Assembly (NCBI GenBank): GCA_017471985.1
Contig: JAFURE010000070.1
Coordinates: 1-57,340, forward strand
Reading direction: 5' to 3'
Source of the DNA: Akkermansia sp.
GTDB lineage: Bacteria; Verrucomicrobiota; Verrucomicrobiia; Verrucomicrobiales; Akkermansiaceae
DNA length: 57,340 nt
Shown here one piece after another: positions 1 to 57,340 of this stretch (position 1 is the first letter of the stretch; each line of letters begins with the position of its first letter). The notes under the pieces were generated by a model. The model worked only from the letters and a program-made list of their open reading frames with translations. It made no database searches and had not been told where the DNA came from. A program made the translations under genes and the position numbers.

Positions 1-279
1 ACTCACAAGAGCGGTGATAAGCCCGGGGCCTATGTTCAAATCGAGCACACAACCATGGCGCAGCAGAGAGCGCCCGGGGGCCAGGCACAGCCCCCCTGCT
101 TCGCAGCGAGCCAGATGCTTCATCCACGCACTGCCCCAGAAGTTTGCGGCCAGCTTGCGACTTGTATTGACAACGGGATGCAACTCAGTCCCCTCAGCTC
201 GCAAGGACTCCAGACGCTCGGCGGCAAGAGCAGCCAACTGTTTTACACTCAAGCGAGGGCTGTACTCCTCACTGTACAT
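1..279 (-). CDS. SWIM zinc-finger family protein, N-terminal part (runs off left edge)
   Basis: A minus-strand reading frame is open from an ATG at 279 to the window edge (93 codons, no stop). The translation begins MYSEEYSPRLSVKQLAALAA. It then carries the pattern seen at the N-terminus of SWIM zinc-finger family proteins: an aromatic-W-G-x-A-W run (FWGSAW, about residues 47-52), followed by a G-R-S-x-x-R-x-G-x-V-x-D-L segment (about residues 67-79). The zinc-binding CxC...CxH part would lie beyond the edge and is not visible. In known proteins the SWIM finger binds DNA or protein; the role here is unknown. It lies downstream of the epimerase gene, separated by a strong terminator hairpin, so it probably has its own promoter. 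Assignment rests on a short N-terminal motif only. Confidence 0.6.
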   Translation of the reverse strand, partial: MYSEEYSPRLSVKQLAALAAERLESLRAEGTELHPVVNTSRKLAANFWGSAWMKHLARCEAGGLCLAPGRSLLRHGCVLDLNIGPGLITALVS

Positions 280-290
280 AAAAACCCATG

Positions 291-333
291 AAAAGCACCG
301 CAAAGTTGCCTAAGCAGACTTTGCGGTGCAAAA
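291..333 (-). terminator. Rho-independent terminator of the epimerase gene
   Basis: A perfect 12-bp inverted repeat (GCACCGCAAAGT at 295-306, ACTTTGCGGTGC at 318-329) with an 11-nt loop is followed by TTTT in the minus-strand direction. It sits between the epimerase stop (350) and the next minus-strand gene. Confidence 0.85.
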
Positions 334-349
334 TTGATGTTGGTTGAGC

Positions 350-1273
350 TTACTTAGTTACGCTCTTGAAGTACTCAAGAGTGGTCTTAAGGCCCTCCTC
401 GAGAGTGTACTTAGGCTCCCAACCGGTGGAGCGCAGCTTGTCAGCGCAGGCTCGGCTGTGCTTCACATCGCCGGCGCGCTCAGGCAGGTGTACTACCTTG
501 GAAGTAGAGCCGGCGGCCTCGATAATGATATCGGCAAGTTTGTTGATGGTAATCTGACCACCGTAACCCACGTTGTTCACGCCGGTTACCTCGGGATGCT
601 CAGCCACATAAGCAAGAGCACCCACAATGTCCTTCACATAAATGAAGTCACGGGTCTGCTCGCCATCGCCATACACGGTAATGTCCTCGCCCTTGATGGC
701 CTTCTCCATGAAAATCGGCACAGCCGCGGCATATGCGCCCTTCGGGTCCTGACGGGGGCCGAACACATTGAAGAAACGGCAGCAGCCGGTGTTAATCTGA
801 CCGGTAGTGCGGAACATGTCCATATAGTACTCGCCGTCCAGCTTGGTGATACCATAGGGGCTCTTGGGCTCCGGGTACATGGTTTCCACCTTGGGTACGA
901 TGGGATTGTCGCCGTAGATAGCTGCGGAGGAAGCAAGCACAACCTTCTTGCAACCGGCCTTACTGGCCTCTTCAAGAACGACAAGCAGACCATTCACGTT
1001 GAGGTCGATACACTCGCGAATCTTGCTCATGGACTCGGGAACGGACACAAGTGCAGCCATGTGGAAAATGTAATCCACGCCCTCCACAGCCTTGGCAACA
1101 AGCTCGCGGTCAGTGATGGACCCTTCGATAAAGGTCACCTTCAGGCCGTCCAGATTCTTCTTGTAGCCGGTGCGCAGGTTATCCAGCACACGAATTTCCT
1201 CAGCCACACCCTGATAGTGCTCAGCAATGTGGGAACCGATGAAGCCGGCACCGCCGGTAATGAGAATTTTCAT
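350..1273 (-). CDS. NAD-dependent epimerase/dehydratase (UDP-sugar 4-epimerase type)
   Basis: A 307-aa extended short-chain dehydrogenase. The N-terminal Rossmann motif TGGAGFIGS (residues 6-14) binds NAD(P). The catalytic set is Ser115/Ser116 and the YGITK motif (Tyr140, Lys144). Later blocks (FFNVFGPRQDP and TRDFIYVKDIVGA) are typical of UDP-glucose or UDP-N-acetylglucosamine 4-epimerases. Such enzymes interconvert UDP-hexoses in the cytoplasm for LPS or capsule synthesis; the exact substrate cannot be read from sequence. Length and both ends look complete. It is transcribed alone: its own promoter lies 36 nt upstream and a strong terminator follows. Confidence 0.85.
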   Translation of the reverse strand: MKILITGGAGFIGSHIAEHYQGVAEEIRVLDNLRTGYKKNLDGLKVTFIEGSITDRELVAKAVEGVDYIFHMAALVSVPESMSKIRECIDLNVNGLLVVLEEASKAGCKKVVLASSAAIYGDNPIVPKVETMYPEPKSPYGITKLDGEYYMDMFRTTGQINTGCCRFFNVFGPRQDPKGAYAAAVPIFMEKAIKGEDITVYGDGEQTRDFIYVKDIVGALAYVAEHPEVTGVNNVGYGGQITINKLADIIIEAAGSTSKVVHLPERAGDVKHSRACADKLRSTGWEPKYTLEEGLKTTLEYFKSVTK

Positions 1274-1308
1274 GATAATAGAAAAAATGTTGTTTGTTAA
1301 CGCCCCCC

Positions 1309-1337
1309 ATAATAAAGCATCTTCTGACTGATTGCAA
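1309..1337 (-). promoter_or_regulatory. Promoter of the epimerase gene
   Basis: Minus strand: -35 TTGCAA (1332-1337), 17-bp spacer, -10 TATTAT (1309-1314), about 35 nt before the ATG at 1273. This is a TTGCA-type -35, seen often in this window. Confidence 0.65.
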
Positions 1338-1496
1338 GCAAAGAATGGCGGGGTCGTTAAAAAAAGAAGCCCGAAGCTAAAATTGAAGACTCTCAGCTTG
1401 CATCAAACTGGAGAAACGCCCCATGCCGCGCCCCTACCTATTGCAGCGTTTCTGTGTCATTTACCTTCCAAATTGAAATTTTGACGCAGCGATTTC

Positions 1497-1524
1497 TTGA
1501 CTTGCGCACAAGTTTGACTAGAAT
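1497..1524 (+). promoter_or_regulatory. Promoter of the ompH-lpxD unit
   Basis: -35 TTGACT (1497-1502), 16-bp spacer, -10 TAGAAT (1519-1524), 29 nt before the ompH ATG. Confidence 0.65.
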
Positions 1525-1553
1525 AGAAGAGTCAATAGACCTCAAATTTAGTT

Positions 1554-2192
1554 ATGAAGTTCAAAACCATCATCACCACCGTTGCAGTAACACTCAGTGC
1601 TCTGATTGCTACAGCTCAGGCCGAAGTTAAGATTGCCTCCGTCAACGTGACCGAGGTCTACACCATGTTCTACAAGCGCTTTGACACAGAGGTGCGCCTG
1701 AAGGCAGAGGAGGCCAAAATCAAAGAAGAGATTAAGCAGCGTGAGGATAAGCTGAGAGCCCTGCAGGAGGAAGACAAGAAGATTATCGCCAAGAACGACC
1801 CCTCCCTCTCCGAGGCTCAGGTAAAGAAGCTGCGCGAGCAGCACAACATTAAGCTGAACGAGATTCAGGCAGCTCAGCAGGAGCTGCAGACACATGTTCA
1901 GCGCCGCTCCCTGGCCTTTAAGGAACTGTTCCGTCGCGACATGGCTCTTCTCTTCAACGAGGTACAGCAGGCTATCACCGACTGCGCTACACAGGGCGGC
2001 TATGATTTGGTTATCGACTCCAGTGCAACCAACAGCACAACCGGCATGAAGATATTCCCCCACGTGAAGAGCACCTTCGACATCACCCCCGAAGTTCTTA
2101 AGCACATCAACGCCGGTGCGCCTGCCGGGTTCGACCCCAAGGCTGAGCTGCAGCGCCTGTATGGCAATAACGCTGTTCCCGGTGCTAAATAA
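1554..2192 (+). CDS. OmpH/Skp-family periplasmic chaperone
   Basis: A 212-aa protein with a Sec signal peptide (hydrophobic core, then ATAQA, cut likely after Ala23). The mature part starts with the beta-strand motif VKIASVNVTEVY typical of OmpH/Skp. A long charged, helical stretch follows (about residues 50-130, rich in E, K, Q and R), which in Skp forms the coiled-coil tentacles that hold unfolded outer-membrane proteins. Skp trimers work in the periplasm. It is directly followed by lpxD, a common linkage in Gram-negative bacteria, and the two probably share one transcript. It is somewhat longer than E. coli Skp (161 aa) because of an extra C-terminal tail. No Shine-Dalgarno precedes the ATG. 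Confidence 0.85.
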   Translation: MKFKTIITTVAVTLSALIATAQAEVKIASVNVTEVYTMFYKRFDTEVRLKAEEAKIKEEIKQREDKLRALQEEDKKIIAKNDPSLSEAQVKKLREQHNIKLNEIQAAQQELQTHVQRRSLAFKELFRRDMALLFNEVQQAITDCATQGGYDLVIDSSATNSTTGMKIFPHVKSTFDITPEVLKHINAGAPAGFDPKAELQRLYGNNAVPGAK

Positions 2193-2225
2193 TTATTCTT
2201 ATACCCCCCAATTCAGAGCACGACT

Positions 2226-3305
2226 ATGAACCTCTCTCTCAATCAGGTTGTCGAGCTCACAGGGGGCAAGGTTCTTAACCCGACTCCGGAGGAGCTCAGC
2301 ATCTCCGGAGTCGCAACGTTAGCAGAGGCCTGCCCCAGTGAGATTTCCTTCCTCGGCAACGAAAAATACTTTAAGGATTTCCTCGCAACCAAAGCCTCTG
2401 TTGTTTTGGTGCCGCCGTCACTTCCGGAATACCCGGAGGGTGTTGTCTTCATCGAAGTAGAAAATCCCTCTTTGGCATTCAATGCCGTAGTGGGCTACTT
2501 CATGAAAGCCGCTACTGATTTTGTAGCAGGTATTGCCCCCACTGCTTACGTAGACCCGACAGCCAAGCTCAATCCCGATAAAGTACGCGTAGCCCCCGGT
2601 GCAGTCATCGAGGCCGGTGCCGATATTGGCGATGGCTGCGATATCGGCCCCGGCTGCGCCATCGGCAAGTCCGCTGTCCTCGGCGAGAACTGCAAGCTGT
2701 ATGCTAACGTTGTTGTGCGCGAGCGCTGCATACTGGGCAAACAGGTAGTTGTACAGCCCGGCGCCGTCATTGGCTCCGACGGTTTCGGTTTCCTGCTCAA
2801 CAAGGAGACAGGGCGCTACGAAACAGTAGACCAGGTGGGCATCGTTATCATTGGAGATAACGTCGACATCGGAGCCAACACAACCATTGACCGGGCACGC
2901 TTTGGCCGCACCATTATTGGTGAAGGCACCAAGATTGACAATCTGGTACAAATTGGTCACAACGTAGTTGTCGGTAAGCATACGGTTATCGTTTCCCAGA
3001 GCGGTATAGCAGGCAGCACGACCATTGGCGACTACGTGACTGTAGCAGCCCAGTGCGGTATAGCAGGTCACCTGAAGGTTGGCGACAAGGCTGTTATGGC
3101 TGCACGCACCGGCGTGATGTCTGACCTCGAGGGCGGCAAGATTTATTGGGGCGCTCCGGCAGCTCCGTTCTCTGAAGCCCGCAAACAGTTTGCTGCTATT
3201 CGCAGATTGCCCGACGCCATGAAAGAGATGGCCAATCTTAAAAAGCAGGCCGAAGAAATCAAGGCACTTATCGACCAGGCTCTGGCCGATCAGGCCGGTA
3301 GCTGA
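2226..3305 (+). CDS. lpxD: LpxD, UDP-3-O-acylglucosamine N-acyltransferase
   Basis: A 359-aa enzyme of lipid A synthesis. It adds the N-linked hydroxyacyl chain to UDP-3-O-acylglucosamine. The N-terminal uridine-binding domain spans about residues 1-100. A left-handed beta-helix of hexapeptide repeats follows (about residues 105-310; many I/V-G-x-x-x repeats). The conserved catalytic His is in QIGHNVVVG (His245). The C-terminal helix (KQFAAIRRLPDAMKEMANL) is as in LpxD trimers. It starts 33 nt after ompH and ends before a strong bidirectional terminator. It shows the organism makes lipid A. Confidence 0.95.
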   Translation: MNLSLNQVVELTGGKVLNPTPEELSISGVATLAEACPSEISFLGNEKYFKDFLATKASVVLVPPSLPEYPEGVVFIEVENPSLAFNAVVGYFMKAATDFVAGIAPTAYVDPTAKLNPDKVRVAPGAVIEAGADIGDGCDIGPGCAIGKSAVLGENCKLYANVVVRERCILGKQVVVQPGAVIGSDGFGFLLNKETGRYETVDQVGIVIIGDNVDIGANTTIDRARFGRTIIGEGTKIDNLVQIGHNVVVGKHTVIVSQSGIAGSTTIGDYVTVAAQCGIAGHLKVGDKAVMAARTGVMSDLEGGKIYWGAPAAPFSEARKQFAAIRRLPDAMKEMANLKKQAEEIKALIDQALADQAGS

Positions 3306-3319
3306 TAAGATATATTCAG

Positions 3320-3369
3320 TTTATAAAGGAAGCCCCGCAGCAATACAGCAGCGGGGCTTCCTTTATAAA
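3320..3369. terminator. Bidirectional terminator between lpxD and a convergent gene
   Basis: A perfect 19-bp inverted repeat (3320-3338 and 3351-3369) with a GC-rich core (GGAAGCCCCGC) and A/T-rich outer ends, separated by a 12-nt loop. It lies between two convergent genes and can serve both. Confidence 0.9.
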
Positions 3370-3387
3370 ACAAAAAGACTGCAAATG

Positions 3388-3678
3388 CTATGACAAAGCT
3401 TTCTGTATGAGCTGCTCCAACGGCTCCATGTCGTATTTATCAGCCCATGCTTTCAGCTCCTTACCGGCATAAGAAGCCAGACCATCGGCAGTCAGTTGTC
3501 GAGCAAGCTTACCGGCAGGTATCAACATGCAGAAAAAATCATCGTCTGACAGATTCCCGACCCTGATTTTACCATCTCGATTCATGATAACTCCGTCACA
3601 GGGGGACATAGAGTTAAGCTCAATGATGGCAGCCGTCAGGGTCTCCCGGTCGATTTCGTATGTAACATCAGAGCTCAT
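3388..3678 (-). CDS. Hypothetical small cytoplasmic protein
   Basis: A 96-aa protein starting MSSDVTYEIDRETL. No family recognised. It is acidic to neutral, without a signal peptide or membrane segment, and looks mixed alpha/beta. The start at 3678 is chosen because a strong promoter (-10 TATAAT at 3685-3690) ends only 6 nt before it. A longer frame beginning at 3729 would start upstream of this promoter and is unlikely. It converges on lpxD and shares its terminator. Confidence 0.6.
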   Translation of the reverse strand: MSSDVTYEIDRETLTAAIIELNSMSPCDGVIMNRDGKIRVGNLSDDDFFCMLIPAGKLARQLTADGLASYAGKELKAWADKYDMEPLEQLIQKALS

Positions 3679-3684
3679 GCAGGT

Positions 3685-3713
3685 ATTATACAGAAGAGCC
3701 CCACGTAATACAA
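3685..3713 (-). promoter_or_regulatory. Promoter, probably giving a leaderless mRNA
   Basis: Minus strand: -35 TTGTAT (3708-3713), 17-bp spacer, -10 TATAAT (3685-3690). The start codon at 3678 is 6 nt past the -10, so transcription should begin at or next to the ATG. Confidence 0.7.
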
Positions 3714-3774
3714 GCAACAAGTTTGGCAAACATCAGACTTGACCTTACCCCTTGTTTTGGTGTACGCTATAGGC

Positions 3775-4416
3775 ATGAGCAGAATCCATGTTATACTGAC
3801 AGCAGTTCTGATGAGTACCCTGCCCGTTGCCTGCATACACCAGCAGCAACAACAAAGCACGAAAACTCCGAATGAAGAGCTGAAGGAACAGGAAATGGCG
3901 CCACCGCTGCACCTCGGCGCCGTGCATCAGGTTTACCCGGAACAGGGCTTTGCACTGCTTCGTATTATAGGCCCTGTGCCTAAGGGTGGTACAGTTCTCA
4001 TCTCGCACCCGATGGATGGCTCGAACTCCCGTATCGGCAACCTCATTGTTTCCTCTGAATTTGCCACCCGGAATAACATTATTGCCGCAGACATCCGTTC
4101 CGGAACAGTCATGAAGGGTGACCGAGTTTTTCAGTACCGTAGCATCTCGGCTTCTGAAAATGAAGACGAAACAGATGGCGCAGATTCAGGCAACGTAGAG
4201 CGACCCATTCTCGACACGGTTCCCGATAGTGTCATTAAAGAAGCAGAGGCCGCAGAGCAGACCCATGAACCGGAAAACACGGAAGATGTTATAGTGGAGA
4301 CCACATACACAGCACCGGAACCCGAGCCGGAGCCGACTCAACAGCCCCCGGCAGATGCTCCCAACGTTCCCTCATACCTTGAGGATATCCCAGATGATAT
4401 AAGCGGCTGGAATTAA
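3775..4416 (+). CDS. Predicted lipoprotein with a short beta-rich domain and acidic proline-rich tail
   Basis: A 213-aa protein. The ATG at 3775 gives a compact lipoprotein signal (MSRIHV..., hydrophobic core, lipobox LPVAC with Cys20). An in-frame TTG 36 nt upstream would bury the signal and is less likely. Residues about 45-120 form a beta-rich module (GAVHQVYPEQGFALLRI ... GDRVFQY). This is a pattern I associate with small Verrucomicrobia envelope proteins, where a sequence of this sort alternates with A-D-I-x-S-G and G-D-x-V. The tail (about 125-213) is Glu/Pro-rich and probably disordered. Function unknown; probably outer-membrane anchored. The next gene follows 20 nt downstream. Confidence 0.65.
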   Translation: MSRIHVILTAVLMSTLPVACIHQQQQQSTKTPNEELKEQEMAPPLHLGAVHQVYPEQGFALLRIIGPVPKGGTVLISHPMDGSNSRIGNLIVSSEFATRNNIIAADIRSGTVMKGDRVFQYRSISASENEDETDGADSGNVERPILDTVPDSVIKEAEAAEQTHEPENTEDVIVETTYTAPEPEPEPTQQPPADAPNVPSYLEDIPDDISGWN

Positions 4417-4436
4417 ACACAAATCTATTTTTTGAT

Positions 4437-5306
4437 ATGAAACTTCAGTACTATGTAGATGAAGAGGGTGAAAGTGTCATTGGCCTGTGGGTTCCGAAGC
4501 GCCAATGCTGGATAGACGTTACCGGACAGGATGACCAGATATGGGCAGCACTGCAACCGGATGGAAAAAAACTGCGCAAGGAAATTGAAACCTGGATTTC
4601 CAAAGGCGCACCCGATGGAGTTGCAGTGGACATGGAAGGGCTGGTTACCTCCAGCGCGCTGCATGTACAACCGTGCACCATTGCATGTCTGGGTAAGTGC
4701 TACGCAGCTCATGCAAAAGAGTTCAGTGGCGACACCCCGGAAGAGCCCTCCATTTTCCTGAAAGCGACCTCAGCCATCAGCTCCGATATATCCTACGTAC
4801 TGAACCCACCGGGCGCAAAAAAACTGGATTATGAGGTGGAGCTTGCTGTAGTCGTAGGCGATACACTGCACAACGCAACCGCAGCAGAAGCCAAGCGAGC
4901 CATCATTGGCTATACCATCATGTGCGACTATTCCGAGCGCTCCTATCAACTGGAGCACGGCGGGCAGTGGACAAAGGGTAAAAGCTACGACACATTTGCC
5001 CCGTTCGGCCCCATTTTCGTGTCCAAAGACGAAATTCCCAATCCGGACAACCTCACTCTTCAATTGAAAGTAAACGGAGAAATCAGACAAAATGCCTGCA
5101 CAGCAGAACTTATCATGCCGGTTGCAGAATTAGTCGCCTATGTCTCCCGCTTCATTACCCTGAATCCCGGAGATGTTGTCTCTACCGGTACCCCCGGCGG
5201 CGTAGGTATGGGAATGACGCCACCTCAGTACCTTAAACCGGGCGACATCGTTGAACTGGGCTGCGATGCTATCGGATGGATGAAACAAGTAGTGGAACAG
5301 GAATAA
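4437..5306 (+). CDS. Fumarylacetoacetate hydrolase (FAH) family protein
   Basis: A 289-aa cytoplasmic enzyme of the FAH/HHDD isomerase fold. The metal site is visible as D-Y-E-V-E-L (Glu133, Glu135) and C-D-Y-S-E-R (Asp164). The family block KGKSYDTFAPFGP (residues 180-192) and the C-terminal STGTPGGVGMG loop are intact. Family members hydrolyse or decarboxylate C-C bonds in 2,4-diketo acids, such as acylpyruvates or oxaloacetate. The substrate cannot be set from sequence. No aromatic-degradation genes lie nearby, so a housekeeping role is more likely. It may be co-transcribed with the lipoprotein gene 20 nt upstream. Confidence 0.85.
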   Translation: MKLQYYVDEEGESVIGLWVPKRQCWIDVTGQDDQIWAALQPDGKKLRKEIETWISKGAPDGVAVDMEGLVTSSALHVQPCTIACLGKCYAAHAKEFSGDTPEEPSIFLKATSAISSDISYVLNPPGAKKLDYEVELAVVVGDTLHNATAAEAKRAIIGYTIMCDYSERSYQLEHGGQWTKGKSYDTFAPFGPIFVSKDEIPNPDNLTLQLKVNGEIRQNACTAELIMPVAELVAYVSRFITLNPGDVVSTGTPGGVGMGMTPPQYLKPGDIVELGCDAIGWMKQVVEQE

Positions 5307-5322
5307 TTTTTGAAGAAAAAGA

Positions 5323-5350
5323 TTGCATTTGACGCAAAACAATGTAGAAT
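5323..5350 (+). promoter_or_regulatory. Promoter of the second epimerase gene
   Basis: -35 TTGCAT (5323-5328), 16-bp spacer, -10 TAGAAT (5345-5350). The ATG is 52 nt further on, so this transcript has a leader. Confidence 0.6.
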
Positions 5351-5402
5351 AAATCTTGTTCCTTACGACCATATCTCTCACCATCATCTCTTCTGATTTC
5401 AA

Positions 5403-6437
5403 ATGAAAATTCTCGTCACCGGAGCGGCCGGGTTCATCGGCTACCATACTGTCAATCGTCTTATCAACGAGGGACATCAAGTCATCGGCATTGATAATCT
5501 TTGCGATCCGGACACCGTCGACCTGAAGAAAGTACGCCTTTCCCTGCTGGGCATTAGCCCCGATTCTATACAGGACGCGACCCCTATTCGCAGCTCTATA
5601 GCCATATTTGATTTCATTAAGCTCGATATTCTTGATAGAGAAAAGCTGCTGCAACTCTGCCATGAGTGCAAGTTCGATGTTATTATTCATCTGGCTGCAG
5701 TTGCGGGAGCTGAGATTTCGTCCAAGTATCCCCTGCCTTTCTACGACATCAACACGACAGGTACACTGAATGTTCTGGAGGCCGCCAGACTTACCGGGGT
5801 AAAGCATATATTCTTCACCTCCAGCTCAGTAGTGCACGGCAAACTTTCGCAGGCCCCCATGAAGGAGCTCGATAATGTCGACACCCCCATGAGCATGTAT
5901 GCAGCATCTAAGCGCGCGGCAGAGTTACTCTGCTACTCCTATGCATACTCATACAATCTGCCTGTCACGATTTTCCGTCTGTTTACCGTATACGGTGCCT
6001 GGTGTCGGCCTAACACCATTCCCATGCGCATTGCCCACGATATCACCGAGGGCAAACCCATCACCGTCATTAACAATGGGTATCTGGTGCGCGACTTCAC
6101 CTATGTTGATGATGTTATCGACGGTATGATGTTCACCATCAACACACCGAGCCACAAGCCCGGTCAGCCCCCCTATGCTCTTTACAACGTAGGTCGTTCC
6201 ACACCGGTGCCCTACCTCTCATTCATACAGAGCATTGAAATGGCGCTGGGACAGCCAGCCATCATCGAGCAGGTGCCCACCGATCCCTTCACCATCGGCG
6301 AACATGTTGAAATGTATGCCGATACTACCAATCTCGAAGCCGAACTGGCATACTCTCCCGTGTGGGACTACGAAGAGGCTGTACCGCTTTTCGCACGCTG
6401 GTTCAAGGAAAACTACAACGTCAATTTTACCATTTAA
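5403..6437 (+). CDS. NAD-dependent epimerase, UDP-glucuronate 4-epimerase-like
   Basis: A 344-aa extended SDR. TGAAGFIGYH (residues 6-15) is the NAD motif. The active site is SSS (140-142) with YAASK (Tyr166, Lys170). The LAAVAGAEISSKYP, RLFTVYGAWCRPN and RDFTYVDDVIDG blocks match the UDP-glucuronate/UDP-galacturonate epimerase branch (CapI/LpsL type) better than plain GalE. The usual AQAGVRYS block and the SSVYG motif are altered to AVAGAEIS and SSSVVHG, so substrate choice may differ. Likely role: nucleotide-sugar supply for LPS or surface polysaccharide. It is a separate gene from the epimerase at 350-1273. Confidence 0.8.
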   Translation: MKILVTGAAGFIGYHTVNRLINEGHQVIGIDNLCDPDTVDLKKVRLSLLGISPDSIQDATPIRSSIAIFDFIKLDILDREKLLQLCHECKFDVIIHLAAVAGAEISSKYPLPFYDINTTGTLNVLEAARLTGVKHIFFTSSSVVHGKLSQAPMKELDNVDTPMSMYAASKRAAELLCYSYAYSYNLPVTIFRLFTVYGAWCRPNTIPMRIAHDITEGKPITVINNGYLVRDFTYVDDVIDGMMFTINTPSHKPGQPPYALYNVGRSTPVPYLSFIQSIEMALGQPAIIEQVPTDPFTIGEHVEMYADTTNLEAELAYSPVWDYEEAVPLFARWFKENYNVNFTI

Positions 6438-6451
6438 CAACAAAAGAAATG

Positions 6452-6478
6452 GTGGCAGGAGTCCGGAACTTCTGCCAC
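6452..6478. terminator. Weak terminator or attenuator-like hairpin
   Basis: An 11-bp inverted repeat with one G-T pair (GTGGCAGGAGT / ACTTCTGCCAC) and a 5-nt loop between the epimerase stop and pyrD. The following sequence is only mildly T-rich, so termination may be partial and pyrD may be read from the same transcript. Confidence 0.45.
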
Positions 6479-6494
6479 ACTTTCTGTCATCACC

Positions 6495-7529
6495 GTGAAT
6501 CCGATACTTTATAATATAGGCAAACGATTTCTCTTCAGCCTGGACCCCGAAACGGCCCACGGCCTGACCTTGGCAGGTCTGCGCATGGCTGAAAAAACTC
6601 ACCTTCTTCCCCTCATTGCCCCGCGTACCATTGAGGATCCCGTGACAGTCATGGGAATCAAGTTCCCCAACAGAGTGGGTCTGGCTGCCGGCATGGATAA
6701 GGAGGCAAACACTGTTGCTGCTTTCGGTCGCCTGGGCTTCGGCTTTGTGGAAGTAGGCACGTTGACACCACGCCCCCAGCCCGGAAACCCCAAGCCACGA
6801 CTGTTCCGCTGCATCAAGGAATGCGCTATCATCAACCACATGGGTATCAATAACCCAGGTATTGATAAAGGCGTAGAGAATATCGAGGCTACGACTCGCT
6901 TTAAGGGAGTTCTGGGTGTAAACATCAGTAAGAATAAGGTCACTCCGAATGATGAGGCTCGCATGGACTATCTGGCCTGCATGCGTGCCGCCTGGGGCGT
7001 GGCGGATTACATTGCTATTAACTTCTCCTGCCCGAATGTCCCCAACCTCTGCAATCTGGCCAAGGCCGCACCGGCGGCAGATCTTCTCGCATCGCTTAAG
7101 AGCGAACAAGCCAATCTCGCCAGTGATACCGGGCGATATGTCCCAATTGTCATGAAAGTATCGCCGGACATGGAGGAATCTCAGATTAACGAATTGGCTC
7201 AGGTATTCATGGATAGCCAGCTCGACGGGCTTATCTGCTCCAATACGACAACCACGCGCAAGGGGGTTGAAAAACATCCGGCTGCCTCGCAAAGCGGAGG
7301 TCTTTCAGGAGCCCCTCTCTATGACCGCGCCAATGAGACTCTGGAGGCCTTTGCCAAGGCACTCAAAGGAACAATTCCCATCATCGGTGTGGGCGGCATT
7401 ATGAGTGGTGATGACGCAGTGAAGAAAATCCGGGCGGGTGCCAGTCTGGTGCAGCTGTATAGCGGCTTCATCTACAAGGGGCCCAAACTCATACATGATT
7501 GCGCCAAGGCAATCCGCGACATGAAGTAA
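6495..7529 (+). CDS. pyrD: Dihydroorotate dehydrogenase (quinone), class 2
   Basis: A 344-aa enzyme that oxidises dihydroorotate to orotate in pyrimidine synthesis and passes electrons to quinone at the inner membrane. It has the class 2 N-terminal helical extension (residues 1-45) that docks to the membrane. FMN- and substrate-binding blocks are GLAAGMDKEA, GTLTPRPQPGNPKPR and N-x-S-K-N. The catalytic Ser is in NFSCPN (Ser178), as expected for class 2. The C-terminal GVGGI and LVQLYSGFIYKGP phosphate-binding loops are intact. It starts at GTG (6495). No other pyr genes are adjacent. Confidence 0.95.
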   Translation: MNPILYNIGKRFLFSLDPETAHGLTLAGLRMAEKTHLLPLIAPRTIEDPVTVMGIKFPNRVGLAAGMDKEANTVAAFGRLGFGFVEVGTLTPRPQPGNPKPRLFRCIKECAIINHMGINNPGIDKGVENIEATTRFKGVLGVNISKNKVTPNDEARMDYLACMRAAWGVADYIAINFSCPNVPNLCNLAKAAPAADLLASLKSEQANLASDTGRYVPIVMKVSPDMEESQINELAQVFMDSQLDGLICSNTTTTRKGVEKHPAASQSGGLSGAPLYDRANETLEAFAKALKGTIPIIGVGGIMSGDDAVKKIRAGASLVQLYSGFIYKGPKLIHDCAKAIRDMK

Positions 7530-7551
7530 CACTTCGCCGCAGACAACTTTG

Positions 7552-7577
7552 AAAGAGCCCCAGCCCGGGGCTCTTTT
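7552..7577 (+). terminator. Terminator of pyrD
   Basis: Inverted repeat AAAGAGCCCC / GGGGCTCTTT with a 5-nt loop, followed by T residues. Confidence 0.85.
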
Positions 7578-7592
7578 GTTTAAAAGGAAAAC

Positions 7593-7616
7593 GGCCTCGG
7601 GATTTCTCCCGAGACC
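7593..7616 (-). terminator. Terminator of the peroxiredoxin gene
   Basis: Minus strand: a hairpin with stem CTCGGGA / TCCCGAG, extended by flanking G-C pairs, followed by GTTTTCCTTTT. It faces the pyrD terminator in a convergent intergenic region (7530-7669) that holds nothing else. Confidence 0.75.
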
Positions 7617-7669
7617 ATCTCTCCTCTTGTCTCTTATGAACAATTTTCTGCAATAACACACACAACGAG

Positions 7670-8257
7670 TTACTTGTCGGCAAGATAACCGGCGACGCCC
7701 TCGTGAGTAGCCTGCATGGCGGTCTCGCCCTTGTGCCAGCCCATGGGGCAAACCTCACCGAACTGCTCGAAGTGTTGAAGGGCATCGACCATACGGATGG
7801 CCTCATCGATAGAACGGCCAAGCGGCATATCGTTCACCAGCATGTGGCGCACTACACCCTCGCGGTCAATCAGGAACAGACCGCGGTATGCTACCCTGTC
7901 ACCATCTTCGGCAAGTACATCGAACTTGCTTGCCACCTCCTTATTAATATCGGCAACCAGCGGGTAGGTCACACCCTGTATACCACCCTGATTACGCGGA
8001 GTATTCGCCCAGGCCCAGTGACAGAACTCACTGTCCGTCGAGCAGCCTACCACTACGGTATCGCGCTTCTCAAACTCAGGCAGGGCATTCTGGAATCCTA
8101 TCAGCTCTGTCGGGCACACAAAGGTGAAATCTTTCGGGTAAAAGAACAGTAGCACATAATTTTTGCCCAGATACTGCTCCAGGCTGAAATCACTCTCGAT
8201 GACGCCGTTCACTACTGCACTTGCTCTGAACTCAGGGGCTTTCTTTCCTACTAACAT
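7670..8257 (-). CDS. 2-Cys peroxiredoxin (AhpC/Prx1 type)
   Basis: A 195-aa thiol peroxidase that reduces hydrogen peroxide and organic peroxides in the cytoplasm. The peroxidatic Cys is in FTFVCPTE (Cys48). The resolving Cys is in EVCPMGW (Cys170). Length and motifs are those of a typical 2-Cys Prx. The start at 8257 (MLVGKKAPEF) fits the family; a longer frame from 8299 adds a non-homologous basic leader. No ahpF-like reductase is nearby, so reduction probably depends on thioredoxin or a distant partner. A palindrome resembling a PerR box lies beside its promoter. Confidence 0.93.
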   Translation of the reverse strand: MLVGKKAPEFRASAVVNGVIESDFSLEQYLGKNYVLLFFYPKDFTFVCPTELIGFQNALPEFEKRDTVVVGCSTDSEFCHWAWANTPRNQGGIQGVTYPLVADINKEVASKFDVLAEDGDRVAYRGLFLIDREGVVRHMLVNDMPLGRSIDEAIRMVDALQHFEQFGEVCPMGWHKGETAMQATHEGVAGYLADK

Positions 8258-8321
8258 GGTACTTCTTTCTTTTATCGTTTTTCTGCTCCTGCAAGGCACC
8301 TTGCCCGCACTCGCTGCACTT

Positions 8322-8350
8322 TATTTACCACAATTCCTATCGCATTGCAA
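8322..8350 (-). promoter_or_regulatory. Promoter of the peroxiredoxin gene
   Basis: Minus strand: -35 TTGCAA (8345-8350), 17-bp spacer, -10 TAAATA (8322-8327), about 65 nt before the ATG. Confidence 0.55.
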
Positions 8351-8358
8351 GACTTTTC

Positions 8359-8373
8359 TTAGAATTTTTCTAA
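8359..8373. promoter_or_regulatory. Possible Fur/PerR-like operator
   Basis: TTAGAATTTTTCTAA is a 15-bp near-perfect palindrome of the 7-1-7 kind. It matches 12 of 15 positions of the B. subtilis PerR box TTATAATTATTATAA as I recall it. It lies 8 bp upstream of the peroxiredoxin -35, where a peroxide sensor could act. A second partial copy (TTTTTCTAAAAT) follows at about 8385. The region is A/T-rich, so chance is possible. Confidence 0.4.
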
Positions 8374-8404
8374 AATAGTTAGCTTTTTCTAAAATCGATT
8401 TTTC

Positions 8405-8432
8405 TTGACCTTTCGCGATAAAATGCTATAAG
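8405..8432 (+). promoter_or_regulatory. Promoter, probably giving a leaderless mRNA
   Basis: -35 TTGACC (8405-8410), 16-bp spacer, -10 TATAAG (8427-8432). The ATG at 8440 is 7 nt past the -10. Confidence 0.7.
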
Positions 8433-8439
8433 TCCATAT

Positions 8440-9516
8440 ATGTCAGAAGATAAGGCGCAAAGAATGACCTCCCTTGATGTCATGAAAGGAATTTACATGA
8501 TGCTGATAATCGGCCTTGGAAGCGTGCTTTGGAATATCGGAGCCATACATGAAGAGCAAGTCTGGGGTAAAACACTGATGCAGCAAATGGGTCATGCCCA
8601 GTGGGAAGGTCTACACGTTTACGACCTGATTTTCCCCCTATTCGTGTACATGTCGGGCGTAGCCATGAACTTTTCCATCCGCAAACGGCTTGTGAACGGC
8701 CAGGGCATAGCAAGCCTGCTGTGGCACTTGTGGAGCCGCGCGGTTCTTCTGATTATAGCGGGCTGGGTGGTCAACGGACCATTGAGCTGGAATATGCAGG
8801 AGATGAGATTCGCCTCTGTGCTGGGGCTTATCGGCATCAGCGGAGCCATGTGCGGCACTCTGGCGCTGATACTGCGTCGCCCACTGCCCATAGGGATAAC
8901 GGCCGTGGCGATAGGAATCGGCATTTGGGCTGCTCAGCTATACGCTGGCAACTATACCCCGGTCGGCAGCATTAACGCAGCCATCGATGCCTCAATATGC
9001 CCGGGAAAGCTCCATTACAAAATCTATGACCCCGAAGGGCCACTCTGTATAGTCTCTGCTACAGTTCTGAGCATGCTGGGGTTCCTGAGTGGCTGGGTAT
9101 TCAGCAACGCCATCAGTACCGTGAAAAGAGTTCTGATTTTTGTCGGCTCCGGCTTTATCTGCCTGCTTGTAAGCACGACATGTCCGATTATCAAGAACAT
9201 ATGGACCCCCTGCTTTGTCGCTGCGGCAGCAGGAATAGGTGCAGTGATACTCGCAGGTCTACACCTACTGTGTGACATTTTGCCATGGCGAAAATGGTGC
9301 TATCCCTTCAAGGTTGTAGGCAGCAATGCCTTGTTCATTTACCTGGTTACAAATGTTATCGACTTCGGGAAGCTGACGTCACGCCTCTTCGGCGGCACAT
9401 GCAGCGCTCTCTTCCCGACAGAATGGCAGGGCGTAGCGCTCAGCTCATGCTTTCTGCTGCTCGCCTGGCTGCTTTGCCTCTTTTTGTACCGCAAGGGGCT
9501 GTTCATCCGGCTTTGA
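8440..9516 (+). CDS. Polytopic membrane protein, heparan-alpha-glucosaminide N-acetyltransferase/NagX-like
   Basis: A 358-aa protein with about 10 hydrophobic segments. The N-terminus (R-M-T-S-L-D-V-M-K-G) and the block W-E-G-L-x-x-x-D-L-I-F-P-L-F-V-Y-x-S-G-V (about residues 52-72) match the DUF5009/HGSNAT-like family of membrane acyltransferases and NagX-type proteins. Family members move acetyl groups onto amino sugars across a membrane, or sit in N-acetylglucosamine uptake loci. In a mucus-associated bacterium an amino-sugar role is plausible but inferred. Its 3-prime end overlaps the convergent gene by 72 nt. Confidence 0.7.
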   Translation: MSEDKAQRMTSLDVMKGIYMMLIIGLGSVLWNIGAIHEEQVWGKTLMQQMGHAQWEGLHVYDLIFPLFVYMSGVAMNFSIRKRLVNGQGIASLLWHLWSRAVLLIIAGWVVNGPLSWNMQEMRFASVLGLIGISGAMCGTLALILRRPLPIGITAVAIGIGIWAAQLYAGNYTPVGSINAAIDASICPGKLHYKIYDPEGPLCIVSATVLSMLGFLSGWVFSNAISTVKRVLIFVGSGFICLLVSTTCPIIKNIWTPCFVAAAAGIGAVILAGLHLLCDILPWRKWCYPFKVVGSNALFIYLVTNVIDFGKLTSRLFGGTCSALFPTEWQGVALSSCFLLLAWLLCLFLYRKGLFIRL

Positions 9517-10680
9517 GGCAGCCATTGCAAGCGCTCTGCGCCTTCTGTGCACGCGATTGATAGCAGAGAGCAATACGCGCCTGCGGGCATGAAGGCGCAG
9601 CGTGATATAGAACGTTGCACCACTGAGCAGAATCAGCACAACAGCCGCCCCAATCGGATGTATGCCCAGTCTGAGCAGAATGGAAATCACCGACACGAAA
9701 AAAGCGACACAGCCAGCCAGAACCGGCCAGTTGAACTTATACACAGCACCATAGTATATCAAGCTGAGAGCAAAAAGAAGAGCAGCCGGAGCAGAAAGAA
9801 ACGGCAGATTGACAGTCATCAGCAATGGCACGGAAACAGCTGCGCTCAACCACAGGGTCATGCTCGCGGGAGTAACAACGGCTCTGTTATTGCGGCGTGC
9901 AAAGCGGCTATGCAAGGGCAATGATAACAGCATAGGCACCAGCCAGAGCAATACAGCCCCTCCCCATACCCCGGTTATAAGACCGGCACTATCGGGCAGA
10001 AGAAACTGAGGAAACGTTGCCAGCGTATAGTACAACACCAGAAACAGGACAAAGGTAACAGCTGCTATAACACCATAGCTCCGATATCCGCAGCGCTTTG
10101 TCAGCAAGCACCAGCAACCGCCGAGCGTCCAGAGCATCAATAGTGTCAGAGTACTCAGCCAGAGCGTAGAGTACGAAATCTGCCCCATGGCGCAGGCTAA
10201 AGCCAGCAAAGCAAGCTCAAGAAGAGACCCCATAGCCAACGCCACAATACCGGAACGCCAGGGATGCACCACAGGTAGAACCACTAATCCCCCCACAAAA
10301 ATCAATCCGCACAGCCAGAGTTGCATCTCATACACACATGTCTGCACTATCAGCAGAATAGCGGCCCAACTCAAGCATGTCAGAAGAGCCACAACCTCAG
10401 TCGAACAATGTCCTTTTCTTGCAGCCGCCAGATAGACACCCCAGAATATGACAGGCAGCAACAGCTGACTGCCGGCTTTTACGACAACATGCAGCTCCGC
10501 CCAATAGCTATACAAACATAAGCCAACTGCAAAAAGCAGCAACAGCGATGCCATACAACCCAGAGCCCACACAAGCAGAGCCGGTATGCCCAATACGTCC
10601 GGCTGCGGCAATTCCCTCTTCTCCGCTCGAGAGGTCAACCCGGCAACATTACTTTCCTCTGCTGAGCTCTCATCTGACAT
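9445..10680 (-). CDS. Polytopic membrane protein of unknown function (possibly DUF2157-like)
   Basis: A 411-aa protein with a charged cytoplasmic N-terminus (about residues 1-30), then about 11-12 hydrophobic segments (from residue 33 to about 365), and a basic, Gln/Lys-rich C-terminus. I do not recognise a catalytic motif. The arrangement recalls DUF2157-type membrane proteins, but this is weak. It is the third gene of a minus-strand unit: the ATG is 3 nt after the stop of the basic-tailed lipoprotein. Its last 72 nt overlap the end of the plus-strand acyltransferase-like gene; both frames look genuine, the stop here being TGA after E-Q-Q-K-A. Confidence 0.6.
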   Translation of the reverse strand: MSDESSAEESNVAGLTSRAEKRELPQPDVLGIPALLVWALGCMASLLLLFAVGLCLYSYWAELHVVVKAGSQLLLPVIFWGVYLAAARKGHCSTEVVALLTCLSWAAILLIVQTCVYEMQLWLCGLIFVGGLVVLPVVHPWRSGIVALAMGSLLELALLALACAMGQISYSTLWLSTLTLLMLWTLGGCWCLLTKRCGYRSYGVIAAVTFVLFLVLYYTLATFPQFLLPDSAGLITGVWGGAVLLWLVPMLLSLPLHSRFARRNNRAVVTPASMTLWLSAAVSVPLLMTVNLPFLSAPAALLFALSLIYYGAVYKFNWPVLAGCVAFFVSVISILLRLGIHPIGAAVVLILLSGATFYITLRLHARRRVLLSAINRVHRRRRALAMAASKPDEQPLAVQKEAKQPGEQQKA

Positions 10681-10683
10681 ATT

Positions 10684-11124
10684 TTATCGACGGCGTCGGC
10701 GGGATGAGGATTTTCTCTTAGCCGTAGATTTCCTCTTACTAGCGGACTTTCTGCCACGCGCGGTCGATTTCTTACCACGAGCGACTGCTTTTCTACCACG
10801 AGCGGAGGACTTTCTACCGCGAGCTGATGATTTTTTACGAGGCGAGGCCTTGGCAGGTCTGTACCCGGACTCCGTAACCGGCGTACGTGCCGTTTGTCGC
10901 GCCTGAGAGAAAGCCTTCCGCTGGTCACTAAGCGAGAAACTAGAGCCATGCTGCTCGGCAAAATAACCACGATACGCCGGATCTACCTGATTGATATGCA
11001 CCACAGAATCCGGATAATCCCGCAACCCCAAACTTCCGCCACTCACGAACTGGTGCTGACATGCCCCCAAAAGCATGCACAGCATGGCTGCTAATATAAG
11101 AAGTGGATTCCGTCTTGTGTTCAT
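10684..11124 (-). CDS. Lipoprotein with a histone-like Lys/Arg/Ser/Ala-rich tail
   Basis: A 146-aa protein. MNTRRNPLLILAAMLCMLLGAC is a lipoprotein signal (lipobox LLGAC, Cys22). Residues about 23-90 are a short, mostly polar region (SLGLRDYPDSVVHINQVDPA...). From about residue 97 to the end the protein is low-complexity and very basic, built from repeats such as KSSARGR, KSTARGR and KSTAKR, ending RRRRR. Such tails resemble histone H1 and bind polyanions. On an exported lipoprotein the partner would be LPS, peptidoglycan/teichoic-like polymers or DNA; this is inference. The start at 11124 follows the stop of a tiny lipoprotein gene by 4 nt. A longer frame from 11151 would overlap that gene and spoil the signal. 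Confidence 0.7.
   Translation of the reverse strand: MNTRRNPLLILAAMLCMLLGACQHQFVSGGSLGLRDYPDSVVHINQVDPAYRGYFAEQHGSSFSLSDQRKAFSQARQTARTPVTESGYRPAKASPRKKSSARGRKSSARGRKAVARGKKSTARGRKSASKRKSTAKRKSSSRRRRR
10690..10850 (-). repeat. Degenerate coding repeat encoding K-S-x-A-R-G-R units
   Basis: In-frame imperfect tandem repeats of roughly 18-27 bp inside the lipoprotein gene (plus strand reads CTACCACGAGCG and variants). They encode the basic tail; copies differ by synonymous and conservative changes. Confidence 0.7.
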
Positions 11125-11128
11125 ACCA

Positions 11129-11290
11129 TTAACCGGGCAATACAGTGTCAATAATGCGGAAAGGAATGGATATCAGATACCCAAGAATCCCCGCAATCGA
11201 ACTACAGGATGTCAACAGGCAGGCACAGAAACACAGTAACGAAAAACGCACTGCGTATCGAACAATGTCTTTGAATGAAATCTTCTGCAT
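11129..11290 (-). CDS. Very small lipoprotein (53 aa)
   Basis: A 53-aa reading frame beginning MQKISFKDIVRYAV. It has a basic n-region, a hydrophobic core (FSLLCFCACLL) and a lipobox LTSC (Cys29). A 24-residue mature peptide follows that is itself hydrophobic (IAGILGYLISIPFRIIDTVLPG). The stop is 4 nt before the next lipoprotein ATG, and a good promoter with a TATAAG -10 lies 39 nt upstream. A lipobox, operon spacing and a promoter together make chance unlikely. It resembles small entericidin-like or YceK-size lipoproteins only in size. Function unknown; envelope anchoring expected. Confidence 0.7.
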   Translation of the reverse strand: MQKISFKDIVRYAVRFSLLCFCACLLTSCSSIAGILGYLISIPFRIIDTVLPG

Positions 11291-11329
11291 GAGTCTGATA
11301 AAACTTACTTCCCGATGAGTGCAGAAGCT

Positions 11330-11358
11330 CTTATATCACAGAAAGCCCCCTTTGCCAA
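11330..11358 (-). promoter_or_regulatory. Promoter of the lipoprotein/membrane protein unit
   Basis: Minus strand: -35 TTGGCA (11353-11358), 17-bp spacer, -10 TATAAG (11330-11335). It precedes the 53-aa lipoprotein gene and the two genes behind it. Confidence 0.65.
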
Positions 11359-11377
11359 CAGTAAATTGTGACAGAAA

Positions 11378-12640
11378 TCATTTTCCGCGGGAACCTATCT
11401 TCAGCGGCTGAGCCGGCCACACCATACTATCCTCATCGTAGGGAGGATCGGTGGCAAGTTCCATATCCTTGTACTTAATGGTCTCGTACACCTCGGCGGC
11501 CTTCGGCGCTATGAAACTGGTGCGGAACAACTGGAACAGGGGCTTGCCATCTTCCGAGGCCAGACCTCCTTCCTCGTCCATATCGTCAATCAACAGACAG
11601 AAACCAAAGTTACCACCGCCAATTTCGGATACAAGAACCTGCATTTCATACCAGTCACCGGCCTTCACCTCAAAAGGTTCACCGGCTACAAAACCACCCA
11701 CCTGCTCATTCCAGAAATCGCAGGACTCGTAGTCAATGACATCCTTGCCCTGCAGAGCATTGGGATTGGAAACAATATGCAAACCATTCCACTCTGCTGT
11801 CTTCAGGTCATGGAAACCGCAGGCAAGCACGTTACGCCCATCAAAACGTACGGCCATCACAGAGTCACCCACACCAACGAAGCGGAAGCGCCCACTCTTG
11901 GGAGCCTGCACACGGGCACGGTAGAGAGCCACCCAGCGGCAGGGCTTCAGCCCCATCTTACCATTGGGGTCATAGGCGTTCGAAGCCTCATGGTCCATGC
12001 AGTTAGGCAGATAGAAACAGGAGGAATACAGACGCGTCTTCGCCTCACAATAGGGAGAAAAGGCCGTTGTATTCCACCCGCCATTATAGAAACGGCTCAT
12101 GATATTGAGCACCTCGCGGTTGCCGCCGACATCCTTAAGCTTGGAAGGACCACCACCGGCTGTTTTCTTGAAGTCCCAGAAACGGCCTTCGAATGCATTT
12201 TCAGCCTTTACCGACTGCCCCAGACCGGCACCGGCGCCTTCACCGAACCCCTCACCCAATCCACCTTCACCACCGCCGAGCCCCTCGGAAAGCATGTCAC
12301 TATCCATTGCCAGACCTTCCGTATCAATCTCCACATCGGTCATGAATGAAACATCTGACGCTGAGTCAGATACTATAATATCCACATTCGGCTGCACAGG
12401 GCGCACGTTGGAGGACATCTCGCGCTTGGGCATCAACTGAGGTCCGGCCTCCTCCTCGGCCTGATATACAATGAAGTTAGCCTCGGGCTTATCCTCGATA
12501 AAGATATTAACCATCCAGAACACCAGGCCCATGAAAACGACCAAGCCACCGGCCAGCGAGCAGGCCATTATACGGCGACGCCTGCTCTGAGCGTTGAGTA
12601 ATACGGTAACATCCTTGCGAGTTCTGAATCTAACGGCCAT
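11378..12640 (-). CDS. Membrane-anchored protein with PA14-like domain
   Basis: A 420-aa protein. A basic cytoplasmic N-terminus (about 1-25, R-R-R-R) is followed by one membrane helix (about 27-50), then a periplasmic linker with an acidic Asp/Ser-rich part and a run of Gly/Glu repeats (about 120-145, GGGEGGLGEGFGEG). The rest (about 170-390) looks like a PA14-type beta-barrel: R-F-Y-N-G-G-W, A-L-Y-R-A-R-V, G-R-F-R-F-V-G-V-G-D, M-A-V-R-F-D-G and the late G-D-W-Y-E-M-Q-V. PA14 domains bind carbohydrates or act as non-catalytic modules. The start at 12640 (MAVRFRTRKD) is set by a promoter; an ATG at 12676 would lie inside it. Confidence 0.7.
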   Translation of the reverse strand: MAVRFRTRKDVTVLLNAQSRRRRIMACSLAGGLVVFMGLVFWMVNIFIEDKPEANFIVYQAEEEAGPQLMPKREMSSNVRPVQPNVDIIVSDSASDVSFMTDVEIDTEGLAMDSDMLSEGLGGGEGGLGEGFGEGAGAGLGQSVKAENAFEGRFWDFKKTAGGGPSKLKDVGGNREVLNIMSRFYNGGWNTTAFSPYCEAKTRLYSSCFYLPNCMDHEASNAYDPNGKMGLKPCRWVALYRARVQAPKSGRFRFVGVGDSVMAVRFDGRNVLACGFHDLKTAEWNGLHIVSNPNALQGKDVIDYESCDFWNEQVGGFVAGEPFEVKAGDWYEMQVLVSEIGGGNFGFCLLIDDMDEEGGLASEDGKPLFQLFRTSFIAPKAAEVYETIKYKDMELATDPPYDEDSMVWPAQPLKIGSRGK

Positions 12641-12655
12641 AATAACTTGCTCTAT

Positions 12656-12683
12656 ATTATAGAAAGCACCCCCCACATGTCAA
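12656..12683 (-). promoter_or_regulatory. Consensus promoter of the PA14-like gene
   Basis: Minus strand: -35 TTGACA (12678-12683), 16-bp spacer, -10 TATAAT (12656-12661). The ATG at 12640 is 15 nt past the -10, so the leader is very short. Confidence 0.8.
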
Positions 12684-12724
12684 GCTCTGACTTGGTGGAA
12701 TACCTCTTTTTTTCGACAGCAGGC

Positions 12725-12752
12725 TTGCTTTTACACGTCGGTTGATTACAAT
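12725..12752 (+). promoter_or_regulatory. Promoter of the NUDIX gene, probably giving a leaderless mRNA
   Basis: -35 TTGCTT (12725-12730), 16-bp spacer, -10 TACAAT (12747-12752). The ATG at 12760 is 7 nt past the -10. Confidence 0.65.
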
Positions 12753-12759
12753 ACATGCC

Positions 12760-13344
12760 ATGGACATTCCCCGCGACATCAGAAAGCAGCTCTGTGAACA
12801 GCTGCTCGACTACATAGCCCGCACTCCCGAGCGTACCGATGTGGCGGAACGTGTTCTGAAGTTTGTCTGCAGTACCCCCGACTGTTTTGAGCGCAGCCAT
12901 GAGAGCGGCCACATCACCGGATCTGCCTGGCTCATCAACCGTAACGGCGATAAAACGCTGCTTACACTGCACCGCAAGCTGAAACTCTGGGTGCAACCGG
13001 GTGGCCATGCAGATGGAGATGGCGATGTACTGCGTGTTGCCATGCGCGAAGCACAGGAAGAAAGCGGCATTGCCGACCCGGTACCCCTCAGCACACGTAT
13101 TTACGATATCGATATCCATACCATACCTGCTCGACCGCAATGCGGCGAGCCTGAGCACTTGCACTACGACATTCGCTACCTACTGCAGGCACCTCATGAG
13201 CAATACGTAATATCCGACGAATCTGATGCTCTGGGGTGGTTCAGCATGGAAGAACTGTTGCACCTGACCCCACCTGCGGATGCCGCCGTGCTACGCCTTG
13301 CAGCTCTGTGGCCGCAGGCCAAACAGGAGTTCATGAACATGTGA
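12760..13344 (+). CDS. NUDIX hydrolase
   Basis: A 194-aa cytoplasmic pyrophosphohydrolase acting on a nucleoside diphosphate linked to another group; the substrate is unknown. The NUDIX box spans about residues 82-104: G-H-A-D-G-D-G-D-V-L-R-V-A-M-R-E-A-Q-E-E-S-G-I. The catalytic R-E-x-x-E-E-x-G core is intact. The first Glu of the textbook box is Gly, as in the Q-P-G-G-H-x-D-G-D subfamily. The start at 12760 (MDIPRD) is preferred: an in-frame TTG at 12742 lies inside the promoter. Confidence 0.85.
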   Translation: MDIPRDIRKQLCEQLLDYIARTPERTDVAERVLKFVCSTPDCFERSHESGHITGSAWLINRNGDKTLLTLHRKLKLWVQPGGHADGDGDVLRVAMREAQEESGIADPVPLSTRIYDIDIHTIPARPQCGEPEHLHYDIRYLLQAPHEQYVISDESDALGWFSMEELLHLTPPADAAVLRLAALWPQAKQEFMNM

Positions 13345-13380
13345 CGCAAAACAAGCTTGACGCCGAAGCCGCAATATCGC

Positions 13381-13758
13381 ATGATAGAGAGCGTGAAACC
13401 TCTCTATATAGCACCGGTAGTTCTCGCTGCGGCTATGTGCCTGACTCTCACAGGCTGCAAACCGCAGGCTCCTGATTTGGAAAGACAGCGCACGATTGAA
13501 ACGCATAACCAACAGCTCAGCAGCGAAATAGACAACATGCAGAAGCGTATTCGCGAAGCCGGGGAAATCACTCCCGGACTGCGCGAAAAGATTGAAGAGC
13601 GCCGCCAACAGGTGAACGATGCACTGGCGCGCAAAACCGAGCTGCGTCGTAAGGAAACGGCCCTCAAGTTGCGTCATATCGAATTGGAAAGCCGTTTAAA
13701 GGAATTCCGCGATACCTTCAAAACCCTTCAGAGTAAAGCAGTATCCAACTCTAACTGA
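13381..13758 (+). CDS. Lipoprotein with a coiled-coil body
   Basis: A 125-aa protein. The ATG at 13381 gives MIESVKPLYIAPVVLAAAM and a lipobox LTGC (Cys26). The mature part (about residues 40-115) is almost all helix-forming and charged, with heptad-like Leu/Ile spacing (SSEIDNMQKRI ... LRHIELESRLKEF), so a coiled coil is likely. Function unknown. It starts 37 nt after the NUDIX stop, perhaps as part of that transcript. The next gene begins 7 nt after its stop and is also a coiled-coil envelope protein, so they probably act together. Confidence 0.65.
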   Translation: MIESVKPLYIAPVVLAAAMCLTLTGCKPQAPDLERQRTIETHNQQLSSEIDNMQKRIREAGEITPGLREKIEERRQQVNDALARKTELRRKETALKLRHIELESRLKEFRDTFKTLQSKAVSNSN

Positions 13759-13765
13759 TTAAGCC

Positions 13766-14782
13766 ATGAGCCTTTCCGCAAAAAACACCGCTCCCGAGGA
13801 CGAGGATTTCGCTGATATTGAGTTCAGACCCAAACCCGTTAAGAACGATAAGCCTGTCGTTGAGGAAAAACAGGACACACCTGCCCCTGAGGAGGTAAGT
13901 ACAGAATCCACCGATGAAAAGACGGCGACAGTTCCCCCCACGCCGGCAGTCGAAAAATCAAAAAAAGCCCCCGGTGAAGAGAAGCGCGGAAAATGGGCAG
14001 TTTTCTTTGACGTGCTGCTTGTCACGATCCTGCTCGCAGTATTGGGATTCGGCGGGTATTACATCAAGATTAAGATGGACGAGTACCGTGTACCCTCCCC
14101 CATGGATATAGCGCTTCAGGAGAACGCCCGACTGCAACGCGAGCGCGACGCCATGGTTGATGCCTACTATAAGGCAGACGAACAGCTACTGATGCTCAAG
14201 AGCCTGAAGCACCTTGATAATGAACTTTCCAAGGTTCAGGATGAATGTGCCGGCATCGAACAGTCCATCGCAGAAAACAAGGACAAGATTCTGGCACTTC
14301 AGCACGAAATCCGCACGACAGACAGCGAGTACCGCAGCGTTGCCCTAAGCCTGCTGCCCGGCATGGCTATCGGAGATGCCGTTACCAACCGGGGCAAGGC
14401 CCTGAAGGATGCCTACATCTACCGCTTGGAGGGCAACCTTATCACCCTGCGCTCTCATGAGGGACAAATTCGCATTCCCACCCGTCAGCTTATCAAAAAG
14501 GATATGCCCCGACTGGCTCGCTATGCCTTTGGCGAGGAGGACCTCGTTGACATGAGTGATTTCGATGCCAATGGAGAAGCCCCGCAGAAGAAATCGGCTC
14601 CCAAAAAACAAGAAGCCCCTAAGGAGGAAACACCTCGAGTAACTGTGCGCTCTGATTATGAGCCGGCTTCCGGCGCTCCTGTGGTCGATACCTCTGCCGG
14701 AGCAACCATCACCGCACCCCAAACAGCCGGCGGCAACAGTCAGGATGTATGGGTACCAACAGAAGGCGAACTCCCCTTCTGA
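13766..14782 (+). CDS. Single-pass membrane protein with coiled coil, function unknown
   Basis: A 338-aa protein. Residues 1-75 are acidic and Pro/Glu-rich, probably disordered and cytoplasmic. One membrane helix follows (about 78-98, VFFDVLLVTILLAVLGFGGYY). A long helical segment (about 113-195, QENARLQRERDAMVDAY ... LQHEI) looks like a coiled coil. A compact region (about 200-255) carries YIYRLEGNLITLRSHEGQIRIPTRQL, which looks beta-rich. A Lys/Glu/Pro-rich tail ends the protein. No catalytic motif is seen. It lies 7 nt after the coiled-coil lipoprotein and is followed by a strong terminator. Confidence 0.6.
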   Translation: MSLSAKNTAPEDEDFADIEFRPKPVKNDKPVVEEKQDTPAPEEVSTESTDEKTATVPPTPAVEKSKKAPGEEKRGKWAVFFDVLLVTILLAVLGFGGYYIKIKMDEYRVPSPMDIALQENARLQRERDAMVDAYYKADEQLLMLKSLKHLDNELSKVQDECAGIEQSIAENKDKILALQHEIRTTDSEYRSVALSLLPGMAIGDAVTNRGKALKDAYIYRLEGNLITLRSHEGQIRIPTRQLIKKDMPRLARYAFGEEDLVDMSDFDANGEAPQKKSAPKKQEAPKEETPRVTVRSDYEPASGAPVVDTSAGATITAPQTAGGNSQDVWVPTEGELPF

Positions 14783-14801
14783 TAAACAATCAGGTTTCGC
14801 A

Positions 14802-14845
14802 AAAAAATCCCGCAACCTTCCCATGGAATGGCTGCGGGATTTTTT
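14802..14845. terminator. Bidirectional terminator
   Basis: Perfect inverted repeat AAAAAATCCCGCA / TGCGGGATTTTTT with an 18-nt loop. It lies between the convergent coiled-coil gene and the lolD-like gene and has U-tracts on both strands. Confidence 0.9.
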
Positions 14846-14861
14846 GTGTAACTGAAAATTA

Positions 14862-15518
14862 TCAACCCGCTACAACACCGTCACGGATAATGAGCGTACG
14901 GTCGCCGCGGGCTGCAATCTGAGCATCGTGAGTAACGATGACAAGCGTCTTCTTGCTCTCATCCGCCAACTCAAACAACAGATCAAGAATCTGACGACCA
15001 TTACGGGAATCGAGATTACCGGTCGGCTCGTCCGCAAAAATGAGCTCAGGGTCGTGAGCCAGAGCTCGGGCAATGGCCACACGCTGCTGCTCACCACCGG
15101 ATAGCTCATTGGGGAGGTGGTCCATGCGGTCACCAAGACCCACACGCTCCAGCAGTCCCTTCACTCGCTCCGTAGCCTCGCGGCCGGCAATTGCCGTTGC
15201 CAGGGAGGCATTCTCAAGCGCCGTCAACTCAGGCATGAGCATGTAGTTCTGGAAAATGAAGCCCATGGTCTTATTGCGGAACAGAGCGCGGCGGCGCAGA
15301 TTCATGGCATAGATATCCTCTCCTGCCACAAGCACCTTACCTTGCTGGGGCTGCTCCAAACCTGCAAGAGTATACATGAGCGTAGTCTTACCGGCACCAC
15401 TCGGGCCGCAGAGGAATACTTTCTCTCCGCGCTTAATATTCAGGCTCAGCCCGTGCAGCACCTCTACCGTCTTGTGGCCAATGGTGTAACTGCGGTGAAG
15501 ATTTTCAGCAATAATCAT
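14862..15518 (-). CDS. ABC transporter ATP-binding protein, LolD/MacB-ATPase type
   Basis: A 218-aa ATPase. Walker A is GPSGAGKTT (residues 38-46), the signature is LSGGEQQR (139-146), Walker B is LIFADEPT (159-166, catalytic Glu164), and THD is the switch His motif. The region between Walker A and the signature ([20 protein letters not shown]) is that of the LolD/FtsE/MacB group, which extracts lipoproteins or works on periplasmic substrates. No permease gene is adjacent, so the partner must be elsewhere. Its ATG overlaps the panC stop (ATGA), implying translational coupling with panC, an unrelated pathway. Confidence 0.85.
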
Positions 15519-16366
15519 ACGTTGCGGCTCAGTTCAATGTTATCAATCAGGCGCACTTCACCGAAGAAAGCGGCCACAGCCAGCAAAGCCGGGCGCGCAT
15601 CATCTGTCACAGCGTGCAGATTTTCGGCATCTACCAGCTCCACATAATCAATCCGTACGCCATCAATGGCATTCAGACCATTGCGCACAGAGGCACAAAC
15701 GGCATCGGCATCCGCACCATCGGCGTAAGCAGCAGCAGCCTGCACCAACAAACGGTGAATTGAGGGCGCAGCCGCACGGTGCTCCGGGGTCAGGCGCACA
15801 TTCCGACTGGAGAGAGCCAGGCCGTCCTCACCGCGCACAATCTCTGCGCCATGCAGCATGATGGGGATATCGAGGTCGCGGACCATACGGCGCAGAATGG
15901 CGAGCTGCTGGTAATCTTTCTTACCGAAAATCGCATCCGTCGGCTGCACCAGATTGAAAAGCTTGTTGACCACCAGACAAACGCCGGCAAAGTGACCGGG
16001 GCGACTGGCACCGCAAAGAACAGTCGAAAGGTGCGTTTCCTCCAGAGTAATGGAACGGTCGGAGCAGTACATTACGTCAGGCGTGGGCATGAACACAACA
16101 TCCACCCCGCAATCACGGCAAAGTTGCAGGTCAGCCTCGGGAGTCTGAGGATAGGCTGCCAAATCACCGGCATTGTCAAACTGCACAGGATTCAGGAACA
16201 CACTGGCCACCACGCAACCTTCGGCACCGGCCAGACTGCGAGCACTCCGCAGCAGAGTGGCGTGTCCTTCATGGAGAGCACCCATTGTAGGCACCAGCAC
16301 AATCCTCTTACCGCGCACGGGTGCCAACAGTGCGCGCAACTCATCCTTGCTACATGCGGTCTGCAT
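15515..16366 (-). CDS. panC: Pantothenate synthetase
   Basis: A 283-aa enzyme that joins pantoate and beta-alanine with ATP to form pantothenate, the coenzyme A precursor. It has the nucleotidyltransferase HIGH-like motif VPTMGALHEGH (residues 25-35), SVFLNPVQF, and the second ATP motif FGKKDYQQL, followed by GLALSSRN. The start at 16366 (MQTACSKDEL) is supported by a promoter whose -10 ends 6 nt before it; a longer frame from 16393 would begin inside the promoter. panB and panD are not in the window. It forms a two-gene unit with the lolD-like gene. Confidence 0.93.
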   Translation of the reverse strand: MQTACSKDELRALLAPVRGKRIVLVPTMGALHEGHATLLRSARSLAGAEGCVVASVFLNPVQFDNAGDLAAYPQTPEADLQLCRDCGVDVVFMPTPDVMYCSDRSITLEETHLSTVLCGASRPGHFAGVCLVVNKLFNLVQPTDAIFGKKDYQQLAILRRMVRDLDIPIMLHGAEIVRGEDGLALSSRNVRLTPEHRAAAPSIHRLLVQAAAAYADGADADAVCASVRNGLNAIDGVRIDYVELVDAENLHAVTDDARPALLAVAAFFGEVRLIDNIELSRNV

Positions 16367-16372
16367 GCGCGC

Positions 16373-16401
16373 AATATACCACCCCTGCCCCATGATTGCA
16401 A
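16373..16401 (-). promoter_or_regulatory. Promoter of panC, probably giving a leaderless mRNA
   Basis: Minus strand: -35 TTGCAA (16396-16401), 17-bp spacer, -10 TATATT (16373-16378). The panC ATG is 6 nt past the -10. Confidence 0.7.
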
Positions 16402-16431
16402 GACTTTGCTATGTCCTAACCGACATAAGAC

Positions 16432-16460
16432 TTGCACCACAGACCGACATGTGCTTAAAT
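16432..16460 (+). promoter_or_regulatory. Promoter of the cobalamin riboswitch operon
   Basis: -35 TTGCAC (16432-16437), 17-bp spacer, -10 TTAAAT (16455-16460). Transcription would start near 16467, just before a small hairpin (CTTCTG / CAGAAG) and the riboswitch. Confidence 0.6.
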
Positions 16461-16489
16461 ACAGGGCGACTTCTGCAAGCTCAGAAGTC

Positions 16490-16655
16490 ACTCCCCCGGA
16501 GGCGGCGACGATGCCGCAGGAAATAGATGGGGAAGGCAGTGAAATTCTGCCGCTGTGCCGCAACCGTGATATCCCGAGGTTAACATACCCAAAGGATTCA
16601 GTCGGAATGCCAGCCGGGGAGTTAGGTCTGAACCGGGCGGCGATGCACCGTCCCA
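16490..16655 (+). promoter_or_regulatory. Cobalamin (B12) riboswitch
   Basis: The core pattern GGGAA-x-G-C-A-G-T-G-A-A-A-T-T-C-T-G-C ... GCTG ... CCGCAACCGTGA (about 16530-16569) is that of the cobalamin aptamer. The B12-box form AGTCGGAATGCCAGCC follows at 16600-16615. A closing P1 helix can form between ACTCCCCCGG (16490-16499) and CCGGGGAGT (16614-16622). A further hairpin, GGGCGG / CCGTCC (16635-16653), sits just before the ATG at 16672. It has a loop (CGATGCA) suited to the L5-L13 kissing interaction that closes the expression platform. Control is probably at translation initiation, with B12 switching the operon off. No U-tract terminator is seen. Confidence 0.88.
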
Positions 16656-16671
16656 CTGACACAACATCAAC

Positions 16672-18639
16672 ATGATAAGCAATAATATGCCCCTGAATAC
16701 CGGGGCTGCAACAGTAGTGCTTGCCATTGCTATGGCAGGCGGGTGCGCTTATGCGCAGGCTGAAACGCCGGAAATTGAACTGGCACCCATGACCGTGAGT
16801 GCCCACGATGGCCTAAACTTGCCACGCAACGAAACGGGCGTATCAGTCGAAGTACTCGATGTCCCCCAACTCAGGCAAGAGGGCAATCTGACCCTTGCTC
16901 AGGCGCTGACAACCGTTCCCGGAGTAAACATACAGTCGGGTGGTGGAGCAAACCAGCAGGGTAACGTAGCCAATGTAAGCATACGCGGCATGAGCAGCGA
17001 TACTGCCACACTGGCTATCATGGACGGCATGCGTCTGTACAATACAGGCGGCGGGGGGCTGCTTACCTCCAACGTCATGGGAAGAACCGAACTGTTTTCC
17101 ATCGGCAATGCCGAGGTACTTAAGGGCAGTCAGGGAGCAACCTACGGTGGAGGAGCCATGGGCGGTGTCATCTTTATGGAAACACCACGCGGCAAGGACG
17201 AACCGAGAATGAGTTTCTTCAACGAAGTTGGTAGCCACAACAGCTACACAACCAACACCACGGCCCAGGGGCAAGAAGGTGAACTCAGCTATTTCCTGAC
17301 GGCCACCTATACGCGCACCGACAACGACATCCGATTTGTCGGGGGCTACACTCCTACTCACCGCAATGCGGGAGAATACGAAAGTTGGCAGGAGGCCCTG
17401 CGCTTGGACTGGCAGCCGAATGATGACAATCTGCTCACCCTCACCTACCGGCGCGAAGATTCAGAATACGGCTACGCCGGCATGTACAACGATTGGTTCA
17501 CCGGCGGGCGAACAGAAAGTTACAGCAACTATCGCTTCCGCACCAATCTGGTCACAGCCAGGTGGCAAACAGAAGTCACGGAAAAACTGACAAGCAGCCT
17601 GATGGCCGGTTACTACGGTTATGATGCCTCGCTGGGCCGCGGATATTGCCAGAACCTGCGTAACGTGCAGATTGAGTGGAACAACGCCTACACATGGTGC
17701 CCCCACCAGACCACAGCCGCCGGGTTTGCATGGAATCGCAGCGATTTCTCGGTAAAATCGGCAGGTGAACGCCAACAAACCGACGCTAATCTGGAGCACA
17801 CGTACGCCTTTTTCGCAGAGCACATCTATGCACCTGCAGAAAATTGGCAGAGCTCACTTGCTGCGCGCATGGAGCTGAGCAATCTCTACGATACACATAC
17901 CACAGTTCGAGCCGCATCGAGCTATCGTTTCAATAATGACCAAAGCCGCCTGTTTGCCTCTGCCGCCACAGGCTACAGAGCTCCGAGTTCGTTCCAGCGC
18001 AGCAACGGAGCCACCGAATCCTGGGGAACAACTTACCACGGCAATCCCAACCTGAAAACGGAGAAGAGCCTGAGTGCAGATGTAGGAGTGGAACACGACA
18101 TCGCCGACGGTCATACCCTCAGCGTAACGGCATTCTGGCAGCGACGGGAAAACGCCATTACCACCGTTCCGCTAGATGCAATGAACTCCACGTACACAAA
18201 CGATAGTGGCCACTGGACTATTATCGGTGCGGAAGTGGCTTTGCGCGGCACCATAGAGCAAGCATGGAATACCGGCTACAAACTCGCCTGGACTTACACG
18301 CAGCCGAAAACATCGGACGAACGTCAAATCCCTTGGACAGCGCGACAGACATGCTCAGCAGAGCTGCACACCACCCCCTTTGAGGGCTTTACTACCGGCG
18401 TAGGTCTGACTGCCGCTATCGGTCGCAGCAACTATGAAGGATACGCCCCCTCAGAGGTGGACAACTACTACAGCCTGCGCTGGTTTGCTCGCTATCAGGT
18501 AAACGAACGCGTAACCCTGCACCTGCGAGTGGAAAATCTCACGGATCAGCGATTTGTGACAGAAAGTAACTTTACCCCCGAATACGCCATGCTTTCACCG
18601 GGCGTGGGCATATACGGCGGCTGCACGATTGAATTCTGA
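16672..18639 (+). CDS. TonB-dependent outer-membrane receptor, BtuB-like
   Basis: A 655-aa receptor. Signal peptide ends near AYAQA (residue 30). A TonB-box-like segment (PMTVSA) follows, then the plug domain (about 50-170: L-A-Q-A-L-T-T-V-P-G-V, V-S-I-R-G-M, V-L-K-G-S-Q-G-A-T-Y-G-G-G-A-M-G-G-V-I). The rest is a beta-barrel of alternating aromatic strands, ending with the expected terminal Phe (C-T-I-E-F). It brings a scarce substrate across the outer membrane using TonB energy. The riboswitch in its leader points to cobalamin or a related corrinoid, or a cofactor precursor. Spacing of 2 nt to the next gene indicates translational coupling. Confidence 0.88.
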   Translation: MISNNMPLNTGAATVVLAIAMAGGCAYAQAETPEIELAPMTVSAHDGLNLPRNETGVSVEVLDVPQLRQEGNLTLAQALTTVPGVNIQSGGGANQQGNVANVSIRGMSSDTATLAIMDGMRLYNTGGGGLLTSNVMGRTELFSIGNAEVLKGSQGATYGGGAMGGVIFMETPRGKDEPRMSFFNEVGSHNSYTTNTTAQGQEGELSYFLTATYTRTDNDIRFVGGYTPTHRNAGEYESWQEALRLDWQPNDDNLLTLTYRREDSEYGYAGMYNDWFTGGRTESYSNYRFRTNLVTARWQTEVTEKLTSSLMAGYYGYDASLGRGYCQNLRNVQIEWNNAYTWCPHQTTAAGFAWNRSDFSVKSAGERQQTDANLEHTYAFFAEHIYAPAENWQSSLAARMELSNLYDTHTTVRAASSYRFNNDQSRLFASAATGYRAPSSFQRSNGATESWGTTYHGNPNLKTEKSLSADVGVEHDIADGHTLSVTAFWQRRENAITTVPLDAMNSTYTNDSGHWTIIGAEVALRGTIEQAWNTGYKLAWTYTQPKTSDERQIPWTARQTCSAELHTTPFEGFTTGVGLTAAIGRSNYEGYAPSEVDNYYSLRWFARYQVNERVTLHLRVENLTDQRFVTESNFTPEYAMLSPGVGIYGGCTIEF

Positions 18640-18641
18640 GC

Positions 18642-20435
18642 ATGAAAAAGCTGCGCTACAGTGTATGGCTTATAGCAACGCTTGGCCTACTGTTATGGTT
18701 GGCCCACCGGTCAGTCTCCGAACCGGCTTCACCGACGACAGTCGCTGTAGCGCAGCTGCTCCCCCCGGCCCCCTACCCGCCTGACTTTGAGCAACAACTC
18801 AGCAGGAGCGACATCGACATTACACTGCACGCCGAAAAGGAGCTCCCACAGGACCTACCATGGCAATGCGAAACTGAGGCTCCGATAATAGGCAGCCCGA
18901 GAGCGGTTAAAGGCGGCACGTTGAGACTCAGTAACGTCGGTCCGTTCCCGGCAAACTTCCTCGCATTCGGCAGCACATCCCCACAATTCTTCCACTACAA
19001 CCTCTTCGAGCGCATTGACATCCCTCTGGTATGGGAACACCCGGCCACCGGACAACCCATGGCAGGTCTGGCCACCGCTTGGTGTCGGCTGGGTAACAGT
19101 TTGTACTTCCGCCTGAATGGGCAGGCACGCTACAGCAACGGGCGACCGCTGCGAGCCCGCGATTTTGCGTTGGGCACCCTGCTGCGTCTGAAATGTGGCG
19201 ACACCGCCATAGCACAGCATATCAGGGCATTACGCATTTACGGCGATAGTATTGTGGAAGTCGTTACCCCGCCGAGATACGCCGATATTCTGACCATCAG
19301 CCGACTGCTCAAACCGGCTGAACCGGGATTTTATGCAGATTTCGGCAGCAATTACAGCGAAGCCTACGCCCAACGCATTCCCCCAACCACAGGAGCCTAT
19401 ACCGTAGCAGAAGTTCAGCGGGGGCGCCTCATCGCCCTGCAGAAAGTCCCGAATTGGTGGGCCGCCGACTTACCGGGATTCCGCTACACCCACAATCCGA
19501 ATCGCATTGAGCACCACTTTTTCACTGATGAAGCTCAGGCCTGGCAGGCATTCATCAACCGCAGGCTTGATATCATGCAGACCCGCAATGTGGCCGCATG
19601 GCAAAGCAAACTTGACGGAGTTCCCGCAGCAGAAGAGGGGCGCATTCGCCTGCACAGCCTGCGAATTGAACAACCCATGCCCCCCTATGGCATAGCATTG
19701 AACGCCGCAGCGCTGCCCGATATCAATCTGCGCCGCGGACTTCTGCAGGCTATGGATATGACCAGCGCGGTTGACATACTCTTTCGAGGTTACGCCGAGC
19801 GCCTGCCACGGTTCACATGCGGCTACAGACAGCTCCGCCATCATTGCGAACAATATAAATACAGCCCCGAGGCTGCACGAGACTGCTTTGCACTGGCAGG
19901 GTATACAGAAACAGGCGCCGATGGCATTCTGCGCCGACCGGATGGCGCTCGTCTGAGCGTGCGACTCTCCTTCACGCCATCCGAAAAGCTCAACACCGTT
20001 GTCACCCTATTGACCCAGAGTGCAGCAGCCTGCGGGGCGGAAATTGTACCCGAGCCGCTCCCCTGGCAAAACATCAGTCGTCAGCTCAATGAGGGCAGTC
20101 ATCAGCTCACCTTCTGGGCTACTATGCCCGGCCTGCCCATACCTGATTACGGCAGATTCTTTCACAGTAAAGCCACCGGACACGATGCACCCTTCAGGCT
20201 GAACGACAGAGAAATGGACACAGCCATCGACGCAGCACTGAAAGCAGAGACAGAAGAGCAAGCCCGAACTGCGGCTGCAGAGATGGATTCGCTCATCCAC
20301 GAACGAGCCATCTGGTTGCCGGGGTGGATGGAAAACCGCGCCAATATCGCAGCATGGCAGCACGTTCAATTGCCGGACAATTACGCGGGAGTGTACGATA
20401 TTGCCGAATCTCACCAACTCTGGATTGAGCCCTGA
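18642..20435 (+). CDS. ABC transporter substrate-binding protein, family 5 (YejA-like)
   Basis: A 597-aa exported protein. It has an N-terminal hydrophobic segment (about residues 5-22) that may be a signal peptide or anchor. The family-5 (DppA/OppA/NikA) body has a G-G-T-L-R-L-S start (about 91-97), P-P-T-T-G-A-Y-T-V, N-P-N-R-I-E-H-H-F-F and a late P-L-P-W-Q motif. The F-F-T-D-E-A-Q-A-W-Q-A-F block is like the YejA/microcin C branch, which binds peptides or peptide-linked compounds. The usual permease and ATPase genes are absent here. Placement between a riboswitch-controlled receptor and tonB suggests it takes the same substrate in the periplasm; a corrinoid role would be unusual for this family. 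Confidence 0.8.
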   Translation: MKKLRYSVWLIATLGLLLWLAHRSVSEPASPTTVAVAQLLPPAPYPPDFEQQLSRSDIDITLHAEKELPQDLPWQCETEAPIIGSPRAVKGGTLRLSNVGPFPANFLAFGSTSPQFFHYNLFERIDIPLVWEHPATGQPMAGLATAWCRLGNSLYFRLNGQARYSNGRPLRARDFALGTLLRLKCGDTAIAQHIRALRIYGDSIVEVVTPPRYADILTISRLLKPAEPGFYADFGSNYSEAYAQRIPPTTGAYTVAEVQRGRLIALQKVPNWWAADLPGFRYTHNPNRIEHHFFTDEAQAWQAFINRRLDIMQTRNVAAWQSKLDGVPAAEEGRIRLHSLRIEQPMPPYGIALNAAALPDINLRRGLLQAMDMTSAVDILFRGYAERLPRFTCGYRQLRHHCEQYKYSPEAARDCFALAGYTETGADGILRRPDGARLSVRLSFTPSEKLNTVVTLLTQSAAACGAEIVPEPLPWQNISRQLNEGSHQLTFWATMPGLPIPDYGRFFHSKATGHDAPFRLNDREMDTAIDAALKAETEEQARTAAAEMDSLIHERAIWLPGWMENRANIAAWQHVQLPDNYAGVYDIAESHQLWIEP

Positions 20436-20437
20436 CT

Positions 20438-21085
20438 ATGTCGTACCATCGGCACAGCAATCCTTTCGCAGCCCTGAGCATTACCCTGCTGATATTAGGC
20501 GGACTGACCGCAGCCGGTTTGTATTGTGCTCAATTCAAAGCAACAGAACAACCCGGACTGCTGCATGGGTATTTTACAGATGCTCCGACTAAGCAACGGC
20601 CAAGGGCGATTCCGATGGTATGCACGATTCCTCAACCCGATATAAAACTCAGTACAACTCCCGTCCTCTGCCTCAGCCCTATCTTTCCGGTATCCGTCGC
20701 GGCAACAGATGAAGAATTATCATCTACCACCACCTTGCCACTCTGCATAGAAAGTTCAATTAACGCACCGACACCGGTTCAAAACAGGCAAGTGCAAAAA
20801 CAAATTTCAGAGCCAACATACACACCCCCCATCTGTCAGGCATCCCCGCAACCGGAATATCCCGCTACTATGAAATCAACCCGTCGACGGGGAGAGGTAA
20901 GAGTACGCATCCATATCAGTCCAACAGGTTCGCCCACTGCCGTTGACATCATCTCCTCTACTCATATCGCTTTCGCTCAGGCTGCTCAAAGGTGCATTCT
21001 TAATCAGTGGAAGTTTATACCGGCCCGAAAGAACGGAGCACCGGCCCCCTCCGTGGCAAATATCAGCATTCATTTTGTCCCGTGA
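20438..21085 (+). CDS. TonB family energy transducer
   Basis: A 215-aa protein. It has one N-terminal membrane helix (about residues 13-30), a Pro/Thr-rich periplasmic spacer, and a C-terminal TonB domain (about 135-215): P-Q-P-E-Y-P-A-T-M, then G-E-V-R-V-R-I-H-I-S-P-T-G-S-P, ending with W-K-F-I-P-A-R-K-N-G. It couples the ExbBD proton channel to outer-membrane receptors. exbB and exbD are not adjacent. It is the third gene of the riboswitch operon (2-nt gap) and is probably dedicated to the receptor two genes upstream. Several extra Cys residues lie in the spacer. Confidence 0.85.
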   Translation: MSYHRHSNPFAALSITLLILGGLTAAGLYCAQFKATEQPGLLHGYFTDAPTKQRPRAIPMVCTIPQPDIKLSTTPVLCLSPIFPVSVAATDEELSSTTTLPLCIESSINAPTPVQNRQVQKQISEPTYTPPICQASPQPEYPATMKSTRRRGEVRVRIHISPTGSPTAVDIISSTHIAFAQAAQRCILNQWKFIPARKNGAPAPSVANISIHFVP

Positions 21086-21162
21086 TACCATCCTCTCGCT
21101 AACATACAACCGTAAAGCCGGCACTTTTTTGCCCCGGTAACAGTTTTAACACGATTTCCTGC

Positions 21163-21191
21163 TTGACGTAGCAGAGCTCGGGTGCTAAAGT
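21163..21191 (+). promoter_or_regulatory. Promoter of the ATP synthase operon
   Basis: -35 TTGACG (21163-21168), 17-bp spacer, -10 TAAAGT (21186-21191). A GTG at 21199 lies 7 nt past the -10 and an ATG at 21205 lies 13 nt past it, so the leader is at most a few nucleotides. Confidence 0.7.
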
Positions 21192-21204
21192 AAGAGAAGT
21201 GACG

Positions 21205-22053
21205 ATGAAGAGCATTGTACAGAAATTGACTTCGTTGGCCCTGCTTGCAGGCGGGTCAGTAATGGCGGAAGGACACCATGAGGGTCTCTCGATGGATGCC
21301 CCGGTACTCTGGGAGATACCCATTCCCTTCTGGGACGGGCACAGCATACCGATTAATAACTCTCTGATAATGTACTGCCTGGCTGTGCTGGTGCTCGTTG
21401 TAGTTCTGCGACTTGCTACGCGCAAGATGGAGCGCATACCCTACGGCCTGCAGAACTTCGTTGAGTGGGTGTTTGAATCTCTCTACAACTTTATTGAAGG
21501 TCTGGCCGGTAAGAAACTCACCAAGAAATATTTCTGGTACTTTGCCACTGTATTCCTGCTTATTCTCACCAGCAACTACATGGGGCTCATCCCCGGCGTG
21601 GGTGAAATCACCTATGACGGCCAGCCGCTTTTCCGTGGTGCCAATGCCGACCTTAACGTCACACTCTTCCTCGGTTTCCTTTACGCCATCCTCTGGTTTA
21701 TCTGGTGCATTCGTGAGCAAGGCATTAAGCACTTCCTCGGCCACATTTTCGGAGTAAAGGGCGGCCTGACCGGATTCCTGAAATATGCCCTCATGCCCAT
21801 CTTCTTCTTTGTGGGTATGATTGAGCTGCTTTCCATCTGCGTGCGCCCCGTTGCGCTTGCAGCCCGACTTTTCGGTAACATCTACGCCGGCGAGGCCATT
21901 CTGGAAAAGATGGGGGCCATCGGCTGGTACGCCATGTTACCTTTCATGTGCATGGAGCTGCTGGTCGGCTTTGTGCAGGCGCTGGTGTTCCTGATGCTAA
22001 CCGCCCTCTTCCTGAAAACGCAGGTAGGCGGAGATGAGGAAGCCGCACACTAA
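21205..22053 (+). CDS. atpB: ATP synthase F0 subunit a
   Basis: A 282-aa membrane subunit of the proton channel. The stator Arg is in A-A-R-L-F-G-N-I-Y-A-G-E, the match to the E. coli Arg210 block. Several membrane helices are clear. The N-terminus (MKSIVQKLTSLALLAGGSVMAEG) looks like a cleavable signal peptide followed by a His/Glu-rich segment, as in Verrucomicrobia, Bacteroidota and Chlorobi a-subunits. The start could also be the GTG at 21199, two codons upstream. No atpI precedes it. First gene of the operon. Confidence 0.93.
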   Translation: MKSIVQKLTSLALLAGGSVMAEGHHEGLSMDAPVLWEIPIPFWDGHSIPINNSLIMYCLAVLVLVVVLRLATRKMERIPYGLQNFVEWVFESLYNFIEGLAGKKLTKKYFWYFATVFLLILTSNYMGLIPGVGEITYDGQPLFRGANADLNVTLFLGFLYAILWFIWCIREQGIKHFLGHIFGVKGGLTGFLKYALMPIFFFVGMIELLSICVRPVALAARLFGNIYAGEAILEKMGAIGWYAMLPFMCMELLVGFVQALVFLMLTALFLKTQVGGDEEAAH

Positions 22054-22138
22054 CCCCCTTCCCGCCGCGCCGGATCATGCAGTAAAGACGTGACGGCAGG
22101 CAGAAGACAACTGAACAACAAACACAACATCACACATC

Positions 22139-22360
22139 ATGCTCGAAACAATCGCCAACGCAGTTGCAGGTACCGACCTGACTCCGCTTAAGTCCGCTCT
22201 CGCCGTTCTCGGTGCCGGTCTCGGCATCGGTCTCATCGGTATGAAGGCCGCTGAGTCTGCCGGTCGTAACCCCGGCGCCTTCTCTCAGGTGCTCATTATC
22301 TCCATCATTCTTGCCGCTCTCGTGGAAGGTGTGGCATTCGTAGCAATCTTCATGGGCTAA
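22139..22360 (+). CDS. atpE: ATP synthase F0 subunit c
   Basis: A 73-aa hairpin of two membrane helices joined by the polar loop A-G-R-N-P that contacts F1. The ion-binding carboxylate is Glu63 in L-V-E-G-V-A-F. The residues that mark sodium-type rings (Gln in helix 1; Ser/Thr after the Glu) are absent, so proton coupling is expected. It begins 85 nt after atpB and is followed by a GC-rich hairpin. No Shine-Dalgarno is visible (ACATCACACATC before the ATG). Confidence 0.95.
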   Translation: MLETIANAVAGTDLTPLKSALAVLGAGLGIGLIGMKAAESAGRNPGAFSQVLIISIILAALVEGVAFVAIFMG

Positions 22361-22370
22361 GCCCGATATC

Positions 22371-22399
22371 CGGCGGTGCCGCGGAGAACGGCACCGCCG
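22371..22399 (+). other. GC-rich hairpin in the atpE-atpF gap
   Basis: Perfect 11-bp inverted repeat CGGCGGTGCCG / CGGCACCGCCG with a 7-nt loop and no U-tract. It probably protects the 3-prime end of atpBE mRNA or slows read-through, which would help make more c subunit than the others. Confidence 0.7.
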
Positions 22400-22444
22400 A
22401 TTCCACCTTTCTCCATCACCTAACCTCTTCAACAGAAAAACACC

Positions 22445-22966
22445 ATGTACACTCCGGTAATCGCCGCCAGCATACAGGAAATGGCCGGTAAGTTCGGCCT
22501 TCATACAGATATTTTCATTGCCCACTTCATCGCATTTGCGATTCTGGTGGCGGTTGTCGTACTCTTCGGCGTAAAACCCATCATCAAGCAACTCGAAGAG
22601 CGCCGCGCCCGCATTGAGGAGGGCGAAGCCATGCACGAGCGCAGTCAGAAAGAGTTGGCCGAAGTTAAAACCACCGGCGAGAAAATTCTTGCAGACGCCC
22701 ACGCCGAGGGCAAGCAGCAGATTGAGCATGCACGCAGCACGGCAGCCAAACTGCAGGCCGAGCTGACCGACAAAGCCGCAGCCGAGGCCCGTACCATCAT
22801 CGAGAATGCCCGCACTCAGGCCGAGCTCGACACCCAGCGCGAAAAAGACGCTCTCAAGGGTGAGTTTGCACGACTGGTAGCCGCGGCAACCGCTCAGGTA
22901 ACCGGTAAGGTTCTTACCGAAAATGATCACCGAATCATCAACGAGGAGGCCATCCGCAATCTGTAA
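22445..22966 (+). CDS. atpF: ATP synthase F0 subunit b
   Basis: A 173-aa stator subunit. It has one N-terminal membrane helix (about residues 22-45, D-I-F-I-A-H-F-I-A-F-A-I-L-V). A long Ala/Glu/Lys/Arg-rich helix follows (about 50-150) that dimerises as the peripheral stalk. The C-terminus meets delta. Only one b gene is present, so the stalk is a b2 homodimer. Starts about 45 nt after the hairpin. Confidence 0.92.
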   Translation: MYTPVIAASIQEMAGKFGLHTDIFIAHFIAFAILVAVVVLFGVKPIIKQLEERRARIEEGEAMHERSQKELAEVKTTGEKILADAHAEGKQQIEHARSTAAKLQAELTDKAAAEARTIIENARTQAELDTQREKDALKGEFARLVAAATAQVTGKVLTENDHRIINEEAIRNL

Positions 22967-23002
22967 TTTCACCGCAGATATCTCCCCTTTCTCCGGAACG
23001 CC

Positions 23003-23398
23003 ATGAAGATAACCAAGGAAGCACAGGCACAGGCACGCCGTCTCATGCGACTCTGCATGGGTGCTGATGGTCGCCTGCAGGAAGACAACGTGCGCCGCGT
23101 AGCCACAACCCTCTGCTCAGAGAAGCCGCGCAACTATCTTGCCATCCTCAAGTCATTCACCGACATGGTGCGACTTGAGGTTCAGCGCCACACCGCCACT
23201 GTCACGACTGCCCGCCCTGTTCAGAAAGCCGAGAAGGCAGCAATTCGCGCCAAGCTTGACGCCCGCCACCCGGGCCTGCATTACGAATGGCTCACTGACC
23301 CCTCTCTGATTGCCGGCATGACCGTGAAAGTCGGTGACAATGTAACCGACGCCTCAGTCCGCTCCCGTATCGAGCGCCTTGAAAAACTTATCTCCTGA
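23003..23398 (+). CDS. atpH: ATP synthase F1 subunit delta (short form)
   Basis: A 131-aa protein in the delta position. It is shorter than the usual 175-180 aa. The C-terminal part keeps the delta signature (D-P-S-L-I-A-G-M-T-V-K-V-G-D-N-V-T-D-A-S-V-R-S-R-I-E-R-L, residues about 98-125), which contacts b. The N-terminal six-helix bundle that caps alpha is reduced. Position between atpF and atpA fixes the identity. The mid region is helical and basic. Confidence 0.88.
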   Translation: MKITKEAQAQARRLMRLCMGADGRLQEDNVRRVATTLCSEKPRNYLAILKSFTDMVRLEVQRHTATVTTARPVQKAEKAAIRAKLDARHPGLHYEWLTDPSLIAGMTVKVGDNVTDASVRSRIERLEKLIS

Positions 23399-23452
23399 CA
23401 CAACTTCAACCTCCTCTCCAACAGAAATTTTCAATAAATCACCACAAAGCGT

Positions 23453-24994
23453 ATGAGCAACATCGTACAAGAACTTGAAGCACAGATTCGCAACGCCACA
23501 GCTGCCACCGTCAGCGAAAACGTGGGCACCATCAAAGCCATCGGTGACGGCGTGGCTCACATTGAAGGCCTGAGCAGCGCCATGCTCAATGAAATGATTG
23601 AGTTCCCCGGCGGCGTCATGGGTCTGGCCATGAACCTCGAGGAAAATGAGGTAGGTGCCGTGCTCATCGGCAACGGCAATGCCCTGAAGGAAGGCGATAC
23701 CTGCAAAACAACGGGGCGCCTGCTGCAGGTACCGGTAGGTCGTGGCCTGCTCGGACGCGTGGTGGACACTCTGGGTAACCCGCTTGACGGCAAGGGCCCC
23801 ATCACCGCAGATGCTTATTATCCGGTTGAAAAGATTGCCTCGGGCATCATTTCCCGTCAGGGTGTGAACCAGCCTGTGCAGACCGGTATTCTTCCCATCG
23901 ATGCCATGATTCCCATCGGTCGCGGCCAGCGTGAGCTCATCATCGGCGACCGCTCCACCGGCAAGACTGCCATTGCCACCGACACCATGATTTCGCAGGC
24001 TCGCCAGAATAAACTGGCAGAGGAAGGCAAGCTGCCCGGCCATCGCCCGCTCTACAGCATCTACGTCGCCATCGGTCAGAAGCGCGCCACCATCTCCCGA
24101 CTGGTTGCCAAGCTCGAGGAAAGCGGCGCCATGCCCTACAGCATCATTGTGGTAGCCAGTGCCTCCGACAGCGCCGCCATGCAGTACCTGGCTCCCTATG
24201 CCGGTTGCGCCATGGGTGAGTACTTCATGGATCAGGGTGAGGACGCCCTCATCGTGTACGATGACCTTTCCAAGCACGCCGTGGCATATCGCCAGGTATC
24301 TCTGATTCTGCGCCGTCCCTCCGGTCGCGAGGCATACCCCGGTGACGTGTTCTACCTGCACAGCCGCTTGCTGGAGCGCGCAGCCCGAATCAACTCTGAG
24401 GGTGGCCGTAAAGGCGGCTCGCTGACAGCCCTGCCCATTATTGAAACGCAGGCCGGCGACGTATCAGCCTACATTCCCACCAACGTGATTTCCATCACCG
24501 ACGGCCAGATTTTCCTCGACACAGACCTCTTCTATCAGGGTGTGCGCCCCGCCATTAACGTGGGTATCTCCGTGAGCCGCGTGGGCTCCTCTGCCCAGAC
24601 CAAGATTGTGAAGAAGCTCGCCGGTTCCGTAAAACTTGACCTGGCTCAGTTCGAAGAACTTCAGGCTTTCGCCCAGTTCGGCTCCGACCTCGATGCCAAC
24701 ACCAAGGCCAAGCTCGAGCGTGGCCGCCGCATCGTGGAGCTCTTCAAACAGGGGCAGTACGACCCCAAGAGCCTCAGCATTGAAGTGATTGACCTCTACG
24801 CCATTCAGAAGGGCTACCTCGATGACGTTCCTGTGGACAAGGTGCAGCAGGTATGCCGCGACATGGAGGAGGAAGCCACCACCAATAACCCCGATCTGAT
24901 GGCTGCCATCGAGGCCGGCAAGGAGCTGACCCCCGAAATCGATGAGAAGCTCAAGCAGTTCATGACTGCCTTCAAATCCCGCCTGACGAAGTAA
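23453..24994 (+). CDS. atpA: ATP synthase F1 subunit alpha
   Basis: A 513-aa non-catalytic nucleotide-binding subunit. The P-loop is GDRSTGKT (residues 165-172), where most alphas have GDRQTGKT; Ser168 replaces the usual Gln. The beta-barrel (about 25-95), core and C-terminal helical domain (from about 380) are complete, and the signature [17 protein letters not shown] is present, which holds the Arg finger. Standard position and length. Confidence 0.97.
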
Positions 24995-25001
24995 TCTCCC
25001 C

Positions 25002-25874
25002 ATGGCAAACCTCAGAGACATCAAGCGCCGCATTAAGTCGGTACGCAACACATCGCAGATTACCAAAGCGATGCAGATGGTTGCGTCTGCCAAAATGCGC
25101 CGCGCCCAGGAACTGGCACTCAAAGGGCGCAACTACATGAGCGCCCTCGCCCGAGTGCTCAGCCACCTGCAGGAGTCCATCAACGACGCCAACTCGCCCC
25201 TCATGGAAGAGCGCGAGAGCGGCAAGGAGCTCATTATCGTTGTGAGCACAGACCGCGGACTCTGCGGCGGCTTAAACTCCAACCTGCTCAGGGAAGTTCT
25301 GCAAACCTGCCCGCAGGAGGCAGATTACGTAACCATCGGCAATAAGCTGAACACCCAACTGGCACGTTGCGGCCGCAAGCTGGTAGCAACATTCTCGCTG
25401 GGAGATACTGCTGAGGAGTCTGAACTGAAGCCCATTTTCGACTTTGTGCGCAGCAGCTATACTGACGGCACATACAGGAATGTGAGGGTGATTTACCAGA
25501 AGTTCATCAACATCATGGTACAGCGCCCGCAGATGACAACCCTGCTCCCCATCAGCAAGGAGGAATTACTGCGAATCGCCGAACAGGATGAGGCAGATGC
25601 CACGACCGCAACAGCCCCGAACTTCCTGCTCGAACCCGGTCCCGCAGCCCTGCTCAATTCCATTCTGCCGCTCTACATCGGTCATCTGTTGGTTCAGATG
25701 ATACTCGAGGGCAAGGCCAGTGAGCAGTCTGCCCGCATGGTGGCCATGAAGGCTGCTACCGAGAACGCCAAGACTCTCATCGGCGAGCTCACGCTGGAAT
25801 ACAACAAGGCTCGTCAGACACAGATCACAAACGAACTTCTCGAAATCACCACCGCCATGAAGGCAATGGAGTAA
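25002..25874 (+). CDS. atpG: ATP synthase F1 subunit gamma
   Basis: A 290-aa rotor subunit. The N-terminal helix (M-A-N-L-R-D-I-K-R-R-I-K-S-V-R-N-T-S-Q-I) and the C-terminal helix (M-K-A-A-T-E-N-A-K-T-L-I ... Y-N-K-A-R-Q-T-Q-I-T-N-E-L-L-E-I) form the shaft inside the alpha/beta ring. The central Rossmann-like part has S-T-D-R-G-L-C-G-G-L-N. Length is usual. It starts 7 nt after atpA. Confidence 0.96.
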   Translation: MANLRDIKRRIKSVRNTSQITKAMQMVASAKMRRAQELALKGRNYMSALARVLSHLQESINDANSPLMEERESGKELIIVVSTDRGLCGGLNSNLLREVLQTCPQEADYVTIGNKLNTQLARCGRKLVATFSLGDTAEESELKPIFDFVRSSYTDGTYRNVRVIYQKFINIMVQRPQMTTLLPISKEELLRIAEQDEADATTATAPNFLLEPGPAALLNSILPLYIGHLLVQMILEGKASEQSARMVAMKAATENAKTLIGELTLEYNKARQTQITNELLEITTAMKAME

Positions 25875-25921
25875 TACCCCCCACCAACATCAATTTTCAA
25901 AATCAAAACTCTTATTTCTGA

Positions 25922-27331
<1,410 letters not shown>

Positions 27332-27336
27332 TAACC

Positions 27337-27759
27337 ATGGCTCTGCAATTCCAGATTATCACCCCGGTTCGTACTGCCCTGCAGGCGGCTGTGAGCTCCA
27401 TTCAGCTGCCGGCTGTGGCGGGTGAAATGGAGATTCTACCCGGGCATGCTGACCTCATTGCAGCTGTTGACAACGGTGAACTCATATACAAGCCGGAAAA
27501 CGGCGAGGCTCAGAGTCTCTTTGTCGGCGGCGGTTTCCTGCAGGTTGAAAATGAGAATGTGTTGCTGGTAACAGACACCGCGCTGGTGGCAGATGAGATT
27601 GACCCCTCAGCTGTTCAGGCTGCTATTGAGCGAGCTCAGACAGCCCTGCGCAACAGCGAGACTGTTCTCGGCCGCGAGGAACAGACCTATCTGGCTGCCC
27701 AGTTGGCCAAGCAGCTTGCCATGCTCGATTTCACCCGCAAGAAGAAGTCCCGCGCCTGA
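27337..27759 (+). CDS. atpC: ATP synthase F1 subunit epsilon
   Basis: A 140-aa subunit that links gamma to the c-ring and can inhibit ATP hydrolysis. The N-terminal beta-sandwich (about 1-85) has the G-E-M-E-I-L-P-G-H-A-D-L block. The C-terminal helical hairpin (about 90-130) is present, so an inhibitory arm is possible. It starts 5 nt after atpD and is the last gene before a terminator. Confidence 0.94.
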   Translation: MALQFQIITPVRTALQAAVSSIQLPAVAGEMEILPGHADLIAAVDNGELIYKPENGEAQSLFVGGGFLQVENENVLLVTDTALVADEIDPSAVQAAIERAQTALRNSETVLGREEQTYLAAQLAKQLAMLDFTRKKKSRA

Positions 27760-27782
27760 TAGGTGCTCACTCTCGAGATTTC

Positions 27783-27816
27783 AAAACGGCATGAGTTCAA
27801 CTCATGCCGTTTTTTA
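27783..27816 (+). terminator. Terminator of the ATP synthase operon
   Basis: Near-perfect inverted repeat AAAACGGCATGAGTT / AACTCATGCCGTTTT with a T-run (TTTTTT). Its A-rich left side also gives a U-tract to the convergent small gene. Confidence 0.92.
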
Positions 27817-27821
27817 TGCTA

Positions 27822-28160
27822 TCAAATGAAATAATTTACCCACAGCAGACCAACGCTGTACATGACCACCCACATGCAAAGGTATATCACCCCGAGTGTC
27901 GAGACCCCCTTTCTGCGCCACAAAGTAATGGCGTATGCCACCCAGCTCAGCAGAGTCAGCAACATTATCAACCCCATCACCAGTGCCCACACCGAATAAA
28001 AAGCTTTCACGTCACCGTTACTTACACCGGCAATGTACCAATGCCAGGTAAACATATTGAATGAACTCAGCAGGCCAATCAACAGAAATACAGGTGTCAG
28101 TATCTTCACAATGCAAATTATACACCCAACACATATTCTTATCAAGGCATTTATTTTCAT
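27822..28160 (-). CDS. Small hydrophobic membrane protein, function unknown
   Basis: A 112-aa protein starting MKINALIRIC with three long hydrophobic segments (about residues 8-34, 54-81 and 89-111) separated by short polar loops (WYIAGVSNGDVK, RRKGVS). No motif recognised. The start at 28160 is chosen because the sequence upstream of it in the same frame is the antisense of the M16 gene. A weak promoter (TTGTAG, 16 bp, TACGAG) would place transcription start close to the ATG. It converges on the ATP synthase operon and diverges from the protease gene. Confidence 0.6.
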   Translation of the reverse strand: MKINALIRICVGCIICIVKILTPVFLLIGLLSSFNMFTWHWYIAGVSNGDVKAFYSVWALVMGLIMLLTLLSWVAYAITLWRRKGVSTLGVIYLCMWVVMYSVGLLWVNYFI

Positions 28161-28210
28161 ACAAGCCTCGTAGGATTTGTGACATAATCTACAAATTTCT
28201 GAAAGAAAGT

Positions 28211-28239
28211 TCGACAAGTGAGCGGAAATATGGTAGCAT
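28211..28239 (+). promoter_or_regulatory. Promoter of the M16 fusion gene
   Basis: -35 TCGACA (28211-28216), 17-bp spacer, -10 TAGCAT (28234-28239), 17 nt before the ATG at 28257. An in-frame GTG at 28218 lies inside the promoter and is not the start. Confidence 0.6.
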
Positions 28240-28256
28240 GTCGGCAAGTAAATTTT

Positions 28257-31200
28257 ATGAAAACGAGCACAACATCCGCCATACTGGGGCTGGCCTTCAC
28301 GGTCACGCCGTTGTTTGCACAGGCTCCGGCCACAGCAGAACAACCGCAAGAAGCAATAGCTCAGAATGCAGTCGAGCAGAGAGAGCTGGTGCGCGACCCT
28401 CAGATTGTCAGCGGTAAGCTGGAAAACGGGTTGACCTACATCATACGCCCCACGACTGAGCCGGCAGGTCGCGCAAGCGTACGCCTTTACGTCGCCACCG
28501 GTTCTCTGGATGAACAGGCAGAAACCAGCGGTATATCCCACTTCCTTGAGCACATGGTATTCAACGGCAGCCGCACCTTTGAACGCGGCGAGCTGATTCC
28601 CACCATGCAGAAGCTCGGTCTCGGTTTTGGCGGCGATGCCAACGCCTACACCGGCCTGGAACAGACGGTCTACATGCTTGACCTGCCGAACCTGCAGGAC
28701 GAGACGGTAAACTTTGCCTTCACCATCATGCGAGACTTTGCCGATGGCGCCACACTGGCAGATGAAGCCATTGACCACGAGCGTGGCATCATTGTCAGCG
28801 AGCTCAAGAGCCGTGATTCTGAGAGTTATCGCACCACACTTGCCCTGATTGACCAACTTGCGGAGGGCACCCGTATTGCCTCATTCATGCCTATCGGCAA
28901 GGAGGAAGTAATTCGTAATGCCCCCTACGAATTGTTCCGCAAGTACTATCGCGAGAACTATGTCCCCGAGCGCATGACCGTGGTCGTAACCGGTGATTTT
29001 GACCCGGCCACAGCAGAAAGCTGGGTACGAAAGCACTTTGACAGCATGGTTGCCACCCCAGCTCCCACCCGCCCGGACAACGGCAAGCTCACTAACCTCG
29101 GGCCAAGCGATAAGCTCATACCCAACAGCGAGCAGGCCAATGTGAGTGTGATGGCATCTGTCGTAAAGCCCTGGCAGTATGAAGCCGATACCTTTGAGAA
29201 CCGTGTGAAGAACTTCCCGCTGGAGCTGGCCTGCCGCATGCTCAACAACCGCCTGAGCCGCATAGCCCGCAAGGCAGATGCCCCCATCCTGGCAGCCGAT
29301 GTATCTGAAAGCGAGCTTTTCCACATGGCTGACACCTTCGGGTTCTCCCTCACATCTACTCCCGATAAATGGAAAGTAGCACTCATCACCGTGGAACAGG
29401 AACTGCGAAAGGCCATTGAATACGGATTCGAGCCTCACGAGTATCAGGAGACTCTTTCGGCCATAGCTTCCGGCATAACGCATGCCACCCAATCCTGGGA
29501 GACGGTCCCCGCCCCCAGCATGGCCAATAACCTGATTGAATGCCTGAAGAGCGACAGCGTGCCCACCACCCCGGCAGAAGATATGCGCGTGTTCAGGGCT
29601 GCCGTTGAGTATCTGTCTGCCAATCCGGACTGCTGCCGCCAGGCATTGAAAGAGGCCTTCGACTATTCCCGAGTCAAGCTCACCATGTCCGGCGCTCTTC
29701 CTGAGGGTACGACCACGGAATCTCTGCGTGGCACATTCAACGAATCTGCCGCCACCCCCGTGCAGAAGCCCGAACTGAAGGCCGCCCGCCCCTTTGCCTA
29801 TGACCACATCGGCGAACCCGGGCAGATTGTAAAGCAAGAGTACATTGAGGATTTGGGCGTAACCACGCTGACCCTCTCCAACGGTATTCGCGTGAACCTC
29901 AAGCCGGTGGACTTCCGCAAAGGTGGTCTTACTGTAAGCGCCGCTATCGATGGCGGCAGCATGCACATGCCCATCAAGCCCGGACTTGGCATGGTCGTGA
30001 GTAACCTCATGAGCATGAGCGGTCTGGCCGAGCACGACATCGATGAGCTCAAGCGCATCATGATGGGGCACAATGTTGACCTGAACTTCGGCGTAAGCGA
30101 CTGCCGCTACACCGTTTCCGGCGGTACCACTCAGGAGGACCTGGAGCTGCAGTGCAAGCTCATTGTGGCCAATATCCTGCACCCCGGCTACAAGCAGGAT
30201 GCCCTCGCCCTCATGCACAGCAAGCTCCCCGGCTTCTATCGCCGCCTGTCCACCACTCCCGATGGTGCCTATACCATGCAGTCAGCGAAAGCACTTTACG
30301 GCAATGACCCCCGCTTCAACATCCCCACCATGGAAGAGCTCATGGCTGTGACCGTGGACGATGTTAAGGCTGCGGTCGAGCCATTCCTGCAGAAGGGTGC
30401 AATGGAGGTGACGCTCGTGGGTGATTTTGACCTTGCAGCCACACTGCCCATCATCGAGCGCACCTTCGGCGCCATGCCTGCACGCAACACCGAGTTCACT
30501 GAGCCCACAGCCGAGCAGCGCTCCATCAACATTCAGCCCTGGGGACAGCGCAAGTTCTTCCCCTACCCGACTCAGCTCGACAAGACAATCGTCACCCACG
30601 TACGCCCGGCCGGTAATGGTATGGATCGCCATCGTAACCGCCGCCTGACCGTGCTGAGCTCGATTGTACGCGCCAAGCTGTTCGATGGTATACGTGCCGA
30701 AATGGGTGAGACTTACTCCCCCTCCGTACGACTCGAAGTCAATCAGGAGTACGCCAACGCAGCCACCATTGTCACAGCCAGTGCCGGTGTGAAGGGCAAC
30801 CGAGAGAAAGTGAGTGCCGCCATGGATTGCATTCTTACCGACATCGGCAAGGGTAACATCACGCAGGAGGACTTTGACTGCGCTATCCGCCCCCTCATCT
30901 CCTCCACCGAGAAGAGCCTGCGCCAGAACGGATTCTGGTGTGGAAGTCTGGCCGCCCTGCAGAGCGATCCCGAGCAGGCTGACCTCATCCGTGACCTGCT
31001 GCCCGACCTGCGCTCCATCACACTCGAAGAAATTCAGGAGCTGGCCAGGGAAATCTTTGGCAAGGACAACGCTAACTTCTACTTCACCGTGCCGCAGGAT
31101 GCCGTTCCCTCACAGGAACCGGCACCTGCAGTAGATTCCGAGCCCGCAGCCGAGACGACAGCTCCGGTTGCCCCTCAGGCGCCCGAAGCAGCTAAAGCAG

Positions 31201-32627
31201 GCAAAGGTGCTGAAATGGGATACACTGTTCTCACCACAATAGCAACGGCTCAGCTCCCTGAGTGGCAACAGGTGATTGCTGCACTCGTCAACAAATACCC
31301 CGGGGCCGAAGTTGTGGCAGTGGATGCTATTACTGAGGAGAACGTCGCTCAGGCACTGCGCACAGTCGGTGCACGCTATGCTGCCGCAGTACTCCGCCCC
31401 GAGGAAATCGGCCGCGAGACCGTCAACCACCTGCACCGCGCCACACGTAAGCTCGATGATGATATGTGGGGCGACTGCATCTGGGGCATTGTCACCGGTT
31501 ACACCGCAGCAGATGCCCTGCGCATTGCCAGGGATGACACCCCGCTCGTCATTAAGCGTGTACTGGGTACCACGAATGTCGGCTGGCACCCCTTCGAGTA
31601 CAGCTACTGCATCACCGACTGGACGAATGCCCCCGTACTCGAACAGGAAGGCTATACTGAGCCCACGTCCACCACCTACGGCAAAGACACACCTCAGGGG
31701 CAACAGGGCCTGCAGGGGCTCTTCGCCGAGCGCCTTAGCAATGCGCGTAGCCAGATGGTTGTGAGCTCCAGCCACGCTACTCAGTTCAATCTCGAGATGC
31801 CTTTCTCCCGGGGGCTCATCTTCCCCTACGCAAACCGCTTCTACCAACTGAATCAGGGGGAGCTCTATGACTTCGGACGCCCGCTCCACAATGCCCTGCG
31901 CGGTAATACCAAGCGGCTTGCAGAGCTTGCAGAAAAGAAGAAAGACACCGTCATTGAGCCCGATGGGCAGACTCGAGTGTGGATAGCCGCCGGCAACTGC
32001 CTGTTCGGCAATGCTCAAAATAGCCCCCACAGTATGGCAGTCACAGCACTCTCTGCCTACACCTGCAATCAGGTGGTTGGGTACACCGTTCCCTCATGGT
32101 ACGGCGCAGGCGGCTGGGGCACCCTCGGCTCCTTCGTTGATATGGCAGACAACACGACTCTGGCTGAGGCCTGGTACCTCAATAACCAGTTTATTCTGCA
32201 TAGCACTCAGCAGCTCCATCCGGCACTTCTGAATGTGTCATTCAACGGTGAAGGAATGGACTACAATTTCCACCGCACTATCATGTCAACCGGCGTTCCC
32301 GAAAATGCCGAGAACTTCAGGGATATCTTCGGTCTGGTGCATGACCGCGATGTTGTGGCATTCTACGGCGACCCGGCCTGGTCTGCCACCGTCGACTGCA
32401 GCCACTCACCCCGCGCGCTCTCCGTGCAGTGGCAGGGTGACAAAACGGTAACGATTACAGCCAATCGAGATTACAAAGGCCGACTGGGTATATGGTTCCC
32501 CACTCCCGCCACCGGCAAGGATTCCACCAGCTGCGATGCTCCCGAAGCTGTCTATACCGACGACTTCCTTCTCTTCCCCGAGCTGGAGCTGAAGAAGGGA
32601 GAAACAAAGACAGTCAACATCAAATAA
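28257..32627 (+). CDS. Secreted M16 zinc peptidase fused to a cysteine-peptidase-like C-terminal domain
   Basis: A 1456-aa exported protein (signal MKTSTTSAILGLAFTVTPLF, cut near AQA). Residues about 45-940 are two M16 halves. The first has the inverted zinc motif H95-F-L-E98-H99 with Glu175 and Glu182 further on, so it should be an active pitrilysin-like peptidase. The second half (from about 540) lacks HxxEH, as usual for the partner half. A Pro/Ala/Glu linker (about 950-985) leads to a roughly 470-residue domain. That domain carries W-G-I-V-T-G-Y, S-S-S-H-A-T (His1173) and A-A-G-N-C (Cys1248). The His and Cys blocks look like the dyad of clan CD (gingipain-like) cysteine peptidases; this is inference. 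Likely a large periplasmic or surface protease. It is transcribed alone. Confidence 0.8.
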   Translation: MKTSTTSAILGLAFTVTPLFAQAPATAEQPQEAIAQNAVEQRELVRDPQIVSGKLENGLTYIIRPTTEPAGRASVRLYVATGSLDEQAETSGISHFLEHMVFNGSRTFERGELIPTMQKLGLGFGGDANAYTGLEQTVYMLDLPNLQDETVNFAFTIMRDFADGATLADEAIDHERGIIVSELKSRDSESYRTTLALIDQLAEGTRIASFMPIGKEEVIRNAPYELFRKYYRENYVPERMTVVVTGDFDPATAESWVRKHFDSMVATPAPTRPDNGKLTNLGPSDKLIPNSEQANVSVMASVVKPWQYEADTFENRVKNFPLELACRMLNNRLSRIARKADAPILAADVSESELFHMADTFGFSLTSTPDKWKVALITVEQELRKAIEYGFEPHEYQETLSAIASGITHATQSWETVPAPSMANNLIECLKSDSVPTTPAEDMRVFRAAVEYLSANPDCCRQALKEAFDYSRVKLTMSGALPEGTTTESLRGTFNESAATPVQKPELKAARPFAYDHIGEPGQIVKQEYIEDLGVTTLTLSNGIRVNLKPVDFRKGGLTVSAAIDGGSMHMPIKPGLGMVVSNLMSMSGLAEHDIDELKRIMMGHNVDLNFGVSDCRYTVSGGTTQEDLELQCKLIVANILHPGYKQDALALMHSKLPGFYRRLSTTPDGAYTMQSAKALYGNDPRFNIPTMEELMAVTVDDVKAAVEPFLQKGAMEVTLVGDFDLAATLPIIERTFGAMPARNTEFTEPTAEQRSINIQPWGQRKFFPYPTQLDKTIVTHVRPAGNGMDRHRNRRLTVLSSIVRAKLFDGIRAEMGETYSPSVRLEVNQEYANAATIVTASAGVKGNREKVSAAMDCILTDIGKGNITQEDFDCAIRPLISSTEKSLRQNGFWCGSLAALQSDPEQADLIRDLLPDLRSITLEEIQELAREIFGKDNANFYFTVPQDAVPSQEPAPAVDSEPAAETTAPVAPQAPEAAKAGKGAEMGYTVLTTIATAQLPEWQQVIAALVNKYPGAEVVAVDAITEENVAQALRTVGARYAAAVLRPEEIGRETVNHLHRATRKLDDDMWGDCIWGIVTGYTAADALRIARDDTPLVIKRVLGTTNVGWHPFEYSYCITDWTNAPVLEQEGYTEPTSTTYGKDTPQGQQGLQGLFAERLSNARSQMVVSSSHATQFNLEMPFSRGLIFPYANRFYQLNQGELYDFGRPLHNALRGNTKRLAELAEKKKDTVIEPDGQTRVWIAAGNCLFGNAQNSPHSMAVTALSAYTCNQVVGYTVPSWYGAGGWGTLGSFVDMADNTTLAEAWYLNNQFILHSTQQLHPALLNVSFNGEGMDYNFHRTIMSTGVPENAENFRDIFGLVHDRDVVAFYGDPAWSATVDCSHSPRALSVQWQGDKTVTITANRDYKGRLGIWFPTPATGKDSTSCDAPEAVYTDDFLLFPELELKKGETKTVNIK

Positions 32628-32633
32628 CGTAAC

Positions 32634-32664
32634 AAAAAGGACCGGGCAACCGGTCCTTTTTTTA
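32634..32664. terminator. Terminator after the M16 fusion gene
   Basis: Perfect inverted repeat AAAAAGGACCGG / CCGGTCCTTTTT with a 4-nt GCAA loop and a long T-run. The A-run on the left also serves the convergent adaptor gene. Confidence 0.92.
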
Positions 32665-33777
32665 TAACTTTTCCACGTTCAGCTTTGCGCGTCCCTCAGC
32701 TGCCATAAGTGCCTGCTGAGTGCCGTTGACCACAATGGTATCCTGAGGCGACAGATTTCCCTGCACCGCGACCAGACCACCCCTCTGCAGACCGGTTACG
32801 ACAGGAACGGTACGAACGTTACCTTTCTCATTTATAACCAGCACCATGTTAGTACCCTGTATACTGACCACAGCACCCACCGGGATTAACAGGGCATCCT
32901 TCTGCTCCGCAACCTGAGCCCTCACCCTCACAAACATGCCGGGCCTCAACAGCTCATCGGGGTTTGGGGTGCGGGCATCAAGCAGCAGAGAATCGGTTCC
33001 GGTAATCACCGAATTGTCCACCCCCTCGATAGTTGCCGGGTACTGATAGGGGCTCCCATCAGGTAATAATATCTGTACCTTGGCTCCGGGATGCAGAGCA
33101 CCGTTTACACCGCCCTGTTTCAACCAATCCTGCGAGCTGATGCTGAATTGAATGCGGATAGGATTCACCTGCTTAATGACAACCATGGGGCTGCCGCCCG
33201 GGGCAACATAACTGCCGATGTCTGCCTCGGCAAAGCCGGCGATTCCATCGATAGGCGATTTCAACACGCAGTAGCCCAGATTTGTCTCCGCCTGATCAGC
33301 AGCAGCTTTTGCTGCTGCCAGAGCCGCCTGAGCCGCACTGAGCTGTTGTTGAGCATCGGTATAGGTCTGGCGGGAAATAGCGCCACTTCTGACCAGTGGT
33401 TCATTGTATTCCAAGTGCTGCGCGGCCTCCTTCTCAGTGGCCAGTGCCTGCTGCTCACGTTGTTCCGCCTCGGCAAGAGCCTGTTCATAGCGCGTTGGGT
33501 CAATTCGGTAGAGAACCTGCCCTGTCTTCACGTTCTGACCGTTGCTGAACAAGCGTTCCGTCACATAGCCACTCACCTGTGGCAGCACTGCGGCACTTAC
33601 CATACCTTGCAGGCGGCCCACCCACTCGCGGTGCTCTGTCACTGAGCCTACTTGCGGGTGAGCCACCCGTACCGTGTATTCCGGCAACTGCGCAGCGGCT
33701 GACTGCTGCCCGCCATCCTCGCCACAAGCTATGAGCAGCAGCGCCGCCGTCGCAGAAATTGTCATTTTCCTCCACAT
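32662..33777 (-). CDS. RND efflux periplasmic adaptor (AcrA/MexA-type lipoprotein), orphan
   Basis: A 371-aa membrane fusion protein. The signal MWRKMTISATAALLLIAC has a lipobox (Cys18). Adaptor domains follow in order: barrel-sandwich with Q-V-S-G-Y-V and the lipoyl-like I-D-G-I-A-G-F half; a helical hairpin (about 90-175, A-E-A-E-Q-R-E-Q-Q-A-L-A ... A-A-D-Q-A-E-T-N-L); a beta-barrel (about 215-290); and a membrane-proximal part. It should link an RND pump to an outer-membrane channel. No acrB- or tolC-type gene is adjacent. The start is uncertain (33777 chosen; a TTG at 33816 would add 13 residues). Confidence 0.85.
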   Translation of the reverse strand: MWRKMTISATAALLLIACGEDGGQQSAAAQLPEYTVRVAHPQVGSVTEHREWVGRLQGMVSAAVLPQVSGYVTERLFSNGQNVKTGQVLYRIDPTRYEQALAEAEQREQQALATEKEAAQHLEYNEPLVRSGAISRQTYTDAQQQLSAAQAALAAAKAAADQAETNLGYCVLKSPIDGIAGFAEADIGSYVAPGGSPMVVIKQVNPIRIQFSISSQDWLKQGGVNGALHPGAKVQILLPDGSPYQYPATIEGVDNSVITGTDSLLLDARTPNPDELLRPGMFVRVRAQVAEQKDALLIPVGAVVSIQGTNMVLVINEKGNVRTVPVVTGLQRGGLVAVQGNLSPQDTIVVNGTQQALMAAEGRAKLNVEKL

Positions 33778-33848
33778 CACATCATGTGTGACGCACCGAG
33801 AACGGCTTTTTTTCAAAAACAGGAATCACAAACAATTTCAGCCTGTTT

Positions 33849-33877
33849 TTGCACATAAAGAGCCGACATGCTATCTC
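33849..33877 (+). promoter_or_regulatory. Promoter of the glutamate decarboxylase gene
   Basis: -35 TTGCAC (33849-33854), 17-bp spacer, -10 TATCTC (33872-33877), 11 nt before the ATG at 33889. The -35 is good, the -10 weaker. Confidence 0.5.
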
Positions 33878-33888
33878 ACCCGATAACC

Positions 33889-35277
33889 ATGAAAAAATGC
33901 ACCCCCGACAATGAGACGGTCAGCATCTTCGGTGCCACTGATGTGGCAAAGCCGCTGCCCACGGAGCAATTCCCCGAACAGGCCATGCGCCCGGAAGATG
34001 CCTTTCAACTGATTAAAGATGAACTACTGCTTGACGGCAATGCCCGCCAGAACCTGGCAACCTTCTGCCAGACCTGGGACGACACCTGGGTTCACCGCCT
34101 GATGGATATCAGCATATCCAAGAATATGATTGATAAGGACGAATACCCCCAGTGTGCCGAAATCGAGCAGCGCTGCGTGCGCATGATTGCCAACCTCTGG
34201 AATGTGCCGAAGGAGAATACACCTATCGGGTGCTCCACCATCGGCTCGAGCGAGGCCTGCATGCTGGGCGGCATGGCGGCTCTGTGGCGATGGCGAGCCC
34301 GCAGACGCAAGGAAGGCAAGCCCACCGACAAACCCAATCTTGTGTGTGGCCCGGTGCAGATTTGCTGGCATAAGTTCTGCCGCTACTGGGATGTTGAAAT
34401 GCGAGAAATCCCCATGAGCAAGGACAGTTTCTGCATGAGTGAGGAAGAAATGCTCAAGCGGGTGGATGAAAACACCATCTGCGTGGTGCCGACATTCGGC
34501 GTTACTTACACGGGGCAATATGAGTTCCCGGAACCAGTCTGCCGCGCACTCGACAAGCTTGCAGCTGAAGGCGGCCCCGATGTTGACGTACACGTAGACG
34601 CGGCAAGCGGCGGTTTTCTGGCACCCTTCACTGCGCCGGAGATTCCCTTTGACTTCCGCCTGCCCCGCATCAAATCCATCAGCTCCAGCGGTCACAAATA
34701 CGGCCTTGCCCCGGTAGGCTGCGGCTGGGTCGTATGGCGAGATGTGTCGGAACTGCCCAAAGATCTGACCTTTGCCGTGAACTACCTTGGCGGCAGCATA
34801 CCCACCATCGCACTCAATTTCTCGCGCCCGGCCGGTCAGGTTATATCACAGTATTACACTTTCAGCCGACTCGGCATGGAAGGTTACCGTCGCATACACA
34901 ATGCCGCATATCAGGTGGCCGATTTCCTGCACCGAGAGTTCAACAAACTGGGTAAGTTCAAGTTCATTGCCACGGGTAACCCGCAAACGGACATACCGGC
35001 GGTCTGCTTTTACATGAAGAAAGGCTACACCCCCGGTTACAACCTCTACGAGCTGTCAGACAGGCTGCGTATACGTGGCTGGCAGGTGCCGGCGTTCAGC
35101 CTGCCCGCCAATGTGGAGGACATCGTAGTCATGCGCGTGATGGTGCGCCGAGGGTTCACCATGGACATGGCTGCCCTGCTTATGGAGGACGTCAAGCGAG
35201 CCATGGACTTTCTGTCAGCACATGCCCCCGCACAGCATCTGGAGGAGAAAGAGGCCATGACCTTCAAGCATACCTGA
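33889..35277 (+). CDS. gadB: Glutamate decarboxylase
   Basis: A 462-aa PLP enzyme that turns glutamate into GABA, using up a proton. Strong match along its length to E. coli Gad[36 protein letters not shown], and the PLP Lys in S-S-S-G-H-K-Y-G (Lys270). In gut bacteria it serves acid resistance with the GadC antiporter. No antiporter is adjacent, so export of GABA depends on a distant gene. The start at 33889 is preferred because an ATG at 33868 lies in the -10 region. Confidence 0.95.
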
Positions 35278-35298
35278 TGCGCCACAGCCTCCATACCA

Positions 35299-35338
35299 AT
35301 TGCGCCCTCAGCAAGCCTTTTTCTTGCGGGGGCGCAAT
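35299..35338. terminator. Hairpin at the gad / AP2-like gene junction
   Basis: Inverted repeat ATTGCGCCC / GGGCGCAAT with an inner CAAG / CTTG stem, overlapping the last codons of the minus-strand gene. No U-tract, so termination is uncertain; it may stabilise the mRNA ends. Confidence 0.4.
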
Positions 35339-35598
35339 CCACAGGGATAGCAGGTTTTCTGCTCTTCCTCTCGGAACTCGGCAAAGGCCTTCTCCGGGTC
35401 GCCCGGGGTCAGACGCAGGCGCTCGAGAATGCGATTGCGCATGGTGAGAGCTGCGGCATAGGATTCGGCCTCCCCGCCATACTGTTTATCTGAAAAATAG
35501 CGGGTAAAGTGAACCTGATTGCGGCAGAGTGTCACACGCCATCCCTGAAAGGAAGTGAACTCATAGGTAAACCGAGTGATATTGCGTATAGGCTTCAT
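35308..35598 (-). CDS. Small AP2/ERF-like DNA-binding-domain protein
   Basis: A 96-aa basic protein. The core (about residues 5-60: T-R-F-T-Y-E-F-T-S-F-Q-G-W-R-V-T-L-C-R-N, then T-R-Y-F-S-D-K-Q-Y-G-G, then A-A-A-L-T-M-R-N-R-I) follows the AP2 fold pattern: a G-W-x-V strand, a R-Y-F-S-D strand and a helix ending in an Arg-rich tip. In bacteria such domains occur alone or with HNH endonucleases. The C-terminus is Cys/Lys/Arg-rich (K-T-C-Y-P-C ... K-K-K-A-C). The start at 35598 follows a promoter ending 10 nt before it. Assignment by pattern only. Confidence 0.55.
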   Translation of the reverse strand: MKPIRNITRFTYEFTSFQGWRVTLCRNQVHFTRYFSDKQYGGEAESYAAALTMRNRILERLRLTPGDPEKAFAEFREEEQKTCYPCGLRPRKKKAC

Positions 35599-35608
35599 AA
35601 CTGTGCGC

Positions 35609-35637
35609 ATCATACATCACTAACTACCAGCCGTCAA
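35609..35637 (-). promoter_or_regulatory. Promoter of the AP2-like gene, near-leaderless
   Basis: Minus strand: -35 TTGACG (35632-35637), 17-bp spacer, -10 TATGAT (35609-35614). The ATG at 35598 is 10 nt past the -10. Confidence 0.65.
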
Positions 35638-35668
35638 CAATTATTAGCCGCAACACGGATAACAGGAC

Positions 35669-35696
35669 TTGCAATCCGGCCGCCCCCTGTTAAATT
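35669..35696 (+). promoter_or_regulatory. Promoter of the RHH-like gene, probably leaderless
   Basis: -35 TTGCAA (35669-35674), 16-bp spacer, -10 TAAATT (35691-35696). The ATG at 35706 is 9 nt past the -10. Confidence 0.6.
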
Positions 35697-35705
35697 GTAT
35701 GAGTC

Positions 35706-35933
35706 ATGAGACTCAAATCCATCACATTCCGTTGTTCCGCACCTCAGGTCAGCCGGCTCGAGGAAGCCATGCGTACCCGCAGTACCGAAACCCGTACCGC
35801 CTTCATATCTGCTGCGCTCGAGGAGTTCCTCAACTTCGCCGAGCAGGCAGACGTAGCAAAACTCGACCTCTTTTCGCTGGTTGAACAGGTCGATGCCGTG
35901 GGTTGCGGCACTCCATTCAGGAGCCAGGCCTGA
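35706..35933 (+). CDS. Small ribbon-helix-helix-like protein
   Basis: A 75-aa protein. The first part has an alternating strand (L-K-S-I-T-F-R-C-S) followed by two helices (S-R-L-E-E-A-M-R-T-R and R-T-A-F-I-S-A-A-L-E-E-F-L), the outline of a CopG/Arc ribbon-helix-helix DNA-binding domain. The tail (about 46-75) is not typed. It may be a repressor or an antitoxin-like regulator; no toxin gene is adjacent. It diverges from the AP2-like gene with a shared control region of about 100 bp. Confidence 0.55.
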   Translation: MRLKSITFRCSAPQVSRLEEAMRTRSTETRTAFISAALEEFLNFAEQADVAKLDLFSLVEQVDAVGCGTPFRSQA

Positions 35934-35944
35934 ATAGCGGCCCT

Positions 35945-36865
35945 TCAGTTTTTATCGCTCGCCGATTTACAGCGTTTCTGTTCGCGTGCGGCGAGCGATA
36001 GCTGAATGGCATTGGCCATATTGTGGCAGAATACGTAGAAAACCGGGCCAATGTAAGCAATGGGAGAGGCATAGCTCTGCCCGGCGATATACAGCGTCAG
36101 AATCGTATTCTTCTGCCCCAGAGCCTGAGAGCACTCCCGCTTAAGCTCGGGATACCCCAACCTGTAACCGGCCAGGAATCCTACCGCGCACACCACGACA
36201 GCCCCCAGAGCCATCGGCAGCATGTCCCACAACGAGTAGTCCATTTGCAGAATACGGTGGGTACCGATAGCAGACACAACAATCAGGTTGAAGTTCCAGA
36301 TTCCCAGGGAAACATCCTTTAACTTCCCGGACCACGCCTTGCATGCCGGGTACAGCAGGCGCAGAGCACAGGCCACCACAGCCGGAATGCCCAGTACGAT
36401 GGCAATCTGTCGCGCAACCATGAGCATCAACTCGGTATAACTCAAATCAGGTGAGTTGACAATAAAGGGCAGCACAAAGGGCGTCAGCACAGCAAAGACT
36501 ACCTGACTGAGCACCATCGCCGTCGTAATGAACCCCACATTCCCCCGCAGCAGGTTCACAATGATGGGTGCGGCGGATGCTATCGGGGCTGCACCGCAAT
36601 AGTACACAGCCTCTGCCAGAGCGGGATTTCCCATCAGACGGGCCGCGGCAAAGGCCACAATCCATACTCCCTGCAGAGCCAGCAGCACCCACAGGTGCAT
36701 GAGCCGAGGGCGCAGCTGGGCTGTATCGAGCCCCAGGAAGGTAATAGTCAGCATGACCGTGATGCCGTAGGGCAACAACCAGCCATATTCGCTAATCTGA
36801 GAGTGGAAGATGCCCCCGATAATGAAAGAGAGCACCATCAGAAAACTACGCAACTGCTGTTTCAT
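35945..36865 (-). CDS. Bile acid:sodium symporter (BASS)-family transporter
   Basis: A 306-aa membrane protein with about 9-10 helices. Family marks are the C-G-A-A-P-I-A-S-A-A-P-I-I-V-N-L-L-R-G-N block (about residues 92-111) and G-Q-K-N-T-I-L-T-L-Y-I (near 250), which correspond to the two crossed helices of the sodium/bile-acid fold. The substrate is open: organic anions are typical. The ATG is 1 nt past the stop of the HD phosphodiesterase, so the two are translated from one mRNA. A longer frame from 36925 would overlap that gene by about 60 nt and is unlikely. Confidence 0.75.
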   Translation of the reverse strand: MKQQLRSFLMVLSFIIGGIFHSQISEYGWLLPYGITVMLTITFLGLDTAQLRPRLMHLWVLLALQGVWIVAFAAARLMGNPALAEAVYYCGAAPIASAAPIIVNLLRGNVGFITTAMVLSQVVFAVLTPFVLPFIVNSPDLSYTELMLMVARQIAIVLGIPAVVACALRLLYPACKAWSGKLKDVSLGIWNFNLIVVSAIGTHRILQMDYSLWDMLPMALGAVVVCAVGFLAGYRLGYPELKRECSQALGQKNTILTLYIAGQSYASPIAYIGPVFYVFCHNMANAIQLSLAAREQKRCKSASDKN

Positions 36866-36866
36866 A

Positions 36867-38465
36867 TCAGTTATCGGCCGTTTTGGCCTCGGCACTGCGT
36901 TTCTGAGCCAGTAGCGTAGCGGCATCCCCGGCCTGAGGTTTGGGGTAGGCTATGCGATTGTGGTTCATGGTACGCAGTGTGGTGAAGAAAGCTGTCTTCA
37001 TTTTGGCGATTTCGCCCAGAGTCAGGCCACTGTCCTGCAGATGACCATCCAGAATGCGCCCCTTGAAAATCCCCTCAATCATGTTACGGATATCATCCTC
37101 TGTGGGGTGCTGCAGCGAGCGAGTGGCACTTTCCACAGCATCGGCCATGCTCACAATACCCGACTCGCGGGATTGCGGTATGGGACCGGGATAGGTGAAG
37201 ATGGACTTATCCACCTCATCCGGGCAGGTATCGGTGAGCCCATCATCGAACTTTTTCTTTGCCATCTCGTAGTTATCGAGCGCTTTGCGATAGAAGAAAT
37301 AGGCCGTGGTCGTGCCGTGGTGCTCACGAATAACATCAATGATTCTGGGATTCAGCTTGGCATTCTGGGCGAGCTGGGCGCCCTCCGTCACATGACCGGT
37401 AATGATACGGGCACTGGCCTCGGGGGTGAGGTCTGCGTGGGGCGTCATGGTCTGGTCAATGATATTCTCGGAGAAATACTGAGGGTTCTTCACCTTACCT
37501 ACGTCGTGGTACAGGCCACATACACCGGCGCGCGTCACATCTGCACCGATAGCCTCGGCCGCGGCCTCGGCCAGTCGCTGAACATACAGACTGTGGTGAA
37601 AGGTACCGGGAGCTGTAATCTGCAACTTCTTAAGCAGCGGGTGGTTCATATCCGCCCATTCCAGCCAGGTGATATGGGTAGAGATACCGAACAGGCTCTC
37701 GAGCATAGGCATGACACCATTGACAATAACTGCCAGCAGGAAATTAACACCCAGTGCCATAAACAGCATGGTGAGCAAATCGCCGGCATCGGTCCCCTTG
37801 GCAAAGATGCCGCTCCCATCCGCATGTAATGCCGACAGAGCAAGCGCTGCCAGAAACACAACAAAACCGGTCTTGAAGCCGGCATAGAGAATCTGCTGGC
37901 GTTTCTGCAGGTGACCACAGATAGCAGCCGATACCACACCGGTGAGCAGGCTCAGCACCATATAATCGGCAGTAAACTGCGCCGGATATGACTGTGGGAA
38001 AAACACTACACCGAAGAGCGTGCAGCAAAGTGCCACATAAACACCCATGGAGCGATTAATCAACACCGCTGTTACTGCTGGTGCCAGCATGTAGGGCAAA
38101 ACCAGCAGCTTGTGCCATATCTCGACACCCGGCAGTCCATCCACTCGCGGCCATATACAGTTAATGAGGTATATCACGAACATCTGCCCCAGCGTAGCCA
38201 GCACACACAACAGCACACGCCCTGTATCCAGCTCGCCCTTGCGGTGCCCCAGAGCATAGTAGCCCGTCACAGCCAGCGAACACAGTACAACCCATACCAC
38301 ACGATATGCGCTCTGCAATGGGCTCTGAGCCTGCGAATATACCAGCAGACACAAGGCAGCAACACCAAGAACAGTCAGTAGCAGCAGAGACTGTGAAACT
38401 CGCCTGCCATCGACTGTGGTACTCGCCCCCTTGCGGCGGAATATGGATGAAAAGAAACTTGCCAT
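36867..38465 (-). CDS. HD-domain membrane phosphodiesterase, PgpH-like (c-di-AMP?)
   Basis: A 532-aa protein. Residues about 24-255 hold seven or so membrane helices (the 7TM part). The cytoplasmic C-terminal half is an HD domain with A-P-G-T-F-H-H-S (about 285-292), L-Y-H-D-V-G-K (318-324, His320/Asp321), N-P-Q-Y-F-S-E-N, H-V-T-E-G (His358) and R-E-H-H-G-T-T (His382/383). These are the metal ligands of PgpH-type enzymes, which hydrolyse cyclic di-AMP. The large extracellular N-terminal domain of classic 7TM-HDED proteins is missing. The start at 38465 is set by a consensus promoter; an ATG at 38483 overlaps the -10. First gene of a unit with the BASS transporter. Confidence 0.85.
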   Translation of the reverse strand: MASFFSSIFRRKGASTTVDGRRVSQSLLLLTVLGVAALCLLVYSQAQSPLQSAYRVVWVVLCSLAVTGYYALGHRKGELDTGRVLLCVLATLGQMFVIYLINCIWPRVDGLPGVEIWHKLLVLPYMLAPAVTAVLINRSMGVYVALCCTLFGVVFFPQSYPAQFTADYMVLSLLTGVVSAAICGHLQKRQQILYAGFKTGFVVFLAALALSALHADGSGIFAKGTDAGDLLTMLFMALGVNFLLAVIVNGVMPMLESLFGISTHITWLEWADMNHPLLKKLQITAPGTFHHSLYVQRLAEAAAEAIGADVTRAGVCGLYHDVGKVKNPQYFSENIIDQTMTPHADLTPEASARIITGHVTEGAQLAQNAKLNPRIIDVIREHHGTTTAYFFYRKALDNYEMAKKKFDDGLTDTCPDEVDKSIFTYPGPIPQSRESGIVSMADAVESATRSLQHPTEDDIRNMIEGIFKGRILDGHLQDSGLTLGEIAKMKTAFFTTLRTMNHNRIAYPKPQAGDAATLLAQKRSAEAKTADN

Positions 38466-38484
38466 ACAACTTTTGCTGTTGCTC

Positions 38485-38513
38485 ATTATACTCACCAGTT
38501 CACTCCTTGTCAA
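38485..38513 (-). promoter_or_regulatory. Perfect-consensus promoter of the HD/BASS unit
   Basis: Minus strand: -35 TTGACA (38508-38513), 17-bp spacer, -10 TATAAT (38485-38490). The ATG at 38465 is 19 nt past the -10. Confidence 0.85.
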
Positions 38514-38570
38514 GTTCAGGCTTCAGCCAAATAAAAACACAGGCATGACCGGATTCAGGCTTGACAAGGT
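38506..38570. repeat. Separated inverted repeat in the HD/topB divergent region
   Basis: CCTTGTCAAG near 38506-38515 and CTTGACAAGG near 38560-38569 are inverted copies about 45 bp apart. Each is next to a TTCAGGCTT copy. The left copy contains the -35 of the HD gene promoter. It may be a pair of regulator sites or just two copies of a -35 element. Confidence 0.45.
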
Positions 38571-38656
38571 GAAAGTTTTTTTGTCTTTCTATAGATAGGC
38601 AAGGCGCTCCGCGCGGAGTGCGCCGTCATTTTCACCACCACACATCTGACATCAGC

Positions 38657-41521
38657 ATGGCCAAAACGCTCATCATCGCAGAGAAACCCAGCGTAGCCGG
38701 AGATCTGGCACGCGTGCTCGGCAAAAAGACCGGCAAGTTCCGCAAGACCGAAACATCCGGAAGCTATGAGAACGATTCCCTCATCATCACCTCTGCCGTA
38801 GGTCATCTCGTTGAGCAGAAGAAACCCCAGACAGAAGACGGCAAGAGCCTGCCGTGGAAAATGGACTACCTGCCGGTCATGCCCAAGAGCATGGAGCTGG
38901 AGCCCATTGCAAAATCAGCAGACCGCCTGAAAAAGGTGCTGAAACTCGCCCGCAGCAAGGAAGTAACAGCTATGGTGAATGCATGCGATGCCGGGCGCGA
39001 AGGTGAACTTATATTCCGCAATATCATACGTTACGGCAAAATCAAAAAGCCCATCAGCCGCCTGTGGATGCAGAGCATGACCGATGACGCTATATTGGAG
39101 GCCTGGGCCAGCCTGAAGAGCGATGCCGATATGGCGAATCTGGCGGACGCCGCCGTCTGCCGCTCGGAGAGTGACTGGCTGGTGGGGCTTAACAGCACTC
39201 GTGCCCTCACCGTACTACAATCGTCCGCGGGCGGCTTTAACATTACCCCCACCGGTCGCGTTCAGACCCCTACTCTGGCCCTACTGGCAGCTCGCCAGAA
39301 GGACATTCTTGCCTTTACTCCCGAAACGTACTACGAAGTACGAGCCACCTTCAAGGCGCAAGTCGGCAGCTATGAAGGTCGCTGGTTCGACCCGGAATGG
39401 AAAAAAGACGAAAATCACCCCCAGCGTACTCGCGAACGCCTGTGGGACGCTGAAATCGCAGAGGCCATAGCCCGCCGCTGCGAGGGGCGCCCGGCCGAAG
39501 TAAAAGAGGTGAAAAAGCCGGTATCCATGCCGCCGCCCCTGCTCTTTGACCTGACCTCCCTGCAGAAGGAAGCCAGCAATCGCTATGGATTTTCTGCCAG
39601 TCGAACCCTGCAGATTGCTCAGGAATGCTACGAAAAGCACAAAGTTCTCACCTATCCGCGAACGGACTCCAAGTTCCTGCCCGAGGACTACCTGAAAATT
39701 GCCACACGCACCGTGGCTGCCATTGGCGAGAACATCGAAACTCTGGCTCCCTTTGCCCAGGAGATTCTGAACGACCACCGCATACGCCCCAGCAAGCGCG
39801 TGTTTGACAGCAGCAAAGTGAGCGACCACTTCGCCATCATCCCCACCGGTAAGTTTGTCAACCTCACGGGGGATGCCGCCAAGATTTTCAATCTGGTCGT
39901 TCAGCGATTCCTTGGCGTTTTCCTGCCCAACGCTGAGTACGAAGACACCGACCGCACCAGTATTGTCAGCAGCCCCGGAGCCAAAGACCACTTCCATACC
40001 CATGGGCGAGTTCTGCTGAAAGCGGGTTGGAAAGCCCTCTACAGCTCCCCCGAGCGCCGCAAGAAAGATGAGCTTTGCCCCGTGCAGCCCGGCGAAAAGG
40101 TTCTGACAAAGAAAACCGCCTCCATTCAAGATCAAACCAAGCCCCCGGCACCGTATACGGAAGCGACCCTGCTCACCGCCATGGAAACAGCCGGTAAGCT
40201 GGTGGAGGACGAAGAACTGGCCTATGCCATGAAAGAGCGAGGTCTGGGCACCCCCGCCACGCGAGCCGCCATCATCGAGGGACTGCTCACGCAGGAATAC
40301 ATTGCCCGTGACGGCAAGGACCTCGTGGCCACGCGTCGCGGCATCGACCTCATTGACCTACTGAGCAAAATCGGCCTCAGCACCCTCTCCAGCCCCGAGC
40401 TCACGGGCGAGTGGGAGTACCGGCTCAAACTCATGGAGAGCGGCAAACTCGGGCGCGATTCCTTCATGAAGGACATCCGCACCTACACGGCTGACATCGT
40501 GCATGCCGTGCGAGATTACATGAGTAACGGCAAAAACCCCGACCTGAGTATTGCCTGCCCGGCCTGCGGTACCGCACCGCTCAGCAGCAGGGTCGATGCC
40601 GTATCCTGCACCGGTTGCAAGTTCCGACTGCGCCGCGTGCATGCCGGTCTGGGATTGAACGATGAGTTGCTGACTCAACTTATCACCACGCGCAGCCTGC
40701 CCGTCATGGAAGGGTTCCGCTCCAAGTTCGGCAAGCCCTTCAAGGCAGGGCTGCGTTTGCTGGAGCCCGAGAAAGAAGGAGGCGTATGGAAAGCCGAGTT
40801 CTATTTTGAAGATGAAAAGACGGATTCCCGTAGCGAGCCCGAGGTTCGCAGCAGTCTGGGCAAAGTAACAGTCAAAGACCAGGGCGAGCTCGAACTCGTA
40901 GAAAATGATAAGCAATGGAGTGTTCCGGAGTTCCGCCTGAGCGGTAGTAAGACCGGCTTTGCCATGGCCAAGGTCATTCTCGGCAAGCCCATTTCCATTG
41001 ACCAGCTCTACAAAGTTCTGGCAGAGGGCAAGAGCGAGCTCATCACCGGCTTTATATCCCAGCGCACCAACAGACCTTTCGATGCCTATCTGGTGCTCGA
41101 TGCTCGCAAGGGCAATGTCGGCTTCGAGTTCCCGCCCCGCGACCCCCGCAAGAAGGACAGCAAGTCCACCGCCGACAGCAAGTTTACCGCAGCAGACGCC
41201 ACCGTACAGGATTTATCGAAGGCCACACGGCACGGCGTGCTCAAGATTAAAGGCAAGGGCGAACACGAGCTGCTGGAAACCGAAGAGGCCTGGCACGTAG
41301 AAGGGCTGGCATACGGCAAGAACCGCAAGCCGCTGGTCATACCTCACACCATGTGCGGCATTTCTCTGACAGCCGAGGTTGTAGGCCGCCTGCTCACCAA
41401 GGGCAAGACGGAGCTCATTAAAGACTTCGTCAGCCACAAGAGCGGCAAGAAGTTCGACGCCTACCTCGTATTCACCCCCACAACGGGCCGTGTCTCTTAC
41501 GAGTTCCCGCCAAAGAAATAA
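38657..41521 (+). CDS. topB: DNA topoisomerase III (type IA)
   Basis: A 954-aa enzyme that passes single strands to decatenate DNA and resolve recombination and replication intermediates. The Toprim domain has I-I-A-E-K-P-S-V-A and D-A-G-R-E-G-E-L-I-F-R. The active Tyr is in L-T-Y-P-R-T-D-S-K-F (Tyr333). The C-terminus carries a zinc-ribbon (C-P-A-C-G ... C-T-G-C, about 635-655) and three TopB C-terminal repeats (K-x-x-F-x-A-x-L type), the last ending in V-S-Y-E-F-P-P. It is longer than E. coli TopB (653 aa), as in TopB of plasmid and integrative elements and many other phyla. No mobile-element genes flank it. Confidence 0.93.
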   Translation: MAKTLIIAEKPSVAGDLARVLGKKTGKFRKTETSGSYENDSLIITSAVGHLVEQKKPQTEDGKSLPWKMDYLPVMPKSMELEPIAKSADRLKKVLKLARSKEVTAMVNACDAGREGELIFRNIIRYGKIKKPISRLWMQSMTDDAILEAWASLKSDADMANLADAAVCRSESDWLVGLNSTRALTVLQSSAGGFNITPTGRVQTPTLALLAARQKDILAFTPETYYEVRATFKAQVGSYEGRWFDPEWKKDENHPQRTRERLWDAEIAEAIARRCEGRPAEVKEVKKPVSMPPPLLFDLTSLQKEASNRYGFSASRTLQIAQECYEKHKVLTYPRTDSKFLPEDYLKIATRTVAAIGENIETLAPFAQEILNDHRIRPSKRVFDSSKVSDHFAIIPTGKFVNLTGDAAKIFNLVVQRFLGVFLPNAEYEDTDRTSIVSSPGAKDHFHTHGRVLLKAGWKALYSSPERRKKDELCPVQPGEKVLTKKTASIQDQTKPPAPYTEATLLTAMETAGKLVEDEELAYAMKERGLGTPATRAAIIEGLLTQEYIARDGKDLVATRRGIDLIDLLSKIGLSTLSSPELTGEWEYRLKLMESGKLGRDSFMKDIRTYTADIVHAVRDYMSNGKNPDLSIACPACGTAPLSSRVDAVSCTGCKFRLRRVHAGLGLNDELLTQLITTRSLPVMEGFRSKFGKPFKAGLRLLEPEKEGGVWKAEFYFEDEKTDSRSEPEVRSSLGKVTVKDQGELELVENDKQWSVPEFRLSGSKTGFAMAKVILGKPISIDQLYKVLAEGKSELITGFISQRTNRPFDAYLVLDARKGNVGFEFPPRDPRKKDSKSTADSKFTAADATVQDLSKATRHGVLKIKGKGEHELLETEEAWHVEGLAYGKNRKPLVIPHTMCGISLTAEVVGRLLTKGKTELIKDFVSHKSGKKFDAYLVFTPTTGRVSYEFPPKK

Positions 41522-41532
41522 GCTAAAGGTTT

Positions 41533-41570
41533 AAAATAAAAGGCTGAGCCCACGCTCAGCTTTTTATTTT
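41533..41570. terminator. Bidirectional terminator between topB and the patatin gene
   Basis: Inverted repeat AAAATAAAAGGCTGAG / CTCAGCTTTTTATTTT with a 5-nt loop. It overlaps the last codons of the patatin gene and has U-tracts on both strands. Confidence 0.9.
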
Positions 41571-42869
41571 GACACAATTAGCGGCGCGACAGATAAACTG
41601 CATTTTTCCCTCTGTCTGGTCCGCCTCGCCTGATTTCAATAACTCCTGCGTATAGAACAGATAATCAGCATAGGAGGCGGACATTTCATCCGCAAAGGGA
41701 TTCGGGTCACAGGCAATCAGAATCAATATCACATTGCCATTATCAAAACGGAGATATTCGAACCCATCATCCTCAAACACCCCGGTCAATGCAGAGCCAA
41801 TGTAGGAGCTATGTAAGCAGCTTGTCTTCATCGACTCATCGCCGACCTTCTCAGCCACAGCATCATCCGGCACAGCCGCGCAGAAGCGATACTTGCCGCA
41901 GACGGAACGATGCAGGCAGCGGGATTCAAACTCAAACCAATACTCCATTTGCCCGTCGGACGTCTTCCGAACAGACAGCCCCCGGAACCCGTGGCAGTTG
42001 AGCACTGGCAGCACATCCTTCGCATCGGACAGGAAATAACGCACTTCTTCAAGGCGCTCCAGTGCCATATCTCGCCCAATTTGATAGGCGCTGTACAGGT
42101 TCTCGGGCTTCTTTTCCACACGACTCACCGGCAGGGCTCTCCAGGGACGCAGAACCAGAATATCGCCGGCAGCCTCCTTCTTTTCAATGTAACGGAGCGT
42201 TTCGTTGTACACCAAGTGGCGTTGCTCCATGGCTTTCACCAGTTTCGGGTACTTGCGGTACATCAGTCGCACCATAAACAGCAGGCCGTTTTCTTTCTTC
42301 TCATACGTGGGCGGCTGGGTCAGTATCACCACATTCCGGTTGTAGCCCAGTTCCTCGAAATAACGCAAGGGAATGGAGTCAGATATTCCGCCATCCAGCA
42401 GCTTGCGCCCCTCAATCTCCACCATCTGCGATACCAGCGGCATGGAGGCCGAGGCACGAATCCACTCAAAGCCATAATCCTCCTTACCGAGGAACTGATG
42501 ATACACAGGTCCACCGGTCTCGACATCCGTACAAACCAGATAGAACGGCATGGGATTTCTGCTGAAGGCGTCAAAGTCGAATGGGTCGTGCACCAGCGGT
42601 ACTTCGCCATAGGCAAAATCGCGGCTGTAGATATTACCATCCCGCAGCAGACTGCGCAGGCCACAATAGCGAGGGTCATTGCAGAACTCTGCATTGTACC
42701 GGATAGCACGCCCAATCTGGCCTGACTTGAAGTTCACCCCGAAAGCGGCACCGGCGGACACACCTATCGTGCCGTCAAACTGTACACCCTCCTCCATGAA
42801 TACATCAAGTATCCCCGCAGTAAACATACCGCGCATCGCGCCGCCTTCCAGTACCAGACCAGTTTTCAT
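41556..42869 (-). CDS. Patatin-like phospholipase
   Basis: A 437-aa lipid acyl hydrolase. The oxyanion loop is G-G-A-M-R-G (residues 9-14), the nucleophile is Ser38 in G-V-S-A-G, and the catalytic Asp is in D-G-G (Asp159). The Ser-Asp dyad is complete. The C-terminal 170 residues after the patatin fold are of unknown kind. No signal peptide is seen, so it is cytoplasmic or exported by another route; many bacterial patatins act on phospholipids. The start at 42869 (MKTGLVLEGG) is set by a promoter whose -10 ends 8 nt before it; an ATG at 42902 lies inside the promoter. Confidence 0.88.
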   Translation of the reverse strand: MKTGLVLEGGAMRGMFTAGILDVFMEEGVQFDGTIGVSAGAAFGVNFKSGQIGRAIRYNAEFCNDPRYCGLRSLLRDGNIYSRDFAYGEVPLVHDPFDFDAFSRNPMPFYLVCTDVETGGPVYHQFLGKEDYGFEWIRASASMPLVSQMVEIEGRKLLDGGISDSIPLRYFEELGYNRNVVILTQPPTYEKKENGLLFMVRLMYRKYPKLVKAMEQRHLVYNETLRYIEKKEAAGDILVLRPWRALPVSRVEKKPENLYSAYQIGRDMALERLEEVRYFLSDAKDVLPVLNCHGFRGLSVRKTSDGQMEYWFEFESRCLHRSVCGKYRFCAAVPDDAVAEKVGDESMKTSCLHSSYIGSALTGVFEDDGFEYLRFDNGNVILILIACDPNPFADEMSASYADYLFYTQELLKSGEADQTEGKMQFICRAANCVKIKS

Positions 42870-42877
42870 CAGACGAG

Positions 42878-42906
42878 AGTCTACCATATTCAAACATTCC
42901 ACGCAA
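42878..42906 (-). promoter_or_regulatory. Promoter of the patatin gene, probably leaderless
   Basis: Minus strand: -35 TTGCGT (42901-42906), 17-bp spacer, -10 TAGACT (42878-42883). The ATG at 42869 is 8 nt past the -10. Confidence 0.65.
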
Positions 42907-42931
42907 GACTTTGCTTGCCCGGGCTCAACTC

Positions 42932-43441
42932 TTATTCTTTTCCAAGCAAAACAGCGCGCTGTGACTCAATCTGTTTGCAAAGGCTCAGAGCCTGTTCTTC
43001 GCGGGGGAATTCTGCGAGTTTCTGTGAAGTACCGAGTGAGGAAAGGTGTACCTCAAAGGATACTGTTACCTTTGGGTTCTCGCCGGACTCCTCCCACTCA
43101 CTACGGCGCACTTCAACATGCAACTGGCGAGTGCTGAATGAGCGGGCGCATGAATAACCGAGGAAGCGCAGTATGTACAGCGTCTCCTCCCGCGACATGA
43201 TCAAATATTTCCGGCCACACAGCAGGTACAGCAAGGTGCCAACCATAGCCACTCCCATTACCAGCGCGACACACGGCACCCATAGAGCCGAGGCGGCTGA
43301 CTCAACCCCAAAGAAAAGCCACGCAGCAACTGCCAGCATAAACAGAGCAAACAACAGCAGCGCAAAGATACCGTACCACGGCAAGCGAGGCTTCAGCTCA
43401 ATGCGCACCGAAGCGGCATCAATCGCCGGTCTTGAGCACAT
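42932..43441 (-). CDS. Small membrane protein downstream of lepA, function unknown
   Basis: A 169-aa protein. Two membrane helices (about residues 22-44 and 52-74) are followed by a cytoplasmic domain of about 95 residues with alternating strands (K-Y-L-I-M-S-R-E-E-T-L-Y-I-L-R-F and H-V-E-V-R-R), which could be a PH- or YcxB-like fold. No clear family. The ATG at 43441 overlaps the last 23 nt of lepA, so translation is probably coupled. The start may be later (a GTG near residue 12). Confidence 0.6.
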   Translation of the reverse strand: MCSRPAIDAASVRIELKPRLPWYGIFALLLFALFMLAVAAWLFFGVESAASALWVPCVALVMGVAMVGTLLYLLCGRKYLIMSREETLYILRFLGYSCARSFSTRQLHVEVRRSEWEESGENPKVTVSFEVHLSSLGTSQKLAEFPREEQALSLCKQIESQRAVLLGKE

Positions 43442-45224
43442 TGATGAAGGCCTCCTGCGGGATATTCACACGGCCGATGGACTTCATGCGCTTCTTACCC
43501 TCCTTCTGCTTTTCGAGCAGCTTACGCTTACGGGTTACGTCACCGCCATAACACTTGGCCGTCACGTTTTTACGCATGGCAGAAATGCTCTCACGGGCGA
43601 TAATCTTACCACCGATACAGGCCTGAATGGCCACTGTGAAGAGCTGTCTTGGTATCACATCCTTAAGCTTGAGAGCAATCTCACGGCCCTGAGACTCAGC
43701 GCGCTCACGGTGAACAATCATCGAGAAAGCATCCACCGGCTCACCGGCAATCATCATGTCCATCTTCACCAGCTTGGCAGCCTGATAGCCATCGTACTCG
43801 TAATCCATGGAACCATAGCCACGGGTGGTGGATTTGAGCTTATCGTTGAAGTCCACCAGGATTTCAGCCATGGGAATGCGGCAGGTGAGCATCACGCGTG
43901 TATCATCAATCGTCTCGGTATGTACGACCTCACCTCGCTTCTCCATCACAATGCGCATGATATCGCCGATGTAGTCGGCAGGAATCATAACGAACACCTT
44001 GACGATGGGCTCACGGATTTCCTGAATCTCCTGAGGGTCGGGCAGAATGCTGGGGTTATCCACCTGAATTTCCGTACCGTCAGTCTTGGTAACCTCGTAA
44101 ATCACAGAGGGGTAGGTCGAAATGACGTCCATATTGAATTCACGGCGCAGACGCTCCTGAATAATCTCCATGTGCAGCAGACCAAGGAAACCGCAACGGA
44201 AACCGAAACCGAGAGCCACGGAGCTCTCACCCATGTAGGTGAAAGCGGCATCGTTAATCTGGAGCTTAGCCATGGCAGACTTCAGAGCCTCGTAGTCCGA
44301 AGAATCCACCGGGTAAATGCCCGAGAACACCATCGGGCGAATCTCCTTGAAGCCGGGCAGCGGTTCAGCGCAGGGATTGGCCAGGTTGGTGTAGGTATCG
44401 CCGATTTTCACATCGGCGGCAGATTTCATGTTGGCAATGATATAGCCCACATCACCGGTCTCGAGCTGGTCGGTAGCCTGCATCTTGGGGGTGAATACAC
44501 CCACCTCCTTCACTTCGTAGGTTTCATCGGTCGCAAACAGCTTAACCTTCATGCCACGGGCTACGGTGCCGCTGACCATGCGCACATACGACACCACGCC
44601 ACGGTAGGAGTCGTACACAGAGTCGAACACCAGAGCGCGCAACTTGTCATCCTCAGCGGGCTGCGGGTGGGGCACACGGCTCACGATAGCCTCGAGCACG
44701 TCCTCAATACCGATACCGGCCTTGGCCGAGCACAGAATAGCCTCATCGTGAGGAATACACACTACATCCTCCAGCTGCTTATAAACCTTGGGCAGATTGG
44801 CGCTGGGCAGGTCAATCTTATTGACTACCGGCACAATCTCAAGCTGCTGGTCAAGAGCGAGGTGCATATTGGCAAGGGTCTGAGCCTCCACTCCCTGAGC
44901 GGCATCCACAATCAGCACTGCACCATCGCAGGCAGCCAGAGAGCGGCTCACCTCATATGAAAAGTCCACGTGGCCGGGAGTATCGAGCAGATTGAGCTCG
45001 TATGTGTTGCCATCCTTGGCCTTGTAGCGCATGGTCACCGGGTGGGATTTAATGGTGATACCCTTCTCTCGCTCAAGGTCCATGGCATCGAGCAACTGGT
45101 CCTGCTTATCTCGCTCACCAATAGTGTTGGTAAACTCCAGCAAACGATCCGACAGGGTCGTCTTGCCGTGGTCAATGTGAGCGATAATGGAAAAGTTTCG
45201 TTTGAAGCGGATATCCGTAGCCAT
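43419..45224 (-). CDS. lepA: Elongation factor 4 (LepA)
   Basis: A 601-aa ribosome-bound GTPase. G1 is A-H-I-D-H-G-K-T (residues 15-22), and the D-T-P-G-H-V-D-F (G3) and N-K-I-D (G4) motifs are intact. EF-G-like domains II, III and V and the LepA-specific C-terminal domain (R-K-K-L-L-E-K-Q-K-E-G-K-K-R-M-K) follow. Length is usual (about 600). It is read from a promoter whose -10 ends 9 nt before the ATG. A small membrane-protein gene overlaps its end. Confidence 0.97.
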   Translation of the reverse strand: MATDIRFKRNFSIIAHIDHGKTTLSDRLLEFTNTIGERDKQDQLLDAMDLEREKGITIKSHPVTMRYKAKDGNTYELNLLDTPGHVDFSYEVSRSLAACDGAVLIVDAAQGVEAQTLANMHLALDQQLEIVPVVNKIDLPSANLPKVYKQLEDVVCIPHDEAILCSAKAGIGIEDVLEAIVSRVPHPQPAEDDKLRALVFDSVYDSYRGVVSYVRMVSGTVARGMKVKLFATDETYEVKEVGVFTPKMQATDQLETGDVGYIIANMKSAADVKIGDTYTNLANPCAEPLPGFKEIRPMVFSGIYPVDSSDYEALKSAMAKLQINDAAFTYMGESSVALGFGFRCGFLGLLHMEIIQERLRREFNMDVISTYPSVIYEVTKTDGTEIQVDNPSILPDPQEIQEIREPIVKVFVMIPADYIGDIMRIVMEKRGEVVHTETIDDTRVMLTCRIPMAEILVDFNDKLKSTTRGYGSMDYEYDGYQAAKLVKMDMMIAGEPVDAFSMIVHRERAESQGREIALKLKDVIPRQLFTVAIQACIGGKIIARESISAMRKNVTAKCYGGDVTRKRKLLEKQKEGKKRMKSIGRVNIPQEAFINVLKTGD

Positions 45225-45233
45225 GCGCGCGGG

Positions 45234-45262
45234 ACTATACTACTTGCTCATTCTTTTGTCAA
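45234..45262 (-). promoter_or_regulatory. Promoter of lepA, probably leaderless
   Basis: Minus strand: -35 TTGACA (45257-45262), 17-bp spacer, -10 TATAGT (45234-45239). The ATG at 45224 is 9 nt past the -10. Confidence 0.75.
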
Positions 45263-45343
45263 GCCAAAAGAATTTCATCCGATTCATTCTTTAACTCTCG
45301 GTAAGATTTGCGGCTAACATTAGAGGAATGCAACAAACAGGGC

Positions 45344-45372
45344 TTGCCAACAAGCGAAAATCATGGTAGAAT
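45344..45372 (+). promoter_or_regulatory. Promoter of the phosphatase/kinase unit
   Basis: -35 TTGCCA (45344-45349), 17-bp spacer, -10 TAGAAT (45367-45372), 20 nt before the ATG at 45393. Confidence 0.65.
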
Positions 45373-45392
45373 GGTCGGAGTAAGACCACCAC

Positions 45393-47522
45393 ATGCAACG
45401 CAAGTTCCTCAGCTGGCTATTCGTTCTCATCTGTGCGGCATTTGCCGTGGCGGGGGCGCTGTCATTCCTGCAATTTCAACGACAGTCTGAGGCACGAGCT
45501 AAGGATTTGATGAGCAGCCGTCTGCATGACCTCATGCTGCTGGTGAAGTTCAGTCAGGAGAACATGCGGCACGTGATTGATATCAACGACGAAAGCACCT
45601 TGGAGCGCACGCGGGCCGCGGCAGAAATCATACGCCTGAACCCGGCTATACTTGATTCACAGGAAGGCTTACAAGGGCTTTGCAATGACCTGGGGGCAGC
45701 GCAACTCTGTGTGTCAGACAAGGCCGGACTGGTAATCGCCGGCGTGCCGAAGTCTGTGCTGGGATATAACCTGGCGCAGCATGAACAGAGCCGCCCCTTT
45801 CTGGAATGTATCACCTCCCCCGGGTTTGAAGTGATTCAACGCCCACAGGGTAACGGACTCAACGGTGAATTGATTCAATACGCCGGCGTAACCCGCCCGG
45901 ATGAACCGGGTGTCATTCAGCTGGGGTTCAAAGCACAACATGAGCAGATGGTGCGAGAGTCCATCAACTTTAGCAAACTCGCAGATAACATTCTGGGAAA
46001 AGATGCCGGGTATATCATTGCATTTCAGGAAGGGCGCATGCTCAACAAACAGGCTCTTAACCTGCCGACCTCCATCCTGCTCTCTCTACCGCTCAACAAG
46101 GTGAGCGAAGTCACACTGGGCGGCACAAACTACGCCACCTACGTTATTGAAAGCAACGGCATGCGTCTGGTGGCACTCATGCCCTGGAGGGAAATCAGTA
46201 AAATCAGTTTCAAATCACTGCGGTACCTGCTGTTAAGTAATATCGGGCTTTTCGTCTTCATGTTCGTGATTGTGTGGCTCCTGCTGCGCATTTACGTGCT
46301 GGGTGGCATGCGCCGCATCAACACAGCCCTCCACCGCATAACGGAGGGCTACACGGAGGAACGGGTGAATGAAAAATCCACCCCCGAGTTCACCCGACTT
46401 TCCACAGGCATAAACGCCATGGTGGACGCCATTCAATCTTACGGAGAACAGAAACGCGAGCGACTGCAGAAGGAGCTGCAACTGGCAGGAGCCATCCAGA
46501 GCACCGTACTGCCGAGCACTTTCCCGGCTTTCCCTGACAACAACGAGTTCGACATCTATGCTACCTGCGATCAGGCCCACAGCGTAGGTGGCGATTTCTA
46601 TGACTTTTTCATGCCCGACAGCAAGCACCTGTGCTTCATGCTGGGCGATGTTGCCGCCACCGGTATACCTGCCGCACTATACATGATGCGCGCCATTTCC
46701 ATAACCCGCGAACTGGCAAACACGGGCGCAACCCCGCAGAATGTGCTGACAAAGGCGAACAAAATTTTATGCCGCGAGGGTGCGGATATGCGACTGTCGC
46801 TTTTCTATGGGCGACTCAACATCATCACCGGTGACCTGCGATTCGTCAACGCCGGAACTCCGCAGGCTCTTCGCTGCCACAATGGCGGCCAGTATGAAAT
46901 GCTCACCATGACCTCCGGTGCCATTTTGGGAGCACATGCCGAAGCGACCTACCAGGAATGCAGAGTCACCCTTCAACCGGGGGACAGACTGTTCCTTCAC
47001 ACTCACGGGGTACTGGCTGCGGCCGACGTAGACCTCACCCCCTTCGGAGCCGTGCGCCTGCAGGAAGCGCTGCAGGCAGACGCCCCCACCGTAGCCGATG
47101 TTCCCCGCCGGGTAAGAGCCGCGCTGCGGCAGTACACGCGCGAAATGGAACAAAGCAACGACATTACCATGCTGGCACTCGAGTTCCGCGGTAAGTGGAG
47201 CATTCACGCACGCAAGAACGTAACAGCCGCAACCCCGACTCCGCTCACCACCATGCTACAGGAAAAGCTGGAGAGCGTGTTTGCAGCCCCTGACAGCATA
47301 ACAAACCTCATCAAAGCGGTGGGCGACATTATGAGCGTGCTGCCGCCCGATACAGAGGTCGAAGCCTACCTGCGCTGCAATGAGCAGGAGGCACGCCTGA
47401 ACCTCACCTACAACCAGCCACAGTTCAATCCGCTTATCGTACTGCCTCATTTACCACTGGAACGAGTAGACTTCCGCTCTGACAACAACAGCAGCACACT
47501 GAAACTGCGACAATCACTTTAA
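45393..47522 (+). CDS. Membrane sensor with HAMP and PP2C-type (SpoIIE/RsbU) phosphatase domain
   Basis: A 709-aa protein. Helix 1 (about residues 8-28), a periplasmic sensor region (about 30-275, Cache-like), helix 2 (about 280-305), a HAMP linker (about 306-360) and a SpoIIE-type PP2C domain (about 370-595). The metal Asps Asp401 (G-G-D-F-Y-D), Asp419 (G-D-V) and Asp590 (N-D-I-T) are present. The expected T-D-G Asp is replaced: the block reads H-T-H-G (His538). A C-terminal region (about 600-709) resembles no domain I can name. It probably dephosphorylates Ser/Thr-phosphoproteins in response to an outer signal, perhaps as partner of the kinase 15 nt downstream. Confidence 0.8.
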   Translation: MQRKFLSWLFVLICAAFAVAGALSFLQFQRQSEARAKDLMSSRLHDLMLLVKFSQENMRHVIDINDESTLERTRAAAEIIRLNPAILDSQEGLQGLCNDLGAAQLCVSDKAGLVIAGVPKSVLGYNLAQHEQSRPFLECITSPGFEVIQRPQGNGLNGELIQYAGVTRPDEPGVIQLGFKAQHEQMVRESINFSKLADNILGKDAGYIIAFQEGRMLNKQALNLPTSILLSLPLNKVSEVTLGGTNYATYVIESNGMRLVALMPWREISKISFKSLRYLLLSNIGLFVFMFVIVWLLLRIYVLGGMRRINTALHRITEGYTEERVNEKSTPEFTRLSTGINAMVDAIQSYGEQKRERLQKELQLAGAIQSTVLPSTFPAFPDNNEFDIYATCDQAHSVGGDFYDFFMPDSKHLCFMLGDVAATGIPAALYMMRAISITRELANTGATPQNVLTKANKILCREGADMRLSLFYGRLNIITGDLRFVNAGTPQALRCHNGGQYEMLTMTSGAILGAHAEATYQECRVTLQPGDRLFLHTHGVLAAADVDLTPFGAVRLQEALQADAPTVADVPRRVRAALRQYTREMEQSNDITMLALEFRGKWSIHARKNVTAATPTPLTTMLQEKLESVFAAPDSITNLIKAVGDIMSVLPPDTEVEAYLRCNEQEARLNLTYNQPQFNPLIVLPHLPLERVDFRSDNNSSTLKLRQSL

Positions 47523-47536
47523 ACTTCACCCACTCC

Positions 47537-50116
47537 ATGAAAACGGCACCTCCTGTTCCCGTCATCCCCCCGCCACCTCCGATTGCGCAGTCCCCTGCAG
47601 TGGAGCCGGTCGAAGAAACCATGCAGGTAGAGGAGAGCAATCCGCGGGCTCCGCTCCCGCCCGGCTCGCAGGTGGGGGAATACACCATTGTCTCGAAATT
47701 AGGTCAGGGTGGCTTCGGCATTACCTACCGAGCCCGTCACAACACACTGGGGTCAGAGGTTGTTGTGAAGGAACACATGCCCTCGGGACTGGCCATGCGC
47801 ATGTCGGGCAGCAGCTTTGTGACCAGCGTATCACCCGAGGCAGATGCACGATTCAAAGCCACCATGGCCGAGTTCATGGAGGAAGTCGTTATTCTGATGG
47901 GGCTGGAGCACCCTGGCATCGTGCCCATCATATCCGGGTTCGAGGCCAACGGGACAGCCTACTACGTGATGCCCTTCGTGGCAGGCCACTCCATGAGCCT
48001 GAGCGATACGCCCACCCTCGACAAAGAACGTCAGGCAATCGAGGCTCGTAAACTCAAGCAGCAGTTGCGTGCCCTGCTCTACACACTCGAATATCTGGAA
48101 CAGAACGGGATAGTGCACCGTGACATTAAGCCCGAAAACATCGTCATCAACACCGAGGGCCGCCCCATTCTGCTGGACTTCGGTTCTGCCCGTCAGCTGC
48201 AGGAGGGTAAAGTTTTCACCAACATCTACACGCCTGACTTCTGCGCCCCGGAGCAAAGCACCGCACGCTCCGATGCTCAGATGAGTGCGGCCATCGGTCC
48301 TCAGACAGATATCTACGCGCTGGGAGCAACCTTCTACTACCTCATTACCCGCCTGCTCCCGCCCAAGTCGGACATGCGCACACTGGCATCGCCCGATCCT
48401 TACAAACCACTGGCCGGGCGAGCCCACTTGGAGGAGTACTACAGCCGTCATTTCCTGCAGGCCATCGACCGCGCGCTGGAACTGGCACCGGCTGAGCGAT
48501 GGAAGAGTGCAGCCGCCTGGCGCGACAGCATGGAGAGCGGCATCATCCCCCCGCCCTCGGGGCTGGTCAAGCGCATGCGCATTCTCATGACCGGCAGTGT
48601 GGCAGTTGTTGTAGCTCTGGGTACCCTGAGTGCCTGGGCACTCAAGGAAAAGGAGCAAGCCATGGAAATCTATAACAACAGCCTGAACTTTACCGAAGGC
48701 ATGCTCTATGACTTCAACGATGAACTGGCAGATATTCCCGGCTCAACCGAATTGCAGCGACAACTGGGTAACAACCTGAAAAATTACCTTAACTCCATGG
48801 AGAAGCTCCCCATGGCCAAGGACGAAAAACTGCAGCGAGCACTCGCTATTGCCTGGAAAAACCTTGGTTCCGTGAACGTGCAACAGGGGGAACTCGCCGC
48901 GGCAACAGATGCGTACCGCAATGCCACCAAGCTGCTGCAATCACTGCACGATGCACACCCCGATAACCAGCAGTACCGCTATGAACTGGCCCGCACATGG
49001 TTATTGCGTGCCGAAGTAGGCCGACGCCGCAACATGACGGAGCAGGCTCGAGTACTGGTCAGTCAGGCTCTCAACATGCTGCGCTCGCTCTGTGACCAAT
49101 CTCCCGATAACCCGGATTACCACTGCGATTTGGGGCGCGCCATGGAATACACAGCTCGCCTGGCCGGCAATACAGGCAACATTGACCAGCGCCGGAAAGC
49201 TACCGACAGCATGACTGACCTCTTCCGCAAACTCGTAGTGCAATATCCGCGCCACGAAGGGGCAAATCTCGGTCTGGCTCAGGCCCTTATTGCCCAGGCA
49301 ACCATTCTGTCGAATAGCGAGGATTATGCTCTGGCGACCCAGTTGCTCAACGAAGCGCGAGACATATACACCATGCTCGCCGCCGAACAACCCTACCGGC
49401 TCTCATTCAAAGCCGGTCGCTCTAACGAGGCCTACACACGCGGTAATATGTATGCACTCATGAGCGCAGGAACAGATAACAAAGAGCTGCGCTACGATTT
49501 CGATGATAAAGCCATGATGGCATTCAAGCAGAGTATATCACTCTCCGAAGACCTTGCAGCCATGGACGCGCATAACACGGAATACGCCTACCAACAATGC
49601 CGCGCAATGGCGTTCATGGTTGACATCATGCAACGCCGAAACCTCAATAATCAGGCAGAAGCCTACTGCAACATCATCATGCAGAAAATTGAAAGACTGC
49701 TGAACACCTCCCCGGGGAACAATGAATACCTCATGCTCAAAGCAGGGGCTTGCCGAGGTCTGGCCAAAGCACACTCACAGTCCGAGAAATACAAAGCCCG
49801 CGCCACGACAGAGTTTACCGAATACCGTAAACTTGTACAGGAAATGTTGCAGAAAACGCCCGGGAATCACAGTCTCAAGGTAATGTATGCAGACGCACTC
49901 ATCGAAAGTGCTGCTCACAACATCTCCATCGGGAACCCCAAGGATGCCAAAATATGGCTGGAACAGGCAATCGTGCTGCTGTCAGACATTGCCCGCCGAG
50001 CACAGGACCACGCAGCAATTCAGAAACAGCAGACAAAAGCTCACGAACTGCTTAACAGCCTGAACCCGCCGGAAACAGTTCAGCCGATAACAGATAGTGC
50101 ACCCAAAGCAAAGTAA
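47537..50116 (+). CDS. Membrane Ser/Thr protein kinase with periplasmic TPR-like repeats
   Basis: An 859-aa protein. A Pro-rich N-terminus (1-45) is followed by a complete eukaryote-type kinase domain (about 48-335): G-Q-G-G-F-G (56-61), Lys78 in V-V-V-K, H-R-D-I-K-P-E-N (194-201), D-F-G (214-216). One membrane helix (about 347-369) leads to about 490 helical residues. These hold repeated A-x-x-x-W/Y-x-N-L-G and L-x-x-x-P-x-N-x-x-Y patterns of TPR type, which probably sense or bind something outside. All catalytic residues are present. It follows the phosphatase gene by 15 nt, so they form a kinase/phosphatase pair. Confidence 0.9.
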   Translation: MKTAPPVPVIPPPPPIAQSPAVEPVEETMQVEESNPRAPLPPGSQVGEYTIVSKLGQGGFGITYRARHNTLGSEVVVKEHMPSGLAMRMSGSSFVTSVSPEADARFKATMAEFMEEVVILMGLEHPGIVPIISGFEANGTAYYVMPFVAGHSMSLSDTPTLDKERQAIEARKLKQQLRALLYTLEYLEQNGIVHRDIKPENIVINTEGRPILLDFGSARQLQEGKVFTNIYTPDFCAPEQSTARSDAQMSAAIGPQTDIYALGATFYYLITRLLPPKSDMRTLASPDPYKPLAGRAHLEEYYSRHFLQAIDRALELAPAERWKSAAAWRDSMESGIIPPPSGLVKRMRILMTGSVAVVVALGTLSAWALKEKEQAMEIYNNSLNFTEGMLYDFNDELADIPGSTELQRQLGNNLKNYLNSMEKLPMAKDEKLQRALAIAWKNLGSVNVQQGELAAATDAYRNATKLLQSLHDAHPDNQQYRYELARTWLLRAEVGRRRNMTEQARVLVSQALNMLRSLCDQSPDNPDYHCDLGRAMEYTARLAGNTGNIDQRRKATDSMTDLFRKLVVQYPRHEGANLGLAQALIAQATILSNSEDYALATQLLNEARDIYTMLAAEQPYRLSFKAGRSNEAYTRGNMYALMSAGTDNKELRYDFDDKAMMAFKQSISLSEDLAAMDAHNTEYAYQQCRAMAFMVDIMQRRNLNNQAEAYCNIIMQKIERLLNTSPGNNEYLMLKAGACRGLAKAHSQSEKYKARATTEFTEYRKLVQEMLQKTPGNHSLKVMYADALIESAAHNISIGNPKDAKIWLEQAIVLLSDIARRAQDHAAIQKQQTKAHELLNSLNPPETVQPITDSAPKAK

Positions 50117-50120
50117 AATC

Positions 50121-50149
50121 TTGCAGCCACTGCTCAAACATGCTAGAAT
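50121..50149 (+). promoter_or_regulatory. Promoter of the sulP-mutY unit, probably leaderless
   Basis: -35 TTGCAG (50121-50126), 17-bp spacer, -10 TAGAAT (50144-50149). The ATG at 50159 is 9 nt past the -10. It starts 5 nt after the kinase stop. Confidence 0.75.
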
Positions 50150-50158
50150 GTCGGTTGT

Positions 50159-52012
50159 ATGGGAGCACTGACGCATCGAATCAGACTCGGTTGGAAAGGC
50201 TTTTGCCAATATCTGGCAGAGGGTAGGATTGACCCGCTGCCGGCTCGCCATGCTATCAGTGGGTACAACCTGACAAAAGCCGGCAAGGATACCAAAGCGG
50301 CGCTGGATGTCGCGCTGGTAGGTCTGCCGCAGGGCATGGCCTTTGCAGCCATGGCCGGGCTGGACAGCATCTATGGCATCATGGCGGCTACCGTAGGGAC
50401 CTTCATTGCTCCGCTGTTCACCCGCTGCGGCATGACGGTGAGCGGCCCCAGCAATGCCACCGCGTTCATGCTGGCGAGTTTCTTTCTGGCTTCGTCCCCT
50501 GGCATTCAGAGCAACCCGGCCATATTCGTACCACTCATTGTATTCATGGCCGGCGTGGTCTGCGTGATTGGCGCCTTTGTGAAAGCTACGGAAATGCTGC
50601 AATTTGTCAGCCGCAGCGTGCTTGTGGGCTATATCACGGGTGCGGCGACGCTCATCATCGCGTCGCAGCTACGCTATGTACTGGGAATCAATGACGTCAA
50701 TGCCGGCAGCTCATTCTTCACTATGAGCTCAGCCATCATCAACAATCTGGACAAAGTACAGTGGCAGCCCATTGTGCTGGGTGTACTTTCGTTCCTGATG
50801 TTTATACCGCTCAAAAAGCACTTTAAGTTCCTGCCGACCTTTGCGGTCATTCTACTGACCATGAGCCTGCTCAACTGGGTGCTCTGCCAGCCGTGGACAG
50901 GCGCCTTCTTCACCGATGTACGCATGCTCAAGGACTTCACCATGAGCGACCTGACCTGCACTCCACCGGCTGTGTGGGAGCTGCCGGGGCACCTGGCCGA
51001 GCTGTTCCCGGTCATCATCGGTATCGCTTTCCTCTCCACTCTCGAGCAAACGGTTATGAGCAAAACTCTTTCTGCCAAGACCGGAGAGCAGGTCAACCTC
51101 AATCAGGACACCTTCGCCGTCGGCATGGCAAACATCGGCTCTGCATTCACCACATCGCTCCCCTGCTCAGCCTCTCTCACCCGCTCCATGCTTAACTACA
51201 CGGCAGGTGCTGCCACAAGATTCTCGGGCGTCATCTGCGGCCTGCTCTGCCTGGGTATTACCTTTGTACTGGCCAGTTTCCCCATCATTTCCTGCATTCC
51301 GCACAGTGTTCTGGCCGCTCTGGTTCTGGCGAACGCTGTCTCTCTGTACGACGGCAAACTGCTGCGCATCTGTTTCCGCTCCACACGCGGGGATGCTGTG
51401 GTACTGCTCATCACCTTCATAGCAGCCCTGCTGCTGCCGCTGCATGTGGCTATCTTCGTGGGTGTTATCATCTCCGTTTCGCTCTTCCTGCGCAAGGCGG
51501 CACGCCCCGAGCTGGTGGAATACACATTTGACAACGAGGGCACGCTCATGGAGCTCAACAACAAGGCCGAGCGCCTGCCCCAGATTTCCATTGTACACGT
51601 GGAGGGCGACCTTTTCTTCGGCGCGGCGGACCTGTTCCGCAAGCAGGTATCGCGCATTGCCGAGGACCCCAGTCTGGCAGTTATCGTGCTGCGCATGCGC
51701 AATGCCCGTAATCTGGACGCCACCGCCGTCTGCGCACTCGAGGAACTCATCAAGTTCACACGCGAGAAAGGCCGCCACCTCATCATTTCCGGCGCAGGCC
51801 GACAAGTGTACCGAGTGCTCAGAAAGAGCGGAGTGCTGCATGTTCTGCAGGCTGACTGCGACCGCGACCTGGGCGAGAGCAACATCTTCATCTTCGAGCC
51901 CAAGAACCCCAATATTTCCACCCGCAAGGCACTCATGCGTGCCCAGAAGCTGCTCGGAACCAAGAACGCCGACATCTCCATCTACACCACAGAGCACCAT
52001 CCCCCCGCCTGA
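50159..52012 (+). CDS. SulP-family anion transporter with STAS domain
   Basis: A 617-aa protein. About 11-14 membrane helices (to about residue 450) belong to the SLC26/SulP fold, with family marks V-G-L-P-Q-G-M-A-F-A (residues 54-63) and G-x-x-x-A-x-x-P-C-S-A-S-L-T-R-S. A cytoplasmic STAS domain follows (about 470-580, N-L-D-A-T-A-V-C-A-L-E-E-L). The family carries sulfate, bicarbonate or dicarboxylates; the substrate is not set by sequence. It is directly followed (2 nt) by mutY. Confidence 0.88.
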   Translation: MGALTHRIRLGWKGFCQYLAEGRIDPLPARHAISGYNLTKAGKDTKAALDVALVGLPQGMAFAAMAGLDSIYGIMAATVGTFIAPLFTRCGMTVSGPSNATAFMLASFFLASSPGIQSNPAIFVPLIVFMAGVVCVIGAFVKATEMLQFVSRSVLVGYITGAATLIIASQLRYVLGINDVNAGSSFFTMSSAIINNLDKVQWQPIVLGVLSFLMFIPLKKHFKFLPTFAVILLTMSLLNWVLCQPWTGAFFTDVRMLKDFTMSDLTCTPPAVWELPGHLAELFPVIIGIAFLSTLEQTVMSKTLSAKTGEQVNLNQDTFAVGMANIGSAFTTSLPCSASLTRSMLNYTAGAATRFSGVICGLLCLGITFVLASFPIISCIPHSVLAALVLANAVSLYDGKLLRICFRSTRGDAVVLLITFIAALLLPLHVAIFVGVIISVSLFLRKAARPELVEYTFDNEGTLMELNNKAERLPQISIVHVEGDLFFGAADLFRKQVSRIAEDPSLAVIVLRMRNARNLDATAVCALEELIKFTREKGRHLIISGAGRQVYRVLRKSGVLHVLQADCDRDLGESNIFIFEPKNPNISTRKALMRAQKLLGTKNADISIYTTEHHPPA

Positions 52013-52014
52013 GT

Positions 52015-53001
52015 ATGAAGGAGAAACACTACGGCGATTTTGCTCAGGCACTGGTGGATTGGTTCACGGCACATGGGCGTGATTACCCCTGGCGGCGCAC
52101 GACCAATCCCTGGGCCATTCTGGTCAGTGAAATCATGCTGCAGCAGACAACAATTGCCACAGTTCTGGGGCGATACGAGGCATGGCTTGCGCAATTCCCT
52201 ACCCCTGCAGCACTTGCAGCAGCCGATGAACAGACCGCCCTGCGCTCATGGGAGGGGCTGGGCTACTACCGCCGCGTGCGTGCGCTGCGGGCGGCAGCTA
52301 TAGCCATCTGCGAGAAACACGGCGGAACCTTCCCCGAAAATGAAGGCGACATACGCGCCCTGCCCGGTATAGGTGACTACACCGTGGGTGCCCTGCTCAG
52401 CTTTGCCTACAATCGCCCGGCACCACTGGTGGATGCCAATGTGAGCCGAGTGTTTGCGCGCGTATTCAATGATTCCACCCCGATTGACAGCCCCACCGGG
52501 CGCAAACGGCATTGGCAACTGGCAGCACAGCTGGTGCACCCTACCAATCCGCGTGCTTACAATTCAGCCCTCATGGAGCTGGGGCAAACCATCTGCACCA
52601 CCGGCAGTCCCACCTGCCTGCTCTGCCCGGTGCGTGCCTATTGCACAGCCTCAGCCCCCGAAACGCTGCCGGTCAAACTCCCGAAAAAGGAAATCACTGC
52701 TCTCGAGCATTGGGATATCTGGCACCTCACGGAGAGCGGGCTCCTCATGGAAAAACAACCCGGCGGCAAACGCCACGAGGGTATGTACCGCCTGCCCAGA
52801 CGCAGCGCTGAGGAACTGGCAGACCTACCCCACCTCTGCGACCAGAAATACACCGTCACCCGCTACAAAGTTACCCGCCACCTCTACCTCGCAGAAACCG
52901 CTACCCCACGCCGGGGCGAATGTTTCATACCCCTTGCAGACCTGCCCACCACCCCCATGGCCAGCCCTGACAGAAAATTGGTGGAAAAATACATAAGCTG
53001 A
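52015..53001 (+). CDS. mutY: A/G-specific adenine glycosylase
   Basis: A 328-aa base-excision repair enzyme that removes A from A:8-oxoG pairs. The catalytic Glu39 is in S-E-I-M-L-Q-Q-T. The helix-hairpin-helix is L-P-G-I-G-D-Y-T (116-123), and Asp140 is in L-V-D-A-N-V. The 4Fe-4S loop is C194-x6-C201-x2-C204-x5-C210, complete. A NUDIX-like C-terminal domain (about 220-328) recognises 8-oxoG. The ATG is 2 nt after sulP, so the unit couples transport and repair without an obvious reason. Confidence 0.95.
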   Translation: MKEKHYGDFAQALVDWFTAHGRDYPWRRTTNPWAILVSEIMLQQTTIATVLGRYEAWLAQFPTPAALAAADEQTALRSWEGLGYYRRVRALRAAAIAICEKHGGTFPENEGDIRALPGIGDYTVGALLSFAYNRPAPLVDANVSRVFARVFNDSTPIDSPTGRKRHWQLAAQLVHPTNPRAYNSALMELGQTICTTGSPTCLLCPVRAYCTASAPETLPVKLPKKEITALEHWDIWHLTESGLLMEKQPGGKRHEGMYRLPRRSAEELADLPHLCDQKYTVTRYKVTRHLYLAETATPRRGECFIPLADLPTTPMASPDRKLVEKYIS

Positions 53002-53060
53002 GCACAATTTTTCACGTAACGCTCAATAAATTGACAGTCGACAAACGTCTATCCGATGGT

Positions 53061-54113
53061 ATGTCAAAAATTTCAGCAGTCATCATCACGATATGGGGCA
53101 TGCTGCTCACCCCATTAACGGCCGCAGAAGGAAACTACGGCACGGCAGAGGAATTCGGCAGTCAAACGCTGAGGCTCACGCCGGTATTCGGGACTCAGCA
53201 ACCTCGTTTATGGGGACGTGGAAAGGAGAAGATTCGCGCCACATTACAGGGCATTCGTGGCAACTGGGGACAAAACGCCGTGCTGCAACTGCGAACTCCG
53301 CGTCAACGCAATGTTCGTATGCCCGCCGTCTACCTGAGCGATGAGGACATAGAGTTTGTCGAAAAGTGGCTCATGGATAACAAACTGGAACCATTGCAGA
53401 CAAGCAACATGGGCACGCTTTATGTACGGTTGATATCAGTCACACCAACTGCAGTACCCGGAGAATTGACACTCGTCTTTCTGAATGCTGACGGCAAGGT
53501 TAGCAGCTGGATTATCGATGAACAGCCCGCCCCCACCGGAAATAAGAATATACAGCGGCTGAGTCTTACCCCTGCCGGTATGGAACGGGTAAAGAAGTGG
53601 CAGCAGGCAAAGGACACAACGGACCGGGACTTACCGTTCCCCATTGCCGCCTCGCCCAATGAAGCTCTTGTATACAGTGAACTGAGGGGAGTCAATACCG
53701 TCGTGCTCTTTCTCGGGCAGAGAGGAGGAGCAAAAGATACAGCCTTTCGCTTCTATTTGAAGCAACACCCGGATGCCGCCGCCGTTTGGAGCAATAGTTA
53801 TGTTTTTCTACTCGTCTATGCAGACGAAAACGGGCTATACAGTCCACAAACATGCCGCGAGCTCAATGAATTCGCCAACCATCACAATGTTCAGCCAACC
53901 GGCTACACCTCATGGCAACTATCGGTTATTCCCTCCGAACTGGCGTACGGAATCTCCTTATTCAATAACGATGTACTCTCCGGCATAACCCTGATAGGAA
54001 ATCCGGATGTCGGCAAAACACATATTCTCCTACAACGAATCTTTGTTTTCAATATCAGAACAGAAGATTTTCTCAACACTGAACCTACTCAAGTCCCCTT
54101 TCTTCAGCAATGA
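53061..54113 (+). CDS. Secreted protein of unknown function with a thioredoxin-like region
   Basis: A 350-aa protein. The signal peptide is M-S-K-I-S-A-V-I-I-T-I-W-G-M-L-L ... A-A, cut after about residue 22. The middle (about 55-130) looks beta-rich. A region of about 75 residues (about 207-280: V-V-L-F-L-G-Q-R-G-G, then F-Y-L-K-Q-H-P-D-A-A-A-V-W-S-N-S-Y-V-F) has a thioredoxin-like strand-helix pattern but no CxxC. A similar region occurs near the end of the visible part of the next gene. The start at 53061 gives the signal peptide; a TTG at 53031 would add 10 polar residues. Its stop overlaps the next ATG. Confidence 0.6.
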   Translation: MSKISAVIITIWGMLLTPLTAAEGNYGTAEEFGSQTLRLTPVFGTQQPRLWGRGKEKIRATLQGIRGNWGQNAVLQLRTPRQRNVRMPAVYLSDEDIEFVEKWLMDNKLEPLQTSNMGTLYVRLISVTPTAVPGELTLVFLNADGKVSSWIIDEQPAPTGNKNIQRLSLTPAGMERVKKWQQAKDTTDRDLPFPIAASPNEALVYSELRGVNTVVLFLGQRGGAKDTAFRFYLKQHPDAAAVWSNSYVFLLVYADENGLYSPQTCRELNEFANHHNVQPTGYTSWQLSVIPSELAYGISLFNNDVLSGITLIGNPDVGKTHILLQRIFVFNIRTEDFLNTEPTQVPFLQQ

Positions 54114-57100
54114 TTAAACATTTCATAGCGTGCAGCTTGCTCCTCATTCAGACTTCTGTGCTCTGCGCATTTGAAGAAGAGATTAACACCCTACTGGCTA
54201 ATCCGGGACATGACGAGGCATTCTACAGTCTCAGTGCTCCAAATCCGAAAATAGACGAAGCTCTGAGCAAGCGGAGTGAGGAGGAACAGGAACAGCTGAG
54301 TACACTTATCACCTTCCGTGAACTCTATGCGGCGCGTTCCCGACAGGCACAAGTTCCCGACAAACAATTTGTTCTCCGCATGCGCGACTTCATCATGCAG
54401 CACAAGACTTTTAGTGAGCGCATGCAAGGGCTCGAGCAATGGCTGAACTCCCCTGAAGAACTCACACTTACAGAGTTGGATATGATTCGCCGAGCCGTCA
54501 TGGTATGGTGCGGCAATTATGGACGTCGTCTGGTGGATGCGCGATATGCCCATCATTTCCTAACGGAATTTCGTGATGGTCGCCCGGTAATACTGACTCA
54601 ACGTACTGAGCACGATATTGCAGAACACATGGGGCACTGCCTGAGTAGCTTCATTCAGACAGAGCGCACCCTCAACGACAGAATACCAAGCTCGCTGAGC
54701 AATGGCAGATATCGTTTGCGTAATCTGTTGGCTGCACTGATATGGAAGGATGAGACAGCTGCTCTGGCGCTTGCCCGTGGCAAAGGATTAAGTGGCTATG
54801 AGTTACTTCAACAGAAGCCGGAAAACATACCGAACTGGCTCATGAGCAGAGGGATTATCCATTACAGTAAATACGGTTTCGATATTCCGGACAGTTGCCT
54901 GACAGCGCTGAATCCTCAGCATTTTATTTCCCAAAATGCCGCACTTGAACAATTACAGGAGCAGAACACCGCCCTACCTCAGCCCCTGCAGGCACTTGTC
55001 CCGCGTTGCATGCTTGCTCTGGGCAATAGTAGTGCCCCCGTCTGGGAACCCGTTATCCCCAATAACCGGGGCTGCCACCCTCATTGGCCGGATGCCAGTG
55101 CGCCAACGCTCCCGCAATGGTCCCCTACTCTATTGGGATTAAACGAAGAAAGCAAGGAGAGTATCGAACAGGCTTTCACGGAAGAGCTGGCAAAACTAGA
55201 ACAGCTTATCATTCCCGTCCGCGAATACCATAGCACGTCCGCCATTCTGACGGCGGCCCTGGAAGAATGCGCCCGGGTTCGCCCCATAAACAACAGCAAT
55301 CAACTCCCCATCTACCTGAGCATAGCCCTTGATTTCTCTCGTGACGGCATCACTATCGACTACGATATGGATGAAGAGGAACTCCTTTTCTCCACTCGGG
55401 AGGAGATTCCCGTTATTGTACAGCAGGCACAGCTCTATATCCCCCAGCACATTCACAGGCTGACACTCATGCTGGCAGTTCTGGAGCAACAGGGCCATAT
55501 CGCAGAAATAAGGCAGAATTGCAGCGCACTTGCACGCCTGCTCAATCGCCACAATCTGTGGCCGCTCATCATCTGCCAAAGAGAGCTCCGCGGCTTCAGC
55601 CCCCGGGCATTGATAAGCCTGTTTACTCATTATGAGGGCAATGCCGAGCTGCTGATGCAATACGGCAAAGCCATGGGTATGCCGCACGAAATGCAGATAG
55701 CCGCCCTCGGACATGAAGACAACCTAAGCATAAACCTGTTTAATGCCGCCATTATCAGCGGAGTGTTTATGCTCAATGAAGACGAACACTGTCAGGCAAC
55801 CTCGGAACTGCTGGAACAGGCGCGCCAACATGCATACGATGCAGATCCGACACTGACCGGCAGCATTATCACCCACCTCTTACGGCATGGCGTTACAGAG
55901 CCTATCCTTTCCTGGCAGGATTGTCCGACTCGCTTTTTCTGCGGCAGATATTCCATGAACGGCCTGAGGTTGATTCAGGCTCTCAAAGATAATAATCAGA
56001 TAGAGGCGGCTCAGAAACTCCTCGCCATCATGCAAAATGAAGCTCATTATCCTGCGACCCGACTGGCAGCCGCCGTTCTGGCTGACAATCCGGAGCAGAA
56101 AAAATCCTGCATCAGGGATGCTCTGCTGCTGTCCATGCTCTGGTACATTGCAGATGAGCAGATATACCGGGAATGCCGCGATTACCTGATAGAAAGCGGA
56201 ATAGCCCCGCTCGATGCCATCAGGATGGAGTTAATCTGTACCGATGGCCGCAGCGCCGGCATTACCCCGGCCATGGCCGATATGTATCACCGTGCGGGCG
56301 ACATTCAGAAGGAACGCTTTATATGGGAGTATCTGCTGGCTACCGGCATATCTGTAGCCACACCTTATGGCGATTGTCCCACTCAGGCAGATATAGCACA
56401 TTATCGACAGCAAGCAGACGCCTGCCGGAAAAACGCGACATCTTCCGAAAACGAAGCAATACCGCCCCAAACAACCGTGCAAGCTCTGTACGATACAGCT
56501 GTACTCCCGGCCAGAGAATGGAAGCGAAAGAACGGTTTACCCTCTGTAACCGGGCAATTAGTAGCCCTCTACGAGCAACCGGCAGCCATTCGCATACTCA
56601 AACAGAACGGTAAAACCGACTTATTACTGCTCAGCGAACTGGCTGAAAATCCCACGCAACATATCGAAAAATGGAAACAAACATGCGGCTTCGAGCTGTG
56701 GGAGTGGAGCAATCCACCGTGGCATCTTGCTAACTTCAGTCGGATATGGGGTAAACCCGTAGCCGCCGCTCCCGACTTCACCTGCCCGGGCAAGTTCATG
56801 CTCAGCGTGAGAAAACCCGATGGAGATATCGCTCAACTTCGCTGTATGGGACTGAAAGGCAAACAGGCTCAGCGAGCTGCCGAGTTCTGCAACTCGTATA
56901 TGATGAAGGATGGGCTTAAAATAGCCGCCTCGCCTGCAGAGGCTGCCGCCATGGCAGGTAAAGATAAATTACCGGTGATTGTTGTGTGCTGCCCCTATGG
57001 AGAAACGCAGGGAATGCCCGGCTATCACACCACCCCGGCAAACAAACTGCTCAGTTATCTGGCTGCAAATCCGCAAGCAACGCAGGCATGGAGCAATTGC

Positions 57101-57340
57101 ATCATATTACCCGCTCCTTTCAAGCAGTTATCAAACGGTCAATTCGGCTACCCGGACAAAGAAAAGCAGGCGCTCCTGCAACTGGAATCACAGCTCTGCC
57201 CCCCGGGCGTAGAGGGAGAAATCACCCCGCTTGCTCAGGCCCTGCAGGCTGCAATCAGCCATTCTCGCTCCGATTTTCCCATCATCTGTTGGCTCAGCAC
57301 AGAACGCCACGAGAGCGGAGTGCTCGACATCAATCCCATC
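54110..57340 (+). CDS. Large secreted protein of unknown function, 5-prime 1077 codons (runs off right edge)
   Basis: An ATG at 54110, overlapping the upstream stop (ATGA), opens a frame of 1077 codons with no stop before the edge. The N-terminus M-I-K-H-F-I-A-C-S-L-L-L-I-Q-T-S-V-L-C-A is a signal peptide. The next 800 or so residues are mostly helical with no motif I recognise; short helical pairs of repeat type are likely. Residues about 940-1025 (L-P-V-I-V-V-C-C-P-Y-G-E-T, then N-K-L-L-S-Y-L-A-A-N-P-Q-A-T-Q-A-W-S-N-C-I-I-L) resemble the thioredoxin-like region of the protein just upstream. The gene is coupled to its neighbour, so they probably act together in the envelope. Confidence 0.7.
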   Translation, partial: MIKHFIACSLLLIQTSVLCAFEEEINTLLANPGHDEAFYSLSAPNPKIDEALSKRSEEEQEQLSTLITFRELYAARSRQAQVPDKQFVLRMRDFIMQHKTFSERMQGLEQWLNSPEELTLTELDMIRRAVMVWCGNYGRRLVDARYAHHFLTEFRDGRPVILTQRTEHDIAEHMGHCLSSFIQTERTLNDRIPSSLSNGRYRLRNLLAALIWKDETAALALARGKGLSGYELLQQKPENIPNWLMSRGIIHYSKYGFDIPDSCLTALNPQHFISQNAALEQLQEQNTALPQPLQALVPRCMLALGNSSAPVWEPVIPNNRGCHPHWPDASAPTLPQWSPTLLGLNEESKESIEQAFTEELAKLEQLIIPVREYHSTSAILTAALEECARVRPINNSNQLPIYLSIALDFSRDGITIDYDMDEEELLFSTREEIPVIVQQAQLYIPQHIHRLTLMLAVLEQQGHIAEIRQNCSALARLLNRHNLWPLIICQRELRGFSPRALISLFTHYEGNAELLMQYGKAMGMPHEMQIAALGHEDNLSINLFNAAIISGVFMLNEDEHCQATSELLEQARQHAYDADPTLTGSIITHLLRHGVTEPILSWQDCPTRFFCGRYSMNGLRLIQALKDNNQIEAAQKLLAIMQNEAHYPATRLAAAVLADNPEQKKSCIRDALLLSMLWYIADEQIYRECRDYLIESGIAPLDAIRMELICTDGRSAGITPAMADMYHRAGDIQKERFIWEYLLATGISVATPYGDCPTQADIAHYRQQADACRKNATSSENEAIPPQTTVQALYDTAVLPAREWKRKNGLPSVTGQLVALYEQPAAIRILKQNGKTDLLLLSELAENPTQHIEKWKQTCGFELWEWSNPPWHLANFSRIWGKPVAAAPDFTCPGKFMLSVRKPDGDIAQLRCMGLKGKQAQRAAEFCNSYMMKDGLKIAASPAEAAAMAGKDKLPVIVVCCPYGETQGMPGYHTTPANKLLSYLAANPQATQAWSNCIILPAPFKQLSNGQFGYPDKEKQALLQLESQLCPPGVEGEITPLAQALQAAISHSRSDFPIICWLSTERHESGVLDINPI

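Follow-up and report, generated by a model that had tools for sequence, protein, structure and literature searches.

An exported Akkermansia protein that joins an M16 zinc peptidase to a divergent gingipain-like domain, with the predicted cysteine site lost in one clade

The window analysed here is a stretch of 57,340 nucleotides from Akkermansia sp. (assembly GCA_017471985.1, contig JAFURE010000070.1, positions 1 to 57,340). It contains a 1456-aa frame whose ATG start opens, by eye, into a putative Sec-type signal peptide, followed by an M16 zinc peptidase, a linker and a C-terminal domain that resembles the gingipains (Table 1). The genes directly upstream (21199-27759) read by eye as those of an F-type ATPase. 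A HlyD-type efflux adaptor is encoded on the minus strand (32662-33816), and just downstream (33868-35277) lies a gene for a pyridoxal-dependent decarboxylase (Pfam E 2.7e-81), which looks by eye like a glutamate decarboxylase. No RNA families were found near the fused protease gene, and a literature search found no paper on this fused protein.

Table 1. Features of the fused protease gene, in window coordinates
Feature	Position	Strand	Basis
Whole gene: exported M16 peptidase with C25-like domain, 1456 aa	28257..32627	+	single open frame; orthologues with the same fusion
Sec-type signal peptide, residues 1-23 (n-region, hydrophobic core, AQA)	28257..28325	+	by-eye reading of the sequence
Two-repeat zinc peptidase of the M16 family (PqqL type), residues 44-945	28386..31091	+	Pfam PF00675 and PF05193; PDB 9ldy, PqqL 6ofs
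Zinc-binding and catalytic motif HFLEH (catalytic Glu98), residues 95-99	28539..28553	+	sequence
Glu175, probable third zinc ligand, 80 residues past His95	28779..28781	+	sequence
R813-x6-Y820, second M16 repeat	30693..30716	+	sequence
Pro/Ala/Glu-rich linker, residues 946-986	31092..31214	+	length highly variable among species; low confidence in two-domain model
Core of the C25-like peptidase (gingipain fold), about residues 987-1382	31215..32402	+	AlphaFold model; gingipain structural match; C25 profile match
N-subdomain signature R1064..D1067.D1069...D1073...G1077..T1080G1081	31446..31499	+	conserved among relatives
His1173 (in SSSHAT), predicted catalytic His	31773..31775	+	invariant in relatives; after model strand; aligned to C25 His
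Cys1248 (in AAGNC, GNCL), predicted nucleophile	31998..32000	+	invariant in relatives; after model strand; aligned to C25 Cys
G1371-D1372-P1373, GDP motif common to family C25	32367..32375	+	conservation and C25 alignment
C-terminal beta-rich segment, residues 1383-1456	32403..32624	+	secondary structure of the model

The zinc peptidase half can be assigned to known families. A Pfam scan matched PF00675 (E 1.8e-22; 80.3 bits, cut-off 22.3) and PF05193 (E 1.1e-30; 107.3 bits, cut-off 23), laid out as one Peptidase_M16 stretch and two M16_C stretches. In a PDB sequence search the M16 match to 9ldy (E 4e-70) runs the whole length of the M16 part (residues 44-939), and that to Escherichia coli PqqL (6ofs, E 3.5e-46) covers residues 44-741. 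R813 and Y820 occupy positions that we take to be those of the substrate/transition-state residues of M16 enzymes; as the HxxEH motif, Glu175 and this pair are all there, the zinc peptidase looks complete. Judged by its sequence, then, this half is a complete M16 zinc peptidase with two repeats. PqqL and 9ldy are its nearest matches, and it shares with them the two repeats (44-939), the HxxEH motif and export; the matched chains of those two proteins, however, end with the M16 part and carry no cysteine-peptidase domain. A previous reading made from the sequence alone (the sequence-only reading) had placed a complete HxxEH site with Glu98 in the first half of the protein: the site is indeed there, but the M16 part extends past the midpoint and makes up about two thirds of the protein. 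HxxEH is also found in the fused orthologues listed, including those that have lost the cysteine of the second domain (see below).

The same reading correctly described a Pro/Ala linker followed by a domain of about 470 residues. Neither the length of the linker (∼24-95 residues across species) nor its sequence is conserved between species, and no constant cleavage site is visible in it. When the C-terminal half of the M16 part was modelled together with the C25-like domain, each half was confident; docking of the two halves was not retained, as the two-domain model had no confident arrangement, and no fixed docking is predicted because the pTM was only 0.54 despite the two confident halves. 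The simplest reading of the model is that two proteases would be joined by a flexible tether.

The C-terminal domain is not recognized by existing family models: only chance-level matches were obtained against Pfam, NCBIfam and PHROG, and searching PDB sequences with a profile of the domain likewise gave chance hits only. A search with the Pfam Peptidase_C25 HMM, which the sequence-only reading had proposed as a check, failed to pick up the domain: PF01364 gave no match over its curated cut-off when run on the window protein, on 31 members of the family and on 10 relatives, and none of the Akkermansia genomes searched gave a hit to it.

Its predicted structure is informative. An AlphaFold model of residues 968-1456, built from an alignment of 31 relatives, has a mean pLDDT of 92.5 and a pTM of 0.92, and its best structural match (VIA-align) is gingipain R (4ief/1cvr; Z 22.6, 280 residues, 3.3 A, ∼10% identity), followed by gingipain K (Z 21.3), the gingipain matches spanning 280-289 residues. 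Structure prediction and fold search thus point to a gingipain core. CHAT proteases (Csx29/TPR-CHAT of Craspase) share the caspase-haemoglobinase core (Z 12-14), but they are cytoplasmic, CRISPR-linked and less similar than the gingipains; C11 peptidases (clostripain, iotapain) have the clan CD fold likewise, but at a Z of only ∼6 they are near background (unrelated structures start at Z ∼5-6 in the same comparison). Both rank below C25 and may be distant kin of the domain. Foldseek alone placed no gingipain in its top 50 and gave no E under 0.001, and its top rows were misleading. In the model, His206 (His1173 of the full protein) follows strand 200-203 and Cys281 (Cys1248) follows strand 273-277, which is the clan CD layout. 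Both residues are where the sequence-only reading had put them.

A second line of evidence comes from profiles. We compared 32 stand-alone relatives of the domain with 18 PF01364 domains from the same phylum (verrucomicrobial): hhalign aligned the whole domain with a score of 41.7 (P 1.2e-4, probability 56%), with GH on GH, NC on SC and GDP on GDP, against a maximum of 16.1 for 100 column shuffles, 17.3 for the reversed profile and 19-19.8 for two M16 profiles. In absolute terms the match is modest. An Akkermansia-only profile scored 20.6 against C25, not above the decoys, and a mixed profile behaved likewise. For this reason the fused form appears to be a diverged branch, and the C25 homology rests on the stand-alone relatives and the fold. 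With the two taken together, the domain almost certainly has a C25-like fold, and its assignment to a divergent C25-like (clan CD) family outside Pfam C25 is supported; the clan CD reading made from the sequence is supported with it.

The predicted catalytic residues are invariant in all 63 broad relatives from Verrucomicrobiota (His1173 and Cys1248 in 63 of 63), as are G1246, N1247, L1249, G1371 and P1373, and D1372 is nearly so. This conservation is not a search artefact, since the first 34 relatives were fetched by peptide patterns that left out both the His and the Cys. The motifs themselves depart from the textbook HG and AC of clan CD: relatives have HA (once HG) and GNC, and in most stand-alone relatives the His motif is SGHAT. 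The likeness to the gingipains RgpB and Kgp (C25, PF01364) has two sides. The predicted fold, the order of His then Cys, the GDP motif, the beta-rich C-terminus and export are shared; the window domain, however, is only ∼10% identical to them, has no Pfam C25 match, carries HA and GNC with a His-Cys spacing of its own (75 residues in Akkermansia, ∼50 in most stand-alone relatives), is fused to an M16 peptidase and belongs to a family in which some members are pseudoenzymes. In gingipains the catalytic domain is followed by one of Ig type, to which the beta-rich C-terminal segment may be analogous.

Of 76 Akkermansia genomes, 70 carry the domain (53 of the 55 good ones); in a sample of 387 genomes from the phylum, 71 do. 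Among the 70 Akkermansia hits, 61 lie in frames of at least 1287 aa, which rules out that the fusion is a chance or assembly artefact. A tree of 56 domains places the fused form in both main branches of Akkermansia, and the 13 non-Akkermansia rows stand together beyond one well-supported branch. Read most simply, the tree suggests that the ancestor of Akkermansia already had the fusion, which has been split several times since. In L042/L055 and L058 the domain is the next gene, with a signal-like start of its own, and these are real separate genes; in L053/L062 there is no M16 in the flanks of the stand-alone domain gene, and in the Akkermansia genomes with such a stand-alone domain (G009, G023) the M16 gene is on a different contig. 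Three other split cases (L037, L051 and G006) look like assembly frameshifts. As the halves are split into separate genes, covalent coupling is not always needed. One Akkermansia genome (G235, 99% complete) has neither the PqqL-type M16 nor the C25-like domain. A viral origin of the domain was also considered and set aside, no relative having been found with the IMG/VR patterns or in phage records.

Other families of the phylum carry the domain in different company. Fusions with a transglutaminase-like domain are found in L109 (3116-5719), L110 (2021-4624), L112 (3446-5827) and L115 (243-2654), where the partner is C-terminal, and in L124 (4674-6605), where it is N-terminal. In L113 (828-4634) the C25-like domain is C-terminal on a GH127 beta-L-arabinofuranosidase, i.e. 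a protease-like domain on a glycosidase.

Conservation of the dyad, which the sequence-only reading expected of orthologues, holds across the 63 broad relatives but fails in part of the genus: 13 Akkermansia genomes (L189-L194, L196, L209-L214; seven species with fully read genes and six further genomes) keep the domain with Cys1248 replaced by Gly. At the position of His1173 these genomes have His (five), Gln (two) or Pro (six), so that the His is lost in eight. The seven fully read species form one clade (support 100/100), have mostly GPG at the GNC position, keep the fusion and have an intact M16 HxxEH motif. Their changes cluster at the dyad (H1173, A1174, N1247, C1248 and L1249), the other changed near-invariant residues being Y1276, G1283, G1286, W1287 and D1363; 19 residues that are nearly invariant elsewhere are still kept, and the signature residues R1064, D1069, D1073, G1077, T1080 and G1081 are retained. 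The joint decay of the dyad is independent evidence that His1173 and Cys1248 cooperate in intact members. For the domain in this clade dN/dS is 0.08-0.15 (four pairs tested), similar to the M16 half, and because dS is near saturation these values are only a sign of constraint; the Cys-lost domains are apparently under purifying selection. Catalysis cannot be the sole function of the domain, because 13 genomes keep it without the Cys, which suggests an additional, non-catalytic use. Relative to what had been read from the sequence, three refinements are supported: the domain is C25-like yet outside Pfam C25, the fusion is genus-wide and no one-off, and the cysteine site has been inactivated in part of the genus.

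The explanation we favour, and think rather likely as a whole, is an exported Akkermansia enzyme with two proteases, an M16 peptidase and a gingipain-like cysteine peptidase on a linker, that serves scavenging and has one clade of pseudoenzymes. Where the dyad is intact, the C-terminal domain is very probably an active cysteine peptidase, in which His1173 would activate Cys1248 as the working nucleophile. M16 enzymes take peptides into a closed chamber, which a preceding endopeptidase would feed: the cysteine domain may begin by cutting folded or large proteins, and the M16 chamber may finish off the resulting peptides, all outside the cytoplasm and to scavenge nutrients. That labour is divided between the two halves in some such way is quite possible, if short of an even bet. 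A tentative, slightly less probable version adds that the gingipain-like endopeptidase hands fragments via the tether to the M16 chamber, that this arrangement is ancestral to Akkermansia, and that in one clade the second domain turned into a pseudo-gingipain binding domain; in those 13 genomes it would have been retained as a pseudoenzyme for binding or support. As for the substrate, mucin or its proteins would be a guess based on habitat alone, and an unlikely one.

How far binding might account for the family as a whole is a separate matter. The C25-like half could serve the M16 peptidase chiefly for binding or targeting, with the cysteine chemistry secondary and its loss in one clade cheap; the 13 genomes without the Cys (eight also without the His) that still keep the domain fused and show signs of purifying selection on it, the intact M16 motif in the seven fully read species and the attachment of the domain to enzymes as different as transglutaminase-like ones and GH127 all fit this, but a pure binder needs neither His nor Cys, and both are invariant in all 63 other relatives, stand-alones included. 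We consider it an unlikely explanation. Less probable still is the suggestion of the sequence-only reading that the cysteine domain is a processing unit; it would cut the linker, in cis or in trans, and so free the M16 half or switch it on. Gingipains self-process, the linker is long and flexible, and the species with separate genes indicate that separated halves can work; against it, the linker varies in length and sequence and shows no constant cleavage site, the Cys-lost species retain the fusion, and no PqqL-type M16 was found in the flanks examined of stand-alone genes outside Akkermansia. Least probable, and to our mind very improbable, is a clan CD fold that is no peptidase, its conserved Cys and His serving other transferase or ligase chemistry: HA in place of HG, GNC in place of AC and the transglutaminase-like partner in some relatives would allow it, but the nearest folds are all peptidases, gingipains by far the nearest, and the dyad is in register with C25.

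Akkermansia is a much-studied, mucus-dwelling gut genus. In a MEROPS-based survey of its proteases, M16 is absent from the main text, and the conserved cysteine peptidases listed are C26 and C82A (PMC10540074). What we describe is a predicted gingipain-fold protease missed by Pfam, present in nearly every Akkermansia species and joined to a zinc protease. The fused enzyme is a concrete candidate for extracellular protein breakdown, the clade that lost the dyad is a natural experiment on the purpose of the cysteine site, and in the wider family a C25-like module has proved mobile, being attached to several other secreted enzymes.

When A. muciniphila is grown on mucin, a peptidase, Amuc_0576, is more abundant in its outer-membrane fraction (PMC4960237). 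In two single-contig genomes of 2.7 Mb, the orthologue of the fused protease lies at 0.68-0.70 Mb, approximately where the locus number Amuc_0576 would fall, and as a lead Amuc_0576 is a candidate for the A. muciniphila orthologue.
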